From: Streptomyces sp. Je 1-79
GTDB taxonomy: Bacteria > Actinomycetota > Actinomycetes > Streptomycetales > Streptomycetaceae
Assembly (NCBI RefSeq): GCF_025195125.1
Contig: NZ_JAMGSL010000013.1
Location: 62,001 to 126,000 of the forward strand
Reading direction: 5' to 3'
Length of the DNA: 64,000 nt
Shown in pieces: positions 1 through 64,000 of the stretch (positions within the stretch are counted from its first letter, which is position 1; each line of letters begins with the position of its first letter). The notes beneath the pieces are model-generated. The model did no database searches. It had not been told where the DNA came from and saw only the letters and a list, made by a program, of their open reading frames with translations. The position numbers and the translations under genes are program-made.

Positions 1-253
1 CGACCTGGATCTGGTCGTACGTCATGCCCTGGGTCCGCAGCTCCCGCGCGCGGGCCCGTAGGTCGTCCTTCGCGCGGGGGCGTTTCGTCCAGTCCGGCGG
101 TGGCTCGCCCTTCACGAGGCGGTTCAGGATGTCGTTGTTGTGGACGCCGAGGCGGTCGCGGATCTGGCGCAGGCTGAGGCCCTCGCGGCGTAACGCGATC
201 GCCTGTTCGCGCAGGTTCTCGAAGTCCGCGTACCTGCTTGTGCTGGATGTCAT
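1..253 (-). CDS. Helix-turn-helix protein, partial (C-terminus cut by window edge)
   Basis: Only the first 84 codons are visible, starting with ATG at 253. Residues about 14-40 read as a helix-turn-helix (EGLSLRQIRDRLGV), and a second similar unit begins at residues 70-84 (ELRTQGMTYDQIQ), as in small Streptomyces HTH proteins with repeated HTH units. It is divergent from the histidine kinase at 408. Codon 21 (positions 193-191) is TTA, so full translation should need the bldA tRNA present in this window. Function is not known beyond probable DNA binding. Confidence 0.7.
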   Translation of the reverse strand, partial: MTSSTSRYADFENLREQAIALRREGLSLRQIRDRLGVHNNDILNRLVKGEPPPDWTKRPRAKDDLRARARELRTQGMTYDQIQV

Positions 254-407
254 ACGAACACCATCGTCCGGAATTCGGACGTCCGGGTCGAAAGCCTGGG
301 CGATTCAGTAGTTCGAGGGACTGGTGTCTGCACGGCGTTGACGTGCGGCGCTTCCGCGTCCCGCACTCTCCGGAAAATGACTCGCCCCCGCCCGTACGCT
401 GGAGGGC

Positions 408-1745
408 ATGACCACAACGGGGGCGCATCAGGACGCAGCGGGCATGACCGCCCGTGGCTGGTGGTGGTGGGGGAGACGGCGTAGCGCGGTGCTCGACATC
501 GGGCTGGCCGTGGTGTCCGCGCTGGAGTGCGGGCTGGAGGGGGTCGGCTTTGCCGGCAAGGCCGGGCTGCCCGTGCCCGTGGGGGTGTTGTTCGGGCTGA
601 TGGTCGGGTCCGTGCTGCTTGTGCGGCGGCGGTGGCCGATTGTCGTCGTTCTGGTCTCGATCGCCGTCACGCCTGCCGAGATGGGCTATCTGATGGGGAT
701 CGTCGGGCTGTACACGCTCGCCGCCTCCGAGGTGCCGCGGCGGTTCACGGCCGCTCTCGCGGGCATGTCGACGGTCGCCGTCTTCATCGTGACGGTGGTG
801 CGGGTGCGGCAGGACGTCGCGCAGGCGGATGTCGGTCAGCCGGACTTCGATCCCAGCGGCTGGTACGTCCCGACCGTCGCGGTCTTCATGACGCTGGGTC
901 TCAACGCGCCGCCGGTTCTGTTCGGCCTCTACATAGGGGCGCGGCGCCGGCTCATGGAGAGTCTGCGGGAGCGTGCCGACAGTCTGGAGCAGGAGCTGTC
1001 GCTGCTTGCGGACCGGGCGGAGCAGCGGGCGCAGTGGGCGCGGCAGGAGGAGCGGAGGCGGATCGCGCGCGAGATGCACGACGTGGTCGCGCACCGGGTG
1101 TCGTTGATGGTGGTGCATGCGGCGGCGTTGCAGGCGGTCGCGTTGAAGGATCCGCAGAAGGCGGTGAAGAACGCGGCTCTGGTCGGTGACATGGGCCGGC
1201 AGGCGTTGACGGAGTTGCGGGAGATGCTGGGTGTGCTGCGGGAGGACGCGGCGGTGGCTGTGATGTCCCAGGTTTCGCCGGTTCCGTTGGCGGCGGTGGG
1301 CCGGGCTGCGGCGGCGGCCGCGGCGGAGGCGGCTTCGGAGGACGGGCCGTGTCTGGACGCGTTGGAGCGTCTGGTGGAGCAGTCGCGTCAGGCGGGTGCC
1401 GTGGTGGAGCTGACGGTGTCGGGTGAGGCGCGGGTGTATGCGGCGGAGGTCGAGCGGACGGCGTACCGGGTGGTCCAGGAGGCGCTGACCAATGTGCACA
1501 AGCATGCGGCCGGGGCCAAGGTGATCGTCCGGCTCGCGCATCGGGAGGCGGAGGTCGCGATGCAGGTCGAGAACGGTCCTTCGGACGCGGAGGCCGCGGA
1601 CGCGCATCTGCCGAGCGGGGGGAACGGTCTGGTCGGTATGCGTGAGCGGGTGTCGCGGCTGGGTGGTGTGTTCGTGTCGGGGCCGACGGACGGGGGCGGC
1701 TTCCGGGTGTCGGCGGTGCTGCCGGTGGGGGAGCCGGCGCTCTAG
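408..1745 (+). CDS. NarL-type sensor histidine kinase, apparently orphan
   Basis: A 445-residue membrane histidine kinase. The N-terminal ~175 residues hold several hydrophobic segments (about 27-48, 56-72, 78-105, 118-131, 155-176). A coiled stretch at 180-215 leads to a HisKA_3 dimerisation domain with the phospho-acceptor His near 224 (REMHDVVAH), then an HATPase domain with the N-box around 358-366 (QEALTNVHKH) and a glycine-rich box (GNGLVGMRERV). Such kinases normally pair with a LuxR-type response regulator; none lies beside it here. A TACGCT -10-like box at 395-400 sits 7 nt before the ATG, so the mRNA may be leaderless; a second ATG at 444 is possible. The 3' end overlaps the convergent SUKH-3 gene by 4 bp. 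Confidence 0.85.
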   Translation: MTTTGAHQDAAGMTARGWWWWGRRRSAVLDIGLAVVSALECGLEGVGFAGKAGLPVPVGVLFGLMVGSVLLVRRRWPIVVVLVSIAVTPAEMGYLMGIVGLYTLAASEVPRRFTAALAGMSTVAVFIVTVVRVRQDVAQADVGQPDFDPSGWYVPTVAVFMTLGLNAPPVLFGLYIGARRRLMESLRERADSLEQELSLLADRAEQRAQWARQEERRRIAREMHDVVAHRVSLMVVHAAALQAVALKDPQKAVKNAALVGDMGRQALTELREMLGVLREDAAVAVMSQVSPVPLAAVGRAAAAAAAEAASEDGPCLDALERLVEQSRQAGAVVELTVSGEARVYAAEVERTAYRVVQEALTNVHKHAAGAKVIVRLAHREAEVAMQVENGPSDAEAADAHLPSGGNGLVGMRERVSRLGGVFVSGPTDGGGFRVSAVLPVGEPAL

Positions 1746-2257
1746 GGGGTCGGGGAGTCGGTGGTCTGGCCGGTGGCGAGTCGTGTCGGTTGTGCCCCGG
1801 TGATCAGGGTCGCGAGCGCCGCGTCGATGTCGTGGCCCAGGAACCAGTCGCCGGTGTGGTCCAGCCCGTAGACCCGGCCTTCCAGGTCGATCGCGAGTAC
1901 GGCCTGGTGCTCGCCCTCCTCTCCGAGGGGGGCGATCTCCGTGTCGAGGGCTCGCCCGAGGTCGGCCAGGGTGCGGGCCAGGTGGAGGCCGGCCAGGGGG
2001 TCGAAGCGCAGGGTCGCGGGGGCGATCTGGCGGCCGGTGCCGGGCGCGGTGACCTGGAGGCCGCCGAATTCGGCCCATGCCTCCACGGCGGCGGGGAAGA
2101 CGCTGTGCCGGTGGCCGCCGGGTGAGACGTGGGCGCGCAGGGCGTCGGCCCACTGTTCGGCGATCTTGATGTCCCAGCGGCCCGGCTGCCACCCCGCCTC
2201 GCGGAGGGCGGCGTCGACGTTGACCGGGAACCGGGTGGTGCTCAGGTGGTCGGGCAT
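1742..2257 (-). CDS. SUKH-3 family immunity-like protein
   Basis: A 171-residue cytosolic protein. The pattern of an N-terminal Arg/Pro segment, AGWQPGR, a central EFGG segment and a C-terminal GLDHTGDWFLGHDIDAALATL matches the SUKH-3 family, known from polymorphic-toxin and YwqJ-deaminase loci as an immunity protein. It starts 10 bp after the stop of the upstream YwqJ-type deaminase gene, so the two form one operon in the classic toxin-then-immunity order. The ATG at 2257 is chosen because the longer frame would run into the upstream gene. The pairing is inferred from neighbourhood and family; binding to the deaminase is not shown by sequence. Confidence 0.8.
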   Translation of the reverse strand: MPDHLSTTRFPVNVDAALREAGWQPGRWDIKIAEQWADALRAHVSPGGHRHSVFPAAVEAWAEFGGLQVTAPGTGRQIAPATLRFDPLAGLHLARTLADLGRALDTEIAPLGEEGEHQAVLAIDLEGRVYGLDHTGDWFLGHDIDAALATLITGAQPTRLATGQTTDSPTP

Positions 2258-2267
2258 GAAGGTGCGG

Positions 2268-2777
2268 TCAGCCGTTCTCGACAGTCGAGGTGGGGTCCAC
2301 GGTGCGTACACCGAAGTGGGCGAGCATCGCCGTACAGGAGCGGCAGGGCGCGGCGTAGCTGCCGTGCAGGGGGTCGCCGTCCTCGCGGATGCGTCGCGCG
2401 GTCAGTTTGGCGTGTTTGAGCGAGCGGCGTGCCTCGCCGTGGGTGAGGGGCTTGCGCTGGGCGCGTTTGGAGCGGGCCGTCTCGGTGGAGGTCAGGTGGC
2501 GGGAGAGCAGGATCGCCTCGGGGCAGCGTCCGGTGAACCGTTCGCGCTGCCCGCTGGTGAGGGTGTCCAGAAAGTCCTGAACGAGTGGGTGCAGGGTGGG
2601 CGGCCGGTCGCCGCGGCCCGCGGTGCAGGTGAGTGTTTCGCCGCGTACGGAGAGCGCGGCGCCGACGGTGGGGAGGATTCCGTCGCGGCGGAAGCGCAGT
2701 AACGGGGCGCGGGTGGGCTCGGTGCTGCTCCAGTTGAGGCGTGGGTCACCCTGCGTGGGCGTCGGTGCTGCGTACAT
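2268..2777 (-). CDS. YwqJ-type deaminase-fold protein (toxin-like)
   Basis: A 169-residue protein with the two zinc-binding signatures of the cytidine-deaminase fold: Cys-Pro-Glu at residues 85-87 (GRCPEAILLSRHL) and PCRSC at 144-148. This resembles the YwqJ family, predicted nucleic-acid or nucleotide deaminases of polymorphic toxin systems. There is no signal peptide, Rhs or LXG module, so the domain stands alone in the cytosol. Codon 26 (2702-2700) is TTA, making translation bldA-dependent, while the downstream SUKH-3 partner has no TTA. The start ATG at 2777 has a purine-rich GAGGGGAAG upstream; a start at 2801 is less likely. Substrate is unknown. Confidence 0.78.
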   Translation of the reverse strand: MYAAPTPTQGDPRLNWSSTEPTRAPLLRFRRDGILPTVGAALSVRGETLTCTAGRGDRPPTLHPLVQDFLDTLTSGQRERFTGRCPEAILLSRHLTSTETARSKRAQRKPLTHGEARRSLKHAKLTARRIREDGDPLHGSYAAPCRSCTAMLAHFGVRTVDPTSTVENG

Positions 2778-3021
2778 GGCGCGTGTCTTCCCCTCCTGCA
2801 ATCCCCCGAGTTGCTGGAACAGAGTGCCAAATGGGACGCCTCATGTGGAAGCGGGGTACTCAAACGGGGTGTCGGTGTGTCGGAACTATCGCCGGTGCGT
2901 CATCCGCTCGTGACAGTTGGTCACAGGCTGTGGCGGTGGGGGTATCGGGCCGGGTCATGGGCTTGTGGCAGCGCATAGGCTGTGCGGAATCAGCCAGCAG
3001 CCAGCGCAGGGGGCAACCGCC

Positions 3022-4014
3022 ATGACGACAGGTCGGCTCGGGCAAGCCGCACCGCCGAACGCGGCGTACGCCGGGCAGGTCGTGCACTTCCCGGACCCGG
3101 TCCGCGCCTCCCGGCACCCCAGAGGGGTGCGGGTGGACGAACGCGGCTATCCGGACTTCTCGCCGTACGCCCGGGCGGCGGCGGAGATCGCCGATCCACC
3201 CGAGGGTTTCGGTGTGGACGAGCTGCGGCTGACGGACTACGTGTCGGCGAACGCGGCGCTTGCCGCGACCGGTCACGAGCTGTGGGACACGATTCCCTCG
3301 GTGGCGACTCCGCACGGCTGGACGTGGCACCACGTGGCGGGCGGCCGGCGGATGGAGCTGGTCCCGGTCGAGGTGAAGGCGTTGCTGCGTCATCACGGTG
3401 GGGTGGCGACGGCCGCGGTCGATCACGGCAAGCGTGGCACCCGTCCGCTTCAGGAGACCCGGCCGGCCCATTTCGGGGTGCCGAAGGGGCTGGTGTCGGT
3501 GACCGAGCAGCAACTGCTCGGGGTGGAGGAGGACCTGGGGTACCGCCTGCCGGGCGCGTACCGCTCCTTCCTGAAGGCGGCGGGCGGTTGTGCGCCGGTG
3601 GGCGCGGCTCTCGACGCGGAGCTTGGTCTCCTGGTGGACCAGCCGTTCTTCACGGTGCGCGACGAGGCGGGGGTCAACGATCTCGTCTACGTCAACAAGT
3701 GCCTGCGTGACCATCTGACCAAGGACTATCTGGGTGTCGCGTTCGTGCAGGGCGGGATCCTGGCGGTGAAGGTGAAGGGCGACCGGGTCGGGACGGTGTG
3801 GTTCTGCGCGTACGACGACGCGCGGGACACGGTCGATACGGCCGGGTGGAGCGTGGCCGAGCGGGTGGAGCGGCTGCTGTTGCCGTGCGGAGAGGACTTC
3901 GACGCGTTCCTGCAGCGGCTGGCGGGCAATCCGCCGGAGCTGGAGACGGTGGCGAACCTGATGGTGGACGGCGGCTTCGCGCGCGCCGTGTCCGTGGTCC
4001 CGGTGGGGGAGTGA
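3022..4014 (+). CDS. WHH-type HNH nuclease domain fused to SMI1/KNR4 (SUKH-1) domain
   Basis: A 330-residue cytosolic protein with two modules usually found in separate genes. Residues about 38-130 carry the WHH signature of an HNH/EndoVII-fold toxin nuclease: GYPDFSPYA at 42-50, GWTWHH at 99-104 and HHGG at 124-127. Residues about 155-300 read as an SMI1/KNR4 (SUKH-1) domain (TEQQLLGVEEDLGYRLP, YRSFLKAAGG), a family known as immunity proteins to nuclease toxins. The ATG at 3022 follows an AGGGGG ribosome site. It is divergent from the deaminase/SUKH-3 operon and 7 bp upstream of the Imm35-like/SUKH-4-like gene. Self-inhibition by the fused immunity domain is an inference. Confidence 0.75.
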   Translation: MTTGRLGQAAPPNAAYAGQVVHFPDPVRASRHPRGVRVDERGYPDFSPYARAAAEIADPPEGFGVDELRLTDYVSANAALAATGHELWDTIPSVATPHGWTWHHVAGGRRMELVPVEVKALLRHHGGVATAAVDHGKRGTRPLQETRPAHFGVPKGLVSVTEQQLLGVEEDLGYRLPGAYRSFLKAAGGCAPVGAALDAELGLLVDQPFFTVRDEAGVNDLVYVNKCLRDHLTKDYLGVAFVQGGILAVKVKGDRVGTVWFCAYDDARDTVDTAGWSVAERVERLLLPCGEDFDAFLQRLAGNPPELETVANLMVDGGFARAVSVVPVGE

Positions 4015-4021
4015 ACTGGCT

Positions 4022-6997
4022 GTGGTGACGTTCGCGCAGGCGCAGGAGCGCGCCGAGGAATGGATCAACGGTGATGTGCCGGCGTACCAGCACCGGGAGG
4101 TGCGGGTACGGGAGTTCGGTCTTGGTTTCGTCGTCTGGGCGGAGGACCGCGAGGAGGGCCCGACTTCGGACGGTGGCCGCCAGCGGCTGGTCATCGCCCG
4201 GGACAGCGGCGAGGCGACGCTGTGGCCGGGGCTGCCGGTGGGTGAGGTGATCCGGCGGTACGAGGAGGAGTACGGGGCGGTCGACGACGAGGCGGGTGCG
4301 GGTGCGTCGGCGCCCGCGCCGCCGGAGCGGGTGGATCTGAACGCGACGTCGTTCCTGCTGACTCCGCCGGAGTGGCTTCAGGACGCGGCGGACAAGCTGG
4401 GTCTGCCGCCGAAGGGTCCGAACGCGTCGCAGGCGGGCGGGAGTTCGTCGACACCGGAGTCGACGGGCGGCGGCGCACTGCCGCCCGTGGAGCCGGTTTC
4501 GGGTGACCCGGTTTCGGGTGACCCGGTTTCGGTGGGCTCGGTTTCGGCGGAGTCCGGGCGTGGCGAGCCGGTTTCGTCCGAGCCGGTTTCGGTGGAGTCT
4601 GGGCGTGCCGAGCCGGTTTCCGCCGTGGGCGGGAGCGCTGGCGCTGGCGCGGGCGTGCCGGGTGCGGTGGGTACGCCGGGCGGCGCGGGTGCTCCTGGCG
4701 CGCCCGGTGCGCCCGGGACCCCGCCCGGTGGTGTGCCGGCCGGCTCGGAGGGCCGGTCGGTCGACTACGAGCCGACGGCTTCCGAAGGGGTTCCGGCGAG
4801 GACGCCGTCGAGCAGCCCGTGGGCGGACGCCAACGCGAGCTCGGGCGGTGCCGACGGCTCCGTGCCGCTCCCCGCGACGGTCTTCGCGCCGCCGCTCTCG
4901 GGTGCGGACGACGAGGACACGCCGCTCCCGATCGTCGGCGCGGACGCTCCGACGGCCCTGATGTCGGGCGGAAGCGCGCTTCCGCCGACGGCGATCGCCC
5001 GGGCCCTCGACCGGAACGCCTCGCCGCCGCCCGGCGAGGGTGACCCGTTCGCGCCGCGCGGCCCGGGATCGGCCGGCGGCTCGGTGACCCCTGCCGGCCC
5101 TGGTTCGTCCGGTGGCCCGGGCGCTCCCGCGGCGCCGGGGGTTCCGGCCGCCCCGGTGGCGCCCGGTGGTCCCGGTGCGCCGTCGGCCCCGGGTGCTCCC
5201 GGCTCGTCCGGTGGCTACGGTGTGCCTTCGGCCCCGGGTGCTCCCGGCTCGTCCGGCGGCCATGGGCTTCCGTCGGCCCCGGGCGGCGGGGGCTCGATCG
5301 GCGGCCCAGCCGCGCCCGGCGCTCCTTCCGCGCCCGGTGCGCCGGCGGCCGCCGGTGGCCCGTCCGCGCCCGCCGCGCCCGCCAAGCCCGCCGCACCCGG
5401 TGGCACGCCCCCGCCTGGGATGCCCATGCCTCCGCCCGCGCCCCGGGGGCCCGGAGCCGGTGACATCGCCGACGCCGCGACCAGCAAGGCCGCGCTGCCT
5501 CCGCGCGGTGCGCGGGGTGGTGGCGGGAATCCTCCTCCGCCGCCTCAGGCGCCGGGGGTTCCCGGTGCGCCCGCGGGAGGTTACGTACCGACGCAGCTGG
5601 TGGCGCAGCTCGGGCCCGACGGGCCCCAGCCTCCCGGGCCTCCCGGGCCGCCCACGCCTCCGCAGCCCGTGCACCACGCCGCGACCATGCTCGCGCACCC
5701 GAACCAGGGCGGGCCCGGCGCGCCGCCGCCTCCGCCCGCGCCTCCGGGCGTGCCCGGCGGGTCCGACGGTGCCGGTGCCGGCGTCGCGCACGCGGCGACG
5801 ATGCTCGCCCACCCCGGTCCCGGCGGCATCGCCCCGCCCGGACCTCCCGGCGCCCCCGGTGCTCCTGGCGCGCCCGGTGCGCCCGGGACCCCGCCCGGTG
5901 GTGTGCACCACGCGGCGACGATGCTGGCGCAGCCCGGTCCGGGCGGCCCGCCGGCTCCGCCGATGCCGCCGCCATCGGTGCCGGGCGCCCGCCCGGCGTA
6001 CGGGTATCCGCAGCAGCCCACCGGTCAGCCGACCGTGGGACCCGGCTACCAGGCCGTGCTGCGCTACCGCGCGCCGGACGGTTCCGAGGCGCAGATCATC
6101 CGGCGGTCCGCCCCCGGCACCCCGCACCCCGAGTGGCAGATCCTGCACGAGCTGCGCGCCATGAACGTGCCGCCGCAGCAGGTTCTCGAACTGCACACGG
6201 AGCTGGAGTCCTGCGAACTGCCGGGCGGCTACTGCGCGCGGATGATCCGCGAGACCTGGCCGCAGGCGCGGATCACCAACATCGCGCCGTACGGCAAGGA
6301 TCACGCGGGCCGTCAGCAGGGCATGCGGCAACTGCTTACCCATCAGGGCGAGTTGCATCAGGTGGCGGACGGCCCGGCCCGCCCGGCGCCGGTGCGTGCT
6401 CCGCTTCCTCAGGTGCAGCCGGCCCCGCCGATCCCCCCGGAGGGGATCGCGCAGGAGATGGGCGGCGCGTTCGGCCCCGGCATCTGCCGGTTCGACCAGC
6501 GGGCCGTGTCCCGCCAGGGTGTGCCGGAGGTCGTCGCGCTGACCCTCGTATGGGCGGGTCTGCCGGCCGACTTCGGTCCGTTCTTCTGGGCGCAGCCGGC
6601 CCAGCCGGTGGTGCCGACCCTGGCCGAGCTCGCGGCGCAGCGCCAGATCCAGCCGGCGTCGGACGCGGGGTCGTACCTCGTGATCGGTTCGGACTTCGGC
6701 CGGGCGATCTGTGTCCAGTACGGGACCGCGCACATCGTCGCCGTACCGGTCGAGGCCGGTCCGGGGGGTGGGCCGGTGCCGCCGCAGTTCGTGAACAGCG
6801 GGCTGCCGGAGTTCGCCCGCTCGATGGCGCTGCTCGGTCGGATGTGGCGGCTGCGGTTCGGGCTCAACCCGGAGCAGGCGGGCCGCTGGACGGTCGACTT
6901 CCAGGCGCAGTTGGCGATGCTGGACCCGGCTGCGCTGGCGTCGCCCGAGAACTGGTGGTCGGTGCTCCTGGAGCAGATGTGGGACGGACTGCTGTAG
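4022..6997 (+). CDS. Large multidomain protein: Imm35 (YrhB)-like, Pro/Gly linker, deaminase-like, SUKH-4-like
   Basis: A 991-residue protein with a GTG start. Residues 1-95 (FAQAQERAEEWING) resemble the YrhB/Imm35 immunity family. A ~600-residue low-complexity linker follows, with VSGDP-type repeats (~160-205), collagen-like GAPGAPG runs, and three copies of H-AATMLA-[HQ]P at about 550-650. A deaminase-like segment carries H-T-E at 725-727 and ELPGGYC ending at Cys738. The last ~185 residues, ending in a Trp-rich helix, look SUKH-4-like. No signal peptide or membrane segment is seen. It lies 7 bp after the WHH/SMI1 gene and is followed by a perfect terminator, so they form one operon. Immunity and enzyme modules in one polypeptide suggest a defence or self-regulated function, but the role is unknown. 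Confidence 0.7.
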   Translation: MVTFAQAQERAEEWINGDVPAYQHREVRVREFGLGFVVWAEDREEGPTSDGGRQRLVIARDSGEATLWPGLPVGEVIRRYEEEYGAVDDEAGAGASAPAPPERVDLNATSFLLTPPEWLQDAADKLGLPPKGPNASQAGGSSSTPESTGGGALPPVEPVSGDPVSGDPVSVGSVSAESGRGEPVSSEPVSVESGRAEPVSAVGGSAGAGAGVPGAVGTPGGAGAPGAPGAPGTPPGGVPAGSEGRSVDYEPTASEGVPARTPSSSPWADANASSGGADGSVPLPATVFAPPLSGADDEDTPLPIVGADAPTALMSGGSALPPTAIARALDRNASPPPGEGDPFAPRGPGSAGGSVTPAGPGSSGGPGAPAAPGVPAAPVAPGGPGAPSAPGAPGSSGGYGVPSAPGAPGSSGGHGLPSAPGGGGSIGGPAAPGAPSAPGAPAAAGGPSAPAAPAKPAAPGGTPPPGMPMPPPAPRGPGAGDIADAATSKAALPPRGARGGGGNPPPPPQAPGVPGAPAGGYVPTQLVAQLGPDGPQPPGPPGPPTPPQPVHHAATMLAHPNQGGPGAPPPPPAPPGVPGGSDGAGAGVAHAATMLAHPGPGGIAPPGPPGAPGAPGAPGAPGTPPGGVHHAATMLAQPGPGGPPAPPMPPPSVPGARPAYGYPQQPTGQPTVGPGYQAVLRYRAPDGSEAQIIRRSAPGTPHPEWQILHELRAMNVPPQQVLELHTELESCELPGGYCARMIRETWPQARITNIAPYGKDHAGRQQGMRQLLTHQGELHQVADGPARPAPVRAPLPQVQPAPPIPPEGIAQEMGGAFGPGICRFDQRAVSRQGVPEVVALTLVWAGLPADFGPFFWAQPAQPVVPTLAELAAQRQIQPASDAGSYLVIGSDFGRAICVQYGTAHIVAVPVEAGPGGGPVPPQFVNSGLPEFARSMALLGRMWRLRFGLNPEQAGRWTVDFQAQLAMLDPAALASPENWWSVLLEQMWDGLL

Positions 6998-7012
6998 TCC
7001 GCGTGTGACGGA

Positions 7013-7047
7013 GGCGCCCGACGTGTACGACACGTCGGGCGCCTTTT
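7013..7047 (+). terminator. Intrinsic terminator after the toxin/immunity-domain operon
   Basis: A perfect 14-bp stem (7013-7026 with 7030-7043), 3-nt loop, followed by TTTT. It closes the operon ending at 6997. Confidence 0.9.
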
Positions 7048-7103
7048 GTCGTGCCTGATGACGCATCCTTGGCATTTGAGCCGTTACGGAAGGGGCGTCA
7101 GGG

Positions 7104-8069
7104 ATGGGTTTCGCCGTCGGGCGGGGGCGCGGTTACCGCCCCGAGCAGGTCGACCGTCACCTCGCGGTGCTCTCCGGCGAACGCGACGCCGGGTGGGAGC
7201 GGGCGGCACGGCTGACGGTCCTCGCGAGGGAGATGGAGGCGGAGGCGGCCCGGCTGCGCGCGGAGGTGGAGGCGCTGGCGCCGCAGCGGTACGAGTCGCT
7301 GGGCGAGCGGGCGCGGATGATCCTCGAACTCGCGGAGGCGGAGGACGAGGGTCTCGTACGGGCGGCGGAGGAGGCGGCGCAGTCCTTCGCGGAGGCGGCG
7401 GAGGAGGCGGCGCGGGAGGCGGCGGAGTCGGCCCGGGCGTATGCCGACGCGGTACGGGGGGAGGCGGAGGCGGCGGCCGCGGGGACCCTCGGCAGGGCGG
7501 CCGCGGAGGCCGAGGCGGTGCGGTCGGCCGCCCGTGAGGAGGCGGCGGGGCGCCGGGCGGCGGCGCGGGAGGTGTTCGAGGACACGGCCCGCAGGGCGGC
7601 GGCGCTGCTGGAGGCCCAGCGGGCGGAGCAGACGTCGGTACGGGAGAGGACGGAGCACACGGCGGTGTCCCGTGCGGCCGAACTGGACGCCCGTCACGAG
7701 GAGCTGGTCGCCGCCGCCCGGTCGCGGCTGGCGGAGGCCGAACGCGCCCTCGTACGGACGGAGGAGCAGGCCCGCCACGGTCAGGAGGACGCGGAGGCGC
7801 GGGCGGCGGAGGTGCTGGCCGAGGCGCGGGCGCGGCGGGAGCGGATGGAGCGGGAGACGGAGCGGGTGCTGCGGGAGCACGAGGAGACGCGGGAGGAGAT
7901 CCACGCGCACATGGAACACATCCGCACCTCGCTCGCGTCGCTCACCGGCCGCGGCTCCTCGTCCGGTACGGAGCCGGGGGACGGGAACGGGAACGGGGAC
8001 GGCGGGGGGAGCGGGAGCGTGGACGGCGACGGGCCTCAGGCCGGCGACGGGCCTCAGGCCGACGGCTGA
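7104..8069 (+). CDS. Coiled-coil protein, DivIVA/cellulose-binding-like
   Basis: A 321-residue, strongly charged, Ala/Glu/Arg-rich protein. Residues about 15-280 are almost continuous predicted coiled coil. The N-terminal GRGYRPEQVDRHLAVLSGER resembles the short start module of Streptomyces DivIVA-like and so-called cellulose-binding coiled-coil proteins (relatives of Scy and FilP). The last 45 residues are a Gly/Asn/Asp-rich tail, encoded partly by a direct repeat near 8030-8066. It may be a cytoskeletal or polarity scaffold, but no specific function can be assigned. Its 3' end overlaps the convergent MFS gene by 16 bp. Confidence 0.7.
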   Translation: MGFAVGRGRGYRPEQVDRHLAVLSGERDAGWERAARLTVLAREMEAEAARLRAEVEALAPQRYESLGERARMILELAEAEDEGLVRAAEEAAQSFAEAAEEAAREAAESARAYADAVRGEAEAAAAGTLGRAAAEAEAVRSAAREEAAGRRAAAREVFEDTARRAAALLEAQRAEQTSVRERTEHTAVSRAAELDARHEELVAAARSRLAEAERALVRTEEQARHGQEDAEARAAEVLAEARARRERMERETERVLREHEETREEIHAHMEHIRTSLASLTGRGSSSGTEPGDGNGNGDGGGSGSVDGDGPQAGDGPQADG

Positions 8070-9604
8070 CCGGAGTCCTGGTGCTCCTTGAGGACCGGGA
8101 AGCGGCGCGGGGCCAGGGTCAGCAGGACCAGCAGGGCGAGGGCGGCGGCGCCCGCCGCGCCCAGGTAGACGTAGTCGACGGCCGCGTCGACCGCGCGGCG
8201 CAGGGTGTCGTCGGCGTGGTCCAGGGCGTACGCGAGGCTGTCCAGGTCGGTGTCGGCGCCGAGGCGGGAGGCCAGGACGCCGTTGGCGATCGCGCCGAAG
8301 AGGGCGGCGCCGACGCTTTGGCCGACCTGGCGGCAGAAGAGGACGGAGGCGGTCGTCGTGCCGCGTTCCTCATACGGGACGGTCGACTGGACGCCGACGA
8401 TCAGGGGGAGTTGGAAGAGGCCGAGCGCGCCGCCGAGGAGGAGCATCAGCAGGGCGGGCTGCCAGGGCTCGCCGGGGAAGGGGAGGAAGGGGAAGGCGAG
8501 CAGCACCAGCAGGGCGAGGGTGATGCCGACGACGGCGGTGAGGCGGAAGCCGATGCGGTTGTAGACGCGGTTGGAGAGGGCGGCGGTCACGGGCCAGCTG
8601 AGCGTCATCGCGGAGAGGACGAAGCCGGCGGCTATGGGGCCGAGTCCGAGGACGGCCTGGGCGTAGGTGGGCAGGAAGACGGTCGGGGCGACCATGAGCA
8701 GGCCGAGCGCGCCGAGGGCCAGGTTGACCGCGGAGATGGTGCGGCGGCGCCAGATCCAGCCGGGGATGATCGGGTCGGCGGCCCGGCGCTCCACGAGGAC
8801 GGTGACTCCGGCGAGGGCGAGCGCGCCCGCGAACAGCCCGAGGGAGGGCGCGGAGAGCCAGGGCCAGGCGATGCCGCCCTGGACGAGGGCGGTGAGCAGC
8901 AGGGTCCCGGTCGCGAAGATGGCGACCGCACCCGCCCAGTCGACCGACACCTTCCGCGCCGGCTCCGGCTCGCCGGACACGGTTGCCTCCGTCGCCCGTG
9001 TCTGCCGCTCCGGTTCGATCAGGTACCGGGCGATGAGCCAGAGCGCCACCAGGCCGACGGGAAGGTTGATCAGGAAGATCCAGCGCCAGTCCGCGTATCC
9101 GGCGAGGAGGCCGCCGGCCGCCGGTCCGGCGACCGAGGCCGTCGCCCAGACCGAGGAGAGCTTCGCCTGGATCCTGGGGCGCTCCTTCAGCGGGTACAGG
9201 TCCGCCGCGATCGTCTGGATCGTGCCCTGGAGCGCGCCGCCGCCCAGGCCCTGCACGACCCGGAAGGCGATGAGCGAGCCCATGTTCCAGGCGGCCGCGC
9301 AGAGCAGGGAGCCGATGAGGAAGAGGATCGTTCCGGCGATCAGGACCGGCTTGCGGCCGAAGGTGTCGCAGAGCTTCCCGTAGACCGGCAGGGTGACCGT
9401 GACGGCGAGCAGATAGCCGGAGAAGAGCCAGGAGAAGACGGACAGGCCGCCGAGGTCGCCGACGATCTGCGGTACGGCGGTCGACACGACCGTGCCGTCG
9501 AGCGCGGCGAGTGCCATGCCGAGCATCAGGGCGGCGACGACCGGCCCCCGCCCACGGGGAGCCGTCGCCGGTGCCGCTGCCTGTCGCGTCGTCGTCCGTG
9601 ACAC
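8054..9604 (-). CDS. DHA2-family MFS drug exporter (EmrB/QacA type)
   Basis: A 516-residue integral membrane protein with about 14 hydrophobic segments, the usual number for the DHA2 family. Motif A (GKLCDTFGRKP) lies between TM2 and TM3, and antiporter motif C (SVAGPAAGGLL) in TM5. The central loop (EPERQTRATEATVSGEPEP) is charged. It is expected to export hydrophobic drugs or metabolites in exchange for protons. A large imperfect inverted repeat (9612-9676) lies directly upstream of its start and could act as operator or as the 3' structure of the tnpB transcript. Confidence 0.9.
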   Translation of the reverse strand: MSRTTTRQAAAPATAPRGRGPVVAALMLGMALAALDGTVVSTAVPQIVGDLGGLSVFSWLFSGYLLAVTVTLPVYGKLCDTFGRKPVLIAGTILFLIGSLLCAAAWNMGSLIAFRVVQGLGGGALQGTIQTIAADLYPLKERPRIQAKLSSVWATASVAGPAAGGLLAGYADWRWIFLINLPVGLVALWLIARYLIEPERQTRATEATVSGEPEPARKVSVDWAGAVAIFATGTLLLTALVQGGIAWPWLSAPSLGLFAGALALAGVTVLVERRAADPIIPGWIWRRRTISAVNLALGALGLLMVAPTVFLPTYAQAVLGLGPIAAGFVLSAMTLSWPVTAALSNRVYNRIGFRLTAVVGITLALLVLLAFPFLPFPGEPWQPALLMLLLGGALGLFQLPLIVGVQSTVPYEERGTTTASVLFCRQVGQSVGAALFGAIANGVLASRLGADTDLDSLAYALDHADDTLRRAVDAAVDYVYLGAAGAAALALLVLLTLAPRRFPVLKEHQDSGQPSA

Positions 9605-9611
9605 CCGGCCA

Positions 9612-9676
9612 CTCCATCCGATGGGTCGTACACCTAATTCCGTCGGCCCAGCCTCCCACTCGACCCACGGATGGAG
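9612..9676. repeat. Long inverted repeat between tnpB-like gene and MFS gene
   Basis: Arm 1 at 9612-9628 (CTCCATCCGATGGGTCG) pairs with arm 2 at 9661-9676 (CGACCCACGGATGGAG), complementary except for one bulged base; the loop is 32 nt. It starts 8 bp from the MFS start codon and 9 bp from the tnpB stop, so it may be an imperfect palindrome like those at IS200/IS605 ends, part of a guide-RNA scaffold, a terminator or an operator. Confidence 0.7.
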
Positions 9677-9684
9677 AACCGTTT

Positions 9685-11376
9685 CTAAGAACTGAGCGGA
9701 AGTGGGTCCTGTCGCCAGGTCCCATGCTCAGCCGCGTACCCCGAACGGTGAGGGGCGCGCTGGTCTCCCGCGTTCTCTCCGCGCCCGGGCGGCGCGCATC
9801 GTGTGCGCGGTCCGGGAAAGCGGGGGCGGGGTTCCTCGCGCCCGAGGGCATCCGGTGGGGCCTGGGCGGTCCGATGCCCACGACGATCACTCCTGTCGTC
9901 GTGGGGCGGTGTCGCCCGTCGCCGGATCGGATGCCCTTGAGCACGCCTTCCGATCGCCACGGCGGCAGCGTCGTGGCGAGTGGTCTTGCGAGTCTTGCTG
10001 GTGAGGGGCTTCTGCCAGTGTTGGGCGCCCCACCGGCTGGTGTAGCTGGGATCGACGGCGATGACGGTGACGTTTGTGGCGTCGGCCATCGAGGCGAGGC
10101 GGGCGCGAAGCCGGCCCGTGGGGAGCCCCGAGATCAGCTGCCGGAATCGCTTACGCCTGCCGTGTTTCTCCCGGGTCTTCTCTGCATGGAAGTCCAGATC
10201 TTCGACCGCGATCGCGGCCACCCTGCAGGTCTTTGCCCAGTTCAGGAGCTGGGTGAGGGCGTGCCGGATCTGGGCGTCTCGATGCCGCGCGCCGCCGGAA
10301 AGGTCGTAGAGGAAGTGGCGTGGGTTTCCGATCGGGTTGCCGTGAACGTCGAGACGCCACGCGGCGAGGTGGTCGGTATTGGTGTCCACTCCGATCACAC
10401 CGTGTGCGAGTGCCGCCTCCAGCGGGACCGCTGGGGTGGGCGTGAGCTGCCAGGAGGCGGTCAGGTACCAGCGGCCACGAGTCACATCCAGGTGGATGCG
10501 GTACGCGGTGGCCCTGTTCGCTTCGACTCGGTCTGCCCACTCCGTGCCTCGGTGCGCGTACCGCACGCGCGCCGCAAGCACGTAGCGGCCGTGAGGGGCG
10601 TTCGCCAGGCCTACCAGTGGCGCAGGCAGCTTGATCGATACTTCCCCCTCGGGTGTGACCCGGATGGTTTCGTTGCCGTACCGCTTCCCCGACTCCCCGT
10701 CGGCCTGGAGGAACCACCGTTGCGCTTCCCAACGTTCGCGCCACTGGGTCTCGGTGAGCTGTACATCAGCGAGGCGGTGGCGGGAGTTCAGTAGCCGCCT
10801 GCCTCCACGAGTCACCCGTACTCGGCCGGTCCGCCAGTCCGCGACCGCAGCTTCATGCCGGGCCTCCAGAAGAGCAAGCCGCCTGGACTTCGCATGCCAC
10901 TCCCGCCGTGATCGGTAACCACCCGGCGTCCGCTTCGAGCCGCGCTGACCAAGCGGTAGGGACAGTCGATGCCGAAGCATCCCGACCCCCGCCTCAAGAC
11001 CCTGGATGTACGTGGCCTGGCAGCGCCGCGCCAGCCCCCACTGGTCATGCGATGCCTTCGTCACCGTCCCCGCCCACCGGGACGACGAGAGCACCGTCAC
11101 CGCACGCTTCCTCGCCGCCCACTTCTCGCCGGAGTGCTTCGAACCATCTGCGCAACGCGCCTTGAGGTCACGGGAGGCGAGGCGTCCCATGTGTGAGCCG
11201 ATCAGCCGCAGAACCTCCGCGTCATTCGCGGTCAGACCCTTGAGCCGGTCGCGAACAGCCACACCCGACGGTCTGGGGACGACGAAGGGCGCGGCTGCAT
11301 CCCGCAGGCCCGAAATCGACCGCACCCCATCCGCTCGCACCGCAACCCCCTTGGGTCTTCGTGTCGAACGGGTCAA
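9685..11376 (-). CDS. TnpB-like (IS605-type) RuvC nuclease without zinc finger
   Basis: Up to 563 residues if the TTG at 11376 is used; internal GTG or ATG starts are possible and the true start is uncertain. The RuvC nuclease triad is visible: Asp331 (GVIGVDTNTD), Glu392 (VAAIAVEDLDF) and Asp469 (TRHDAAAVAIG). The region DPSYTSRWGAQHW corresponds to the TnpB segment that normally leads into a four-Cys zinc finger, but here no CxxC pairs are present and the last Asp follows within about 20 residues. The final ~85 residues are Arg/Pro-rich. No TnpA transposase lies nearby, so it is a stand-alone TnpB that may act as an RNA-guided nuclease or be domesticated. The RNA would overlap the 3' end of the gene if it behaves like known TnpB. 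Confidence 0.75.
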   Translation of the reverse strand: MTRSTRRPKGVAVRADGVRSISGLRDAAAPFVVPRPSGVAVRDRLKGLTANDAEVLRLIGSHMGRLASRDLKARCADGSKHSGEKWAARKRAVTVLSSSRWAGTVTKASHDQWGLARRCQATYIQGLEAGVGMLRHRLSLPLGQRGSKRTPGGYRSRREWHAKSRRLALLEARHEAAVADWRTGRVRVTRGGRRLLNSRHRLADVQLTETQWRERWEAQRWFLQADGESGKRYGNETIRVTPEGEVSIKLPAPLVGLANAPHGRYVLAARVRYAHRGTEWADRVEANRATAYRIHLDVTRGRWYLTASWQLTPTPAVPLEAALAHGVIGVDTNTDHLAAWRLDVHGNPIGNPRHFLYDLSGGARHRDAQIRHALTQLLNWAKTCRVAAIAVEDLDFHAEKTREKHGRRKRFRQLISGLPTGRLRARLASMADATNVTVIAVDPSYTSRWGAQHWQKPLTSKTRKTTRHDAAAVAIGRRAQGHPIRRRATPPHDDRSDRRGHRTAQAPPDALGREEPRPRFPGPRTRCAPPGRGENAGDQRAPHRSGYAAEHGTWRQDPLPLSS

Positions 11377-11476
11377 CGAATCGACAGGGGAAAGGTCACC
11401 AGTCCCTCTCTCGAATGTCTGATCGCTCCTACCGGTGGTCTGGAGAGGTCCATCCCTGCGCCGAGACCCCTAGGGG

Positions 11477-11502
11477 GCCCCTCCCCCATAAGGGGCAGGG
11501 GC
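11477..11502 (+). promoter_or_regulatory. GC-rich hairpin upstream of ABC exporter 1
   Basis: GCCCCT/AGGGGC outer stem, one C-C mismatch, CCCC/GGGG inner stem and an ATAA loop. It is preceded by the palindrome CCCCTAGGGG (11467-11476). It sits about 160 bp before the GTG of the ABC gene and upstream of the divergent tnpB-like gene, so it could be an operator, a leader hairpin or a mobile-element end. The rest of 11377-11662 shows only an AGGAG ribosome site before 11663. Confidence 0.4.
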
Positions 11503-11662
11503 TGTTCGTCCCGGCGGAGGAGGAGATGGGCGGTGCCCGTCTTTACCTTGGTCTTACGGAAAACCCCAGGGCGAAGAGTGCGACTGGCACCAGTGATTCC
11601 CTGCCCCCCTTCTCGCAGACTCGGACACGAGTCGGATCCGTACCAGACATAGGAGACATACC

Positions 11663-12451
11663 GTGACTTCGGCTGTGACCATCCCCCAGCACGGGGAGAC
11701 CGGAGGACGTACGGCCGTGGCCGCGCGGGCGCGGCAGGTCGTCAAGGCGTACGGAGCCGGCGAGACCCGGGTCGTCGCGCTCGACCACGTCGACGTGGAC
11801 ATCGCGCGGGGGCAGTTCACCGCGATCATGGGGCCCTCGGGTTCCGGCAAGTCCACGCTGATGCACTGCCTCGCCGGGCTCGACACCGTCACCAGCGGTC
11901 AGATCCACCTGGACGACACCGAGATCACCGGGCTGAAGGACAAGCGGCTCACCCAGCTGCGCCGCGACCGGATCGGCTTCATCTTCCAGGCGTTCAACCT
12001 GCTGCCGACCCTCAACGCGCTCGAGAACATCACGCTCCCGATGGACATCGCCGGCCGCAAGCCGGACCGGCAGTGGCTCGACCGCGTCGTGGCGACGGTC
12101 GGGCTCGCGGACCGTCTCGGCCACCGCCCCACGCAGCTGTCCGGCGGTCAGCAGCAGCGCGTCGCCGTGGCCCGTGCGCTGGCCGCCCGGCCCGAGATCA
12201 TCTTCGGTGACGAGCCGACCGGCAACCTCGACTCCCGCGCAGGCGCCGAGGTCCTCGGCTTCCTGCGGCAGTCCGTGGACGAGCTGGGGCAGACCATCGT
12301 CATGGTCACCCACGACCCGGTCGCCGCCAGCTACGCGGACCGCGTCCTCTACCTCGCGGACGGCCGGATCGTCGACGAGATGTTCCGGCCCACCGCCGAC
12401 GCCGTCCTCGACCGCATGAAGGACTTCGACGCGCGCGGGCGGACGTCATGA
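11663..12451 (+). CDS. ABC transporter ATP-binding protein (LolD/MacB-like), exporter 1
   Basis: A 262-residue nucleotide-binding subunit. It shows Walker A (GPSGSGKST), Q-loop (FIFQAFNLLP), ABC signature (LSGGQQQRVAVARAL), Walker B (IIFGDEPTGNLDS) and the switch His (MVTHD). This type pairs with FtsX-like permeases that act as mechanotransmitters or extrude lipoproteins, peptides or antibiotics. A GTG start with AGGAG just upstream. It overlaps the permease gene by 4 bp, so the two are translationally coupled. It is closely similar to the ABC protein at 55270-56040. Confidence 0.93.
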   Translation: MTSAVTIPQHGETGGRTAVAARARQVVKAYGAGETRVVALDHVDVDIARGQFTAIMGPSGSGKSTLMHCLAGLDTVTSGQIHLDDTEITGLKDKRLTQLRRDRIGFIFQAFNLLPTLNALENITLPMDIAGRKPDRQWLDRVVATVGLADRLGHRPTQLSGGQQQRVAVARALAARPEIIFGDEPTGNLDSRAGAEVLGFLRQSVDELGQTIVMVTHDPVAASYADRVLYLADGRIVDEMFRPTADAVLDRMKDFDARGRTS

Positions 12452-15021
12452 CCGTCCTGAAGACCTCCCTGCGCAACTTCTTCGCGCACAAGGGCCGCAT
12501 GGCGCTCTCCGCCGTCGCCGTCCTGCTGTCCGTGGCGTTCGTGAGCGGCACGCTCGTCTTCACGGACACCATGAACACCACCTTCGACAAGCTCTTCGCC
12601 GCGACGGCCGCCGATGTCACCGTCAGCCCCAAAGGCGCGGCGACCGGCGAGGAGACCCCGCAGAGCGGCCGCCCCGAGACCCTGCCGGCCTCGGTCGTCG
12701 AGAAGGTCGCCGGGGCCGAGGGCGTCAAGTCCGCCGAGGGCAAGGTCATCTCGCTCAGCGTGACCGTCGCCGACGCCGACAACAACAACCTCGGATCCTC
12801 CACCGGCGCACCGACCATCGCGGTCAACTGGAGCCCCAGGGAACTGCGTTCCATGGAGATCACCTCCGGTCACGCCCCGCGCGGGCCCACCGAGGCACTC
12901 CTGGACGCCGGTACGGCCGAGAAGCACAAGCTGAAGATCGGTGACGAGCTGCGGACGATCGCCGTGACCGGCGACTTCACCACCCGTATCTCCGGCATCG
13001 CGTCCTTCAAGGTCACCAACCCCGGCGCCACCGTCGTCTACTTCGACACCGCCACTGCGCAGCGTGAACTCCTGGGCAAGCCCGGCCTGTTCACCAACAT
13101 CGAGGTGACGGCCGCGTCCGGCGTCAGCCATGACCTGCTCAAGAAGAACGTCGCCGCGGAGCTCGGCGGCGGCTACAAGCTCCTCACCCAGGCCGAGTCC
13201 GCCGACGAGGGCGCCAAGGACGTCGAGGGCTTCCTGAAGCCGATGAAGTACGCGATGCTCGGCTTCGCCGGGATCGCCTTCCTCGTCGGCATCTTCCTCA
13301 TCGTCAACACCTTCTCCATGCTGGTCGCCCAGCGCACCCGCGAGATCGGTCTGATGCGGGCGATCGGCTCCAGCCGCAAGCAGGTGAACCGTTCCGTCCT
13401 CGTCGAGGCGCTGCTCCTCGGCGTCGTCGGCTCGATCGCGGGCGTCGCGGCCGGTGTCGGAGTGGCCGTCGGGCTGATGAAGCTGATGTCCGCGATGGGC
13501 ATGGAGCTGTCCACAGGGGACCTGACGGTGAAGTGGACGACCCCGGTCGTCGGTGTCGTCCTCGGTGTCGTCGTCACCGTCCTCGCCGCGTACATCCCCG
13601 CCCGCCGGGCCGGGAAGGTCTCCCCGATGGCCGCCCTGCGCGACGCCGGCACCCCGGCCGACGGCAGGGCCGGCCGGATCCGGGGCGGGCTCGGCCTGCT
13701 GCTCACCCTGGGCGGCGCGGCCGCGCTGTGGACGGCCACGCGGGCGGAGGAGGCCGGCCCCGGGTCCCTGTGGCTGGGCCTCGGCATCGTCCTCTCCCTC
13801 GTCGGCTTCATCGTCGTCGGACCGCTGCTCGCGGGCGGTGTCGTGCGGGTCCTCGGCGCCGTCGTCCTGAGGGTCTTCGGCCCGGTCGGGCGGATGGCCG
13901 AGCGCAACGCGCTGCGCAACCCGCGCCGTACGGGAGCGACCGGCGCCGCCCTGATGATCGGGCTCGCGCTGGTGGCCTGTCTGTCGGTGGTCGGCTCGTC
14001 GATGGTCGCCTCGGCGACGGAGGAGCTGGACCGCTCGGTCGGCGCGGACTTCATCGTGCAGTCCGCCACCGGGCAGCCGATCATGCCGCAGGCCCAGGCG
14101 GCCCTGGAGAAGACGCCGGGCCTGGACCACGTGACCGCGTACACGTGGGTCGAAACGAAGATCACCGACCCGGCCGGCAAGACGGTGGACGAGGGGCTCG
14201 TCGCCGCCGAACCGTCGTACGCCGAGGACGTACGGCGCGAGACGACGGCCGGTGAGCTCTCCGCCGCGTACGGGGCGAACGCGATGTCCGTGGGCAGCGA
14301 CTACGCCGCCGAGCACGGCGTGAAGGTCGGCGACGAGCTGACCGTCGCCTTCAAGGGCGGCCGGAGCGCGAAGCTGAAGGTCGCGGCGATTACCTCGGAC
14401 GAGGGCAACATCGACAAGGGCGTGATGTACACCAACATCACCACGGCGAGCCGGTACCTGGCGGCCGAGAAGATGCCCCAGAGCATGATCATGTTCGCGA
14501 CGGCGGTGGACGGCAAGGAGGCCGAGGCGTACGAGGCGCTGAAGGGCTCGCTCGCCGCCTACCCGCAGTACAAGGTGCAGAACCAGGCCGACTACAAGCA
14601 GGATCTGAAGGACCAGGTCGGCCAGCTGCTCAACATCGTGTACGGGCTCCTCGCGCTGGCGATCATCGTCGCCGTGCTCGGTGTGGTGAACACGCTCGCG
14701 CTGTCGGTGGTCGAGCGGACCCGGGAGATCGGCCTGATGCGCGCCATCGGTCTCTCGCGCCGCCAGCTGCGGCGGATGATCCGGCTGGAGTCGGTGGTCA
14801 TCGCCCTCTTCGGAGCGCTGCTCGGCCTGGCCCTGGGCATGGGCTGGGGCACGGCGGCCCAGAAGCTCCTGGCCCTGGAGGGCCTCGGGGTCCTGGAGAT
14901 CCCCTGGCCGACGATCCTGACGGTCTTCGTCGCCTCGGCCTTCGTGGGCCTGTTCGCCGCCCTGGTCCCGGCGTTCCGTGCGGGCCGGATGAACGTCCTG
15001 AACGCGATCGCGACCGAGTAG
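12448..15021 (+). CDS. FtsX-type ABC permease, exporter 1
   Basis: An 857-residue membrane protein with an N-terminal TM (about 18-38), a long extracytoplasmic MacB-type domain, then two FtsX permease modules (about 260-390 and 725-850), each with TM helices and the cytoplasmic motif RTREIGLMRAIG. The second large outside domain lies at about 510-720. Two FtsX modules in one chain, so one permease with two ATPases could form the complex. It is coupled to the ABC gene by the ATGA overlap and followed by a hairpin at 15075. Substrate unknown. The N-terminus (VAFVSGTLVFTDT) is shared with the permease at 52651-55188. Confidence 0.9.
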   Translation: MTVLKTSLRNFFAHKGRMALSAVAVLLSVAFVSGTLVFTDTMNTTFDKLFAATAADVTVSPKGAATGEETPQSGRPETLPASVVEKVAGAEGVKSAEGKVISLSVTVADADNNNLGSSTGAPTIAVNWSPRELRSMEITSGHAPRGPTEALLDAGTAEKHKLKIGDELRTIAVTGDFTTRISGIASFKVTNPGATVVYFDTATAQRELLGKPGLFTNIEVTAASGVSHDLLKKNVAAELGGGYKLLTQAESADEGAKDVEGFLKPMKYAMLGFAGIAFLVGIFLIVNTFSMLVAQRTREIGLMRAIGSSRKQVNRSVLVEALLLGVVGSIAGVAAGVGVAVGLMKLMSAMGMELSTGDLTVKWTTPVVGVVLGVVVTVLAAYIPARRAGKVSPMAALRDAGTPADGRAGRIRGGLGLLLTLGGAAALWTATRAEEAGPGSLWLGLGIVLSLVGFIVVGPLLAGGVVRVLGAVVLRVFGPVGRMAERNALRNPRRTGATGAALMIGLALVACLSVVGSSMVASATEELDRSVGADFIVQSATGQPIMPQAQAALEKTPGLDHVTAYTWVETKITDPAGKTVDEGLVAAEPSYAEDVRRETTAGELSAAYGANAMSVGSDYAAEHGVKVGDELTVAFKGGRSAKLKVAAITSDEGNIDKGVMYTNITTASRYLAAEKMPQSMIMFATAVDGKEAEAYEALKGSLAAYPQYKVQNQADYKQDLKDQVGQLLNIVYGLLALAIIVAVLGVVNTLALSVVERTREIGLMRAIGLSRRQLRRMIRLESVVIALFGALLGLALGMGWGTAAQKLLALEGLGVLEIPWPTILTVFVASAFVGLFAALVPAFRAGRMNVLNAIATE

Positions 15022-15074
15022 CTCCGGGGCGGTCCCGATACCGAGGGGGCCACGGGGGTGCCCCCACGGGCTGT

Positions 15075-15115
15075 GAGGCCCCGGCCGACGTCCACGCGAC
15101 GCCGACCGGGGCCTC
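15075..15115 (+). terminator. Probable terminator after ABC exporter 1
   Basis: A perfect 10-bp stem (15075-15084 with 15106-15115), 21-nt loop, no strong T-run. It is the main feature of the 303-bp gap 15022-15324. That gap also has a TACGCT -10-like box at 15255-15260, a likely mfd promoter. Confidence 0.6.
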
Positions 15116-15324
15116 CACCCGTGCGAGCCCGTCCGTCCGTCTGGGAGCGCCACCCGTACCTGCCGGCTCGGCCGCCCGCCCCTTCCGGCCCTCCCGTCTC
15201 ACCCGACCCGCCCGGCCGCACGGGTTTTCGCACGCGGGTGTCGGTGGACCGTCGTACGCTGGAAGCCCCCGGCCCGTTCGACGTGTCGGGCTGTTCGCGT
15301 TGCCCTCTCCCGGGATGGAAGTCC

Positions 15325-18300
15325 ATGAGCCTGCACGGTCTGCTCGACCTCGTCGTCAAGGACGCGGCCCTCGCCGAAGCGGTCAAGGCCGCGTCCGACG
15401 GACGCCGCACGCATGTGGACCTGGTCGGGCCCGCGGCCGCGCGGCCCTTCGCCGTGGCCGCGCTCGCGCGGGACGCCGGGCGGCCCGTGCTCGCCGTCAC
15501 GGCGACCGGGCGGGAGGCCGAGGACCTGGCCGCGGCCCTGCGCAGCCTCATCGACCCGGACACGGTCGTCGACTACCCGTCCTGGGAGACGCTGCCGCAC
15601 GAGCGGCTCTCGCCCCGCTCGGACACGGTCGGCCGCCGCCTCGCCGTGCTGCGCCGCCTCACCCACCCGGCCTCCGACGACCCGGCCGCCGGCCCGGTCT
15701 CCGTCGTCGTCGCGCCCGTGCGGTCCGTGCTCCAGCCGCAGGTCAAGGGTCTCGGCGACCTGGAGCCCGTGGCCCTGCGCACCGGCCAGACCGCGGACCT
15801 GAACGAGATCGTGGAGGGCCTCGCGGCCGCCGCGTACTCCCGTGTGGAGCTGGTCGAGAAGCGCGGCGAGTTCGCCGTACGCGGCGGCATCCTGGACGTC
15901 TTCCCGCCGACCGAGGAGCATCCGCTCCGGATCGAGTTCTGGGGCGACGACGTCGAGGAGATCCGTTACTTCAAGGTCGCCGACCAGCGCTCCCTGGAGG
16001 TCGCCGAGCACGGCCTGTGGGCCCCGCCCTGCCGCGAGCTGCTCCTCACCGACGAGGTGAAGCGGCGCGCCGCCGTCCTCGCGGAGGCCCACCCCGAGCT
16101 GGGTGAGCTGCTCGGCAAGATCGCCGAGGGGATCGCCGTCGAGGGCATGGAGTCCCTCGCCCCCGTCCTGGTCGACGACATGGAGCTGCTGCTCGACGTC
16201 ATGCCGAAGGGCTCGATGGCCGTCGTGTGCGACCCCGAGCGGGTCCGTACGCGCGCCGCCGACCTCGTCGCGACGTCGCAGGAGTTCCTCCAGGCGTCCT
16301 GGGCGGCCACGGCCGGTGGCGGCGAGGCCCCCATCGACGTCGGCGCGGCCTCCCTGCGTGGGATCGCGGACGTACGGGACCGGGCGCGCGAGCTCGACAT
16401 GATGTGGTGGTCGGTCTCCCCCTTCGCGGCGGACGAGACACCCGACTCCGACACGGTGAAGCTGGGCATGCACGCGCCGGAGACGTACCGCGGCGACACC
16501 GCCCGCGCGCTCGCCGACACCAAGGGCTGGCTGGCCGACGGCTGGCGCACGGTCTACGTCACGGAGGCGCACGGCCCGGCGACCCGCACGGTCGAGGTGC
16601 TCGGCGGCGAGGGCATCGCGGCCCGTCTCGACGCGGATCTGGCCGAGATCGCCCCGTCCGTCGTCCATGTGGCGACCGGCTCCATCGACTTCGGTTTCGT
16701 CGACCCGGCCCTCAAGCTCGCCGTCCTCACCGAGACCGACCTGTCCGGGCAGAAGGCGGCCGGCAAGGACGGCCAGCGGATGCCGGCCAAGCGGCGCAAG
16801 ACGATCGACCCGCTGACCCTGGAGGTCGGCGACTACATCGTGCACGAGCAGCACGGCGTCGGCCGGTACATCGAGATGGTCCAGCGGACCGTCCAGGGCG
16901 CGACCCGCGAGTACCTCCTGGTGGAGTACGCCCCGGCCAAGCGCGGCCAGCCCGGCGACCGCCTCTACATCCCCACCGACCAGCTGGAGCAGGTCACGAA
17001 GTACGTGGGCGGCGAGGCGCCGACGCTGCACCGGTTGGGCGGCGCGGACTGGACGAAGACGAAGGCGCGCGCCAAGAAGGCCGTCAAGGAGATCGCCGCC
17101 GACCTGATCAAGCTGTACTCGGCGCGGATGGCGGCCCCCGGCCACGCCTTCGGCCCCGACACCCCCTGGCAGCGGGAGCTGGAGGACGCGTTCCCGTACG
17201 TGGAGACGCCCGACCAGCTGTCCACCATCGCCGAGGTGAAGGAGGACATGGAGAAGACGGTCCCGATGGACCGGCTGATCTGCGGTGACGTCGGCTACGG
17301 CAAGACGGAGATCGCGGTCCGCGCCGCCTTCAAGGCCGTCCAGGACGGCAAGCAGGTCGCCGTCCTCGTACCGACCACGCTCCTCGTCCAGCAGCACTTC
17401 GGCACGTTCTCGGAGCGGTACTCCCAGTTCCCCGTCGCCACCCGCGCGCTCTCCCGCTTCCAGACGGAGACCGAGTCGAAGGCGACGCTGGAGGGGCTGC
17501 GGGACGGCTCGGTCGACATCGTCATCGGCACGCACCGGCTCTTCTCCTCCGAGACCAAGTTCAAGGACCTGGGCCTGGTCATCGTGGACGAGGAGCAGCG
17601 CTTCGGCGTCGAGCACAAGGAGCAGCTGAAGAAGCTCCGCGCCAACGTCGACGTCCTGACGATGTCCGCCACCCCCATCCCCCGTACGCTCGAAATGGCC
17701 GTGACCGGCATCCGCGAGATGTCGACGATCACCACCCCGCCGGAGGAGCGGCACCCGGTCCTGACCTTCGTCGGGCCGTACGAGGAGAAGCAGATCGGCG
17801 CGGCCGTCCGCCGCGAACTGCTGCGCGAGGGCCAGGTCTTCTACATCCACAACCGCGTCGAGTCGATCGACCGGGCGGCGGCGCGGCTGCGGGAGATCGT
17901 GCCGGAGGCGCGGATCGCGACCGCGCACGGCCAGATGTCGGAGTCGGCCCTGGAGCAGGTCGTGGTCGACTTCTGGGAGAAGAAGTTCGACGTCCTCGTC
18001 TCGACGACGATCGTCGAGTCGGGCATCGACATCTCCAACGCCAACACGCTGATCGTGGAGCGCGGCGACAACTTCGGGTTGTCGCAGCTGCACCAGCTGC
18101 GCGGCCGTGTGGGCCGTGGGCGCGAGCGGGGTTACGCGTACTTCCTGTACCCGCCGGAGAAGCCGCTGACCGAGACCGCGCACGAGCGGCTGGCGACGAT
18201 CGCCCAGCACACGGAGATGGGCGCGGGCATGTACGTGGCGATGAAGGACCTGGAGATCCGCGGCGCGGGCAATCTGCTCGGCGGCGAGCAGTCCGGTCAC

Positions 18301-18855
18301 ATCGCGGGCGTCGGCTTCGACCTGTACGTACGGATGGTGGGCGAGGCGGTCGCCGACTACCGGGCCTCTCTGGAGGGCGGTGTCGAGGAGGAGCCGCCGC
18401 TGGAGGTCAAGATCGAGCTGCCGGTCGACGCGCACGTCCCGCACGACTACGCGCCGGGCGAGCGGCTGCGCCTCCAGGCGTACCGCGCGATCGCCTCCGC
18501 CAACACGGAGGAGGACATCAAGGCGGTACGGGAGGAGCTCACCGACCGCTACGGCAAGCTGCCGGAGCCGGTGGAGAACCTGCTCCTGGTCGCCGGTCTG
18601 CGAATGCTGGCCCGCGCGTGCGGGGTCGGGGAGATCGTCCTGCAGGGTCCGAACATCCGCTTCGCGCCGGTGGAGTTGCGGGAGTCGCAGGAGCTGCGGC
18701 TCAAGCGTCTCTACCCGCGTACGGTCGTCAAGCCGGCCGTCCACCAGATCCTGGTGCCGCGCCCGACGAGCGGGAAGATCGGCGGAAAGCCGGTGGTGGG
18801 CCGCGAACTGCTGGCGTGGACGGGCGAGTTCCTGACGACGATCCTGGGGTCGTAG
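15325..18855 (+). CDS. mfd: Transcription-repair coupling factor Mfd
   Basis: A 1176-residue ATP-dependent translocase that pushes stalled RNA polymerase off damaged DNA and recruits UvrA. Domains in order: UvrB-like N-terminus (1-~350), CarD-like RNA-polymerase-interaction domain (~490-570, VGDYIVHEQHGVGRYIEM), RecG-type helicase with Walker A near 654-661 (GDVGYGKTE), DEEQ box (IVDEEQRFG) and motif VI (LHQLRGRVGRGRERGYAY), and a C-terminal TRCF domain. The ATG at 15325 matches the usual SLHGLL start and usual Mfd length; longer frames reach into the upstream GC-rich gap. Confidence 0.97.
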   Translation: MSLHGLLDLVVKDAALAEAVKAASDGRRTHVDLVGPAAARPFAVAALARDAGRPVLAVTATGREAEDLAAALRSLIDPDTVVDYPSWETLPHERLSPRSDTVGRRLAVLRRLTHPASDDPAAGPVSVVVAPVRSVLQPQVKGLGDLEPVALRTGQTADLNEIVEGLAAAAYSRVELVEKRGEFAVRGGILDVFPPTEEHPLRIEFWGDDVEEIRYFKVADQRSLEVAEHGLWAPPCRELLLTDEVKRRAAVLAEAHPELGELLGKIAEGIAVEGMESLAPVLVDDMELLLDVMPKGSMAVVCDPERVRTRAADLVATSQEFLQASWAATAGGGEAPIDVGAASLRGIADVRDRARELDMMWWSVSPFAADETPDSDTVKLGMHAPETYRGDTARALADTKGWLADGWRTVYVTEAHGPATRTVEVLGGEGIAARLDADLAEIAPSVVHVATGSIDFGFVDPALKLAVLTETDLSGQKAAGKDGQRMPAKRRKTIDPLTLEVGDYIVHEQHGVGRYIEMVQRTVQGATREYLLVEYAPAKRGQPGDRLYIPTDQLEQVTKYVGGEAPTLHRLGGADWTKTKARAKKAVKEIAADLIKLYSARMAAPGHAFGPDTPWQRELEDAFPYVETPDQLSTIAEVKEDMEKTVPMDRLICGDVGYGKTEIAVRAAFKAVQDGKQVAVLVPTTLLVQQHFGTFSERYSQFPVATRALSRFQTETESKATLEGLRDGSVDIVIGTHRLFSSETKFKDLGLVIVDEEQRFGVEHKEQLKKLRANVDVLTMSATPIPRTLEMAVTGIREMSTITTPPEERHPVLTFVGPYEEKQIGAAVRRELLREGQVFYIHNRVESIDRAAARLREIVPEARIATAHGQMSESALEQVVVDFWEKKFDVLVSTTIVESGIDISNANTLIVERGDNFGLSQLHQLRGRVGRGRERGYAYFLYPPEKPLTETAHERLATIAQHTEMGAGMYVAMKDLEIRGAGNLLGGEQSGHIAGVGFDLYVRMVGEAVADYRASLEGGVEEEPPLEVKIELPVDAHVPHDYAPGERLRLQAYRAIASANTEEDIKAVREELTDRYGKLPEPVENLLLVAGLRMLARACGVGEIVLQGPNIRFAPVELRESQELRLKRLYPRTVVKPAVHQILVPRPTSGKIGGKPVVGRELLAWTGEFLTTILGS

Positions 18856-18943
18856 AGGGCCTCGCGGCCGCTCGGGGGCGGTCGGTCCGGGTCCGCCGGG
18901 GGTCGCGCTGGGGCGTCCGGGTCGGCCGGGTCGGTCCGGGGCC

Positions 18944-19019
18944 GGGCTGGGGCCCGGGTCGGTCCGGGGCCGGTCGTGGCCGGGCTGGGGCCCGGGTCGG
19001 TCCGGGGCCGGTCGTGGCC
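18944..19019. repeat. 38-bp tandem repeat between mfd and the SGNH gene
   Basis: Two exact 38-bp copies (18944-18981, 18982-19019) of a G-rich unit beginning GGGCTGGGGCCCGGGTC, preceded by a partial copy. It lies in the convergent gap 18856-19052. GGCC-rich segments could fold in either RNA and serve as a bidirectional terminator. Confidence 0.75.
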
Positions 19020-19052
19020 GGCCCCGGATCCGTGTCCTACAGGCTCCGTGTC

Positions 19053-20345
19053 CTACAGCGCGTCGAGGTCGAGCGCCTCGGCCATCGCCCTGTACCCGGC
19101 GTCGCCCGGGTGCAGGTGGTCGCCGGAGTCGTAGGCGGGGAGGATGCGGTCCGGGTCGGCCGGGTCGGCGACGGCGCGGTCGAAGTCGACCACGGCGTCG
19201 TAGGCGCCGGAGGTGCGGACCCAGTGGTTGAAGGCGTCCCGCTTGGCCTCGACGGCCGGGGTGTCGTAGAAGGAGCCCTCGACCGGGGTCAGCGTCGCGC
19301 CGACGACCTTGATGCCCTTGGCGTGGGCCTGGCGGATCAGTGAGCGGTGGCCCTGGACGAGCTGCTCGACCGAGACCTCGGGGGTGGGGGCGACGACGCC
19401 GTTCGCGAGGCTGCCGCCGAAGTCGTTGATGCCTTCGAGGAGGATGACCGTCCGCACGCCGGGTTCGCTGAGAACGTCCTTCTTGAAGCGCTCGATGCCC
19501 TTCTCGCCCGCCCAGGTCGTGTCGTTGGTGACCTGGTTGCCGCCGATGCCGTGGTTGAGGACGCTCCGCGGCTTCCCCGCGGCGGCGAGGCGCTCGGCCA
19601 GCTCGTCGGGGTAGCGGTTGTTCGCGTCCGGTACCGAGCCGACGCCGTCGGTGATGGAGTCGCCGAACGTCACGATGCCGTCCCGGCGGGCTTGGGCGCC
19701 GCCGCTCACCTCGACGCCGGTGAGGTAGTACCAGGACTCGCTGCTCTCCGTGAAGGCGGTCCCGTCGCGGTCGGAGCGGTGGTCGCCGTCCGCGCGGTAG
19801 CTGGTGGCGGAGGCGAAGTGGTGGAAGGTGGCCGGTCCGGTGGGCGCGGCCAGGTAGAGGGTGACCGTCACCGACTCCAGCGCCTTCACCGGGAACGGTA
19901 CGCCGTCGCTCAGGGCCGTTCCGCCTGCGGGAATCGTGACCGAGCGCCCCTTGCCGAAGGACAGCTGCCGGACGGAACCGGCCTTCACCGAGGCGCCCTT
20001 GTCCGTGCGGGCCACGGTCGCGCCGGTGATCCGCAGGGGGGTCGTGCCGTGGCGGTTGGAGAGTTCGATCCGGGCCTTGGTGCCGCCGGTGGTGACCCGG
20101 ACGACCTGGCGGACGGTGTGGTTCGAGAAGCCCTGCTGGGACCAGTTGGGGCCCAGGGGGGCGGTCGGGGCGTGGGGCGAGGTGGCCCAGGCGCCGCGCC
20201 ATGTGCCGTGGTCGGGCCGGTGCTCCGATGCCACGGAGCTGCCGGCGAGGGGGAGCGCCGTCAGGGCGGCGGCTGTCATGGCGGCGACGGCGGCGCGGCG
20301 TAAGGCGGTCGTGGTCGTGGGCGTGGGCGTGGTCGTGATGGTCAT
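19053..20345 (-). CDS. Secreted SGNH/GDSL esterase-lipase
   Basis: A 430-residue exported hydrolase. Signal peptide at about 1-40: polar Thr-rich start, ALRRAAVAAM, hydrophobic Ala/Leu core. The SGNH blocks are visible: GDS (VTFGDSITDG), Gly in GIGGNQ, Asn in LEGINDFGG, and the His block DHLHPGDAGY. The N-terminal ~190 residues form a beta-rich module typical of the larger Streptomyces SGNH proteins. Likely substrate is an extracellular ester. ATG at 20345 is preferred; TTG at 20357 would add four residues. Codon 15 (20303-20301) is TTA inside the signal peptide, so export of this enzyme should depend on bldA. Confidence 0.85.
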   Translation of the reverse strand: MTITTTPTPTTTTALRRAAVAAMTAAALTALPLAGSSVASEHRPDHGTWRGAWATSPHAPTAPLGPNWSQQGFSNHTVRQVVRVTTGGTKARIELSNRHGTTPLRITGATVARTDKGASVKAGSVRQLSFGKGRSVTIPAGGTALSDGVPFPVKALESVTVTLYLAAPTGPATFHHFASATSYRADGDHRSDRDGTAFTESSESWYYLTGVEVSGGAQARRDGIVTFGDSITDGVGSVPDANNRYPDELAERLAAAGKPRSVLNHGIGGNQVTNDTTWAGEKGIERFKKDVLSEPGVRTVILLEGINDFGGSLANGVVAPTPEVSVEQLVQGHRSLIRQAHAKGIKVVGATLTPVEGSFYDTPAVEAKRDAFNHWVRTSGAYDAVVDFDRAVADPADPDRILPAYDSGDHLHPGDAGYRAMAEALDLDAL

Positions 20346-20374
20346 GCCTGTGGTCAATCGGAGCTGGACTCCGG

Positions 20375-20971
20375 TTATTCCGTGGGTCGTTCGTCTCCTG
20401 GCGGTGACGTGGCCTCGGCCGCGAACAGCAGGCCGGCGAGCGTGCGGAAGACCTCTTCGGGGTTCCGGTCGCCGACCGGCCCCACCAGGTTGTGGCTGAG
20501 CAGCAGCGTCGCGAAACCGTGGGCGAGGGACCAGGCCGCGACGCCCGCGAGGCGCGGGTCGGGCCCCCGGCCGTCGACGGAGGCGACCCCCGCGCGGAGC
20601 CGGTCCCCGGCCCGTTCCTTGGCGGCGAGCAGCTCCGGGTCGTCGGGCCGGTGCAGGTCCGGCTGGAACATCACCTGGAAGTGCGCCGGGTGTTCGGTGG
20701 CGAAACGTACGTAACGCACTCCCGCGTCCTTCAGGTCCTCCGCCTCGCCGAGCGCCTCCGCGAGCAGGTCGAAGCCCTCGGCCGCGACGGCGGTCAGAAG
20801 GCCCGCGCGGTCCTTGAAGTGATGGGCCGGCGCCGCGTGCGAGACCCCCGCGCGACGCGCGAGGTCGCGCAGGCTCAGCGCGGACGGGCCGTCGGTGGAG
20901 ATGACGTCCACGGCGGCGGTGAGTACCGCCTGCCGCAGGTCACCGTGGTGATAGGTGCGCCCACTGCTCAT
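20375..20971 (-). CDS. TetR-family transcriptional regulator
   Basis: 198 residues. The N-terminal HTH is at about 28-55 (LSLRDLARRAGVSHAAPAHHF); the C-terminal part resembles the WHG/TetR_C ligand domain of a TetR subfamily. It is divergent from the SCO6745-like gene at 21068, and the 96-bp gap has a direct repeat of AATCTAG (20990, 21025) overlapping a TTGACA promoter, which is likely its operator. It lies 17 bp upstream of the SGNH gene region on the same strand and might be transcribed with it. Confidence 0.88.
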   Translation of the reverse strand: MSSGRTYHHGDLRQAVLTAAVDVISTDGPSALSLRDLARRAGVSHAAPAHHFKDRAGLLTAVAAEGFDLLAEALGEAEDLKDAGVRYVRFATEHPAHFQVMFQPDLHRPDDPELLAAKERAGDRLRAGVASVDGRGPDPRLAGVAAWSLAHGFATLLLSHNLVGPVGDRNPEEVFRTLAGLLFAAEATSPPGDERPTE

Positions 20972-20999
20972 GGACAGCAGCCTACGCGGAATCTAGGCA

Positions 21000-21029
21000 T
21001 TGACAAGTTCGTGGGACTGGGAGCAATCT
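21000..21029 (+). promoter_or_regulatory. Promoter for the SCO6745-like gene with flanking repeat operator
   Basis: TTGACA at 21000-21005 and CAATCT at 21024-21029, 18-bp spacer, the best sigma-HrdB-like promoter in the window. Repeats AATCTAGGCATTGACA (20990-21005) and AATCTAGTCGGTGTCA (21025-21040) bracket it, suggesting repression by the divergent TetR protein. Confidence 0.6.
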
Positions 21030-21067
21030 AGTCGGTGTCAAGATGACTGTCGGTGAAGGAGGCGGAG

Positions 21068-22054
21068 ATGAACACGGACATGAGCGTGGAGGCCCCGGGG
21101 GCCGTGGAGCCCGGCCGCGTACGGCAGATGTGGCACCTGATCGAGCCCCTGCACGCGCTCGTCTACTACGCCCCCGAGGCCTTCGACGAGGCCCGCGCGC
21201 TCGGCTACGACGTCACGGAGCGCTGGCCCTCGTACTTCGCCTGGCGCGCCGCGCCCCTCGGCCCGGCCGGGGCCGAGCGGATCGCCTCGGCGTTCTACAG
21301 CTTCAGCCCGGAGATGGTGGCCCGGTACGTGCCCGGGATCTGGCGGACGGCCGCCCCCGCCGACGTCCTCGCCGCGCGGCTGCGCGCCGTCGACCGCACC
21401 TACCGCTCGGTGTTCGGCAAGGCGGAGAGCGGGGGCGGGGTGGCCGGGGACGGCCTGGCCGGGGGCGACGGGGGTGATGGGGGCGATGGAGGCCGTCGCG
21501 GGCCGGAGCTCGTCGGGGGCCCGGGGATCGCCGAGGCGGCCGTGCTCGCGCGGCGCGCCGCCGAGGCCGCCGTGACGGCCGGGCGGCCGCTCGCCGCCGC
21601 CCATGCCGAGCTGCCCTGGCCCGACGCGCCGCACCTGGTCCTCTGGCAGGCCGCGACGATCCTGCGCGAGCACCGCGGCGACGGCCATCTCGCGGCGCTC
21701 CTGGCCGCCGGGCTCGACCCGGTCGAGTCCCTGGTCTCCTTCGCGGCCGTCGGGGCGGCCTCCGAGGCGACCTTCGCCAGTCGTGGCTGGAGCGAGGCCG
21801 ACTGGTCCGCCGCCCGCGCCCGGCTGGCCGCCCGTGGCCTCCTCGACGCCGGTGACGGCACGGCCACCGAGGCCGGCCGTGCCCTGCGGGCGGAGGTGGA
21901 ACGGCGTACGGACGAACTGGCCGCCGCCCCCTGGGCCGCCCTCGGCCCGGACTCCACGGCCCGCCTCGCCGAACTCCTCGGCGAGCCCTGGCTCGCCGCC
22001 CTCGGCTCAGGTCTGCTGCCGACCGAGAACACCCTGGGAATCGGCAAGGTCTGA
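21068..22054 (+). CDS. SCO6745/SalK-family protein
   Basis: A 328-residue cytosolic protein of the actinobacterial SCO6745 family: residues 12-75 (MWHLIEPLHALVYYAPEAFD, SYFAWRAAPLGPAG) match its conserved start, and the C-terminal ~150 residues look like a winged-helix-type region (GWSEADWSAARARLAARGLL). Biochemical role is unknown for the family. A Gly/Asp-rich insertion lies at about 120-140. The ATG at 21068 is chosen because AAGGAGG lies 5-13 nt upstream; an upstream GTG would overlap that site. It is controlled by the promoter and repeats at 21000-21040, divergent from TetR. Confidence 0.8.
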   Translation: MNTDMSVEAPGAVEPGRVRQMWHLIEPLHALVYYAPEAFDEARALGYDVTERWPSYFAWRAAPLGPAGAERIASAFYSFSPEMVARYVPGIWRTAAPADVLAARLRAVDRTYRSVFGKAESGGGVAGDGLAGGDGGDGGDGGRRGPELVGGPGIAEAAVLARRAAEAAVTAGRPLAAAHAELPWPDAPHLVLWQAATILREHRGDGHLAALLAAGLDPVESLVSFAAVGAASEATFASRGWSEADWSAARARLAARGLLDAGDGTATEAGRALRAEVERRTDELAAAPWAALGPDSTARLAELLGEPWLAALGSGLLPTENTLGIGKV

Positions 22055-22111
22055 GACCGGACGCCGGAACCCGGCTCGGCGGTGGGGCGGGCGACGGCTC
22101 GGCGGGGGCCA

Positions 22112-22164
22112 TGTCCGAAGCCACCGCGGCCGTGCGGACCGTGTCCGAAGCCACCGCGGCCGTG
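22112..22164. repeat. 30-bp direct repeat
   Basis: A 23-nt block starting TGTCCGAAGCCACCGCGG occurs at 22112-22134 and 22142-22164 (period 30 bp), running into the terminator hairpin. Confidence 0.8.
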
Positions 22165-22185
22165 GGGGCGGCGCCCCCACGGCCG
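22157..22185. terminator. Bidirectional terminator between convergent genes
   Basis: A perfect 13-bp stem (22157-22169 with 22173-22185) and a 3-nt loop between genes ending at 22054 (+) and 22264 (-). Confidence 0.8.
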
Positions 22186-22263
22186 TGGGGGGCGCCCGAA
22201 CGCAGCGCGGCCGTGGGACGCGCGCGCGGCGCACCCCACGGCCGGAGCTGTGTGGCGGAGTCG

Positions 22264-22458
22264 TCAGGGTGTCGGGGGCTGGTCCTGTCCCCGCTGCTTG
22301 TCGATGTACTCCTGTGCCTTCTGCTGGCCCTGGTCGACCTTGCCGGCGTGCTTGCCGCCGGTCTTCTGGTCGAGCATGTCGCCGCTGCGTTCGACACCCT
22401 GCTGGGCCTTGTCCGGGTGCTGGCCCATCATGCCCTTGAGCTTGTCCATGATCCCCAT
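22264..22458 (-). CDS. Small antitoxin-like protein (MT0933_antitox type)
   Basis: A 64-residue hydrophilic protein (MGIMDKLKGMMGQHPDKAQQ, later GDMLDQKTGGKHAGKVDQG) matching the actinobacterial family labelled antitoxin after M. tuberculosis MT0933. AAAGGAG precedes the ATG at 22458. No toxin gene is adjacent, so the label should be read as family membership only; in Streptomyces these proteins are often solitary. Confidence 0.8.
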   Translation of the reverse strand: MGIMDKLKGMMGQHPDKAQQGVERSGDMLDQKTGGKHAGKVDQGQQKAQEYIDKQRGQDQPPTP

Positions 22459-22541
22459 GATGTGAGCGACTCCTTTGAAAGGGGATAAACCGCTCATTCG
22501 ACGCTACGCGCCCCCTGTCGATTCCGCGCGTCGGGCGGCTT

Positions 22542-22557
22542 AGTGGTCTGGACCACG
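22542..22557 (+). promoter_or_regulatory. DasR-like operator (dre) upstream of the HNH lipoprotein
   Basis: AGTGGTCTGGACCACG matches the DasR consensus A[CG]TGGTCTAGACCA[GC]T at 14 of 16 positions. A TAGGAT -10 box lies at 22569-22574, so the operator covers the -35 region. DasR is the GntR-type repressor of N-acetylglucosamine and chitin genes. The -10 ends 6 nt before the GTG at 22581, so the mRNA is probably leaderless. Confidence 0.6.
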
Positions 22558-22580
22558 CGGGGTCTGGCTAGGATCCCCGC

Positions 22581-23258
22581 GTGCCCAGCTACCGCAGGAC
22601 CTCCGCCCTCGCCGCCGCCCTCGCCTCCGCGGTCCTCATAACCTCCGGCTGTACGACGGTCCCTGACGGCTCCGCGTCCGAGGGCGCGCCCGGTGCGCGA
22701 GGCTCCGCGCTCGCCGCCGTGGACACGCTCACCGTCAAGGGCCGCGCACCCAAGTCCGGCTACGAACGGGAGAAGTTCGGCCGGGCCTGGGCCGATGTCG
22801 ACGGCAACGGCTGCGGGACCCGCGACGACATCCTCAAGCGCGACCTCGCGGACGTCCGCTTCAAGGACGACCGCTGCAAGGTCGCCACCGGGGTCCTCGC
22901 CGACGACCCGTACACAGGCGACCGCGTCGACTTCGTACGAGGCCGCAGCAAGGTCGACATCGACCATCTCGTCGCGCTCTCCGACGCCTGGCAGAAGGGT
23001 GCGCAGAAGTGGGACGCGGAGAAGCGGCGCCGGTTCGCCAACGATCCGCTCAACCTGCTCGCCGTCGACTCCTCCGCCAACCGCCGCAAGTCCGACGGGG
23101 ACGCGGCGACCTGGCTGCCGCCGAACAAGGCGTACCGCTGCACGTACGTCGCCGCGCAGGTCGCCGTGAAGAAGAAGTACGGGGTCTGGGTCACCCGGGG
23201 CGAGCGCGACGCGATGAAGCGGGTCCTCGGCGGCTGCCCGGACCAGAAGCTGCCGTAA
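22581..23258 (+). CDS. Secreted HNH endonuclease lipoprotein (DUF1524)
   Basis: 225 residues. An N-terminal signal with lipobox-like LITSGC (Cys near residue 24) predicts attachment to the outer membrane face. The HNH/DUF1524 core is visible: DIDHLVALSDAW with the catalytic His, ANDPLNLLAVDSSANRRKSD, and a terminal Cys pair. Family members are nonspecific extracellular nucleases that degrade DNA for nutrition. GTG start, probably leaderless, behind the DasR-like operator, which would tie nuclease release to aminosugar supply. Confidence 0.88.
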   Translation: MPSYRRTSALAAALASAVLITSGCTTVPDGSASEGAPGARGSALAAVDTLTVKGRAPKSGYEREKFGRAWADVDGNGCGTRDDILKRDLADVRFKDDRCKVATGVLADDPYTGDRVDFVRGRSKVDIDHLVALSDAWQKGAQKWDAEKRRRFANDPLNLLAVDSSANRRKSDGDAATWLPPNKAYRCTYVAAQVAVKKKYGVWVTRGERDAMKRVLGGCPDQKLP

Positions 23259-23301
23259 ATCATTTCCTCACCTGCGCGAACAGTCGTTAGCCTCCGCTCC
23301 C

Positions 23302-24048
23302 ATGGAGCTGAACATAACGACCCTCGCGGAGCGCCCCGAACTCGAAGGCGCGATGTGGGCGATGAAGGACCTCTGGCCGGAGTTCACGGTCAACGACCCG
23401 GTGGGCTGGTCCCACTACGGCCGGATCGTCGCGGAACTGCCGGAGTACGTCCTCGTCGCCACCGACCCCGCGGGCACGGTCGTCGCCCGTGCGCTCAGCG
23501 TCCCCTTCCAGCTCCATGCCGAGGGCCGGGGCGAACTGCCCGCGACCGGCTGGGACCAGGTGCTCCTCTGGGCGTTCTCCGACCGGCGTCACGGGCGCGT
23601 GCCCGACACGGTCAGCGCGATCGAGGTCACCGTGGACACGAGCGCGCTCGGCAAGGGGATCTCGGCGAAGATGCTCGGCGCCATGCGGGACAACGCCCGT
23701 CGGCTCGGCTTCTCGGAGGTCGTCGCCCCCGTCCGCCCCAACGGCAAGCACCTGGAGGCCGCGTCCTCCATCCACGAGTACGCCTTCCGTACGCGTGAGG
23801 CGGACGGACTGCCCCACGACCCGTGGCTGCGCGTCCACGTCCGGGCGGGCGCCACGGTGGAGGCGGTGGCCCCGGCCTCGATGACGGTCGGCGCATCCGT
23901 GGAGCAGTGGCGCGCCTGGACCGGGCTGCCGTTCGACACGGACGGCCCGGTGGAGGTCGAGGGCGCGCTGGTCCCGGTGCACTGCGAGGCCTCCCGCGGC
24001 TACGCCGTCTACGTCGAACCGAACGTCTGGGTCCGCCACCGACTGTGA
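23302..24048 (+). CDS. GNAT-like N-acetyltransferase
   Basis: A 248-residue cytosolic protein. Residues about 50-180 have the GNAT order: beta strands VLVATDPAGTVVARALSV, then the acetyl-CoA loop region LGKGISAKMLGAMRDNARRL, then VVAPVRPNGK. Substrate unknown; family members in Streptomyces have no fixed role. TAGCCT at 23288-23293 lies 8 nt before the ATG, suggesting a leaderless transcript. The gene's stop codon lies inside the first copy of the GTGAAC repeat array. Confidence 0.7.
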   Translation: MELNITTLAERPELEGAMWAMKDLWPEFTVNDPVGWSHYGRIVAELPEYVLVATDPAGTVVARALSVPFQLHAEGRGELPATGWDQVLLWAFSDRRHGRVPDTVSAIEVTVDTSALGKGISAKMLGAMRDNARRLGFSEVVAPVRPNGKHLEAASSIHEYAFRTREADGLPHDPWLRVHVRAGATVEAVAPASMTVGASVEQWRAWTGLPFDTDGPVEVEGALVPVHCEASRGYAVYVEPNVWVRHRL

Positions 24049-24183
24049 ACCGCGGCCCGATTGCGCCCCCTTGACCCCTTGTGAACCCGCGGGCTGACTG
24101 TGAACCGCGGGCCGCCTGTGAAACGCGCCCCCGGGAACCCGCGGGCCGCCCGTGAACCGCCCCCGTCCGTGAACGGCGTGAAG
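24045..24183. repeat. Degenerate 18-bp GTGAAC repeat array
   Basis: GTGAAC/GTGAAA/GTGAAG occurs at 24045, 24081, 24100, 24118, 24152, 24169 and 24178, mostly at multiples of about 18 bp, often as TGTGAACCGCGGGCCGCC. The array fills the convergent gap after the GNAT gene. Similar GTGAACCG half-sites form the palindrome at 25930-25953. Confidence 0.7.
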
Positions 24184-24214
24184 GGTGTGACGGCCCCCGC
24201 GGCCCTCACACCCT
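24182..24214. terminator. Bidirectional terminator between convergent genes
   Basis: AGGGTGTGA (24182-24190) pairs with TCACACCCT (24206-24214), with an inner GGCC/GGCC stem. Confidence 0.8.
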
Positions 24215-24234
24215 CGTCGTTTCCGCCCGTGCCG

Positions 24235-24996
24235 TCAGCCGGTCTTCTCCTCGTCCACGACGTCCTTCTTCGCCGGCACCTTCGCCTCGACCGGCTTGCC
24301 GTAGTCGGTGAACGTCATCGTCCCCGGCTCCTCGCCGCCCGCCGATACGATCTTCAGGATGTACGGCTCGCCCTCCGTCGCCACGTAGACGGTCGTCGTC
24401 TCGCCGCCGGCCTTCTCCGTGAGCGTCAGCGCCTTCCTGCCGCCCACGGTCGTCTCCTTGCCCTTGACCGCGAAGGCGGTTCCCGCCTCGAATTCGCCGA
24501 GGAGGGCCGTCAGGTCGCAGAGTTCGAGGTTGTCCTTGGCGTCCGGGTCCGTCACCGGCGTCTTCACCCAGCGACCCTTGAGCTCCTTGAGGACCGCCTC
24601 CTGGACCTCGGCCGGCTCGCCCTCGGCCTGTGCCCGCAGGAACGCCTCGTCGAAGCGGAGGTAGACGTCCTTGTCGTCGGCCTTGATCAGTTCGGCCGTG
24701 CCCGTCGTGCCGACCGTCAGGGTGCCGGCGCACTTTCCGCGGGTGTCCATCGCCAGGTAGGCCTTCATCGGCCCGTCGGTCGTCTTCGTGGCGAGGTCGA
24801 GGGTCAGGGAGTCGGCCTTCTTCGTCGCGGTGATCGCCCTGTCGGCTATCTGGGTCCCGCTCAGGTCCCCGAAGGGCCCGGAGGCCTTGGCGTCGTCGGA
24901 GAAGGGCCCGCAGGCGGTGGCGCCGAGTGCGACGACGGCGCAGAGCGCGGAGGCCAGGGCCGTGCGGCGGGTTCGGGTGTGGCGGGCGGCAGTCAT
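24235..24996 (-). CDS. Secreted lipoprotein, LppX/LprG-like
   Basis: 253 residues. N-terminal signal with Cys near residue 29 (VVALGATAC), a weak lipobox. The rest is a single beta-rich domain with repeated short strands (SLTLDLATKT, AYLAMDTRGK, TTTVYVATEGEPYILKIV), the pattern of the LppX/LprA/LprF/LprG fold, which carries lipids or lipoglycans in mycobacteria. Two Cys (about 89 and 160) could form a disulfide outside the cell. The 74-bp gap to the upstream gene at 25071 suggests co-transcription. Confidence 0.75.
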   Translation of the reverse strand: MTAARHTRTRRTALASALCAVVALGATACGPFSDDAKASGPFGDLSGTQIADRAITATKKADSLTLDLATKTTDGPMKAYLAMDTRGKCAGTLTVGTTGTAELIKADDKDVYLRFDEAFLRAQAEGEPAEVQEAVLKELKGRWVKTPVTDPDAKDNLELCDLTALLGEFEAGTAFAVKGKETTVGGRKALTLTEKAGGETTTVYVATEGEPYILKIVSAGGEEPGTMTFTDYGKPVEAKVPAKKDVVDEEKTG

Positions 24997-25070
24997 GGTG
25001 GGTTCTCCGGGGTGGGGCGGGGGTCACGGGCGTACGAAGAGGTGGGGGTGGGGGCGGGGCGGGGGGAGGG

Positions 25071-25841
25071 TCAGCCGACCTTCAGCTCCCACTGGGAGGC
25101 CTCGTGCTCCAGGCCGGGGCTGACCTCGACGGAGAGGTTCTTCGCGTCCTTGGGGGTGTCGAAGGCGAAGACGACCGTCGACTTCTTGCCGGGCAGGATC
25201 GTGCCGCTGAAGCCCGTGCCGACCTTCTCGTCGAAGACCTGCTCGGCGGTCACGCCGTCCTTGCCCGCGCGGGCGGTCAGCGTCGCGAGCGTGGCGTCGA
25301 ACTTCTCCTTGCCGCCGTTCTCGATGACCACGGTCACCTGGTACGCCTTGTTGCCCTCGGTGTGGCCGGCGGCGAACTCGCTGGGCTTGTACGCCTTCGC
25401 CTCCGAGACCGTGACCTTCAGGTCGTCGTAGATCGCGGTGTCACCGGCCGCGAGGCCCTTGCCGACGTCCCCCTTGGCGGCGCCCCCCTTGTCCGTGCCG
25501 CCCGACGGATCCTTCGGCGCGGCCTCCTCGACCGCGTCGACCACGTCGCTCACGACCGTGTAGGTGATCACCGCGCCCACCACCGAGAGGACCAGGGCCG
25601 CGAGGCCGAGGACCACGCCGGTCGTCGTCACGCCCTTGTTGTTCGCCTCGCCCCGCTTCACCCGGCCCCGGCCCACCAGGCCGAGGATCAGCGCGATCAG
25701 GCCCAGGAGGCCGGCCAGCCAGAAGAAGAGCGGGATGACACCGGCGACCGTGCCGATGATGCCGAGGGTGAGGGCCGCGGTGCCGAGCCCGTTGCGCATG
25801 GCCACGTGCGGCGCCTGCGGGGTCTGGGTGTCGTACGACAT
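25071..25841 (-). CDS. Membrane protein, DUF4190 + DUF4352
   Basis: 256 residues. Two hydrophobic segments in the N-terminal third (about 16-50 and 65-92) give a DUF4190-type membrane module. After a Gly/Lys/Asp linker the extracytoplasmic C-terminus (about 125-256) is a beta-rich DUF4352 (telokin-like) domain: YQVTVVIENGGKEKFDATLA and TILPGKKSTVVFAFDTP. The ATG at 25841 follows GGAGGAC. No enzymatic role is visible. It lies divergent from the methyltransferase-like gene, with an operator-like palindrome at 25930-25953. Confidence 0.8.
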   Translation of the reverse strand: MSYDTQTPQAPHVAMRNGLGTAALTLGIIGTVAGVIPLFFWLAGLLGLIALILGLVGRGRVKRGEANNKGVTTTGVVLGLAALVLSVVGAVITYTVVSDVVDAVEEAAPKDPSGGTDKGGAAKGDVGKGLAAGDTAIYDDLKVTVSEAKAYKPSEFAAGHTEGNKAYQVTVVIENGGKEKFDATLATLTARAGKDGVTAEQVFDEKVGTGFSGTILPGKKSTVVFAFDTPKDAKNLSVEVSPGLEHEASQWELKVG

Positions 25842-25929
25842 GGGTGGTGTCCTCCGGACATGACGCGTCGATGGTTGATCAGGGCCCTCGCAGACCCCGT
25901 GGAGCGATGGATCAATAACAGCAGAGGCT

Positions 25930-25953
25930 GTGAACCGAGTCAACACGGTTCAC
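25930..25953. promoter_or_regulatory. Operator-like palindrome between divergent genes
   Basis: GTGAACCG (25930-25937), 8-nt spacer, CGGTTCAC (25946-25953), perfect arms. It sits 89 bp before the DUF4190 start and 115 bp before the methyltransferase-like gene. Confidence 0.55.
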
Positions 25954-26067
25954 GGAAATTGAATCGGCTCACGCTGTGAAGGGGTGGGGCTTGCGTTCAT
26001 CGGTAGGATCGGCGCCACAGCACGGGACACGGGGATGACGTGCGGGAAACCAAGAGGAGGCAGCCAG

Positions 26068-28146
26068 GTGCCGGAGCACGCAGCAGAGGTGACCGCGGCC
26101 GGGATCGCCCGGCTCGCCGGAGTCGGCCGGGCCGCCGTGAGCAACTGGCGCCGCCGCCACGCCGACTTCCCCCGCCCCGTCGGCGGCACGGAGACCAGCC
26201 CCTCCTTCGCCCTCGCCGACGTCGAGCGCTGGCTCCGGGCCCAGGGCAAGCTCGCGGAGGTACCCCTGCGGGAGCGCGTCTGGCAGCAGATCGCCGGCCA
26301 TCCGGCGGGCGCCGTCACCGCCCTCGTCCAGGCCGGCTGCGCCCTGCTGCTCGTACGGGACCGCTCCACCGCCTGGCCGAAGCTCGCCGCCGTCTCGGAC
26401 GAGCGCCTCGCCGAGACCCTGCCGGTCGCCCTGGAAGAGGTCCTCACCGAACGCTTCGGCGCCGAGAGGGCCGTGCGTACCCCCACCGCGGGCGAACTGG
26501 CCCCCGCCGTGCCCCTGCTGCGGGGGGCCGCCGAACTCGCCGCGGAGACCGGGGCCCGCCAGGCCTTCGAGTTCCTGCTCGGCCGTCACCTCGACGCCAA
26601 CCCGCGCCAGTACACGCTGACCCCGCCCGGCCCCGCCGCCCTGATGGCCGCCCTCGCCGCCCCCGGCGCGGGCCCCCGCCCCACCGTCCTCGACCCCGCC
26701 TCAGGCACCGGCACCCTGCTCCGCGCCGTCGACCACCCCGGCGCCCTGCACGGCCAGGACGCCGACCCCGACCTGGCCGCGCTCACCGCGCTGCGTCTCG
26801 CCCTCGCCTCCGACGCCGACGTCCGCGTACGGACCGGCGACAGCCTGCGCGCCGACGCCTTCCCGCACCTCACGGCGGACACCGTGCTCTGCCACCCGCC
26901 GTTCAACGAGCGCAACTGGGGCCACGACGAACTGGCCTACGACCCCCGCTGGGAGTACGGCTTCCCGGCCCGTACGGAATCCGAACTGGCCTGGGTCCAG
27001 CACGCCCTGGCACGGCTCCGCCCCGGCGGCACCGCCGTCCTGCTCATGCCTCCCGCCGCCGCCTCCCGCCGGTCCGGCCGCCGCATCCGCGCCGACCTCC
27101 TGCGCAGGGGCGCGCTGCGGGCCGTGGTCGCCCTGCCCGCCGGGGCGGCCCCGCCGTACGGCATCCCGCTCCACCTGTGGGTGCTGCGCAAGCCGGCCCC
27201 CGGCGTCACCCCCTCCCCGGAACTCCTCGTCGTCGACACCACCGCCGACCACACCGGCGCCGCGGGCCGCGACAAGCTCGACTGGCAGGCGGTCCACACC
27301 GCCGTACTGGACGCGTGGCTGCCCTTCGACAGGAACGGCACCGTCACCGAGACCCCCGGCGCGAGCCGGGCCGTGCCCGTCATCGAACTCCTCGACGACG
27401 ACGTCGACCTGGCTCCCGCCCGCCATCTGCCGCCCCCGGCCGCGGGCGGCGGCGCCGGCGAACTCCTCGCGGTCCGCGACCGGCTGGCCGAGACCCTGGG
27501 CCGTACGGTCGCCCTCACGCCGCCCCCCGCCCTGCCCGCCGACACCGCCGCCGACCCGGCCGCGGCCGCCCGGCCCACCGGCGTGACCGTCGGCGAACTG
27601 GCCCGTACCGGCGCCCTCGAACTGCGTGCGGGCGGCACCGGCACCCTCTCCTTCCCCGCACCCGGAAGTCCCGTCCGAGTCCTTACGGAGAACGACGTCT
27701 TCGCCGCCCAGCCGCCCTCCGGCTCCCTCCCCGACGGCGTGCCCGAGGAGCCCGTCCTCCTCGCCGAAGGCGATGTGGTCGTCCCCGTCCTCGGCGGCGG
27801 CTCCCTCGCCCGGGTCGTCGACGCCGCCACCGCCGGCGCCGCCCTCGGCCGCAACCTCCAGCTCCTGCGCCCCGACCCGGCCGCGCTCGACCCCTGGTTC
27901 CTGGCCGGCTTCCTCCGCGGCACCGCCAACACCCGCCAGGCCAGCAGCTACGCCTCCACCGCCACCCGGCTCGACGTCCGCCGTCTCCAGCTCCCGAGGC
28001 TGCCGCTCACCGAACAGCAGCGGTACGGAGAGCGGTTCAGGGCACTCGCCGAGTTCGAGGGCGCCCTGCGGCTCGCCGGGCGGCTCGGCGAACAGCTGGT
28101 GCAGGGGCTGTACGACGGTCTCGCGGACGGAACGGTGGCGCCCTGA
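26068..28146 (+). CDS. Class-I N6-adenine-methyltransferase-like protein with altered catalytic motif
   Basis: 692 residues. An N-terminal HTH (GIARLAGVGRAAVSNWRRRH) is followed by an HsdM-type SAM fold with motif I at about 209-216 (DPASGTGTL) and motif IV at 275-279, which reads C-H-P-P-F rather than the usual N-P-P-[FY]. The C-terminal part (~530-680) resembles a type I specificity domain (NTRQASSYASTATRLDVRRL). The GTG at 26068 is chosen because GAGGAGG lies just upstream. It stands alone: no restriction subunit is nearby. A DNA-binding regulator or inactive methylase is as likely as an active enzyme. Confidence 0.7.
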   Translation: MPEHAAEVTAAGIARLAGVGRAAVSNWRRRHADFPRPVGGTETSPSFALADVERWLRAQGKLAEVPLRERVWQQIAGHPAGAVTALVQAGCALLLVRDRSTAWPKLAAVSDERLAETLPVALEEVLTERFGAERAVRTPTAGELAPAVPLLRGAAELAAETGARQAFEFLLGRHLDANPRQYTLTPPGPAALMAALAAPGAGPRPTVLDPASGTGTLLRAVDHPGALHGQDADPDLAALTALRLALASDADVRVRTGDSLRADAFPHLTADTVLCHPPFNERNWGHDELAYDPRWEYGFPARTESELAWVQHALARLRPGGTAVLLMPPAAASRRSGRRIRADLLRRGALRAVVALPAGAAPPYGIPLHLWVLRKPAPGVTPSPELLVVDTTADHTGAAGRDKLDWQAVHTAVLDAWLPFDRNGTVTETPGASRAVPVIELLDDDVDLAPARHLPPPAAGGGAGELLAVRDRLAETLGRTVALTPPPALPADTAADPAAAARPTGVTVGELARTGALELRAGGTGTLSFPAPGSPVRVLTENDVFAAQPPSGSLPDGVPEEPVLLAEGDVVVPVLGGGSLARVVDAATAGAALGRNLQLLRPDPAALDPWFLAGFLRGTANTRQASSYASTATRLDVRRLQLPRLPLTEQQRYGERFRALAEFEGALRLAGRLGEQLVQGLYDGLADGTVAP

Positions 28147-28241
28147 TCGGTCCGGCAACGGTTCGGTACAACCCTGGGGCCGTTGTCGCTGTCGGTGTAT
28201 ACGCTCGTCTTCGCAACCGACCCCAGTGCCCAGGAGCAGGA

Positions 28242-28865
28242 ATGTACGGCCACGGCTATGTGCCACCGCCACCCTCGCGTGCCGTTCCGGCGTCGGTGAT
28301 CGTGCTCCGCGTGCTCTTCGCGATGCTGCCGCTGTTCAGCATCGGGTTCCTGACGTGGGGGACGATGATCCGGCTCGCCGTCGTGACCCGCCGCACGCGC
28401 GACTGGATCCTGTGCGGGGTCTCCGCGGCCGTCATGATCACGGGCATGATCCTGCTGCCGGAGGACATCGAGACGACGCAGGCGGACATCGCCATGGGTC
28501 TGATCCTCCTCAACGCGACGGCGTTCACCGTCTACTTCCTGGTCGTCGACATCCGGCACGACAAGGTCCGCCTCGGCCTCGCGCCGTCGGCCCCCGCCCC
28601 GTACAGCCCGTACGGGACGACGGTGCCGCGGCCCCAGACCGGCTACGGCTACCCGTCGGCCGCGGTCCCGCCCCAGCCCGTGGCCCCGCCGCAACAGCAA
28701 CAGCAGCAGCCACACCAGCCGCAGCCCCACCAGCCGCCGCGACCGCAGTCGACGCCGACGCCGACGCCGCCGGTCCAGAACCCGCAGCCCGGTCCCCGGA
28801 TCGACCAGGTCCGGGCCGAGCTGGACGAGCTCAGCAACCTTCTCCGCAAGGACGAGGGGAAGTGA
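28242..28865 (+). CDS. Integral membrane protein coupled to Ser/Thr kinase
   Basis: 207 residues. Hydrophobic segments at about 17-42, 55-68 and 80-100 (AMGLILLNATAFTVYFLV), then a Pro/Gln-rich cytosolic tail (PPQQQQQQPHQPQPHQPP), and a short coiled C-terminus (IDQVRAELDELSNLL). The stop overlaps the next gene's GTG (coupled). It probably modulates the kinase, as a sensor or substrate. No named family recognised. Confidence 0.65.
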   Translation: MYGHGYVPPPPSRAVPASVIVLRVLFAMLPLFSIGFLTWGTMIRLAVVTRRTRDWILCGVSAAVMITGMILLPEDIETTQADIAMGLILLNATAFTVYFLVVDIRHDKVRLGLAPSAPAPYSPYGTTVPRPQTGYGYPSAAVPPQPVAPPQQQQQQPHQPQPHQPPRPQSTPTPTPPVQNPQPGPRIDQVRAELDELSNLLRKDEGK

Positions 28866-30382
28866 ACGGACGCGTCATCGGCGGCCGGTACGAACTGTCC
28901 ACCGTCATCGGCCAGGGCGGCATGGGCCAGGTCTGGACGGCGTACGACGGCCGGCTCGACCGCCGTGTCGCCGTCAAGCTGCTCCGCCCCGCCACCATGA
29001 CCGGCCCGGCAACCGCCGCGGAGGAGCTGCGGCGCCGCTTCGTGCGCGAGTGCCGGGTCACGGCGCAGGTCGACCACCCCGGCCTGGTCACCGTCCACGA
29101 CGCCGGCAGCGACGGCGACGACCTCTACCTCGTGATGCAGTACGTCGAGGGCGCGGACCTCGCCGACCATCTCGCCGAGCACGACCCGTACCCCTGGGAG
29201 TGGGCCGTCTCGGTCGCCGCCCAGCTGTGCGCGGTGCTCGCCGCCGTGCACGCGGTGCCGATCGTCCACCGCGACCTGAAGCCGCGCAACGTGATGGTGC
29301 GCCCCGAGGGCACCGTCACCGTCCTCGACCTCGGCGTCGCCTCCGTCCTGGACACCGACACCACCCGCCTCACCCACACGGGCTCGCCGATCGGCAGCCC
29401 GGCCTACATGGCGCCCGAGCAGGCCATGGGCGGCGCCGTCGGCCCGTACACCGACCTGTACGCGCTCGGTGTCCTGCTCCACGAACTGCTCAGCGGCAAC
29501 GTCCCCTTCGCCGGGTCGACCGCGCTCGGTGTGCTCCACCGCCACCTGTACGAGCCGCCGCTGCCGGTCCGCCAGCTGCGCCCCGAGGTGCCGGAGGCCC
29601 TGGAGGCGCTCGTGCTGCGGCTGCTGTCCAAGGACCCGCAGCACCGCCCCTCCAGTGCGCACGAGGTGTACGAGGCGCTGCTGCCGATGCTCCCCGCGCG
29701 CGGGGCCCCCGCCGGGCCGCTCGACCCGACCCGTCCCTTCCTGCGCCCGCACGCCCCCTGGCCCGACCGGGCCTCCGTCCCGCCCCCGCCGGTCGCGCCG
29801 CCGGTCACCCCGCCCGTCGCGCGCCCGGACGTGGCCGCCACGGTCGACGAGGTCAAGCGGCTCCTCGGGGAGGGCTCCCTCACGCGGGCCGTCGACCTCC
29901 TCGGCTCCATCCTGCCCGCGGCCGCCGCCGAGCACGGCGAGCACTCGTCCGTCGTCCGCATCCTGCGCAAGCAGTACGCGACGACCCTCATGGACGACGG
30001 CCAGTACCGCCGCGCCCTGCCGGAGCTGCGCCGCCTCGCGGAGGACCGCGCGGCGGAGGCCGGCCCGGCCGACCCGCAGACCCTGCAGTTCCGCTACGAG
30101 GCGGCCCAGTGTCTGGAGCAGCTGGGGGAGACGGCCGCCGCGCTCACGGAGTACCGCGCGCTGCTCCCGTTCGTCGAACACGGCGCGGACCAGGCCCGGT
30201 TCTTCGACATCCGCCGCCGGATCGGGAACCTGCTCCTGGCGATGGGCGACCACACCGCGGCCCACCAGCAGCTCCAGGCGCTGCTCTACGACACGGAGCG
30301 GGCGTACGGCCCGTACCACGCGCTTCCGACGGATCTGAGGCGCGCGTTGGCACGCCAGCAGCAGATGGGGCGTTTCGCCTGA
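28862..30382 (+). CDS. Serine/threonine-protein kinase with TPR-like C-terminus
   Basis: 506 residues, cytosolic. Kinase domain at about 8-270: G-loop (VIGQGGMGQVW), catalytic Lys in VAVKLL, HRDLKPRNV loop, metal-binding DLG (VLDLGVAS) in place of DFG, and activation segment GSPAYMAPEQ. The last ~190 residues are helical TPR-like (SLTRAVDLLGSILPAAAAEH). No TM or PASTA domain, unlike PknB. The GTG overlaps the upstream membrane gene's stop by 4 bp, so that protein may anchor or sense for it. Confidence 0.9.
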   Translation: MNGRVIGGRYELSTVIGQGGMGQVWTAYDGRLDRRVAVKLLRPATMTGPATAAEELRRRFVRECRVTAQVDHPGLVTVHDAGSDGDDLYLVMQYVEGADLADHLAEHDPYPWEWAVSVAAQLCAVLAAVHAVPIVHRDLKPRNVMVRPEGTVTVLDLGVASVLDTDTTRLTHTGSPIGSPAYMAPEQAMGGAVGPYTDLYALGVLLHELLSGNVPFAGSTALGVLHRHLYEPPLPVRQLRPEVPEALEALVLRLLSKDPQHRPSSAHEVYEALLPMLPARGAPAGPLDPTRPFLRPHAPWPDRASVPPPPVAPPVTPPVARPDVAATVDEVKRLLGEGSLTRAVDLLGSILPAAAAEHGEHSSVVRILRKQYATTLMDDGQYRRALPELRRLAEDRAAEAGPADPQTLQFRYEAAQCLEQLGETAAALTEYRALLPFVEHGADQARFFDIRRRIGNLLLAMGDHTAAHQQLQALLYDTERAYGPYHALPTDLRRALARQQQMGRFA

Positions 30383-30503
30383 CGGGGCGCCAGAATCACG
30401 ACTCCACAACTGATCGGGAAGTGGATCTTCCGGGTCCGATTTGCCCGTTGGGGGCGATGTAGCGTTCGCGTCTGATCATGCTCACGTCCCCAAGGAATCC
30501 TTC

Positions 30504-30887
30504 ATGACGACCCAGCCGCCCGCCTCCCCCGAGCAGCCCCTCGCGCCCGCCGAGCCGGCGAAGAAGAAGCGCAACATAGGCAAGACGCTCCTGAGCATCG
30601 TCGTGGCGATCGCCGCGATCCTGTTCTGGAGGCTCGGCCTCCCCTACCTCACCGGCGAGGCGCCCGTGCACGCGAAGGCCGGCGAGTGCGTGACGGTGAC
30701 CGGCTCCGACACCGACCCCGAGGTCGAGAGCAAGCCGTGCGGCGAGAAGGTGCCCGACCTCTACAAGGTCGTCAAGGTCGTCGACGACACCTTCGACGTC
30801 GAGAAGTGCGGTGACGTGAGCGAGGTCGCGCTCGCGCAGCAGCTGGAGTCGGACAAGTTCGTGCTCTGCCTGAACCCCGTCAAGTAA
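30504..30887 (+). CDS. Small membrane-anchored protein, LppU/SCO3897-like
   Basis: 127 residues. Polar, Pro-rich cytosolic start, one TM at about 28-46 (LLSIVVAIAAILFWRLGL), then an extracytoplasmic domain with four Cys (GECVTVTGSDTD, KPCG, VEKCGDV, FVLCLNP) that look like two disulfides. The GECVTV...CG..A...V pattern resembles the LppU/SCO3897 family, unknown function. It is followed by a bidirectional terminator. Confidence 0.65.
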   Translation: MTTQPPASPEQPLAPAEPAKKKRNIGKTLLSIVVAIAAILFWRLGLPYLTGEAPVHAKAGECVTVTGSDTDPEVESKPCGEKVPDLYKVVKVVDDTFDVEKCGDVSEVALAQQLESDKFVLCLNPVK

Positions 30888-30904
30888 CGGGTCGTGAAGT
30901 AGTC

Positions 30905-30936
30905 GGAGGGCCGGACCCGGCGGGGTCCGGCCCTCC
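30905..30936. terminator. Bidirectional terminator
   Basis: A perfect 14-bp stem (30905-30918 with 30923-30936), 4-nt loop, between genes ending at 30887 (+) and 30944 (-). Confidence 0.9.
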
Positions 30937-30943
30937 GTGCGTG

Positions 30944-31597
30944 TCAGCCGTCGGTGGTCGCGAGCTTGGCGGCGAACCCGAGGAACAGTGCCCCGGCGCC
31001 GCTCGTCAGCCCGGCGGACAGCCTCCTGCGGCGGCGGAACTGCGCGGAGAGGTAGGTGCCGCCCAGGATGAGTACCGTCACGTAGCTCACGCTGATCACC
31101 TGGTAGATCACGGCGAGCAGGGCGAACGACAGGGCCGGATGCGGATAGGCCGGGTCCACGAACTGCACGAAGAAGGAGATGAAGAAGAGGATCGCCTTCG
31201 GATTGAGCAGGGTGATCACCAGCGAGCGCCGGAAGGGCCGCTCGTCCCGGCCCCCACCCGTGTCCGCCGTTTCCGTCTCCACCGGGTGATGGCGGCCGCG
31301 CCACATCCCCCAGGCCGCGCGGATCATCCCCAGCGCGATCCAGCCGAGGTAACCGGCCCCGGCGTATTTGATGACCGAGAAGATCAGCGCGTTGGTACGC
31401 AGCAGCGAGGCGAGCCCGGCCGCGGTACCGACCATCAGCAGAGCCTCTCCGACGAAGACGCCCGCCGCGGCGCGGTATCCGGTCCTAACCCCTCGGCGGG
31501 CGGCCACGGACAGGGTGTACAGCGAACTGGGGCCCGGGAGAAGAATGATGAGGAGGGTCCCCAGGGCATAGGTGGAGAGGTTGGTTACTCCCAGCAT
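30944..31597 (-). CDS. LysE/RhtB-family small-molecule exporter
   Basis: 217 residues with about six TM segments and the family start LGTLLIILLPGPSSLYTLSVA. The LysE/RhtB family exports amino acids and similar small polar metabolites. AAGGAG lies directly before a first ATG (31603), so the second ATG at 31597 with proper spacing is the better start. It follows the radical-SAM gene by 34 bp on the same strand, so it may export that enzyme's product. Confidence 0.88.
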   Translation of the reverse strand: MLGVTNLSTYALGTLLIILLPGPSSLYTLSVAARRGVRTGYRAAAGVFVGEALLMVGTAAGLASLLRTNALIFSVIKYAGAGYLGWIALGMIRAAWGMWRGRHHPVETETADTGGGRDERPFRRSLVITLLNPKAILFFISFFVQFVDPAYPHPALSFALLAVIYQVISVSYVTVLILGGTYLSAQFRRRRRLSAGLTSGAGALFLGFAAKLATTDG

Positions 31598-31631
31598 CGA
31601 CATCTCCTTCCGTCCGGTCCGCCCGCGGCGG

Positions 31632-33125
31632 TCATCCGACGTTGTTGCCGGTACGCACGTTGTGCGCGGTGACGAGTTCGTCCACGTCCGCGATCCTACG
31701 CAGCGCGTACTCCTCGGTGATGTGCGTGAAGTTCTCGGCCCAGGCGGCGGCGAGCTCCTCGATGTCGAGGAGGTCCTCCTCGCCGAAGCGGTCGTACAGT
31801 TCGGCGCGCCGCTCCGGGGTGATGGTGATGTCCAGGCCCGACAGGTACGCGTCGATGTCGGCACTGTCCTTGAAGAAGTTGGGCCGTTCGTAGTCGACGA
31901 GGAGGTCCCAGGCGGGGCTGTTCGGCAGCGGTATGAACCGCGAGAACTCCACGGAGGACAGCTCCACCTCGCCGAGCATCTGGCGGATCCCGTCGATGGT
32001 CCGGTCCAGGGTCCGGGCTCGCTCGCCGGGCGCTCCGGCGATGTAAGAGGCGTGCACGGAGATCCCGGCCTTGTTGAGCATCCGGATGGCCTCCAGGTTG
32101 GTGGCGTCGGTGGTCTTGTTCTTCCGCTGGGCCTCCAGCATCTCCGGGTCGGCGGCGTCAAGGCCGATGTTGACGCGGGTGACCCCGAGGCGGCGGCACT
32201 TGTCGACGTTGTTGCGCTTGGTGAGGCCGAGCGCCCGGGCGTAGACCATGACTTCGAGTTCGCCGTTGTCGATGCGCCGGCGCAGATGCGGGGGAGTGGC
32301 GTCGATCAGGGCGTCGACGTACCGGGGGCTGGCCGTGAAGCTGTCGTACACCTCGAAGAAGAGGTTGATGCCGAATTCCCGGTTGTAGACATCGATGGCC
32401 TTCCAGAAGCCGCGCGGATCGCCGGTGTTGACCCTGAGGTCGGCGATGCTGCAGTACGTGCAGCGCTTGTACCCGTTCTCGCAGCCACGGGCGTTGTTGA
32501 CGGTGATGGGGATGACCTTGTGGCTGTGGAGGTGCCCGAACTGCTCGCGGTAGTTCTCGGCGTAGATGTCGAGTTCGTCGCGTATGAATCCGAGGTCGGG
32601 GATCGTGTTGCGGTCGGTGAGGGCGTACTGGGGTGCGGGGTTGCGCACGGCGACGCCGTCACGACGGTGTACGAGTGAGGAGACGCCGGTCACGGGGCAA
32701 CCCTGGATCAGGGTGCCGATGAGTTCGACGAACGGCGTCTCGCCGACGTCGTTGGCGACGATGTAGTCGATCTCGGGCCTGTTGTCCAGGATCAGCTCGG
32801 GGAAGAACCCGGCGTGGTCGTCGCCCAGGACGACCTGGGCGCCGGCCTGCTTGGCCGTGGCCGCGATCTTGAGGGCTTCGCCATAGGTCGGCGTCAGTGC
32901 GCTGATCCCGACGACGTCCGGTGCGAAGTCCCGGACGGCCTGCTGTACCTGCGCGGTGTTGCTGATGCCCCCGTCGACCACCCGGAGCTCCACCTGCCCT
33001 CCGTAGGTGTCGCGCACGGCAGTGGCGAGCTGGACGACACCGATGTGCGGATAGCAGGCGTAGTTGGAGGCGTTTCCGTTGGCCGTGGGGTTGGGGGCGT
33101 TGGCGAGCAGCACCTTGAGCGACAT
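31632..33125 (-). CDS. B12-binding radical SAM enzyme with unusual Cys spacing
   Basis: 497 residues. Residues about 5-150 form a B12-binding-type Rossmann domain (PHIGVVQLATAVRDTYG, VVGISALTPTYGEALK, VVLGDDHAGFFPE). The radical SAM core follows: three Cys at 215, 222 and 225 (ARGCENGYKRCTYCSI), spaced CX6CX2C rather than CX3CX2C, then LFFEVYDSF and VNIGLDAADPEMLEAQRK. Such enzymes methylate or rearrange unactivated carbon. AAAGGA precedes the ATG. It forms a two-gene unit with the LysE-type exporter. No precursor peptide or other biosynthetic gene is visible; the 252-bp gap upstream (33126-33377) is less GC-rich than its surroundings and shows nothing firm. Confidence 0.85.
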   Translation of the reverse strand: MSLKVLLANAPNPTANGNASNYACYPHIGVVQLATAVRDTYGGQVELRVVDGGISNTAQVQQAVRDFAPDVVGISALTPTYGEALKIAATAKQAGAQVVLGDDHAGFFPELILDNRPEIDYIVANDVGETPFVELIGTLIQGCPVTGVSSLVHRRDGVAVRNPAPQYALTDRNTIPDLGFIRDELDIYAENYREQFGHLHSHKVIPITVNNARGCENGYKRCTYCSIADLRVNTGDPRGFWKAIDVYNREFGINLFFEVYDSFTASPRYVDALIDATPPHLRRRIDNGELEVMVYARALGLTKRNNVDKCRRLGVTRVNIGLDAADPEMLEAQRKNKTTDATNLEAIRMLNKAGISVHASYIAGAPGERARTLDRTIDGIRQMLGEVELSSVEFSRFIPLPNSPAWDLLVDYERPNFFKDSADIDAYLSGLDITITPERRAELYDRFGEEDLLDIEELAAAWAENFTHITEEYALRRIADVDELVTAHNVRTGNNVG

Positions 33126-33377
33126 CGATGTCCTTTCGTGGGCCAGTCCGACGCGCTGTGATCGTGCACTGCGAAGTCGATCTCTGTCAGCACCCCACCC
33201 GGCCCTTCAGGCCGCATCCTCCGGGACTCGAACGCAGGTCCGGGTGACCCCGCGTCACAAGCGTCTCCGCATGCCATCTCCGCTCCGCGAAAACAAAGCG
33301 GACGTTATGAATCCGGGAATTCGGCGGTCAACGCCCCACCGGACCCATCCACGCTCCCGAGGCCTTCCTTACGCTCC

Positions 33378-34132
33378 GTGACGCTCGAGGCGAGTTCCCG
33401 CCCAAATCCCCCGCCGTACTGTTGGCCGGAAACCGCCGCTTGGGAGTTCCGTTGCGGAGGGTGTTGCCTCGCCTTCCTCATCGCCGCCGCGTTACGGGAG
33501 CTGGAGGCGTACGGCTATCTCGCCAGGACCCTCGAACGCCTGCCGGGCGGACGGATGGCGACGCGCACGGTTTCGTACAACCGCCCGGGGATGGCGGAGT
33601 CGGGGTCCGATCCTGACGAACCGGATCCCGAGCCGGACCCGGAGGGCCCGGAGCGCCCCGAGCGGGACCCGGACGGCCCGGAACCGGAGGGCCCGGAACC
33701 TGCGCCTGCTCCCGAGCCCGGGCCCCGGGCCGAGCGGGCCCCGGTATCTCCTCCCGCGTCGCCGCTCCGCCTGCCGGACGGCCCGGCGGCGGACCTCCTC
33801 CTCGGCCTGCGGGCACGCGACCCCGCCTGCTGCTGTCGGTACGGGACGTCCAGCGACTGGCCCCCGGCGTCGACGCCTGGTTCGCCCTCGGCATCCAACC
33901 GGACGCCGTCCGACGCACCCTCACGGCGTGCCTCCCGGACGACCTGAGGCACCCTGCGGGGCTCCTCGCCCACCGCCTGACGGCCTTGCTCCCACCGCCA
34001 CTCCCGATCCAGGTGAAACCCCAGGCCCCGGACCCGATGCAGACCTGCGAGGACTGCGACCGCGCCTTCCGCGCCCCGGGACCGGGCCGGTGCCGCGACT
34101 GCGGACGCTCGGCGAGAAGGCTCGCAGCGTGA
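33378..34132 (+). pseudogene. Decayed HTH protein gene (5'-truncated, frameshifted)
   Basis: From 33378 the reading gives ALRELEAYGYLARTLERL, LPGGRMATRTVSYNRPG, an acidic Pro/Glu/Asp stretch and ADLLLGLRARDP. At about 33821-33825 one base appears missing; the +2 frame then continues LLLSVRDVQRLAPGVDAWF to a terminal CxxC...CxxC zinc-ribbon-like tail (CEDCDRAF, CRDCG) and stop at 34132. This is the layout of a Streptomyces winged-HTH protein family. The N-terminal HTH is missing or unrecognisable. A TTA codon lies at 33492-33494. A functional programmed frameshift is not excluded but nothing supports it. Confidence 0.7.
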
Positions 34133-34153
34133 CCTGAGAGCGTCGGCAGAGCA

Positions 34154-34807
34154 TCACGACGTGGGCGGGTCCAGCCGCGGCTGGAGCCGCACCTCGGTCA
34201 CGCTCACATCCTCCGGAGCGCCGAACGCCTCGACCATCACACCGGTGTCGATGTCGGTGATCTCCAGAGCCACGTGCTCGGCTCCCACGCGCAGGTCGAG
34301 CCTTGCCACGGGCTCACCCGAGAAGTCCGGCATGCGGTGGATCCGCGCCGCCGGGTAGTTCAGGCCCGCCAGCTTGCTCCGCAACTGCTCGTACGTGGCC
34401 GTGTCCGTCCCCGAGAACGCCTTGCTGATGCGCAGGCGGTGCCTCTGCGCGAGGCACTCCTCTGTCGAGGTCAGCGGCACCGGGTCGACCAGGATGGGCA
34501 GGGTGGAGTCGGGGCTCGGCTCCGCTGCCGCGGCGGCTGCCACGGAGGTCGACGCCACGCCGTCGACGCCGCCGGAGACGTCCGGCGCACAGCTCTGCGA
34601 GAAGAGGTCCGCCATCTCGAGGAACCGCGCCTCCGCGGTGTCGATCGCCGCGGCGGCGTTGACCATGGAGGTCTGACCGGCGGTGGCGTTCTGCGCGCCG
34701 AAGCCGGCCAGGACGACGACGCCCCCGAGCGCGGCCGACAACAAGGACTTCGGGAAGAGACTCGATCGCATGTCCGCACTCTGCGGACTGCCGACCACCG
34801 CCCACAT
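34154..34807 (-). CDS. Secreted protein of unknown function
   Basis: 217 residues. A signal peptide is visible at MRSSLFPKSLLSAALGGVV, with mature start after about residue 45. The mature part has two Cys (QSCAPD and EECLAQ), an Ala-rich linker and a C-terminal beta-rich region. Start at 34807 has AGGGG upstream; ATG at 34771 would put the signal charges first and is also plausible. I do not recognise the family. It is convergent with the decayed HTH gene. Confidence 0.6.
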   Translation of the reverse strand: MWAVVGSPQSADMRSSLFPKSLLSAALGGVVVLAGFGAQNATAGQTSMVNAAAAIDTAEARFLEMADLFSQSCAPDVSGGVDGVASTSVAAAAAAEPSPDSTLPILVDPVPLTSTEECLAQRHRLRISKAFSGTDTATYEQLRSKLAGLNYPAARIHRMPDFSGEPVARLDLRVGAEHVALEITDIDTGVMVEAFGAPEDVSVTEVRLQPRLDPPTS

Positions 34808-34906
34808 GAGTACCCCTACTCAATGCGCTTGCCCTCAAGCTCAGTTCAGCTGCTGAGGAGGGGCCGGGGTGCGAGTCGGTGCGGCCGGCGGCGCATACTC
34901 CGTGGC

Positions 34907-35476
34907 GTGACCCTCACGACCGAGACCGTCCGCACCCCCAGGCTCACCCTCCTTCCTCTGGCCGTCGCGCACGCCGAGGAGATGGCCGGTGTGCTCGGCG
35001 ATCCGGCGCTCCACACCTTCATCGGCGGTACGCCGCCCACCCTGCCGGAGCTCCGTGCCCGCTACGAGCGGCAGACGGCCGGATCGCCCGAGGCCGGGGT
35101 CTCCTGGTGCAACTGGGTCGTCCGGCTGGACGACGAGAGCCGTCTCGTCGGCACGGTCCAGGCGACCGTCCGTGCGCCCGACCCGGCGACCGACCCGGCG
35201 GGCGACCCCGTGGCCCGTCACGGCGCCGGGACCGCCGAGGTCGCCTGGGTCGTCGGGACGCCGTGGCAGGGGCGCGGGATCGCCACCGAGGCGGTCCGGG
35301 GGATGATCGGCCTGCTCACCGCCCACGGGGTGCGGACGTTCGTCGCGCACATCCACCCCGGCCATGCCGCTTCCGCCGCCGTCGCCACCGCCGTCGGGCT
35401 CACGCCCACCGACGTGTGGCACGAGGGCGAGGTCCGCTGGCGGCTCGACACCACGTCGAGCCGGAATCCGCTCTGA
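34907..35476 (+). CDS. GNAT N-acetyltransferase (RimJ/RimL-like)
   Basis: 189 residues with the RimJ/RimL order: TVRTPRLTLLPL at the start, CNWVVRLDDESRLVGTVQAT, then the acetyl-CoA motif AEVAWVVGTPWQGRGIATEA (V/I-x-x-x-x-Q/R-G-x-G-x-A). Substrate may be an N-terminus or small amine. GTG at 34907 with a CATACT -10-like box at 34894-34899 suggests a leaderless transcript. One base separates its stop from the convergent YfhO gene. Confidence 0.85.
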   Translation: MTLTTETVRTPRLTLLPLAVAHAEEMAGVLGDPALHTFIGGTPPTLPELRARYERQTAGSPEAGVSWCNWVVRLDDESRLVGTVQATVRAPDPATDPAGDPVARHGAGTAEVAWVVGTPWQGRGIATEAVRGMIGLLTAHGVRTFVAHIHPGHAASAAVATAVGLTPTDVWHEGEVRWRLDTTSSRNPL

Positions 35477-35477
35477 C

Positions 35478-37871
35478 TCAGCCCGTCCGTGCGAGCGCTT
35501 CCGCCCGGACCTCCGCTCGCGCCGGCGGCTGCGCGGACGGGCGCCGTCCCCGCCCTCCCCGCCACCGCGCCCACCCGCACAGGAGGACCGCCGCGCAGGC
35601 CCCCAGGCCAAGACCCGCCCGCAGCCCCGGCGGCCGGAAGTCGCAGCTCACCGACGTGCGGCCGTCGGCCCGCAGGGCCACCAACCCCCCGTACGCGTCC
35701 GCCGGCCGGCCCTCGCAGGTCCAGCCCGCGATCCTCGGGGCAGCGACCACCACGGTCCCCTTCGTCCCGGGCGGGAGTTCCGCGCGGATGCCGCCGCCGG
35801 TGACGTCGATCGAGGTCGCCGCCTTCGCGCGCAGGCCCTCCACCGCCGCCGTCAGCCGCTGCCGGTCCAGGCAGCCGACCTCGTGGTCACGACCGCGGTC
35901 CCCCGTGAGGACCACTTCCGTGCCCGCTGTCCCCTGGACGCCCAGCGAGGTCATCGCGGCCCGCCGCTTCGGCATCTCACCGCTCATCCTCACCGGCGCG
36001 CCGCCCGCGCCGAGCCGGGCCGTCCCCCTGAAGTCGGGCGCCCAGAGGAAGACCTCGCTCCCGACCGGGCAGGCGGCCCCCTTCCCCGGCAGCGTGTACA
36101 CGGACGCCCCCAGCAGCATCTCCTGGTTGCGGAACGGAGAGGCCCCGTACCGCGGTTCGGCGGCACCCTCCGGGCGCACCGTCACCAGCGGCAGTACCGG
36201 TCCCGTCCGTACGAGCGCGTCGCCCCGCCACCGCGCGCCGACGGCGAACAGCGCGTCCGTCACCGGGTTGTCCAGGCTCTGCAGATTGCGCCCGCGGGAC
36301 GTCCAGCCGCCGCCGAGCGAGGCCAGCGTCGTCGTCAGCACGGAGGGCGTGTGGCTGCTGTAGTACGCGGCGCCCTGGCCGCCGAAGAGCAGCGGCTCGT
36401 TGCCGGTGATCTGCTCGCGGCCGGAGTCGGTGCGGTACGCGGGCCAGCCGTCGGCCTCGGTGAGCGCTTCGGTCCGCCGGTCCTGCTCGGCGCCCCAGGC
36501 CGGGTAGTCGTCGAGCCGGCCGAGGCGCGCCCGGTCCGCGTACGCCGTGGTCGCGGCCGCCTGTCCGACGAGCGCCCCGGCCAGGAGCACCGCCGCCACC
36601 ACCGGGGGCCCGCCGCGTGCGGCCAGCCACAGCGCGCCCGCCGCCGCGGCCAGTCCGAGGGCGAACAGCGGGTACGACCAGCCGGTCACCAGCTCGCTCG
36701 CCACCGCGCCGACCCCGGCCGCCGCCACCACGCCCACCCCGCCGAGCAGCGCGCGCCGGCCGGGCCAGCCGTACGAGAGGCCGGTCCAGGCGGCGAGGAC
36801 GAGGACCCCGGAGAGGACGAACGTCTGCCGGTACGGGCTGCCGTTGGGCGTGGCGAAGACATGCCACACCAGATGCGTCGGCGCCCACTGGAGCGACAGC
36901 GCGACCGCGACCGCGAACCCGGCCCACAGCCACCGCTCGCGCCGCGGCACCTCGCGGTGGAAGAGCAGCGCGCCGGCGAGCAGCAGGGTCCCCGTGCCCA
37001 GGAAGGCGGCGGGCGTGGAGAAGTCGTACGTCGCCGGGAGGAGCCGGGCGAGGAAGTCGGCCCAGCCGGCCGGCTGGAACTCGTTGGTCCAGCCCGGGTA
37101 CGCGTGCGTGGAGCCGAGGAACACCGGCACCAGGACCGGCGCGGCGAGCCCGATGCCGAGCAGCACGGTCACCACCGCGCGGACGACCACCCGGACGCGC
37201 AGCTCACGCGCGGCCGCGAGGCGGACCAGGAGCACCAGGGCGGCCCCGATGGTCGCCATGTACGCCGTGTAGAAGTTCCCGACCCAGCACAGCGCGACCA
37301 CCAGCGGGCCGACAAGCGGCCGGCGGCCCCGCCGCACCCACTCGCCGACCAGGCACAGCAGCGGGAACGCGATCAGCCCGTCGAGCCACATCGGGTTGTA
37401 GGTGGCCTCGATGACCGACCAGCCGCACAGCCCGTACGACGCGCCGAGCACCGCCGCCGCCCACCAGGGGCCCGGCCGCAGCCGCAGCAGCGCCACGGTC
37501 ATGGCGGCCGCGGCGGCCGCCGTCTTCAGGACCGTGACGGCATGGACCGCGTACTCGATGTCCTCGCGCGGGAAGAGCGCCACCAGGAGCGCGAACGGGC
37601 TGCCCAGATAGGTCCCGAGGTCGGGCAGGAAGCTGGTGCCCCAGCCGGACTGCCAGTTGAGCAGCAGCCCGCCGTCGCCGCGCCCGTGCAGCAGGTCCCA
37701 CAGATGGGCGTGGTACGGGACGAACTGGTTGGCGAGGTCGTTGACGCCGCGGCGTTCCGGCCCGAAGGGGAAGGTGCGGGCGACCGCGTTCCCCGCGCAC
37801 ACCGCGAGCGCCGTGAGGAAGGCGGCGAGGGCGGCGGCGCGGCCCACGGCCGGTCTCGTCTGAGCAGGCAT
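35478..37871 (-). CDS. YfhO-family membrane glycosyltransferase-like protein
   Basis: A 797-residue protein with about 12-13 TM segments followed by an extracytoplasmic C-terminal domain. It resembles the YfhO family: N-terminal NDLANQFVPYHAHLWDLLHG, YNPMWLDGLIAFPLLCL, QTFVLSGVLVLAAWTG. In Bacillus YfhO takes sugar from an undecaprenyl-phosphate carrier made by CsbB and adds it to a cell-wall polymer outside the membrane. A CsbB-like glycosyltransferase is divergently encoded at 37988, consistent with the same two-step route. The polymer target is not known. Confidence 0.85.
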   Translation of the reverse strand: MPAQTRPAVGRAAALAAFLTALAVCAGNAVARTFPFGPERRGVNDLANQFVPYHAHLWDLLHGRGDGGLLLNWQSGWGTSFLPDLGTYLGSPFALLVALFPREDIEYAVHAVTVLKTAAAAAAMTVALLRLRPGPWWAAAVLGASYGLCGWSVIEATYNPMWLDGLIAFPLLCLVGEWVRRGRRPLVGPLVVALCWVGNFYTAYMATIGAALVLLVRLAAARELRVRVVVRAVVTVLLGIGLAAPVLVPVFLGSTHAYPGWTNEFQPAGWADFLARLLPATYDFSTPAAFLGTGTLLLAGALLFHREVPRRERWLWAGFAVAVALSLQWAPTHLVWHVFATPNGSPYRQTFVLSGVLVLAAWTGLSYGWPGRRALLGGVGVVAAAGVGAVASELVTGWSYPLFALGLAAAAGALWLAARGGPPVVAAVLLAGALVGQAAATTAYADRARLGRLDDYPAWGAEQDRRTEALTEADGWPAYRTDSGREQITGNEPLLFGGQGAAYYSSHTPSVLTTTLASLGGGWTSRGRNLQSLDNPVTDALFAVGARWRGDALVRTGPVLPLVTVRPEGAAEPRYGASPFRNQEMLLGASVYTLPGKGAACPVGSEVFLWAPDFRGTARLGAGGAPVRMSGEMPKRRAAMTSLGVQGTAGTEVVLTGDRGRDHEVGCLDRQRLTAAVEGLRAKAATSIDVTGGGIRAELPPGTKGTVVVAAPRIAGWTCEGRPADAYGGLVALRADGRTSVSCDFRPPGLRAGLGLGACAAVLLCGWARWRGGRGRRPSAQPPARAEVRAEALARTG

Positions 37872-37987
37872 GATGGTGTGAATATGCCAGTACGGAACGC
37901 GAAATGGTGATCGAGCGGGGCCAGTTCACTCAATGGTCGCCTCGCCGTCACGTTTCGAATCGGCCGGAGACATCCGAGTGGGTTGTC

Positions 37988-38983
37988 GTGTCCTTCGTGC
38001 TGCTCTCGATCGTGGTTCCGTGTTTCAACGAAGAGGAGATCATCGGTCGCTTCCACGACCATGTGACCGCCGAACTCTCCGCTTTCGACGGAGAATTCGA
38101 GCTGGTCTATGTGGACGACGGAAGCCACGACCGGACTCTCCCCCTTCTGGAGGAGATCGCCTCCTCCGACCCCCGCGCCCGTTACGTCTCCTTCAGCCGG
38201 AACTTCGGCAAGGAGGCCGCGATGCTGGCAGGCCTCCAGCACGCCGAGGGCGACGCGGTCGTCATCATGGACGCCGACCTCCAGCATCCGCCGGAGCTCG
38301 TGCACCGCATGGTGGCCCTGCACTCCGAGGGGTACGACCAGGTGATCGCCCGGCGTACGCGCAAGGGCGACCGGGTCACCCGCACCATGACCGCGCGCGC
38401 CTACTACTGGGCGATCAACCGGCTGGTGGACGTGGAGCTGGTGGACGGCGTCGGCGACTTCCGGCTGCTCTCGCGCCGCACCGTCGACGCGATCCTCGAA
38501 CTCACCGAGTACAACCGCTTCTCCAAGGGCCTTTTCGCCTGGGTCGGATTCCGCACCACCACATTCGAGTACGAGAATGCGGTGCGCGAGCAGGGCCGCT
38601 CGAAATGGACCTTCGGAAAGCTGCTCAACTACGGACTCGACGGGCTGCTCTCCTTCAACAACAAGCCGCTGCGGGCCGCCGTCTATCTGGGAATGATCCT
38701 GGTCTCGGTGGCGCTGGCGTACGCGGCGTGGATTGTCGGGGACGCCCTGGTGAACGGCGTGGACACGCCCGGATACGTCACGCTGCTCGTCATCGTCACG
38801 GCCCTGGCCGGTGTCCAGATGGTGATGCTCGGGCTCGTGGGCGAGTACGTCGGACGCATCTACTACGAGGTGAAACGGCGGCCGCACTTCCTGGTGAAGG
38901 CGACGAACGCGGATGTTCCGCGGCCCAGGACCGACACCAGCCGAACCGTTACGTCGTTGGTCGAGACAGTCACGACGAAGTAG
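37988..38983 (+). CDS. CsbB/GtrB/DPM1-like polyprenyl-phosphate glycosyltransferase
   Basis: 331 residues. GT2 fold: LSIVVPCFNEEEIIGRF at the start, DDGSHDRTL, and the DXD-like motif in VVIMDADLQHPPE, then the EYNRFSKGLFAWVGF acceptor segment. Two TM helices near the C-terminus (about 231-254 and 266-290) end in VGEYVGRIYYEVKRRP, typical of enzymes that make polyprenyl-phosphate sugars (GtrB, ArnC, CsbB). GTG at 37988 is chosen; no strong ribosome site supports the longer ATG at 37904. It is divergent from YfhO, its likely partner. Confidence 0.88.
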   Translation: MSFVLLSIVVPCFNEEEIIGRFHDHVTAELSAFDGEFELVYVDDGSHDRTLPLLEEIASSDPRARYVSFSRNFGKEAAMLAGLQHAEGDAVVIMDADLQHPPELVHRMVALHSEGYDQVIARRTRKGDRVTRTMTARAYYWAINRLVDVELVDGVGDFRLLSRRTVDAILELTEYNRFSKGLFAWVGFRTTTFEYENAVREQGRSKWTFGKLLNYGLDGLLSFNNKPLRAAVYLGMILVSVALAYAAWIVGDALVNGVDTPGYVTLLVIVTALAGVQMVMLGLVGEYVGRIYYEVKRRPHFLVKATNADVPRPRTDTSRTVTSLVETVTTK

Positions 38984-39076
38984 TGGCCGCGAAGCAGTGG
39001 CCCCGGCTCCGGTGACTGCCTAACATCGATCACCGCAAGGTCGTTACTCACGCACGACCCACGCCGGGAGGCTCCT

Positions 39077-39721
39077 TTGCACCGCCGCACTGCGCTCTCC
39101 GTCTCCGCCGCGCTCCTCGCCGCGGCCCCGCTGCTCGCCGCCTGCGGCGGTGAGCCCCACCCAGGGGCGGCGGCCGTCGTCGGCGGCGAACGGATCGAGG
39201 TGTCCAGCCTCCAGGCGCAGGTGCGGGACGTCCGGACCGCGCAGGAGGCCTCCCCGCAGGCCGCGCAGCTGATCCAGGCCACCGGCGACCTCAACCGCGA
39301 GAAGCTCAACGTGATGATCTTCGACCGGGTGGTGGACCGGGTCGCCGAGGACAACGGGATCACGGCCACCCGCGCCGAGATCCAGCGGACCCGGGCCGAG
39401 TTCACCCAGCAGAGCGGCGGCGAGGAGCAGCTCGCCGCGACGCTGCTCCAGCAGCAGGGCGTCGCCCCGGACCAGATCGACGGGGTCGTCCGCCGGGCGG
39501 TCCTGATGAACAAGATCGCCGCCAAGCTGGGCATCGAGAACACCCCCGAGGGCCAGAAGAAGCTCACCGAGGTCTTCACGGCGGCCTCCAAGGACCTCAG
39601 CATCGACGTGAACCCGCGCTTCGGCACGTGGGACGACGCCAAGATCCAGCTGGGCACGTTCTCGGCGCCCTGGCTGCGCCAGATCAGCCAGGACCCGGCG
39701 GCCGCGGAAGCGGGTGCGTAG
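39077..39721 (+). CDS. SurA_N-domain lipoprotein (chaperone-like)
   Basis: 214 residues. TTG start preceded by GGGAGG at 39066-39071. Lipobox PLLAACGG with Cys near residue 22. The mature part is helical and resembles the SurA N-terminal chaperone domain (GGERIEVSSLQAQVRDVR, NREKLNVMIFDRVVDRVAED), found in extracytoplasmic foldases. No peptidyl-prolyl isomerase domain follows. Likely role is holding or folding exported proteins. Confidence 0.85.
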   Translation: MHRRTALSVSAALLAAAPLLAACGGEPHPGAAAVVGGERIEVSSLQAQVRDVRTAQEASPQAAQLIQATGDLNREKLNVMIFDRVVDRVAEDNGITATRAEIQRTRAEFTQQSGGEEQLAATLLQQQGVAPDQIDGVVRRAVLMNKIAAKLGIENTPEGQKKLTEVFTAASKDLSIDVNPRFGTWDDAKIQLGTFSAPWLRQISQDPAAAEAGA

Positions 39722-39750
39722 CCCGTTCGCCGTCCACGTAAGGTCGAAGG

Positions 39751-40839
39751 GTGAACGCTGAATCACCCGTCGAGCCCGGCCGTATCGTCCTGCTCACCGC
39801 CAGCCACCGTGTGGCCCCCGGACTGCTGTCCTGGCCCGCGTGGCAGGCGCTGCGCGCCGCCGACCGGGTGCTGTGCGCGGACGAGCACCACCCGCAGCTG
39901 CCGTACCTCCGCGAGGCCGGGATCGCCGTGGAGCACGCCGGTCCCGCCGCGCAGGACCTCGTCGACGCCTGCGCCGGAGGCCGGACCGTCGTCGTCCTGC
40001 CCTCCGGCGAGGGCGACCGGGCGCTGACCGACGGTCTTGCCCGGCTGGCCGGCTCCGGCCGCTTCACGATGCCCGACCTGGAGCTGCTGCCCGGCTCGTA
40101 CGATCTGCCGGGCGCCCGCCTCCTCGACCTGGTGCAGGTCATGGACCGGATCCGGCGCGAGTGCCCGTGGTCCTCGCGGCAGAGCCACAAGGGGCTCGCC
40201 AAGTACGGCATCGAGGAGGCGTACGAACTCGTCGAGGCGATCGAGGACGGCGACCGCGAGGCGCTGCGCGAGGAGCTCGGGGACGTCCTGCTCCAGGTCG
40301 TCTTCCACGCCCGGATCGCGGAGGAGGACGCCGAGGAGCCGTTCTCCGTCGACGACGTCGCCGGGACGATCGTGGAGAAGCTGGTCCACCGCCACCCGCA
40401 CGTCTTCGGCGACGCCACCGCCGAGACGCCGGAGGAGGTCAAGGAGCACTGGCTGCGGACCAAGGCGATCGAGAAGCAGCGCGACTCGGTCACCGACGGG
40501 GTGCCGCTGGGCCAGCCCGGCCTCGCGCTCGCCGCGAAGCTGGCGGGCCGCGTGCGGACGGCGGGCCTGGACGTCGACCTGCCGACGGGGGAGGGGATCG
40601 GTTACGAGCTGCTCGCCCTCGCCGCGCGGGCGGAGGCTGCCGGGACCGACCCGGAGGCGGCGCTGCGCGCGGCCGCCCGCGTCTACCGCGACACGATCGT
40701 CGCGACGGAGACCGCCACCGGGCGCACCGGGAACGCCGGGAACGCCGGGAGTACCGGGAACGCCGCGAGCACCGGGAACGCCGGGAGCACCGGGAACGCC
40801 GGGAGCACCGAGAGCGCCGCGAGGCCGGCGTCGTCCTGA
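39751..40839 (+). CDS. mazG: MazG nucleoside triphosphate pyrophosphohydrolase
   Basis: 362 residues. The C-terminal half is a clear MazG helix bundle: RIRRECPWSSRQSHKGLAKY, EEAYELVEAIEDGD, LREELGDVLLQVVFHARI (EExxE...ExxD motifs). It hydrolyses noncanonical or stress-related NTPs to NMP and pyrophosphate. The N-terminal ~115 residues look like a degenerate tetrapyrrole methylase domain, as in YabN-type proteins. TAAGGT at 39739-39744 lies 6 nt before the GTG, suggesting a leaderless mRNA. The C-terminal tail is a repeated GNAGSTGNA stretch, encoded by the 18-bp repeats at 40726. The stop abuts the convergent flavohemoglobin gene. Confidence 0.92.
   Translation: MNAESPVEPGRIVLLTASHRVAPGLLSWPAWQALRAADRVLCADEHHPQLPYLREAGIAVEHAGPAAQDLVDACAGGRTVVVLPSGEGDRALTDGLARLAGSGRFTMPDLELLPGSYDLPGARLLDLVQVMDRIRRECPWSSRQSHKGLAKYGIEEAYELVEAIEDGDREALREELGDVLLQVVFHARIAEEDAEEPFSVDDVAGTIVEKLVHRHPHVFGDATAETPEEVKEHWLRTKAIEKQRDSVTDGVPLGQPGLALAAKLAGRVRTAGLDVDLPTGEGIGYELLALAARAEAAGTDPEAALRAAARVYRDTIVATETATGRTGNAGNAGSTGNAASTGNAGSTGNAGSTESAARPASS
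40726..40824 (+). repeat. 18-bp coding minisatellite in mazG tail
   Basis: Units of ACCGGGAACGCCGGGAGC and variants start at 40753, 40771, 40789 and 40807, with an imperfect unit before at 40726. In-frame, so unit number changes would only alter tail length. Confidence 0.85.
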
Positions 40840-42045
40840 TCAGGGCCTGCGCGGGGCGCGGGCCTCGGGGTCGTGCCAGTGGGGGTCCGGGGGGCCGATG
40901 AACCACTCCGCCGTGCTCGTCGGCCGGCCGCGCGGGCCGGCGCCGGCGGGCAGGTGGTCGTGGTGCACGCGGGCCGCGCCGAGGCGGTCGAGGACCGGCA
41001 GGGTCTCGGCGAGGAAGCCGGGCGGTCCCGCCAGGTAGACGTCGTGGGCCCGCCAGTTGCCGCAGGTGTACAGCGCGTGGAGCAGGCGCTCGGTCGCCTG
41101 GTCGCGGGGACGGCCGGGCGCGGAGGTGATGTACGTGACGTTCAGCCCCGGTATCCGCTCCCTGAGGCGCTCGACGTCCTCCCTCCCGTACAGGTACTCC
41201 TTCGCGCGCGCGACCAGGAAGAGCCGGGCCGGGACGGCCTCCGGCCCCTCCGCCGCCTCTTCGAGGAGCGCCTTGACCGGCGCCCAGCCGGTCCCGGCCG
41301 CGATGTAGCTGCGCGGGCGGCCCGGCGGGGTCCGCGCGGTCAGCGCGCCGCCGGGGGCGCTCAGCCGCAGCGGCTCGCCCACCCGTGTCCCGTCGACCAG
41401 CGCCGTGCTCATCGCGCCGCCCGGGATCCGGCTGACGTGCAGGTCCAGCGTGCCGTCCGCGCGGACGGCGTTGGCCAGGGAGTACGTACGCCACACCCGG
41501 GGGACCCGCAGCGAGCTGACGCCGACGTACTGGCCGGGCAGGTGGGCGAAGGGCCGGCGCGGCTTCAGGGTCAGCACCGCCAGGTCCTCGCCGAGCCGGA
41601 CGTGCCGTACGACGACGGCGTCCCACCACGCCGGCTCGCCCGCCGCGTCGGCCTCCTCGGCGCCCCGCATCATGAGCCCGGCGACATACCCGTACGCCTC
41701 GGTCCACGCCTTGTCGGCCTCGACGGTCCAGGCGGGCCCGGAGGCGTGGGCGAAGGCGGCGGTCAGGCTGGTGCCGACGGCCGCGTAGAGCGCGGGTGAG
41801 GCGAGGAACTTGCGGTGGTCACGGCCCAGATGGGTGAGGTACTCGGGGAGTCCCGGGTCCTCCAGGCGGCTCACGACCTGCGTGAGCGCGGCGAAGAGCC
41901 GGTCCCGCTGGGCCCGCATGTCCTCGGGGAAGAGGTCACGGACGCCCGGATTGTGCCAGAACAGGTGGGAGTAGAAGAAGGTGACGGCATGTTCGGCCCG
42001 TCTCTCGACGACGGCGAACGTGCTTCTGAGTAACTGGGCATCCAC
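40840..42045 (-). CDS. hmp: Flavohemoglobin (NO dioxygenase type)
   Basis: 401 residues. Globin domain (1-~135) with Tyr25 (FFYSHLF), Phe39 and proximal His77 (LGRDHRKF). FAD domain with RTYSLAN (flavin contact), and NAD domain with AAGTGWAPVKALLEE. The full enzyme turns nitric oxide to nitrate with NADH. Codon 5 (42033-42031) is TTA, so it needs bldA. The GTG start at 42045 is divergent from the P450; the 98-bp gap has no clear NsrR-like palindrome. It is tail-to-tail with mazG, with no gap. Confidence 0.9.
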   Translation of the reverse strand: MDAQLLRSTFAVVERRAEHAVTFFYSHLFWHNPGVRDLFPEDMRAQRDRLFAALTQVVSRLEDPGLPEYLTHLGRDHRKFLASPALYAAVGTSLTAAFAHASGPAWTVEADKAWTEAYGYVAGLMMRGAEEADAAGEPAWWDAVVVRHVRLGEDLAVLTLKPRRPFAHLPGQYVGVSSLRVPRVWRTYSLANAVRADGTLDLHVSRIPGGAMSTALVDGTRVGEPLRLSAPGGALTARTPPGRPRSYIAAGTGWAPVKALLEEAAEGPEAVPARLFLVARAKEYLYGREDVERLRERIPGLNVTYITSAPGRPRDQATERLLHALYTCGNWRAHDVYLAGPPGFLAETLPVLDRLGAARVHHDHLPAGAGPRGRPTSTAEWFIGPPDPHWHDPEARAPRRP

Positions 42046-42143
42046 GCGGGAGAATCTAGGCCACGCGTCTTCACAGGACGATCACATCTCGGGGACCGGG
42101 CCGGCGCGGAACGGGCGCGGCGGCGACCTTGTACCGTCTCAGC

Positions 42144-43397
42144 GTGAGCACGCCCCCCGCCCAGCCCCCCGCGCCCGAGCTCTTCACCTGGGAGTTCGCC
42201 ACCGATCCGTACCCCGCGTACGCCTGGCTGCGCGAGCACGCGCCGGTGCACCGGGCGAAGCTCCCCAGCGGGGTCGAGGCCTGGCTGGTGACGCGGTACG
42301 CGGACGCCCGGCAGGCCCTCGCCGACCAGCGGCTCTCCAAGAACCCGGCCCACCACGCGGAGTCCCCGCACGCCAAGGGGAAGACCGGGATCCCGGGGGA
42401 GCGCAAGGCCGAGCTGATGACACATCTCCTCAACATCGACCCACCCGACCACACCCGGCTGCGCCGACTGGTCTCCAAGGCGTTCACCCCGCGCCGGGTC
42501 GCCGAGTTCGCACCCCGGGTGCAGGAGCTGACGGACGGGCTCATCGACTCCTTCGCGGCGAAGGGCGAGGCCGACCTCATCCACGAGTTCGCCTTCCCGC
42601 TGCCCATCTACGCGATCTGCGACCTGCTGGGCGTGCCGCGCGAGGACCAGGACGACTTCCGGGACTGGGCCGGGATGATGATCCGGCACGGCGGAGGGCC
42701 GCGCGGCGGGGTGGCGCGCTCGGTCAAGAAGATGCGCGGGTATCTCGCGGAGCTGATCCACCGCAAGCGGCTCGATCCCGGCGACGACCTGATCTCGGGG
42801 CTCATCAAGGCCTCCGACCACGGCGAGCACCTCACCGAGAACGAGGCCGCAGCGATGGCCTTCATCCTGCTCTTCGCCGGCTTCGAGACCACGGTCAACC
42901 TGGTGGGCAACGGCGTCTACGCGCTGCTGCGCGACCCCGGGCAGCGCGAGCGGCTCCAGGCCTCGCTCGCGGCGGGGGAGCGGGGGCTCCTGGAGACCGG
43001 TGTCGAGGAGCTGCTGCGCTACGACGGGCCGGTGGAGCTGGCGACCTGGCGGTACGCCATGGAGCCGCTGACGATCGGCGGGCAGCGGATCCCGGCGGGC
43101 GACCCGGTCCTCGTCGTACTGGCCGCCGCCGACCGCGATCCGGAGCGCTTCGGCGATCCGGACACGCTCGACCTGTCCCGGCGCGACAACCAGCACCTCG
43201 GCTACGGGCACGGCATCCACTACTGCATCGGCGCCCCGCTCGCCCGGCTCGAAGGGCAGATCGCCCTGGCGACGCTGCTGACTCGCCTGCCGGACCTGCG
43301 ACTTGCGGCCGACCCCGACGACCTGCGGTGGCGCGGAGGGCTCATCATGCGTGGATTGCGCACGCTTCCGGTGGACTTCACCCCTCTTGCGAGCTGA
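42144..43397 (+). CDS. Cytochrome P450
   Basis: 417 residues, soluble. I-helix oxygen-binding stretch LLFAGFETTVNLVGNG, ExxR in VEELLRYDG, and heme-binding GYGHGIHYCIGAPLAR with ligand Cys at about 361. Substrate unknown; electrons would come from a ferredoxin not encoded here. GTG at 42144 is preferred because TACCGT at 42132-42137 makes a good -10 for a leaderless start; a TTG at 42129 would overlap that box. Divergent from the flavohemoglobin. Confidence 0.9.
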   Translation: MSTPPAQPPAPELFTWEFATDPYPAYAWLREHAPVHRAKLPSGVEAWLVTRYADARQALADQRLSKNPAHHAESPHAKGKTGIPGERKAELMTHLLNIDPPDHTRLRRLVSKAFTPRRVAEFAPRVQELTDGLIDSFAAKGEADLIHEFAFPLPIYAICDLLGVPREDQDDFRDWAGMMIRHGGGPRGGVARSVKKMRGYLAELIHRKRLDPGDDLISGLIKASDHGEHLTENEAAAMAFILLFAGFETTVNLVGNGVYALLRDPGQRERLQASLAAGERGLLETGVEELLRYDGPVELATWRYAMEPLTIGGQRIPAGDPVLVVLAAADRDPERFGDPDTLDLSRRDNQHLGYGHGIHYCIGAPLARLEGQIALATLLTRLPDLRLAADPDDLRWRGGLIMRGLRTLPVDFTPLAS

Positions 43398-43510
43398 CAC
43401 CTCGTCAAGACTGTGACTTTTACGTGATCTCCGCTGCATCGACTTGTGACAGACGTTCGAATGCCGCTACGTTCACCGTCACCTCAGCAGTCACGCGAAA
43501 GGCCCTCCCC

Positions 43511-44512
43511 ATGCGCTCCGGGAACGGACGACACCGCAGACCCCGCCAGGCCCCCGCCATCGTTGTCGCCGCAGGCGTGACGGGATCGGCCCTGGCGCTT
43601 CCCCTCCTCGGCGCGGGCTCGGCGTCCGCCGCCGACGCCGCGACCTGGGACCGGGTCGCCGAGTGCGAGTCGGGAGGCCTGTGGAGCGCCCACTTCGGCA
43701 ACGGTCTCTACGGAGGGCTCCAGTTCACCCAGGAGAGCTGGGAGCGTCACGGCGGCCTGGCGTACGCGACCAGCGCGGACCTCGCCAGCCGCGCACAGCA
43801 GATCGCGGTGGCGGAGCGGGCGTTCGCCGCGGGTGACAAGCAGTGGGCCACCTGTGCCCCGATCGCCGGGCTGACCGACGACGGCGCCAAGCCCGAGGTC
43901 GACCCCGGGCCGGCCGTGAAGCCGGTGGAGCCCACGGGCCCGCTCCCGGAGTCGAACCGGACCACGGGCCTTCCGGCCGGCTCCGAGACCGGCGTCCCCG
44001 AGACCGCCACCCCGGAGACCAGCGCGCCCGCGACGCAGGACCCGGCGGCCACCCCCGAGACTTCCCTCACGCCCACCACGCCGACGAGCCCCTCGGGCCC
44101 GGCGACCCCGGGCACCGGCAAGCACCGCGGTGACGCGGCCCCGGAGGAGACGGACAATCCGGGCAAGAACGGCGACAAGGGTCGCCATGCCTCGCCGACC
44201 GACACCCCGACATCTGACGTGACCCCCGACGCGGATGCGGCGAAGCCGGACGTCAAGGACAACGCGGGCAGTGGCGACACGTCGGACAATACGGCTGCTC
44301 AGGACATCTCCGGCGCCATCGGTGAATACACCGTCAAGCCGGGCGACAGCCTCTCCGTGATCGCCCAGCAGAACGAGCTCCCGGGCGGCTGGGACGCCCT
44401 CTATGACGCCAACCGCTCGACGGTGGGCGCCGACCCGGACCTCATCCTCCCTGGCCAGAGCCTCGACCTCGACCTCGGCCTCGGTCTCGGCGAGGCGGCG
44501 AAGCAGGGGTAG
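43511..44512 (+). CDS. Resuscitation-promoting-factor-like muralytic enzyme with LysM
   Basis: 333 residues. Signal peptide (about 1-42, LALPLLGAGSASAADA). Rpf domain at about 43-117: TWDRVAECESGGLWSAHFG with catalytic Glu in CESGG, and GLYGGLQFTQESW. A Thr/Pro-rich linker follows, then a C-terminal LysM (YTVKPGDSLSVIAQQN) binding peptidoglycan. It cleaves cell-wall glycan to aid spore germination or wall turnover. ATG at 43511 follows GAAAGG. Unlike its neighbour rpfA it has no riboswitch. Confidence 0.88.
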   Translation: MRSGNGRHRRPRQAPAIVVAAGVTGSALALPLLGAGSASAADAATWDRVAECESGGLWSAHFGNGLYGGLQFTQESWERHGGLAYATSADLASRAQQIAVAERAFAAGDKQWATCAPIAGLTDDGAKPEVDPGPAVKPVEPTGPLPESNRTTGLPAGSETGVPETATPETSAPATQDPAATPETSLTPTTPTSPSGPATPGTGKHRGDAAPEETDNPGKNGDKGRHASPTDTPTSDVTPDADAAKPDVKDNAGSGDTSDNTAAQDISGAIGEYTVKPGDSLSVIAQQNELPGGWDALYDANRSTVGADPDLILPGQSLDLDLGLGLGEAAKQG

Positions 44513-44535
44513 TTCGAGGATGTATGTCCGGTTCT

Positions 44536-44584
44536 GCGCCAGTGAGACATGGGTCTCTTTGCCTCAACTGGCGCGTCCCGTCCG
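44536..44584 (+). terminator. Probable terminator after the first Rpf gene
   Basis: GCGCCAGT (44536-44543) pairs with ACTGGCGC (44577-44584), with an inner GAGAC/GTCTC stem (44544-44548 with 44552-44556). Confidence 0.65.
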
Positions 44585-44770
44585 CAAACTCCGCTCCCGT
44601 CGCCTCTCACCTGCGTAAATACCCTTCGTCCCGTGGCAAGTAGGGGTGTTTTGTCCCTCATGGGCCTCTTTGAACTTCCTCAGGGTCTGTGTCTACGGTC
44701 AGTCCGCTCGCCACCGCGGGCCCCGTCGACCGAAACGCCGAATCCTGCCGTCGGTCCGATGGGAACAGTC

Positions 44771-45632
<862 letters not shown>

Positions 45633-45641
45633 GCCCGGCGG

Positions 45642-45669
45642 CCCGCGTGAGTCCGGCGGCTCACGCGGG
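45642..45669 (+). terminator. Terminator after rpfA
   Basis: CCCGCGTGAG (45642-45651) pairs with CTCACGCGGG (45660-45669). Confidence 0.8.
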
Positions 45670-45694
45670 TCATACGACCCTCCCGCGGTGACCA

Positions 45695-45742
45695 CCCCGG
45701 TCCGGAGCGTTTCTTCCCCCGTGCGCTCCGGGCCGGGGTTTC
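45695..45742 (+). terminator. Second terminator, between rpfA and eno
   Basis: A 15-bp stem with one G-T pair (45695-45709 with 45724-45738), then TTT. The rest of the 344-bp gap holds two copies of GGGGTTACCGC (about 45760 and 45790), and a TAGGCT -10-like box at 45899-45904, a likely eno promoter. Confidence 0.75.
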
Positions 45743-45901
45743 CGCGCGCCCGGGGGCCGACGGGGTTACCGCGTGCCCGGGGGCCCACCGGGGTTACCGC
45801 CAAGTAGGTTGGGGTGTCTTTGTCCCCGGATGCATGCCCTTGGGTCCTTTTTCGTCCCAGGGGGCGGGCGCCCGGCCGACGGGAGCCCTGGAGCCGGTTA
45901 G

Positions 45902-47257
<1,356 letters not shown>

Positions 47258-47363
47258 TCAGCTGATCCCGGGGAACCCTCGGTTACGTACGTCCCCGCAC
47301 CCGGTCCCGTACCGTGTGCGGGGACGCACGCGTTACGGGACGACACAGGGGAGGCGACAGGAC

Positions 47364-47837
47364 ATGGCCGCGAAGGACCGCGACCGGTTCTCGACCGCGA
47401 CCAGGATCAGGCTGCTCGGCGAGCAGACCGCCGCCCGTGTCTACCGCTCCCAGACCCGCCGTCAGGCGCGCCGCTCCCGGCTCACCGGCCGCGCCGCCTT
47501 CCTCGCCCTGATCGTCTGCTCACTGATCGTCGCGCTCGCGTACCCCATGCGGCAGTACGTCTCCCAGCGCGGCGAGATCGCCGACCAGGAGCGCCAGGCC
47601 GCCGAGGCCGCCGCGCGCGTCGAGGAGCTGCGGGACGAGAAGGCCCGGCTCCAGGACCCCGCCTACGTCCGCAGGCTCGCCCGCGAGCACCTCCACTACG
47701 TGATGCCCGGCGAGACCGGCTTCACCGTGAACGACCCCGAGGCCGAGCGCGCCCGGCGCACCGAGCAGGGCGCTGCCGAACGCCCCTGGTACTCCGACCT
47801 CTGGGACGGCGTCGACCGCGCGGACGCGCCCCGCTAG
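47364..47837 (+). CDS. divIC: Septum formation initiator DivIC/FtsB-like
   Basis: 157 residues. Basic cytosolic start, one TM (about 46-62, FLALIVCSLIVALAYPM), then an extracytoplasmic coiled coil (IADQERQAAEAAARVEELRD) and the family motif DPAYVRRLAREHLHYVMPGE. It links FtsQ and FtsL in the divisome. GGGGAGG precedes ATG 47364. It heads a likely operon with DUF501 and Ppx. Confidence 0.92.
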   Translation: MAAKDRDRFSTATRIRLLGEQTAARVYRSQTRRQARRSRLTGRAAFLALIVCSLIVALAYPMRQYVSQRGEIADQERQAAEAAARVEELRDEKARLQDPAYVRRLAREHLHYVMPGETGFTVNDPEAERARRTEQGAAERPWYSDLWDGVDRADAPR

Positions 47838-47901
47838 CGCGGGCGGCCCGCACCGAAGCAGACCCACCGACCGACCTCCGACGAGAAGACAAGACGTAAC
47901 G

Positions 47902-48441
47902 ATGGAAACGCCCCCTCCGCAGACCGCACGCACCGAGCCGACCGAGGCGGACGTCGCCGCCTTCGAGCAGCAGCTCGGCCGCCCGCCCCGGGGTCTGCGC
48001 GCCATCGCGCACCGCTGCCCCTGCGGCAACCCGGACGTCGTCGAGACCGCGCCGCGGCTCCCGGACGGCACCCCGTTCCCCACGACGTACTACCTGACCT
48101 GCCCCCGCGCCGCCTCCGCGATCGGCACGCTCGAGGCCAACGGGGTCATGAAGGAGATGCAGGCCCGGCTCGCCACCGACCCGGAGCTGGCCGCCTCCTA
48201 CCGGGCCGCGCACGAGGACTACATCGCCCGCCGCGACGCCATCGAGGTCCTGGAGGGCTTCCCCAGCGCCGGCGGCATGCCCGACCGGGTCAAGTGCCTG
48301 CACGTCCTCGTCGGCCACTCGCTGGCCGCGGGACCGGGCGTGAACCCGCTGGGCGACGAGGCGATCGCGATGCTGCCGGAGTGGTGGGCCAAGGGCCCCT
48401 GCGTCACGCCGTGCACGGACGAGAAGGAGTCGGCGGAGTGA
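47902..48441 (+). CDS. DUF501 family protein
   Basis: 179 residues, cytosolic. Family signatures: FEQQLGRPPRGLRAIAHRCP, CGNPDVVETAPRLPDGTPFP, and DRVKCLHVLVGHSLA. A Cys-rich core (HRCPCG, LTCPRA, VKCLH, CVTPC) suggests a metal or redox site. Function is unknown. It lies between divIC and Ppx as in most actinobacteria, and overlaps the Ppx gene start by 4 bp. Confidence 0.92.
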   Translation: METPPPQTARTEPTEADVAAFEQQLGRPPRGLRAIAHRCPCGNPDVVETAPRLPDGTPFPTTYYLTCPRAASAIGTLEANGVMKEMQARLATDPELAASYRAAHEDYIARRDAIEVLEGFPSAGGMPDRVKCLHVLVGHSLAAGPGVNPLGDEAIAMLPEWWAKGPCVTPCTDEKESAE

Positions 48442-49352
48442 CCCGGGTCGCGGGCATCGACTGCGGTACGAACTCCATCCGCCTCCTCGTCGCCGACGTC
48501 CACCCCGAGACGGGCGAACTGATCGAGCTGGACCGGCGGATGACGATCGTCCGGCTCGGCCAGGACGTCGACAGGACCGGCCGCCTCGCGCCCGAGGCGC
48601 TGGAGCGGACCTTCGCCGCCTGCCGCGACTACGCGGCCGTCATCAGGGAGCTGGGCGCCGAGAGGCTGCGCTTCGTGGCCACCTCCGCCTCCCGCGACGC
48701 CGAGAACCGCGAGGAGTTCGTGCGCGGTGTCCTGGACATCCTGGGCGTCGAGCCCGAGGTGATCACCGGTGACCAGGAGGCCGAGTTCTCCTTCACCGGC
48801 GCCACGGGCGAGCTGCCGGGCGCGCAGACGTACCTGGTCGTGGACATCGGCGGCGGCTCCACCGAGTTCGTCGTCGGCGACCGGCACGTCGAGGCCGCCC
48901 GGTCCGTCGACATCGGCTGCGTGCGGCTCACCGAACGGCATGTGCGCAGCGATCCGCCGGCCGCCGAGGAGGTCGCCGCGATCCGCGCCGACATCCGGGC
49001 CGCCCTCGACCTGGCCGAGGAGACCGTCCCGATCCGCGAGGCCGGGACCCTGGTCGGGCTCGCGGGCTCGGTCACCACGGTCGCCGCGATCGCGCTGGGG
49101 CTCCAGGAGTACGACTCCGAGAAGATCCACCACTCCCGTGTCCCGTACGAGAAGGTCGCCGAGATCGTCGACTCGCTGGTCGCCTCCACCCACGCCGAGC
49201 GCGCCGCGATCTCCGTGATGCACCCGGGCCGGGTCGACGTCATCGTCTCCGGGGCGCTCGTCCTGCTGGAGATCATGGAGCGGACCGGCGCCCGCGAGGT
49301 CGTGGTCAGCGAGCACGACATCCTGGACGGAATCGCACTGTCCGTGGCATAA
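48438..49352 (+). CDS. Exopolyphosphatase/Ppx-GppA family phosphatase
   Basis: 304 residues, ASKHA fold. Phosphate-1 loop AGIDCGTNSIRLLVADV, phosphate-2 VVDIGGGSTEFVVG, and GLAGSVTTVAAI. It cuts inorganic polyphosphate or pppGpp; which is preferred is not clear. Short form without the C-terminal helical domain. The GTG overlaps the DUF501 stop (GTGA), so translation is coupled. Confidence 0.92.
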   Translation: MTRVAGIDCGTNSIRLLVADVHPETGELIELDRRMTIVRLGQDVDRTGRLAPEALERTFAACRDYAAVIRELGAERLRFVATSASRDAENREEFVRGVLDILGVEPEVITGDQEAEFSFTGATGELPGAQTYLVVDIGGGSTEFVVGDRHVEAARSVDIGCVRLTERHVRSDPPAAEEVAAIRADIRAALDLAEETVPIREAGTLVGLAGSVTTVAAIALGLQEYDSEKIHHSRVPYEKVAEIVDSLVASTHAERAAISVMHPGRVDVIVSGALVLLEIMERTGAREVVVSEHDILDGIALSVA

Positions 49353-49395
49353 CGGGCACCCGGCGACGCGTCCGAAAACGGTCCGCCGAGAAAGT

Positions 49396-49413
49396 TCGTG
49401 AAGTTCTTCACAA
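49396..49413. promoter_or_regulatory. Rex-like operator upstream of ndh
   Basis: TCGTGAAGTTCTTCACAA matches the Rex consensus TTGTGAANNNNTTCACAA with one mismatch. Rex senses NADH/NAD+ and represses respiratory genes, including Streptomyces ndh. It lies 309 bp before the ndh ATG, within a 369-bp gap. Confidence 0.7.
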
Positions 49414-49460
49414 GGAAAAGGGCCCTGATGGGGGCTGTGGAGGGCCATGGGGGCCTCCGA

Positions 49461-49480
49461 AGCCCCTGTCGGGGCTCTTT
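49461..49480 (+). terminator. Terminator-like hairpin in ndh upstream gap
   Basis: AGCCCC (49461-49466) pairs with GGGGCT (49471-49476), then CTTT. It lies downstream of the Rex-like site. If ndh starts at the Rex promoter this would be a leader hairpin. Confidence 0.5.
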
Positions 49481-49721
49481 CGTAGGCGGGGAGCCCGGTT
49501 CGCTCGAAGTTTCCATCGTGTGAACGCACCCGGTGGTTTCGCGTTAACGGCGGCTCTCCGGGCCAGTTCAGTAGGGGTGAACAACGTTCGCCCCCGCACT
49601 CTGGTTCCTTTGCACGACCATGACCTGGGTCACGTGGGCGGCGGAGTGTAGCAGAGGTACCCCAAGACCTTGTGAAGGGGCGCACGAGCGACCCCCCTGA
49701 GAGGGGTGGATACTCGGATGC

Positions 49722-51101
49722 ATGAGCACCACGGAGCGTCCCAGGATCCTCGTAGTAGGCGGTGGGTACGTAGGCCTGTACGCAGCTCGACGCATCCTCA
49801 AGAAGATGCGTTATGCGGAAGCGACCGTCACGGTCGTCGACCCGCGCTCGTACATGACGTACCAGCCCTTCCTCCCCGAAGCCGCCGCAGGCAGCATCTC
49901 CCCGCGCCACGTCGTCGTCCCGCTGCGACGCGTCGTGCGCGGAGCCGAGGTGCTCACCGGTCGCGTCACCAGCATCGACCAGGACCGCAAGGTCGCCACG
50001 ATCGCGCCGCTCGTCGGCGAGGCGTACGACCTGCCGTTCGACTACCTGGTCATCGCGATGGGCGCGGTCTCCCGTACCTTCCCGATCCCCGGCCTCGCCG
50101 AGCAGGGCATCGGCATGAAGGGCGTGGAGGAGGCCATCGGCCTCCGCAACCACGTCCTGGAGCAGCTCGACAAGGCCGACTCCACGACCAACGAGGAGGT
50201 CCGCCGCAAGGCGCTGACCTTCGTCTTCGTGGGCGGCGGCTTCGCCGGCGCGGAGACCATCGGCGAGGTCGAGGACATGGCCCGCGACGCGGCGAAGTAC
50301 TACACCAACGTGAAGCGCGAGGACATGCGCTTCATCCTGGTCGACGCCGCCGACAAGATCCTTCCCGAGGTCGGCCCGGAGCTGGGCCGCTGGGGCAAGG
50401 AGCACCTCGAGGGCCGCGGTGTCGAGATCTACCTCTCGACGTCCATGGACTCCTGCGTCGACGGCCACGTCGTGCTGAAGAACGGCCTCGAGGTCGACTC
50501 CAACACGATCGTGTGGACCGCGGGCGTCAAGCCCAACCCGGCGCTCTCCCGCTTCGGCCTCCCGCTCGGCCCGCGCGGCCACGTGGACGCCCAGCCGACC
50601 CTCCAGGTCACCGGCACCGACTACATCTGGACCGCCGGCGACAACGCCCAGGTGCCGGACCTCGCCGCCCGCAAGGCCGGTGTGGAGAACGCCTGGTGCC
50701 CGCCGAACGCCCAGCACGCGCTGCGCCAGGCGAAGGTCCTCGGCGACAACGTGGTCTCCGGCATGCGGGGCTTCCCGCAGAAGGAGTACTCGCACTCCAA
50801 CAAGGGTGCGGTGGCGGGCCTCGGCCTCCACAAGGGCGTCGCGATGATCGTCATGGGCAAGGCGAAGATCAAGCTCAAGGGCCGTCTCGCCTGGTACATG
50901 CACCGTGGCTACCACGGCATGGCCGTGCCGACCTGGAACCGCAAGATCCGCGTCTTCGCCGACTGGACCCTCGCGATGTTCCTCAAGCGCGAGGTCGTCT
51001 CCCTCGGTGCGATGGAGACGCCGCGCGAGGAGTTCTACGAGGCGGCCAAGCCCGCCCCGGCTCCCGCAGCCCCGGCGCAGGAGAAGGCCAAGGCCTCCTG
51101 A
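49722..51101 (+). CDS. ndh: Type II NADH dehydrogenase (NDH-2)
   Basis: 459 residues. Two Rossmann dinucleotide motifs: VVGGGYVGLYAARRILKK for FAD and FVFVGGGFAGAETIGEVEDM for NADH; WTAGDNAQVPDL near the end of the FAD domain. Peripheral membrane enzyme passing electrons from NADH to menaquinone without pumping protons. Rex-type control is suggested by the upstream site. Close to the CFA-type gene but separated by a strong terminator. Confidence 0.93.
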   Translation: MSTTERPRILVVGGGYVGLYAARRILKKMRYAEATVTVVDPRSYMTYQPFLPEAAAGSISPRHVVVPLRRVVRGAEVLTGRVTSIDQDRKVATIAPLVGEAYDLPFDYLVIAMGAVSRTFPIPGLAEQGIGMKGVEEAIGLRNHVLEQLDKADSTTNEEVRRKALTFVFVGGGFAGAETIGEVEDMARDAAKYYTNVKREDMRFILVDAADKILPEVGPELGRWGKEHLEGRGVEIYLSTSMDSCVDGHVVLKNGLEVDSNTIVWTAGVKPNPALSRFGLPLGPRGHVDAQPTLQVTGTDYIWTAGDNAQVPDLAARKAGVENAWCPPNAQHALRQAKVLGDNVVSGMRGFPQKEYSHSNKGAVAGLGLHKGVAMIVMGKAKIKLKGRLAWYMHRGYHGMAVPTWNRKIRVFADWTLAMFLKREVVSLGAMETPREEFYEAAKPAPAPAAPAQEKAKAS

Positions 51102-51126
51102 CGCGCTGAAGCAGAACCCGTCGTAA

Positions 51127-51178
51127 CCGAAAGGGCCGTCCGCCATCCGTGGTGCGGACGGCCCTTTCGGCTGTTTTT
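51127..51178 (+). terminator. Strong intrinsic terminator after ndh
   Basis: A perfect 17-bp stem (51127-51143 with 51154-51170), 10-nt loop, then TTTTT at 51173-51177. Confidence 0.95.
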
Positions 51179-51276
51179 GCCGAGTCGTTGTGCGGCGGCG
51201 GGACTGTTTTCGCCTACGGACGGTGTTTACGTGGTGACGAACATTTCTGGGGCACGACATCACGGAGGTGTGCACC

Positions 51277-52581
51277 ATGGCCGACGCCGCACTGCGGCTG
51301 ACCACTCTCGCGGAGGACCTGCTGGGGTCCCCGCTCCCGGTGCGGCTGCGAGCCTGGGACGGCAGCGAAGCCGGCCCCACGGGCGGCCCCGTCCTGGTCG
51401 TCCGGCAGCGCCGCGCCCTGCGCCGGCTGCTGTGGAAGCCCGGCGAACTCGGCATCGCCCGGGCCTGGGTGGCCGGTGAGATCGACGTCGAGGGCGATCT
51501 CTACCAGGTCCTCGACCGGCTCGCGGGGCTGCTCTGGGAACGCGCCGGGGAGACCAGGAGCGCCCTGGAGTCCGTACGCGACCCGAGGCTGCGCGCCGCG
51601 GCCGCCGCGCTGCTGAAGCTGGCCGGGCCGCTGCCGCCCCCGGCACCGCCCGCCGAGGAGATGCGCCGGCGCACCGGATCGCGGCACAGCAAGCACCGCG
51701 ACAAACAGGCGATCAGTCACCACTACGACGTGGGCAACGACTTCTACGAACTCGTCCTCGGGCCCTCGATGGTCTACTCGTGCGCGTACTGGACGAACGG
51801 CGGGAACGACGGCGGGACCCTCGAAGAGGCCCAGCGCGACAAGCTGGACCTCATCGCCCGCAAGTTGAACCTGAAGGAGGGCGAACGGCTCCTCGACGTC
51901 GGCTGCGGCTGGGGCTCCATGGCCATCCACGCCGCCCGGGAGTACGGCGCGCAGGTCGTCGGCATCACCCTCTCCCGCGAGCAGGCCGCCTACGCCCGCA
52001 AGCGGATCGCCGAGGAGGGCCTGACGGACCGTATCGAGATCCGGGTCCAGGACTACCGGGACGTCAAGGACGGCCCGTACGACGCGATCTCCTCCATCGG
52101 CATGGCCGAACACGTCGGCCAGGTCCGGTACCGCGAGTACGCCGGGATACTGCACGCCCTGCTCAAGCCGGGCGGCCGGCTGCTCAATCACCAGATCTCC
52201 CGCCGCCCCGAACCGGACGAGGCGGCCTACGAGGTCGACCCCTTCATCGACGCGTACGTCTTCCCCGACGGCGAACTCGCCCCGATGGGACGCACGCTGG
52301 CGACGCTGGAGGACGCCGGCTTCGAGGTACGGGACGTGGAGGCGATCCGCGAGCACTACGCCCTGACGCTGCGCCGCTGGGTGGCCAATCTGGAGAGCGA
52401 CTGGGCCAGGGCCGTACGGCACACCTCGCCGGGCCGGGCGAGGATCTGGCGGCTCTACATGGCCGCATCGGCGGTCTCCTTCGAGCGCAACCGGATCGGC
52501 GTGAACCAGTTCCTCGCCGTGCGGACACCGGAGTCGGGAACCTCGGGCGTGGCGCTGCGGCCGCGCGTGTGGAACGAGTAG
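51277..52581 (+). CDS. Cyclopropane-fatty-acyl-phospholipid synthase-type methyltransferase
   Basis: 434 residues. Mostly CFA/mycolic-acid-synthase family: ISHHYDVGNDFYELVLGP, SAM motif LLDVGCGWGSMAIHAA, then SSIGMAEHVGQVRYREY. These enzymes methylenate double bonds of membrane lipid chains using SAM. An N-terminal ~120-residue module precedes it as in actinobacterial members. GGAGGTG lies before ATG 51277. Confidence 0.9.
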   Translation: MADAALRLTTLAEDLLGSPLPVRLRAWDGSEAGPTGGPVLVVRQRRALRRLLWKPGELGIARAWVAGEIDVEGDLYQVLDRLAGLLWERAGETRSALESVRDPRLRAAAAALLKLAGPLPPPAPPAEEMRRRTGSRHSKHRDKQAISHHYDVGNDFYELVLGPSMVYSCAYWTNGGNDGGTLEEAQRDKLDLIARKLNLKEGERLLDVGCGWGSMAIHAAREYGAQVVGITLSREQAAYARKRIAEEGLTDRIEIRVQDYRDVKDGPYDAISSIGMAEHVGQVRYREYAGILHALLKPGGRLLNHQISRRPEPDEAAYEVDPFIDAYVFPDGELAPMGRTLATLEDAGFEVRDVEAIREHYALTLRRWVANLESDWARAVRHTSPGRARIWRLYMAASAVSFERNRIGVNQFLAVRTPESGTSGVALRPRVWNE

Positions 52582-52598
52582 GCGCGACCGTGCGAACG

Positions 52599-52638
52599 GC
52601 GAAGGGCCGGGCTCCCGTCGGGGAGTCCGGCCCTTCGC
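52599..52638. terminator. Bidirectional terminator between CFA gene and ABC exporter 2
   Basis: A 12-bp stem plus one G-T pair plus CTCCC/GGGAG, 4-nt loop (52599-52638), between genes ending at 52581 (+) and 52651 (-). Confidence 0.9.
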
Positions 52639-52650
52639 TTCGGGGTCCTG

Positions 52651-55188
52651 CTACTCGGTCTTGATGGCCGTCAGCATGTTCAGCCTGGCCGCGCTGCGGG
52701 CCGGCCACAGGGACGCGAGCACGCCGACCAGTCCGGCCAGGACCAGGAAGATCCCGATCCGGTCCCAGGGCAGGACCAGGACGTAGCCCGGCAGGCTGCT
52801 CTTGAACGTCTCGCCGATCGCCCAGCCGAGGAACGCGCCGAGGCCGATGCCGACCACCGCGCCGAAGAGCGAGATGACCACGGCCTCCAGACGGACCATC
52901 CGCTTCACGCGGCGCCGGTCCAGACCGATCGCGCGCAGCATGCCGATCTCCTGCTGACGCTCGAAGACGGACATGGCCAGGGTGTTCACGACGCCCAGGA
53001 TCGCGATGATCAGGGCCATCGCCAGCAGGCCGTACATGATGTTCAGGAGCAGGTTGATCTGCCCGCCGAACAGGTCACGGATGTCCTTCTGGTCCATGAC
53101 GGTGATGGCCGGGTTCTCGCCCATCGCCTTCGCGAGGGCCTTCTCGTTGGCCGCCGAGGCGCCGCCGTCCATCGAGACGAAGACCTGCGGGATGTAGGAC
53201 TGCTGCTCGTGGGCGGTGATGATCTTCGCGTCGACGACGACCGGCGAGACGAACTCGCTGTCCTCGAAGATCGCGCCGACCGTCAGCTTCCCCTTCTTCT
53301 TGTCGCCGTACTCGACCGGCAGCGTGTCGCCGACCTTCCAGCCCTGCTTGGTCGCGGTCTTCTCGGCGATCGCGATCCGGCCCTCGCCCAGCGAGCCGAG
53401 CGAGCCCTTCACGGTGTCGAGCTTGATGAGCTTCTCGATGTCGCCGGGGGTGACACCGGAGGCCGAGACGTCCTTGCCCTTCAGCGTGAACCAGCCGGCC
53501 AGCTGCGGTGAGACGGCGGTGGCGCCCGGGGTCTTCTCGAGCGCCGCGAGGGCCGTCGGGTCCAAGCCGTCACCCGCGCCGTCGGCCATGGTGATCATGT
53601 AGTCGGCCCGGATCTGGTCCGTCGTCATCTTGTCCAGGGCCGTGCCGACCGTCGTACCGAGCACGGTGAGGCCGGTGACCAGGGTCAGACCGATGGCGAG
53701 CGCGGAGGCGGTGGCGCCGGTACGGCGCGGGTTGCGGACCGCGTTGAGACCGGCGAGCTTGCCGGAGACCCCGAAGACGCCCACGAACAGCGGACGGATC
53801 AGGGCGATCACCGGGCGGGAGAGCAGCGGGATCAGCACGATCACACCGATGAGGGTGGTGAAGGCGCCGCCCGCGATGAACATCCGGCCGTCCTCGCCGC
53901 CCTTGCCGGCGCCGAGCACGATCAGGACCGCGCCGAGCGCGGTGATCGCGGCGCCGATGGAGTTGCGGACCACGAGCGACTTGGTGGTCGCCGCCGCGTG
54001 GACGCTGCTCATGGCGGCGACCGGCGGGATCTTCGCGGCGCGGCGGCCGGGCAGCCAGGCGGCGAACATGGTGATCAGGACGCCGACGGCGAGCGCGGCG
54101 ACGAGCGGGGTGGCGGTGAGGACCAGCGGGCCGCCCGGCACCTTCAGGTCGAAGGCGTTCATCCCGGAGCGCAGTCCGACGGCGAGCGCGATGCCCAGGC
54201 CGTAGCCGACCGCCGAGGCGACCAGGCCGACGATACCGGCCTCGGCGAGGACGGAGCGGGTGATCTGCCTGCGCGAGGCGCCGACGGCGCGCATCAGCGC
54301 GAGCTCCCTGGTGCGCTGGGCGACCAACATGGTGAAGGTGTTGGCGATGAGGAAGACGCCGACGAAGAGGGCGATGCCGGCGAAGCCGAGCAGCACCTGC
54401 TTCAGCGCGCCGAGCCCGGACTCGATGTCCTTGGCCTGCTGGTCGGCGAGCGCCTGGCCGGTCTGGGCCGTGGCGGCCTTCGGGACGACCTTCAGGACCT
54501 CGTCGAGCAGCTTGTCGGCGTCGGTGCCGGGGGCGGCGACGACGGTGGCGTCCCGGTAGAAGCCCGGCTTCACGTACTGCTTCTGCGCGACGGCGTTCTC
54601 GAAGAGGACCAGGCTGCCGCCGGCGCTGACCGCGCCCTCGTCGGTGGTGAAGACGCCCGAGAGGGTGTACTCCTTCACCGGGCCGTTGGTGGCGACGCGG
54701 ACCGTGTCGCCGACCTTGTAGCCGCCCTTGGCCGCGGTCTCCTTGTCGAGCGCGATCTGCCCGGCCTGGAGCGGTCCGGCGCCCTGGGTGAAGTCGTACG
54801 CCCGGTCCTTGCCGTCGGCGCCGGGGGCGAAGTTGGTGCCCTTGTTGGACCAGCCGACGCCGATCAGCTTGCCGTCCTTGTCGGGCACACCGGCGAAGCC
54901 GTCGGCCCGGCCGGTGACGGAGGCGACGCCGTCGAGCCTGCCGACGCGGTCGAGCACGGCCTGGGAGAGGCCGGGCGTCTTCGCGGCCTCCTCGGGGCTC
55001 GGGTACATGCTGACGGCGACGGCGACGTCGTCGTAGCTCTTGGCCGACTGGTTGCGGAAGGCCTGGGAGAGGGTGTCGGTGAAGACCAGGGTGCCGGAGA
55101 CGAAGGCCACGCCGAGCATGACGGCGAGCACGGTCATCAGCAGCCGGGCCTTGTGCGCGAGCACGTTGCGCAAGGCGGTACGGAACAT
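52651..55188 (-). CDS. FtsX-type ABC permease, exporter 2
   Basis: 845 residues with the same layout as the permease at 12448: N-terminal TM and VAFVSGTLVFTDT, large extracytoplasmic MacB-like domain, FtsX module at about 255-390 (RTRELALMRAVGASRRQITR), second outside domain and second FtsX module at about 715-840 (RQQEIGMLRAIGLDRRRVKR). It follows the ABC subunit gene by 81 bp. Substrate unknown. Confidence 0.9.
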   Translation of the reverse strand: MFRTALRNVLAHKARLLMTVLAVMLGVAFVSGTLVFTDTLSQAFRNQSAKSYDDVAVAVSMYPSPEEAAKTPGLSQAVLDRVGRLDGVASVTGRADGFAGVPDKDGKLIGVGWSNKGTNFAPGADGKDRAYDFTQGAGPLQAGQIALDKETAAKGGYKVGDTVRVATNGPVKEYTLSGVFTTDEGAVSAGGSLVLFENAVAQKQYVKPGFYRDATVVAAPGTDADKLLDEVLKVVPKAATAQTGQALADQQAKDIESGLGALKQVLLGFAGIALFVGVFLIANTFTMLVAQRTRELALMRAVGASRRQITRSVLAEAGIVGLVASAVGYGLGIALAVGLRSGMNAFDLKVPGGPLVLTATPLVAALAVGVLITMFAAWLPGRRAAKIPPVAAMSSVHAAATTKSLVVRNSIGAAITALGAVLIVLGAGKGGEDGRMFIAGGAFTTLIGVIVLIPLLSRPVIALIRPLFVGVFGVSGKLAGLNAVRNPRRTGATASALAIGLTLVTGLTVLGTTVGTALDKMTTDQIRADYMITMADGAGDGLDPTALAALEKTPGATAVSPQLAGWFTLKGKDVSASGVTPGDIEKLIKLDTVKGSLGSLGEGRIAIAEKTATKQGWKVGDTLPVEYGDKKKGKLTVGAIFEDSEFVSPVVVDAKIITAHEQQSYIPQVFVSMDGGASAANEKALAKAMGENPAITVMDQKDIRDLFGGQINLLLNIMYGLLAMALIIAILGVVNTLAMSVFERQQEIGMLRAIGLDRRRVKRMVRLEAVVISLFGAVVGIGLGAFLGWAIGETFKSSLPGYVLVLPWDRIGIFLVLAGLVGVLASLWPARSAARLNMLTAIKTE

Positions 55189-55269
55189 GTGTGTGTCCTG
55201 GAGTGGGAGCCCCCATGCCGGGGGCGGAACGTCGAAGGGCCGCGGACCGGGGCGGAGCCCCGGGGTGCC

Positions 55270-56040
55270 TCAGCTCGTGCGGCCCTTGGCGTCGAAGGCC
55301 TTCATCCGGTCGAGGACGCCGTCCGCCGTCGGGCTGATCATCTCGTCGACGATCCGGCCGTCCGCGAGGAAGATCACCCGGTCCGCGTAGGACGCGGCGA
55401 CCGGGTCGTGGGTGACCATGACGACCGTCTGGCCCAGCTCGCGTACCGAGTTGCGCAGGAAGCCCAGCACCTCGGCGCCCGAGCGCGAGTCCAGGTTTCC
55501 GGTCGGCTCGTCACCGAAGATGATCTCGGGGCGGGAGGCCAGCGCGCGGGCCACGGCGACGCGCTGCTGCTGGCCGCCGGAGAGCTGGGTCGGGCGGTGG
55601 TGCAGCCGGCCGGACAGGCCGATCATGTCGATGACCCTCTCGACCCACTGCTTGTCGGGCTTGCGGCCCGCGATGTCCATCGGCAGCGTGATGTTCTCCA
55701 GCGCCGTCAGCGTCGGCAGCAGGTTGAAGGCCTGGAAGATGAAGCCGATCTTGTCCCGACGCAGCTGGGTCAGCTGCTTGTCCTTGAGCGTGCCGAGCTC
55801 GGTCTCGCCGAGGCGGACCGAGCCGGAGCTGAAGGAGTCCAGGCCCGCGACGCAGTGCATCAGGGTCGACTTGCCGGAGCCGGAGGGGCCCATGATCGCG
55901 GTGAACTCGCCCTGGCGGAAGTCCACGCTGACCCGGTCGAGGGCGACCACCTGGGTCTCGCCCTGTCCGTAGACCTTCGAGAGATCCGTGGCGCGGGCTG
56001 CCACCGCGGTGGCGCGGGACACGGTGGGGGTGGTCGTCAC
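55270..56040 (-). CDS. ABC transporter ATP-binding protein (LolD/MacB-like), exporter 2
   Basis: 256 residues: Walker A (GPSGSGKST), signature LSGGQQQRVAVARAL, Walker B IIFGDEPTGNLDS, switch His in MVTHD. GTG at 56040 is preferred, with AGGAG upstream; a longer ATG frame to 56121 is less likely. It shares long identical stretches with the subunit at 11663. A GGGGGTACCCCC palindrome lies at 56198-56209, about 158 bp upstream. The 391-bp gap 56041-56431 holds that palindrome and, on the other strand, the bldA promoter. Confidence 0.93.
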   Translation of the reverse strand: MTTTPTVSRATAVAARATDLSKVYGQGETQVVALDRVSVDFRQGEFTAIMGPSGSGKSTLMHCVAGLDSFSSGSVRLGETELGTLKDKQLTQLRRDKIGFIFQAFNLLPTLTALENITLPMDIAGRKPDKQWVERVIDMIGLSGRLHHRPTQLSGGQQQRVAVARALASRPEIIFGDEPTGNLDSRSGAEVLGFLRNSVRELGQTVVMVTHDPVAASYADRVIFLADGRIVDEMISPTADGVLDRMKAFDAKGRTS

Positions 56041-56375
56041 GAGGGGACTCCTGTCACTGCGGGGTGTTTCGGGAACCACTCCATCGTGTCGAGCGTTGAG
56101 GGCCGGGTCGTCCGCCCACATGCCCGTTCCCGGGGGCGACTGGAGTCGGACCGGGGGGTCCGGCTCTCCTCCTGAGGTATGACGGGATCCCTGAGACGGG
56201 GGTACCCCCCGGGGGATTGCCGTGTCCGGGGGTGTCGAGGCGGCGACTTTCCGTCATTCCGGTGAGCGGATCTTTGCGGCCGCGAGCCCGGTCACACTCC
56301 GTCAGACCGGGCCCCACCTGCACTGACGCACACTCAGACGTCAATAAAATAAGACAACATCGGGCCACCGTTCCG

Positions 56376-56403
56376 CTGAACGGGGGAAGCGTCCCGATAG
56401 GCT
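56376..56403 (+). promoter_or_regulatory. Putative bldA promoter
   Basis: CTGAAC at 56376-56381, 16-bp spacer and TAGGCT at 56398-56403. It would start the transcript about 20 nt before the tRNA 5' end. Confidence 0.5.
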
Positions 56404-56431
56404 CATGTGCCAACGCGGAGCCGCGCTCCAC

Positions 56432-56513
56432 GCCCGGATGGTGGAATGCAGACACGGCGAGCTTAAACCTCGCTGGCCTTCGGGCCGTACCGGTTCGAGT
56501 CCGGTTCCGGGCA
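56432..56513 (+). tRNA. bldA: tRNA-Leu(UAA), bldA
   Basis: 82 nt. Acceptor stem GCCCGGA pairs with TCCGGGC, discriminator A. Anticodon stem GCGAG/CTCGC with loop CTTAAAC: anticodon TAA (56464-56466), decoding UUA. TTCGAGTCC gives the T-loop, and there is a long variable arm (GGCCTTCGGGCC). This is the rare-codon tRNA that gates Streptomyces development and antibiotic genes carrying TTA codons. Five TTA-bearing genes or remnants lie in this window. No CCA is encoded. Confidence 0.97.
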
Positions 56514-56645
56514 CAGCTCCCCGCCATCGACCGTGGCGCGCTCCCTAACGATCTCGGAAAGATCCTCCCCGAGCACTAGGGAGTTTCTTTTGCTTCCGCA
56601 TTACTCTTGACGCAAGGCCGCGCAGTGCGGCCATGGAGGAGTGAG

Positions 56646-57530
56646 ATGAGGAGCAGCAACCCGGTCTTCTCGCGACGGGGGTTCAGCCGCGACAACGGCT
56701 ACGCCGGCTTCAACGCGCAGCAGCCGCAGGCCGGGGGCCCCGCCGTCGGAACCAACCCCTACGCCGAAGGCGCGACGAACCCCTACGCGACCAACCCGTA
56801 CGCGCAGGACACCCAGCTCGGCGCCCCGCAGCAGGCCCGCGGCAATGTGATGACGATCGACGACGTCGTGAGCCGTACGGCCATGACGCTCGGCACGGTC
56901 GTGGTCACCGCCGCCCTGGCGTGGTTCCTGCTGCCGGTCGACGAGGCGAACATCGGCAAGTCCTACGGCATCGCCGTGGGCGCCGCCCTGGTGGCCTTCG
57001 TCCTGGCGATGGTGCAGTCCTTCAAGCGCAAGCCCTCGCCGGCCCTGATCCTGGCGTACGCGGCGTTCGAGGGTGTCTTCCTCGGCGTCATCTCGGCCGC
57101 CGTCTCGACGTACATCTCGCCCGGTGTCGTCGCGCAGGCCGTGCTCGGCACGATGGCGGTCTTCGCCGGTGTGCTGATCGCGTACAAGATGCGCTGGATC
57201 CGTGTCACGCGCCGCTTCTACGGCTTCGTGATGGCGGCCGCGATCGGCTTCATCCTGCTGATGGCGGTCAACGCGATCTTCTCGCTCTTCGACGGCGCCG
57301 GTGACGGCCTGGGCTTCCGCAGCGGCGGCCTCGGCATCCTCTTCGGTGTCATCGGCATCATCCTCGGTGCCTGCTTCCTCGCCCTGGACTTCAAGCAGGT
57401 CGAGGACGGCGTGAACTACGGCGCCCCGCGCGAGGAGTCCTGGCTGGCGGCCTTCGGCCTCACCCTGACCCTGGTGTGGATCTACCTGGAGATGCTGCGT
57501 CTGCTGTCGATCCTGCAGGGCGACGACTGA
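56646..57530 (+). CDS. Bax inhibitor-1/YccA-like membrane protein
   Basis: 294 residues. A polar N-terminal tail with repeated NPYA motifs (TNPYAEGATNPYATNPYAQ), then seven hydrophobic segments (about 79-285), matching the Bax inhibitor/YccA (UPF0005) fold, with the terminal LDFKQVEDGVNYGAP. Family members act as pH-sensitive calcium leak channels or FtsH modulators. GGAGGAG precedes ATG 56646. It lies downstream of bldA with its own terminator. Confidence 0.88.
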   Translation: MRSSNPVFSRRGFSRDNGYAGFNAQQPQAGGPAVGTNPYAEGATNPYATNPYAQDTQLGAPQQARGNVMTIDDVVSRTAMTLGTVVVTAALAWFLLPVDEANIGKSYGIAVGAALVAFVLAMVQSFKRKPSPALILAYAAFEGVFLGVISAAVSTYISPGVVAQAVLGTMAVFAGVLIAYKMRWIRVTRRFYGFVMAAAIGFILLMAVNAIFSLFDGAGDGLGFRSGGLGILFGVIGIILGACFLALDFKQVEDGVNYGAPREESWLAAFGLTLTLVWIYLEMLRLLSILQGDD

Positions 57531-57548
57531 CGCACGCCCCCTGTGTGA

Positions 57549-57586
57549 CGAAGGGCCCGCCCGGCTCCCGCCGGGCGGGCCCTTCG
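57549..57586 (+). terminator. Terminator after the Bax-inhibitor-like gene
   Basis: A perfect 16-bp stem (57549-57564 with 57571-57586) and a 6-nt loop. Confidence 0.92.
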
Positions 57587-57676
57587 GCGTCTCGGACGGG
57601 GCCCGCGGGCCCTTCGCGCCCAGGTGCCTCTCCCGGCGGCCCCTTCCGCGTCGCCCAGGTGCCTCTTCCGGCGCTC

Positions 57677-58246
57677 TCAGCCCTGGAGCGCGGTGTCCAG
57701 GAGGGTCTTCGCCGCGTCCCTCGCCCGGGCTGCCGGCTCGGGGGAGCCGTCGATGCCCGCGACGACCATGGCGCCGTTGGCGAGCAGCGCCAGCTGGTCC
57801 GCCAGCTCCCCGGGGGCCCCGAGGGCGGCGGTCTGCTCGGCGAAGTACCCCCGCAGGGCCTGCTTGTGGCCGCGGGCGATGTCGGCGACGTCCGGCGAGA
57901 TGCCGCCCATCTCGCCGAAGGTGTTGATGAAGGCGCAGCCGCGGAAGCCCGGGTCGGCGAACCACTCGCCGAGGTAGTCGAAGACCGCCAGGACGCGCTC
58001 GTACGGCGTGGTGGCGTGGACGGCCCCGTAGGCGGCGATGGCCTCCCGTACCGCGCCGTCACGGCGGTTGAGGACGGCCCACACCAGATGGTCCTTGGAC
58101 GGGAAGAGCTGGTACAGGCGTTTGAGCGAGACGCCGGACGCGGTGCGGATGGCGTCCATGCCGACCGCCTGCACCCCCCGTTCGTCGAACAGCTCCTCCG
58201 CGGCCTTCAGCAGCCGCAGCTCGGCGGTGTCGGTGTCGGTGTCCAT
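57677..58246 (-). CDS. TetR-family transcriptional regulator
   Basis: 189 residues. HTH at about 25-52 (VGMDAIRTASGVSLKRLYQLF). C-terminal ligand part includes FADPGFRGCAFINTFGEMGG. ATG at 58246 is chosen; longer frames add a Ser/Arg stretch. The palindrome at 58269-58284, 23 bp upstream, is probably its own operator. Target and ligand unknown. Confidence 0.88.
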   Translation of the reverse strand: MDTDTDTAELRLLKAAEELFDERGVQAVGMDAIRTASGVSLKRLYQLFPSKDHLVWAVLNRRDGAVREAIAAYGAVHATTPYERVLAVFDYLGEWFADPGFRGCAFINTFGEMGGISPDVADIARGHKQALRGYFAEQTAALGAPGELADQLALLANGAMVVAGIDGSPEPAARARDAAKTLLDTALQG

Positions 58247-58268
58247 CGGCCGATCACTCCCAGGGCGA

Positions 58269-58284
58269 GAGAACCATCGTTCTC
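58269..58284. promoter_or_regulatory. TetR-type palindromic operator
   Basis: GAGAACCATCGTTCTC: 6-bp arms, 4-nt centre, just upstream of the TetR start. Confidence 0.55.
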
Positions 58285-58339
58285 CCACCCTAGGAGCATC
58301 GGCGGGGACCCGCGCGCGGGCAGGCCCCGCCCCAGGGCG

Positions 58340-58570
58340 TCAGAGCAGTCGACGGGCCGCCCGCCGGAGGTCGTACTCGTGGATGATCGCCTTGGCGTGG
58401 CCGTACGCCAGATCGTGCGCGCCCCGGAGCCAGCTGACCTTCTCCTCGAAGCGGACGAGGGAGGGGCCTTCCTCGACGGTGCGGAGCCAGTCGGAGATCT
58501 CACGACCGGTGCAATGGGGGATGCGGGCGAGCAGGTTGCGATGGGTCTCTTCGGAGAATGCGTGGGACAT
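58340..58570 (-). CDS. DUF4287 family protein
   Basis: 76 residues. SEETHRNLLARIPHCTGREI, DWLRTVEEG and LRGAHDLAYGHAKAIIHEYD match the DUF4287 family, small all-helical proteins of unknown role. GGAGGC lies before ATG 58570. Upstream frames are not needed. Confidence 0.8.
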   Translation of the reverse strand: MSHAFSEETHRNLLARIPHCTGREISDWLRTVEEGPSLVRFEEKVSWLRGAHDLAYGHAKAIIHEYDLRRAARRLL

Positions 58571-58670
58571 CGGCGCCTCCGGACGCGTGTTGCCGTGTGC
58601 TCCTTCCCGACACCGTGCCTGAGCGTCGGCCCGTTGGCAACAGGCCCTGGAGGGCGCGTAGGGTCGCGGA

Positions 58671-59012
58671 GTGCTTGATACGAGTGAACTGACCGCCGCC
58701 GTCGAACGGTTCGCCGACCGTCTGCGGGCAGCCCCGCAGAGCCGCCTCCAGCGTGGCGCCGCGGCCGAAGGCCTCGCGCTGGCCAGGGAGTTGGCGCTGT
58801 GGACGCAGCGGATCGAGGAGCCGGAGGAGGCCACCTCGGGAGCCGGGCGGGTCATGCCGGACGCCGGGGTGTTCGCCGTCGCCGACCAACTCCTGGTCGC
58901 CGGAACGGATCTGGCGGAGGCGTTGAGAACGGCCCCGGCCGGCTCCCGGGAAGGGGAACTCGGCGAGGCCGTGAGGCTGGTGCGGGAGGCCGCGGGGCGT
59001 TCGGGGCTGTAG
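58671..59012 (+). CDS. Small conserved hypothetical protein
   Basis: 113 residues, all-helical, no signal or TM (LTAAVERFADRLRAAPQSRL, GRVMPDAGVFAVADQLLV). TAGGGT at 58659-58664 lies 6 nt before the GTG, so a leaderless transcript is likely. Not recognised beyond that. Confidence 0.6.
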   Translation: MLDTSELTAAVERFADRLRAAPQSRLQRGAAAEGLALARELALWTQRIEEPEEATSGAGRVMPDAGVFAVADQLLVAGTDLAEALRTAPAGSREGELGEAVRLVREAAGRSGL

Positions 59013-59053
59013 CTTCCGGTGCTGTAGCTCCCGGCCCCGGCCAGCGGCCCGAT

Positions 59054-59072
59054 GGCGGCCGTGGCGGCCGCC
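59054..59072. terminator. Bidirectional terminator
   Basis: GGCGGCCG (59054-59061), TGG loop, CGGCCGCC (59065-59072), between convergent genes. Confidence 0.75.
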
Positions 59073-59080
59073 GGGCGGGG

Positions 59081-59935
59081 TCAGAGGCTGGCGATCACGC
59101 GGTCGGCGAGGATGTAGACGTTCTCGTCGTCCGCCTCCCCGAAGGAGAACGTCAGGGCATACGCGCCCGAGACGCCGGAGCCGCCCAGCAGGACCGGCGT
59201 ACGGCCGGCGCGCAGAGCCTCCGCGAGGCGCTCCGCGGTCTCCCGGTGGCCGGGGGTCATGCAGAGCGTGGTGCCGTCGGCGAAGACGTAGACGTCGAGC
59301 GTGCCGAGCGGGCCGGGGCGTACGTCGGTCAGCGCGGTGCCCGTGTCGGCGAGCTCCTCCAGGCGGGCCACGGTGCGCTCGTGGTCGGTGACGACGGGCG
59401 TCTGGACCGGCACGAAGTCCGGGTGCGAGGGGTGGCGTCGGCGGGCCGCGGCGAGCTCCGGGGAGTCCTCCGCGTACTCGGTCAGCTCCGGGAACTCCTC
59501 CAGGACGCTGTCGACGCCGGGGCCGTCGAGCGCGGCGGCCTCGGCCTCCATCGCCTCCAGGGCCATCGCCTCCAGGCCCGCGAAGTCGGCCTGGCGCGGC
59601 ACGTAGAACGGGCCGCCGTCCTCGGCGGGGCCGCCCAGGCCGCCCAGCAGCGAGGGTGCGTCGGCCGCGTCCCTGGCCTCCTGCGCCGCCCAGAAGGCGC
59701 GCGCCTCGGCGAGCTCGCGCTCGCGCTCCTCGGCCAGCGCCTCGGCGACGGCCGCGCGTATCTCCGTGGCGGGCGTCTGACGCGCGTGCGGGACGGACAC
59801 CCCGTGCGCGGCGGCGAGTTCGCCACGCAGAGCGACGACCTGCTTACGGAGACCGCGGGCAGCGTGCAGGGCGGCGGCGCCCACGGCCGTGGCGGCGGCC
59901 GTGGTCACCAGCAGGGCAAGAGACATGGCGCTCAC
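59081..59935 (-). CDS. Membrane-anchored or exported conserved hypothetical protein
   Basis: 284 residues. One hydrophobic segment at the very start (SLALLVTTAAATAVGAAAL) acts as anchor. Acidic, coiled middle (AEALAEERERELAEARAFW), and a beta-rich C-terminus (LDVYVFADGTTLCMTPGHRE, VSGAYALTFSFGEADDENV). A GTG at 59935 or the ATG at 59926 could start it. Role unknown; it may be actinobacteria-specific. Confidence 0.65.
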   Translation of the reverse strand: MSAMSLALLVTTAAATAVGAAALHAARGLRKQVVALRGELAAAHGVSVPHARQTPATEIRAAVAEALAEERERELAEARAFWAAQEARDAADAPSLLGGLGGPAEDGGPFYVPRQADFAGLEAMALEAMEAEAAALDGPGVDSVLEEFPELTEYAEDSPELAAARRRHPSHPDFVPVQTPVVTDHERTVARLEELADTGTALTDVRPGPLGTLDVYVFADGTTLCMTPGHRETAERLAEALRAGRTPVLLGGSGVSGAYALTFSFGEADDENVYILADRVIASL

Positions 59936-60067
59936 TGACGTACTCCCGATTCCGAGTCGATCCCCCGACTTCCTACATCAGCTTGTCCTGGGAGTGCGCC
60001 CCCTGTCAGTGCATTACGTCACGAAATGGACAGGTATTTGGGCCCGGTGTTTAGCCCCGGAACTACT

Positions 60068-60107
60068 GTGACCTGGGGGAACGACTCTCCCCCGGGACGT
60101 AGGTCAC
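60068..60107. promoter_or_regulatory. Nested inverted repeat upstream of 59081-59935 gene
   Basis: GTGACCT (60068-60074) pairs with AGGTCAC (60101-60107), and GGGGGA (60075-60080) with TCCCCC (60088-60093). A second CTGGGGGA follows near 60111. It could be an operator or leader structure. The rest of the 525-bp gap 59936-60460 is the 100-bp repeat (60212 on) and otherwise empty. Confidence 0.4.
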
Positions 60108-60211
60108 ATCCTGGGGGAGATTCGGTCACGGCTGGGACGCGGGACGGTTGGATTCCGCCCCAGAAGGCCATGGGACCGCCGCCGCGGGCCCTCGTGACAG
60201 GTTCAACTCAG

Positions 60212-60476
60212 GCTCAGCTCAGCCGCTCGCTTCTTCGCTCACGCTTCGCTTCACCAGCGCTCAGCTCAGCCGCTCGCTTCTTTGCTCACGCTTCGCTTCG
60301 CCTGCGCTGCGGGCAGGTGCCGCCTTCGTTCCTCAGGCGACCCCTACCCTCCGCTCCGGCTCAGCTCAGCCGCTCGCTTCTTCGCTCACGCTTCGCTTCG
60401 CCTGCGCTGCGGGCAGGTGCCGCCTTCGTTCCTCAGGCGACCCCTACCCTCCGCTCCGGCTCAGCTCAGCCGCTCG
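60212..60476. repeat. 100-bp tandem duplication of the thiolase 3' end
   Basis: Two 100-bp units with one mismatch (60259-60358, 60359-60458), preceded by a partial 47-bp unit (60212-60258) and followed by the start of a third (60459 on), which is the real 3' end of the thiolase gene. Each copy includes the thiolase end (ERLS-stop on the minus strand). Confidence 0.9.
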
Positions 60477-61681
60477 ATGACCATGGCCATGCCCTGGCCG
60501 CCGCCGACGCACATGGTCTCCAGGCCGAACTGCTTGTCGTGGAACTGGAGGCTGTTGATGAGCGTGCCGGTGATACGGGCGCCCGTCATGCCGAAGGGGT
60601 GGCCGACGGCGATGGCGCCGCCGTTGACGTTCACCTTGTCCAGGTCCAGACCCAGGTCCTGGTAGGACGGGATGACCTGGGCGGCGAAGGCCTCGTTGAT
60701 CTCGGCGAGGTCGATGTCGCCGACCGTCAGGCCGGCGCGCTTGAGGGCCTGCTTGGAGGCCTCGACCGGGCCGAGGCCCATGATCTCCGGCGAGAGACCC
60801 GAGACGCCGGTGGAGACGATGCGCGCGAGCGGGGTCAGGCCGAGCTCGCGCGCCTTGGTGTCGGACATGATCACGAGCGCGGCGGCGCCGTCGTTGAGCG
60901 GGCAGCAGTTGGCGGCGGTGACCAGGCCGTCGGGGCGGAAGACGGGCTTCAGGCCCTGCACGCCCTCCAGCGTGACGCCGGCGCGCGGGCCGTCGTCCTT
61001 GCTGACGACCGTGCCGTCCGGGGTCGTGACGGGGGTGATCTCGCGCTCCCAGAAGCCGTTCTTGATGGCTTCCTCGGCGAGGTTCTGGGACCGTACGCCG
61101 AACTCGTCCATCTCCTGGCGGCTGATGCCCTTGAGGCGCGCCAGGTTCTCGGCGGTCTGGCCCATGGCGATGTACGCGTCGGGGACGAGGCCGTCCTCGC
61201 GCGGGTCGTGCCAGGTGGAGCCCTCGGACGCGGCGACGGCGGCGGTGCGGGCCTCGGCGTCGGCGAAGAGGGGGTTGTGCGTGTCGGGCAGGGAGTCCGA
61301 GTTGCCCCTCACGAAGCTGGAGACCATCTCGACACCGGCCGAGACGAAGACGTCGCCCTCGCCGGCCTTGATGGCGTGCAGCGCCATGCGGGAGGTCTGG
61401 AGGGACGAGGAGCAGTAGCGGGTGATCGTGCAGCCGGGGAGGTGGTCCATCCCCATCTGGACGGCGACGATGCGGCCCAGGTTGTTCCCCTGCTCGCCGC
61501 CGGGGAGGCCGCAGCCCAGCATCAGGTCGTCGATGTCGCGCGGGTCCAGCTCGGGCACCTTGGCCAGCGCGGCCTGGATGATCGTGGCGGTGAGGTCGTC
61601 CGGCCGCAGGTCCTTCAGGGAGCCCTTGAAGGCCCGGCCGATGGGGGAGCGGGCGGTCGAGACGATGACGGCTTCGGGCAT
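60461..61681 (-). CDS. Acetyl-CoA C-acetyltransferase (thiolase)
   Basis: 406 residues. Thiolase family: active Cys in [16 protein letters not shown], His in [17 protein letters not shown], and second Cys in [11 protein letters not shown]. It cleaves or condenses acyl-CoA in fatty-acid degradation or butyrate/PHB routes. ATG 61681 with GGAG upstream; the longer frame to 61750 is unlikely. A TetR-type operator lies 100 bp upstream. The last codons are copied in the 100-bp repeats. Confidence 0.94.
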
Positions 61682-61780
61682 CACGGCTCCAGGAGGATGC
61701 GGAGAGGGCGGACAGAACGGGAAGTTACCTGTACGTACGCCATGGGTCACCGCTTGGGCGGTGTGACGCGGGCCTCTTTT

Positions 61781-61796
61781 CTAAGCGAGCGCTCAG
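61781..61796. promoter_or_regulatory. TetR-type operator upstream of thiolase
   Basis: CTAAGCGAGCGCTCAG: imperfect palindrome CTNAGCGNNCGCTNAG, similar to fatty-acid-metabolism TetR sites; 100 bp before the thiolase start. Confidence 0.5.
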
Positions 61797-61938
61797 TCGG
61801 CAGCCGTCGCCGCCGACCGCGCGGCGTGGTCGGCGCCCGTACGGACGCCCGGCGGGGCGGCGTGGCCTTCTGGTCGCCCCGTGCGCCCCGAGGGTGCCCC
61901 GCGCCCTCTGAGTGCCCCCGCGCCCCCGCGCGGCCCTC

Positions 61939-62964
61939 TCACGGTCGGTGGACCTCCTCCGGGGACGGGGCGGGCTCCGTGGCGCCCGGGGGCTCCGCGA
62001 GGCGCCTGCGGCGGCGGTGCTTGAGCAGAGCCCAGGGCGCCCGGGCCCCCGTGACCTCCGTACCGGCCTCCTTGGCGGCCTCGGCCGCCGCCTTGGCCAC
62101 CGGCAGCATGTCCTCGTGGCGGTCCGGTTCCAGCCGGTCCGTCTCCGGCCACACGCCGAGCACCGCGCACACCGTCGGCAGCACCGCCATCGCCGCCGTC
62201 GCGTACCCCTCCGCCGACGGGTGGTAGTTGTCCGCCCCGAACATCTCCCGGGGGTTCGCCGCGAACTCCGGGCCGAGCAGATCGCCCAGCGACACCGTCC
62301 GGCCGCCCTGCTCCACCACCACGATCGTCTGCGCCGCCGCCAGCTGCCGCGACACCCGCCGCGCCAGCCACCGCAGCGGCTGGTAGACCGGCTCGATCGT
62401 TCCCAGGTCAGGGCAGGTCCCCACGACGACCTCCGCCCCCGTCGTCCGCAGCCGGCGCACCGCCGCCGCGAGCAGCCGCACCGACTCCGTGGCCGGCATC
62501 CGGTGCGTGACGTCGTTCGCGCCGATCATGATCACGCATACGTCCGGCGGCCCCGCCGGAGACGACAGCAGAAGCGACACCTGGCGTTCCAGATCGTCCG
62601 AGCGCGCCCCCGGCAGCGCCACGTTCCGCAGCACCACCGGCCGCTCGGCCACCGCCGCGAGCCCCGAGGCCAGCAGCGCCCCCGGGGTCTGTCCCGCCCG
62701 GCGCACCCCCTGCCCCGCGGCCGTCGAATCACCCAGAAGGGCCAGCCGAAGGGGGGCCGAGCCGGGATCGGAGGCCGCGAACGAGCGCCCGTACAGCCCT
62801 TCCGCCCCCGGCGGCAGCGGTGCCACCCCGCCCCCCACGTTCCGCTTCGCCAGCTGCACCTCGGCCAGCATCACGCCCACCGCCGCCACACCGAGCAGCC
62901 CGATGCTCCCGCCGCCGTACGCCGCGCCCGCCGCGATCCGCCGTGCCACCCTCGCCCTCGACAT
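61939..62964 (-). CDS. SGNH/GDSL hydrolase, membrane-anchored
   Basis: 341 residues. A basic start followed by a hydrophobic segment at about 12-34 anchors or exports it. SGNH blocks: LRLALLGDSTAAGQG, Gly in LPGARSDDL, Asn in IMIGANDVTH, and NYHPSAEGYA. Similar to Streptomyces membrane SGNH esterases. GGAGGTGAC precedes ATG 62964. Divergent from the cystathionine beta-synthase gene. Confidence 0.88.
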   Translation of the reverse strand: MSRARVARRIAAGAAYGGGSIGLLGVAAVGVMLAEVQLAKRNVGGGVAPLPPGAEGLYGRSFAASDPGSAPLRLALLGDSTAAGQGVRRAGQTPGALLASGLAAVAERPVVLRNVALPGARSDDLERQVSLLLSSPAGPPDVCVIMIGANDVTHRMPATESVRLLAAAVRRLRTTGAEVVVGTCPDLGTIEPVYQPLRWLARRVSRQLAAAQTIVVVEQGGRTVSLGDLLGPEFAANPREMFGADNYHPSAEGYATAAMAVLPTVCAVLGVWPETDRLEPDRHEDMLPVAKAAAEAAKEAGTEVTGARAPWALLKHRRRRRLAEPPGATEPAPSPEEVHRP

Positions 62965-63068
62965 GGGGGCAGTCACCTCCTTCAAGCCGTTCAGGAAGTA
63001 ACTGCCCCGTAACCCGCTCCGACTACGCATACGCTGGACGCACCATTACGGAGACCCCGGAGATTACG

Positions 63069-64000
<932 letters not shown>

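Follow-up and report, generated by a model that had tools for sequence, protein, structure and literature searches.

The two adjacent genes described here lie within a 64,000-nucleotide stretch of DNA from Streptomyces sp. Je 1-79 (NZ_JAMGSL010000013.1, positions 62,001 to 126,000; referred to below as the window) and encode a predicted cobalamin-binding radical SAM enzyme followed by a LeuE-type exporter (Table 1). In the enzyme, Pfam gives 53.9 bits for PF02310 (cut-off 32.1) and 43.2 bits for PF04055 (cut-off 29.5), with three cysteines at the start of the latter domain; by both domains and these cysteines, the predicted protein is a member of the cobalamin-binding radical SAM superfamily. 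None of 16 named B12 radical SAM models of NCBIfam, including BchE, HpnJ, KedN5, PhpK, HpnR, ApyD, and BzaD, reaches its cut-off on this protein, the best of them being BchE with 89.8 bits against the required 481.35. The exporter gene starts at an ATG (31597) located 34 nt past the enzyme stop and behind the ribosome-binding site AAGGAG. A 214-residue version of its product, starting three codons later, reaches 279.5 bits with the LeuE model NF008201 (cut-off 165), and the protein thus belongs to the LysE superfamily and, by score, to the LeuE family, with leucine or its analogues as the predicted substrate. No cobalamin riboswitch was detected over the gene pair at Rfam gathering thresholds, and no Pfam family was assigned to 34154-34807 or 30504-30887. 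The sole Rfam match in the window at those thresholds is a c-di-AMP riboswitch at 44771-44946. A tRNA remnant suspected by eye in the DNA upstream of the enzyme was discarded after ARAGORN reported only a tRNA-Leu (56432-56514) in the window.

Table 1. Features of the enzyme-exporter locus, in window coordinates.
Feature	Position	Strand	Basis
LeuE-type amino-acid exporter, 217 aa, PF01810, NF008201 above cut-off	30944..31597	-	Pfam, NCBIfam, tree
Cobalamin-binding radical SAM enzyme (predicted), 497 aa, CX6CX2C	31632..33125	-	ORF translation, Pfam domains, alignment
B12-binding domain PF02310, residues 22-134	32724..33062	-	Pfam
Radical_SAM domain PF04055, residues 213-378	31992..32489	-	Pfam
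Cys215 codon	32481-32483	-	Computed from coordinates, checked in DNA
Cys222 codon	32460-32462	-	Computed from coordinates
Cys225 codon	32451-32453	-	Computed from coordinates
DNA block common to carriers	30954..33125	-	Full length in 5 intact relatives; in locus L009 from 32649 inward only; in locus L010 in pieces
Stretch absent from relative G012	30888..35622	.	Flanks 30887 and 35623 about 116 bases apart in G012
Relative of a 286-aa Streptomyces gene, decayed and split between frames	33480..34123 (pieces 33480-33587, 33824-34123)	+	Match to gene open in G004

The initial annotation had singled out Cys215, Cys222, and Cys225 for a CX6CX2C spacing unlike the standard CX3CX2C. This is borne out by a ten-row enzyme alignment (two rows of which are apparently one and the same S. 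eurythermus protein), in which all three cysteines are invariant and every row shows CX6CX2C except that of Galbibacter orientalis, which has CX5CX2C. The long spacing is kept in relatives from Streptomyces, a Woesearchaeota MAG, and a deltaproteobacterial MAG, and is therefore a property of the family; a local insertion in the motif, which the annotation had named as the competing explanation, is ruled out. The motif is also unusual for the host genome. Among 37 PF04055 matches in the host and Streptomyces G064, some of them two halves of one protein, two are the cassette enzymes, all 30 whose loci were read have CX3CX2C, and five others were left out; the script used here preferred a CX3CX2C match where one was present, and the printed segments show the motif at the expected place. 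The spacing is real and family-wide, but less remarkable than had been implied, as CX3CX2C is usual rather than required and departures from it are not unusual according to the available text of a review (PMC8992657). Examples given in the accessible part of another source are HmdB with CX5CX2C and QueE with CX14CX2C (PMC4389238).

An AlphaFold model of the enzyme, built with 8 rows, reached a mean pLDDT of 83.5 and a pTM of 0.85, with the cysteine loop (216-224) modelled at a pLDDT below 50. In a VIA search, with Foldseek run alongside, for the nearest solved folds, the twelve top rows comprise only AprD4, OxsB, TsrM, CysS, MgmA, and TokK (best Z of 25.8, 24.0, 23.6, 22.9, 22.6, and 21.6, respectively, over 365-429 aligned residues), followed by MTAB, RimO, and MiaB at a Z of about 17. 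Since these six top folds differ in chemistry, the reaction is not fixed by the fold. The window enzyme shares with them the order of a B12-binding domain before the radical SAM domain, the three cluster cysteines, and the overall fold, but is only 15-19% identical to them in the best structural alignment of each and differs in its CX6CX2C loop, the corresponding motif being CX3CX2C in TsrM (available text of PMC8992657) and CX4CX2C in OxsB (profile alignment). OxsB is also the nearest solved structure by sequence profile (E 8e-18), the matching profile (A3) having included one CX3CX2C relative, from Azoarcus. Searches of PDB sequences with single enzymes returned no match with one query at 0.01 and another at 0.1.

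Enzymes with an enlarged cysteine loop form a subfamily of their own. Thirteen of them, with first spacings from CX5 to CX15, fall on one side of a branch with 100/100 support, opposite six CX3CX2C relatives. In a second tree, 11 long-loop proteins are separated with 100/99 support from six outgroup rows, namely five CX3CX2C enzymes and a partial sequence of OxsB, which groups with the other five; the outgroups of these trees are few and not randomly sampled, and several have long branches. The long-loop enzymes fall into three clades. Clade A contains the window enzyme's own kind (52-85% identity). Clade B enzymes, from Streptomyces G166, Streptomyces G1019, and a Rhizobium phaseoli plasmid (whose enzyme coding sequence is divided over two frames), are about 30% identical to the window enzyme and carry the motif RGCARxKxPCxFC, i.e., CX6CX2C; despite their different phyla, the enzymes of Rhizobium and G166 share 60.5% identity. 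Clade C is more distant, with 24.6-25.4% identity to the window enzyme in the three members compared, and its spacing, counted by eye, is CX8CX2C in Paraburkholderia sabiae, Embleya, S. anulatus, Streptomyces NBC_00637, Kitasatospora, and G177, and CX15CX2C in S. chartreusis. For the clade C enzymes of P. sabiae and S. chartreusis, Pfam gives the B12-binding domain only, with no Radical_SAM match at 0.01; that of G177 has both Pfam domains, the Radical_SAM score lying exactly at the cut-off.

Eight Streptomyces clade A loci were compared (the window, G064, S. eurythermus, S. griseoluteus, S. toxytricini, CB00316, S. albus subsp. chlorinus, and BR123), the enzyme being broken in the last two. 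The enzyme and exporter are the only neighbours common to all eight in a comparison that relied on our own gene calling over up to 8-10 kb on each side; the weak matches that some pairs of loci have in addition belong to common families. In the five intact relatives, the shared DNA extends from 30909-30954 to 33125-33138, so that its borders coincide with, or lie within a few dozen bases of, the exporter stop and the enzyme start. Empty sites were found in all four host relatives compared (G012, G006, G019, and G025), which keep the neighbourhood and lack the pair. In G019 and G006, 30361-30370 and 35613-35614 are joined with about 230 and 975 bases, respectively, between them, and in G025 the right-hand match starts only at 37917. 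The pair has a GC content of 66.8% compared with 71.8% for the window, a value as low being found in 1.5% of 1237 sliding windows of the same size, which agrees with the early remark that this region is less GC-rich. A decayed HTH gene had been noted next to it; the decay is real, the split pieces matching an open 286-aa gene in G004, but the HTH identity is not supported, no Pfam match being obtained for the G004 relative. The suspected acquisition gains support from the empty sites, the patchy occurrence, and the unrelated flanks, and sequence comparison supports transfer of the pair from one Streptomyces genome to another as a single block.

Occurrence is sparse throughout. In two draws of 246 and 392 Streptomyces genomes, which overlap, 4 and 6 genomes, respectively, carried an enzyme of clade A or B. 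Among 346 Actinomycetota genomes, clade A was recovered at an E value of 1e-60 in one, the host itself; likewise, Galbibacter was the only carrier among 296 genomes of its phylum and among 269 of its family, and the phylum of the deltaproteobacterial MAG gave 2/46, the MAG itself and one weak match, G1331. A clade C query found a single genome, G177, among 225 of the host's family. Tn3-type transposases lie within 3 kb of the pair in CB00316 (Pfam) and G166 (44% identity to the CB00316 one), and the annotation of the P. sabiae locus shows IS66-type elements close to the pair. A phage origin was rejected: there was no relative among 92 pattern matches in viral contigs, and the phage collection contributed a single phage, SF3, present as two records, whose enzyme is a distant one with CX3CX2C.

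The exporter had been taken at the outset as part of a unit with the enzyme, and the neighbour comparison agrees for the Streptomyces loci of clades A and B, where the loss of linkage that would have spoken against a unit is not seen: a LysE-type exporter follows the enzyme in all eight found of clade A and both found of clade B. The more distant clade C is mostly without one. With the Rhizobium locus included, clade B has LysE-type exporters in 3/3 loci, those of Rhizobium and Streptomyces being about 30% identical. Beside the three non-Streptomyces clade A enzymes (the Woesearchaeota MAG, on a 5.5 kb contig, Galbibacter, and the deltaproteobacterial MAG), tblastn with two LysE-type queries found no such gene; the gene next to the Galbibacter enzyme encodes an LCM-type methyltransferase. 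In clade C, one of seven loci (P. sabiae) has a LysE gene, overlapping the enzyme gene, and another (S. chartreusis) an EamA exporter, with a tRNA-editing protein (tRNA_edit; nearest NCBIfam model YbaK, below cut-off) encoded just upstream. No adjacent exporter was recognised in the other five. Three of these five lie inside annotated NRPS clusters on three annotated plasmids, the Kitasatospora locus has a gene order like theirs (own gene calling only), and the G177 enzyme adjoins a second radical SAM gene. No exporter outside clade A reaches the cut-off of its NCBIfam model, the S. chartreusis EamA protein matching TIGR00950 (carboxylate/amino acid/amine) below it. Plasmid and phage searches, in which nine records were examined among the 22 of 54 matches listed, added three long-loop enzymes (two with LysE, one in an NRPS cluster) and six CX3CX2C relatives, of which one has an exporter of another amino-acid type, AzlCD; the pairing is therefore not confined to long-loop enzymes, and the sample is small and gives no measure of enrichment.

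LeuE-type genes occur in 78 of 101 Streptomyces genomes (1e-40), and in both the host and G064 an ordinary copy is present besides that of the cassette. In a 38-row exporter tree, the eight cassette copies together with an exporter from G099 form one group with 100/100 support, apart from 29 other Streptomyces LeuE proteins. These 29 comprise 27 of the best-scoring Streptomyces matches and the second copies of the host and G064, and are therefore the closest ordinary LeuE proteins rather than a random draw. The tree and the second copy in the host rule out a housekeeping LeuE beside a stray enzyme. The cassette exporter differs from ordinary Streptomyces LeuE in its separate clade and its linkage to a radical SAM gene, and on sequence grounds it is a dedicated paralogue, distinct from the ordinary LeuE of the host. 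The exporter gene is open where the enzyme is broken, in S. albus subsp. chlorinus, BR123, and Rhizobium phaseoli, and it is open in G099, where no enzyme match was found in the 11 kb around it. Between BR123 and S. griseoluteus, the exporter shows a dN of 0.019 and a dS of 0.18 (pairwise dN/dS of about 0.1), and none of the paired loci has a broken exporter beside an intact enzyme. This pattern of enzyme loss and exporter retention, in four cases, which are few, appears compatible with an immunity role.

To our mind there is an even chance that the two genes constitute a self-contained, mobile cassette that would make and export a non-proteinogenic amino acid. An amino-acid-like product may reasonably be deduced from the exporter types, the NRPS context of clade C, and the tRNA-editing partner in relatives, and a small aliphatic amino acid would be the likeliest substrate because the exporter is of the LeuE type. 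Briefly, in the scheme that we infer for cofactors, substrate, reaction, export, and toxicity, Cys215, Cys222, and Cys225 would hold a [4Fe-4S] cluster that cleaves SAM to a 5′-deoxyadenosyl radical. The radical in turn would abstract a hydrogen from a small metabolite of common occurrence, for which a free aliphatic amino acid is the likeliest candidate. The resulting carbon radical would be methylated from methylcobalamin or otherwise rearranged, and the LeuE-type exporter would pump the product out, thereby both releasing it and protecting the producer, in which retained product could be mischarged or inhibit its own maker.

Other readings of the pair give its product or its enzyme a different role. 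It is unlikely that the product is a signalling molecule rather than a toxin, with the exporter secreting an inducer as PimT does for PI-factor. The precedent, which with LeuE is among the closest known systems to the cassette exporter, is a Streptomyces exporter of the RhtB family tied to a secondary metabolite; in S. natalensis, PimT reportedly exports an inducer as well as homoserine, serine, and homoserine lactone (available text of PMC2698837). A signal would also suit the Rhizobium clade B locus, located about 3 kb from LuxR-type and autoinducer-synthase genes. However, the carriers have no regulator in common, the tRNA-editing protein of S. chartreusis fits mischarging better, and retention of the exporter after loss of the enzyme fits protection better. 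A substrate other than an amino acid (a nucleotide, sugar, or lipid, as for OxsB and AprD4), with the LeuE relative exporting the product, is suggested by the position of OxsB as the closest solved sequence, albeit through a profile with one CX3CX2C relative, and by AprD4 having the highest structural Z. We consider this unlikely in view of the placement of OxsB (partial sequence, six outgroup rows including OxsB) outside the long-loop group, the recurrence of amino-acid-type exporters (LeuE, and other LysE/RhtB and EamA proteins, the latter two below NCBIfam cut-offs), and the three clade C enzymes within annotated NRPS clusters.

The mobility of the pair, which is short, patchy, and co-transferred, would also suit a tolerance cassette in which a toxic analogue of an amino acid is inactivated by the enzyme, with the exporter contributing further resistance. 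This is improbable, since detoxification by a radical SAM enzyme would in our judgement be costly, the exporter seems worth keeping by itself in view of the three loci where it is open next to a broken enzyme, and the clade C enzymes in NRPS clusters point to biosynthesis. Mere hitchhiking, i.e., an enzyme and an exporter that are neighbours by history without a joint function, would account for the lack of a LysE-type gene beside the three clade A enzymes outside Streptomyces, and would be in keeping with the commonness of LeuE-type genes in Streptomyces. Yet strongly differing LysE-type exporters follow the enzyme in clade A, in clade B of both Streptomyces and Rhizobium, and in P. sabiae, and the clade A enzyme and exporter move as one block, which makes hitchhiking very improbable.

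Antimetabolite systems of the FVG type are multi-gene clusters. Like the proposed make-and-export cassette, they place a LysE-family exporter beside a putative biosynthetic gene, the cassette differing in having a single radical SAM enzyme. The logic proposed for the cassette is also theirs: a small modified amino acid is made and LysE-family exporters are needed for survival, loss of both exporters for FVG being lethal (available text of PMC6039020). An enzymatic parallel is DscE of the discodermin pathway, a cobalamin-dependent radical SAM enzyme whose C-methylation of a valine residue has been shown in vitro; it differs in acting on the finished peptide in an NRPS pathway, and the accessible text of the report describes no exporter pairing (PMC12858407).

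Both gene families, that of the enzyme and that of the exporter, are already known. New, as far as our literature searches show, are the long-loop enzymes as one subfamily and their recurrent pairing with amino-acid-type exporters, mobile in Streptomyces; the pairing is undescribed in the titles and abstracts of the literature matches listed, from a search outside bioRxiv and most subscription journals. A wider interpretation, which we advance tentatively and which is more doubtful than probable, is that these loci represent an unrecognised family of mobile minimal antibiotic cassettes. In such cassettes, an antimetabolite would arise directly from a proteinogenic amino acid through one long-loop cobalamin radical SAM enzyme. 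A single exporter, exchanged from lineage to lineage (LeuE, other LysE types, or EamA, once together with a tRNA-editing protein), would provide secretion as well as immunity; the family would have crossed between Actinomycetota and Pseudomonadota, with some strains keeping only the immunity gene. Strains of this kind, with the exporter alone, would parallel bacteriocin loci that keep only immunity, but for a small molecule. A unit of two genes would be too small for biosynthetic-cluster finders that seek large assembly lines. If the make-and-export reading is right, one enzyme and one pump would suffice for the production and secretion of a modified amino acid with bioactivity. The influence of an enlarged cysteine loop on cluster chemistry would then be open to a tractable test in vitro, and the system would offer a route to new C-modified amino acids.

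The table below lists features beside clade A enzymes, the group to which the window's own B12-binding radical SAM enzyme belongs, beside other B12-type enzymes, and in the window. The PEP mutase / isocitrate lyase-type gene of S. toxytricini was not found adjoining the cassette of enzyme and LeuE-type exporter in the other carriers. The S. albus subsp. chlorinus cassette is decayed; it sits some 28 kb into a 7.5 Mb record, close to the end of the sequence and possibly to a chromosome end. Within the window itself, the riboswitch was the sole Rfam match at gathering thresholds.

Features at these loci and in the window
Feature	Source	Coordinates	Strand
Leucine-carboxyl-methyltransferase-type gene after the long-loop enzyme, in the exporter's place	Galbibacter orientalis (L007)	9650-10486	
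Gene of the PEP mutase / isocitrate lyase type, upstream of cassette	S. toxytricini (L004)	2014-2811	-
B12-type radical SAM gene (CX3CX2C), directly followed by annotated AzlC and AzlD	Burkholderia stagnalis plasmid (L136)	8151-10973	
c-di-AMP riboswitch (Rfam)	Window	44771-44946	+
Consecutive genes for tRNA-editing protein, long-loop B12-binding protein and EamA exporter	Streptomyces chartreusis NBC_00851 plasmid (L141)	11487-14534	

AzlC and AzlD represent an exporter type for branched-chain amino acids, and the B. stagnalis cluster also contains an insulinase-type peptidase as well as additional radical SAM genes. Clade C enzymes reside within an NRPS cluster common to plasmids of Embleya, S. 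anulatus and Streptomyces NBC_00637, which also includes two phosphotransferases and genes annotated as urease gamma/alpha. A Streptomyces plasmid (L129) and phage SF3 (L133) carry genes for a B12-binding radical SAM protein, thymidylate kinase and a NUDIX hydrolase in identical order.

The B12-binding protein of the S. chartreusis plasmid is a long-loop group member with CX15CX2C spacing. The adjoining of its gene to those for the tRNA-editing protein and EamA exporter suggests that the product is mischarged onto tRNA.
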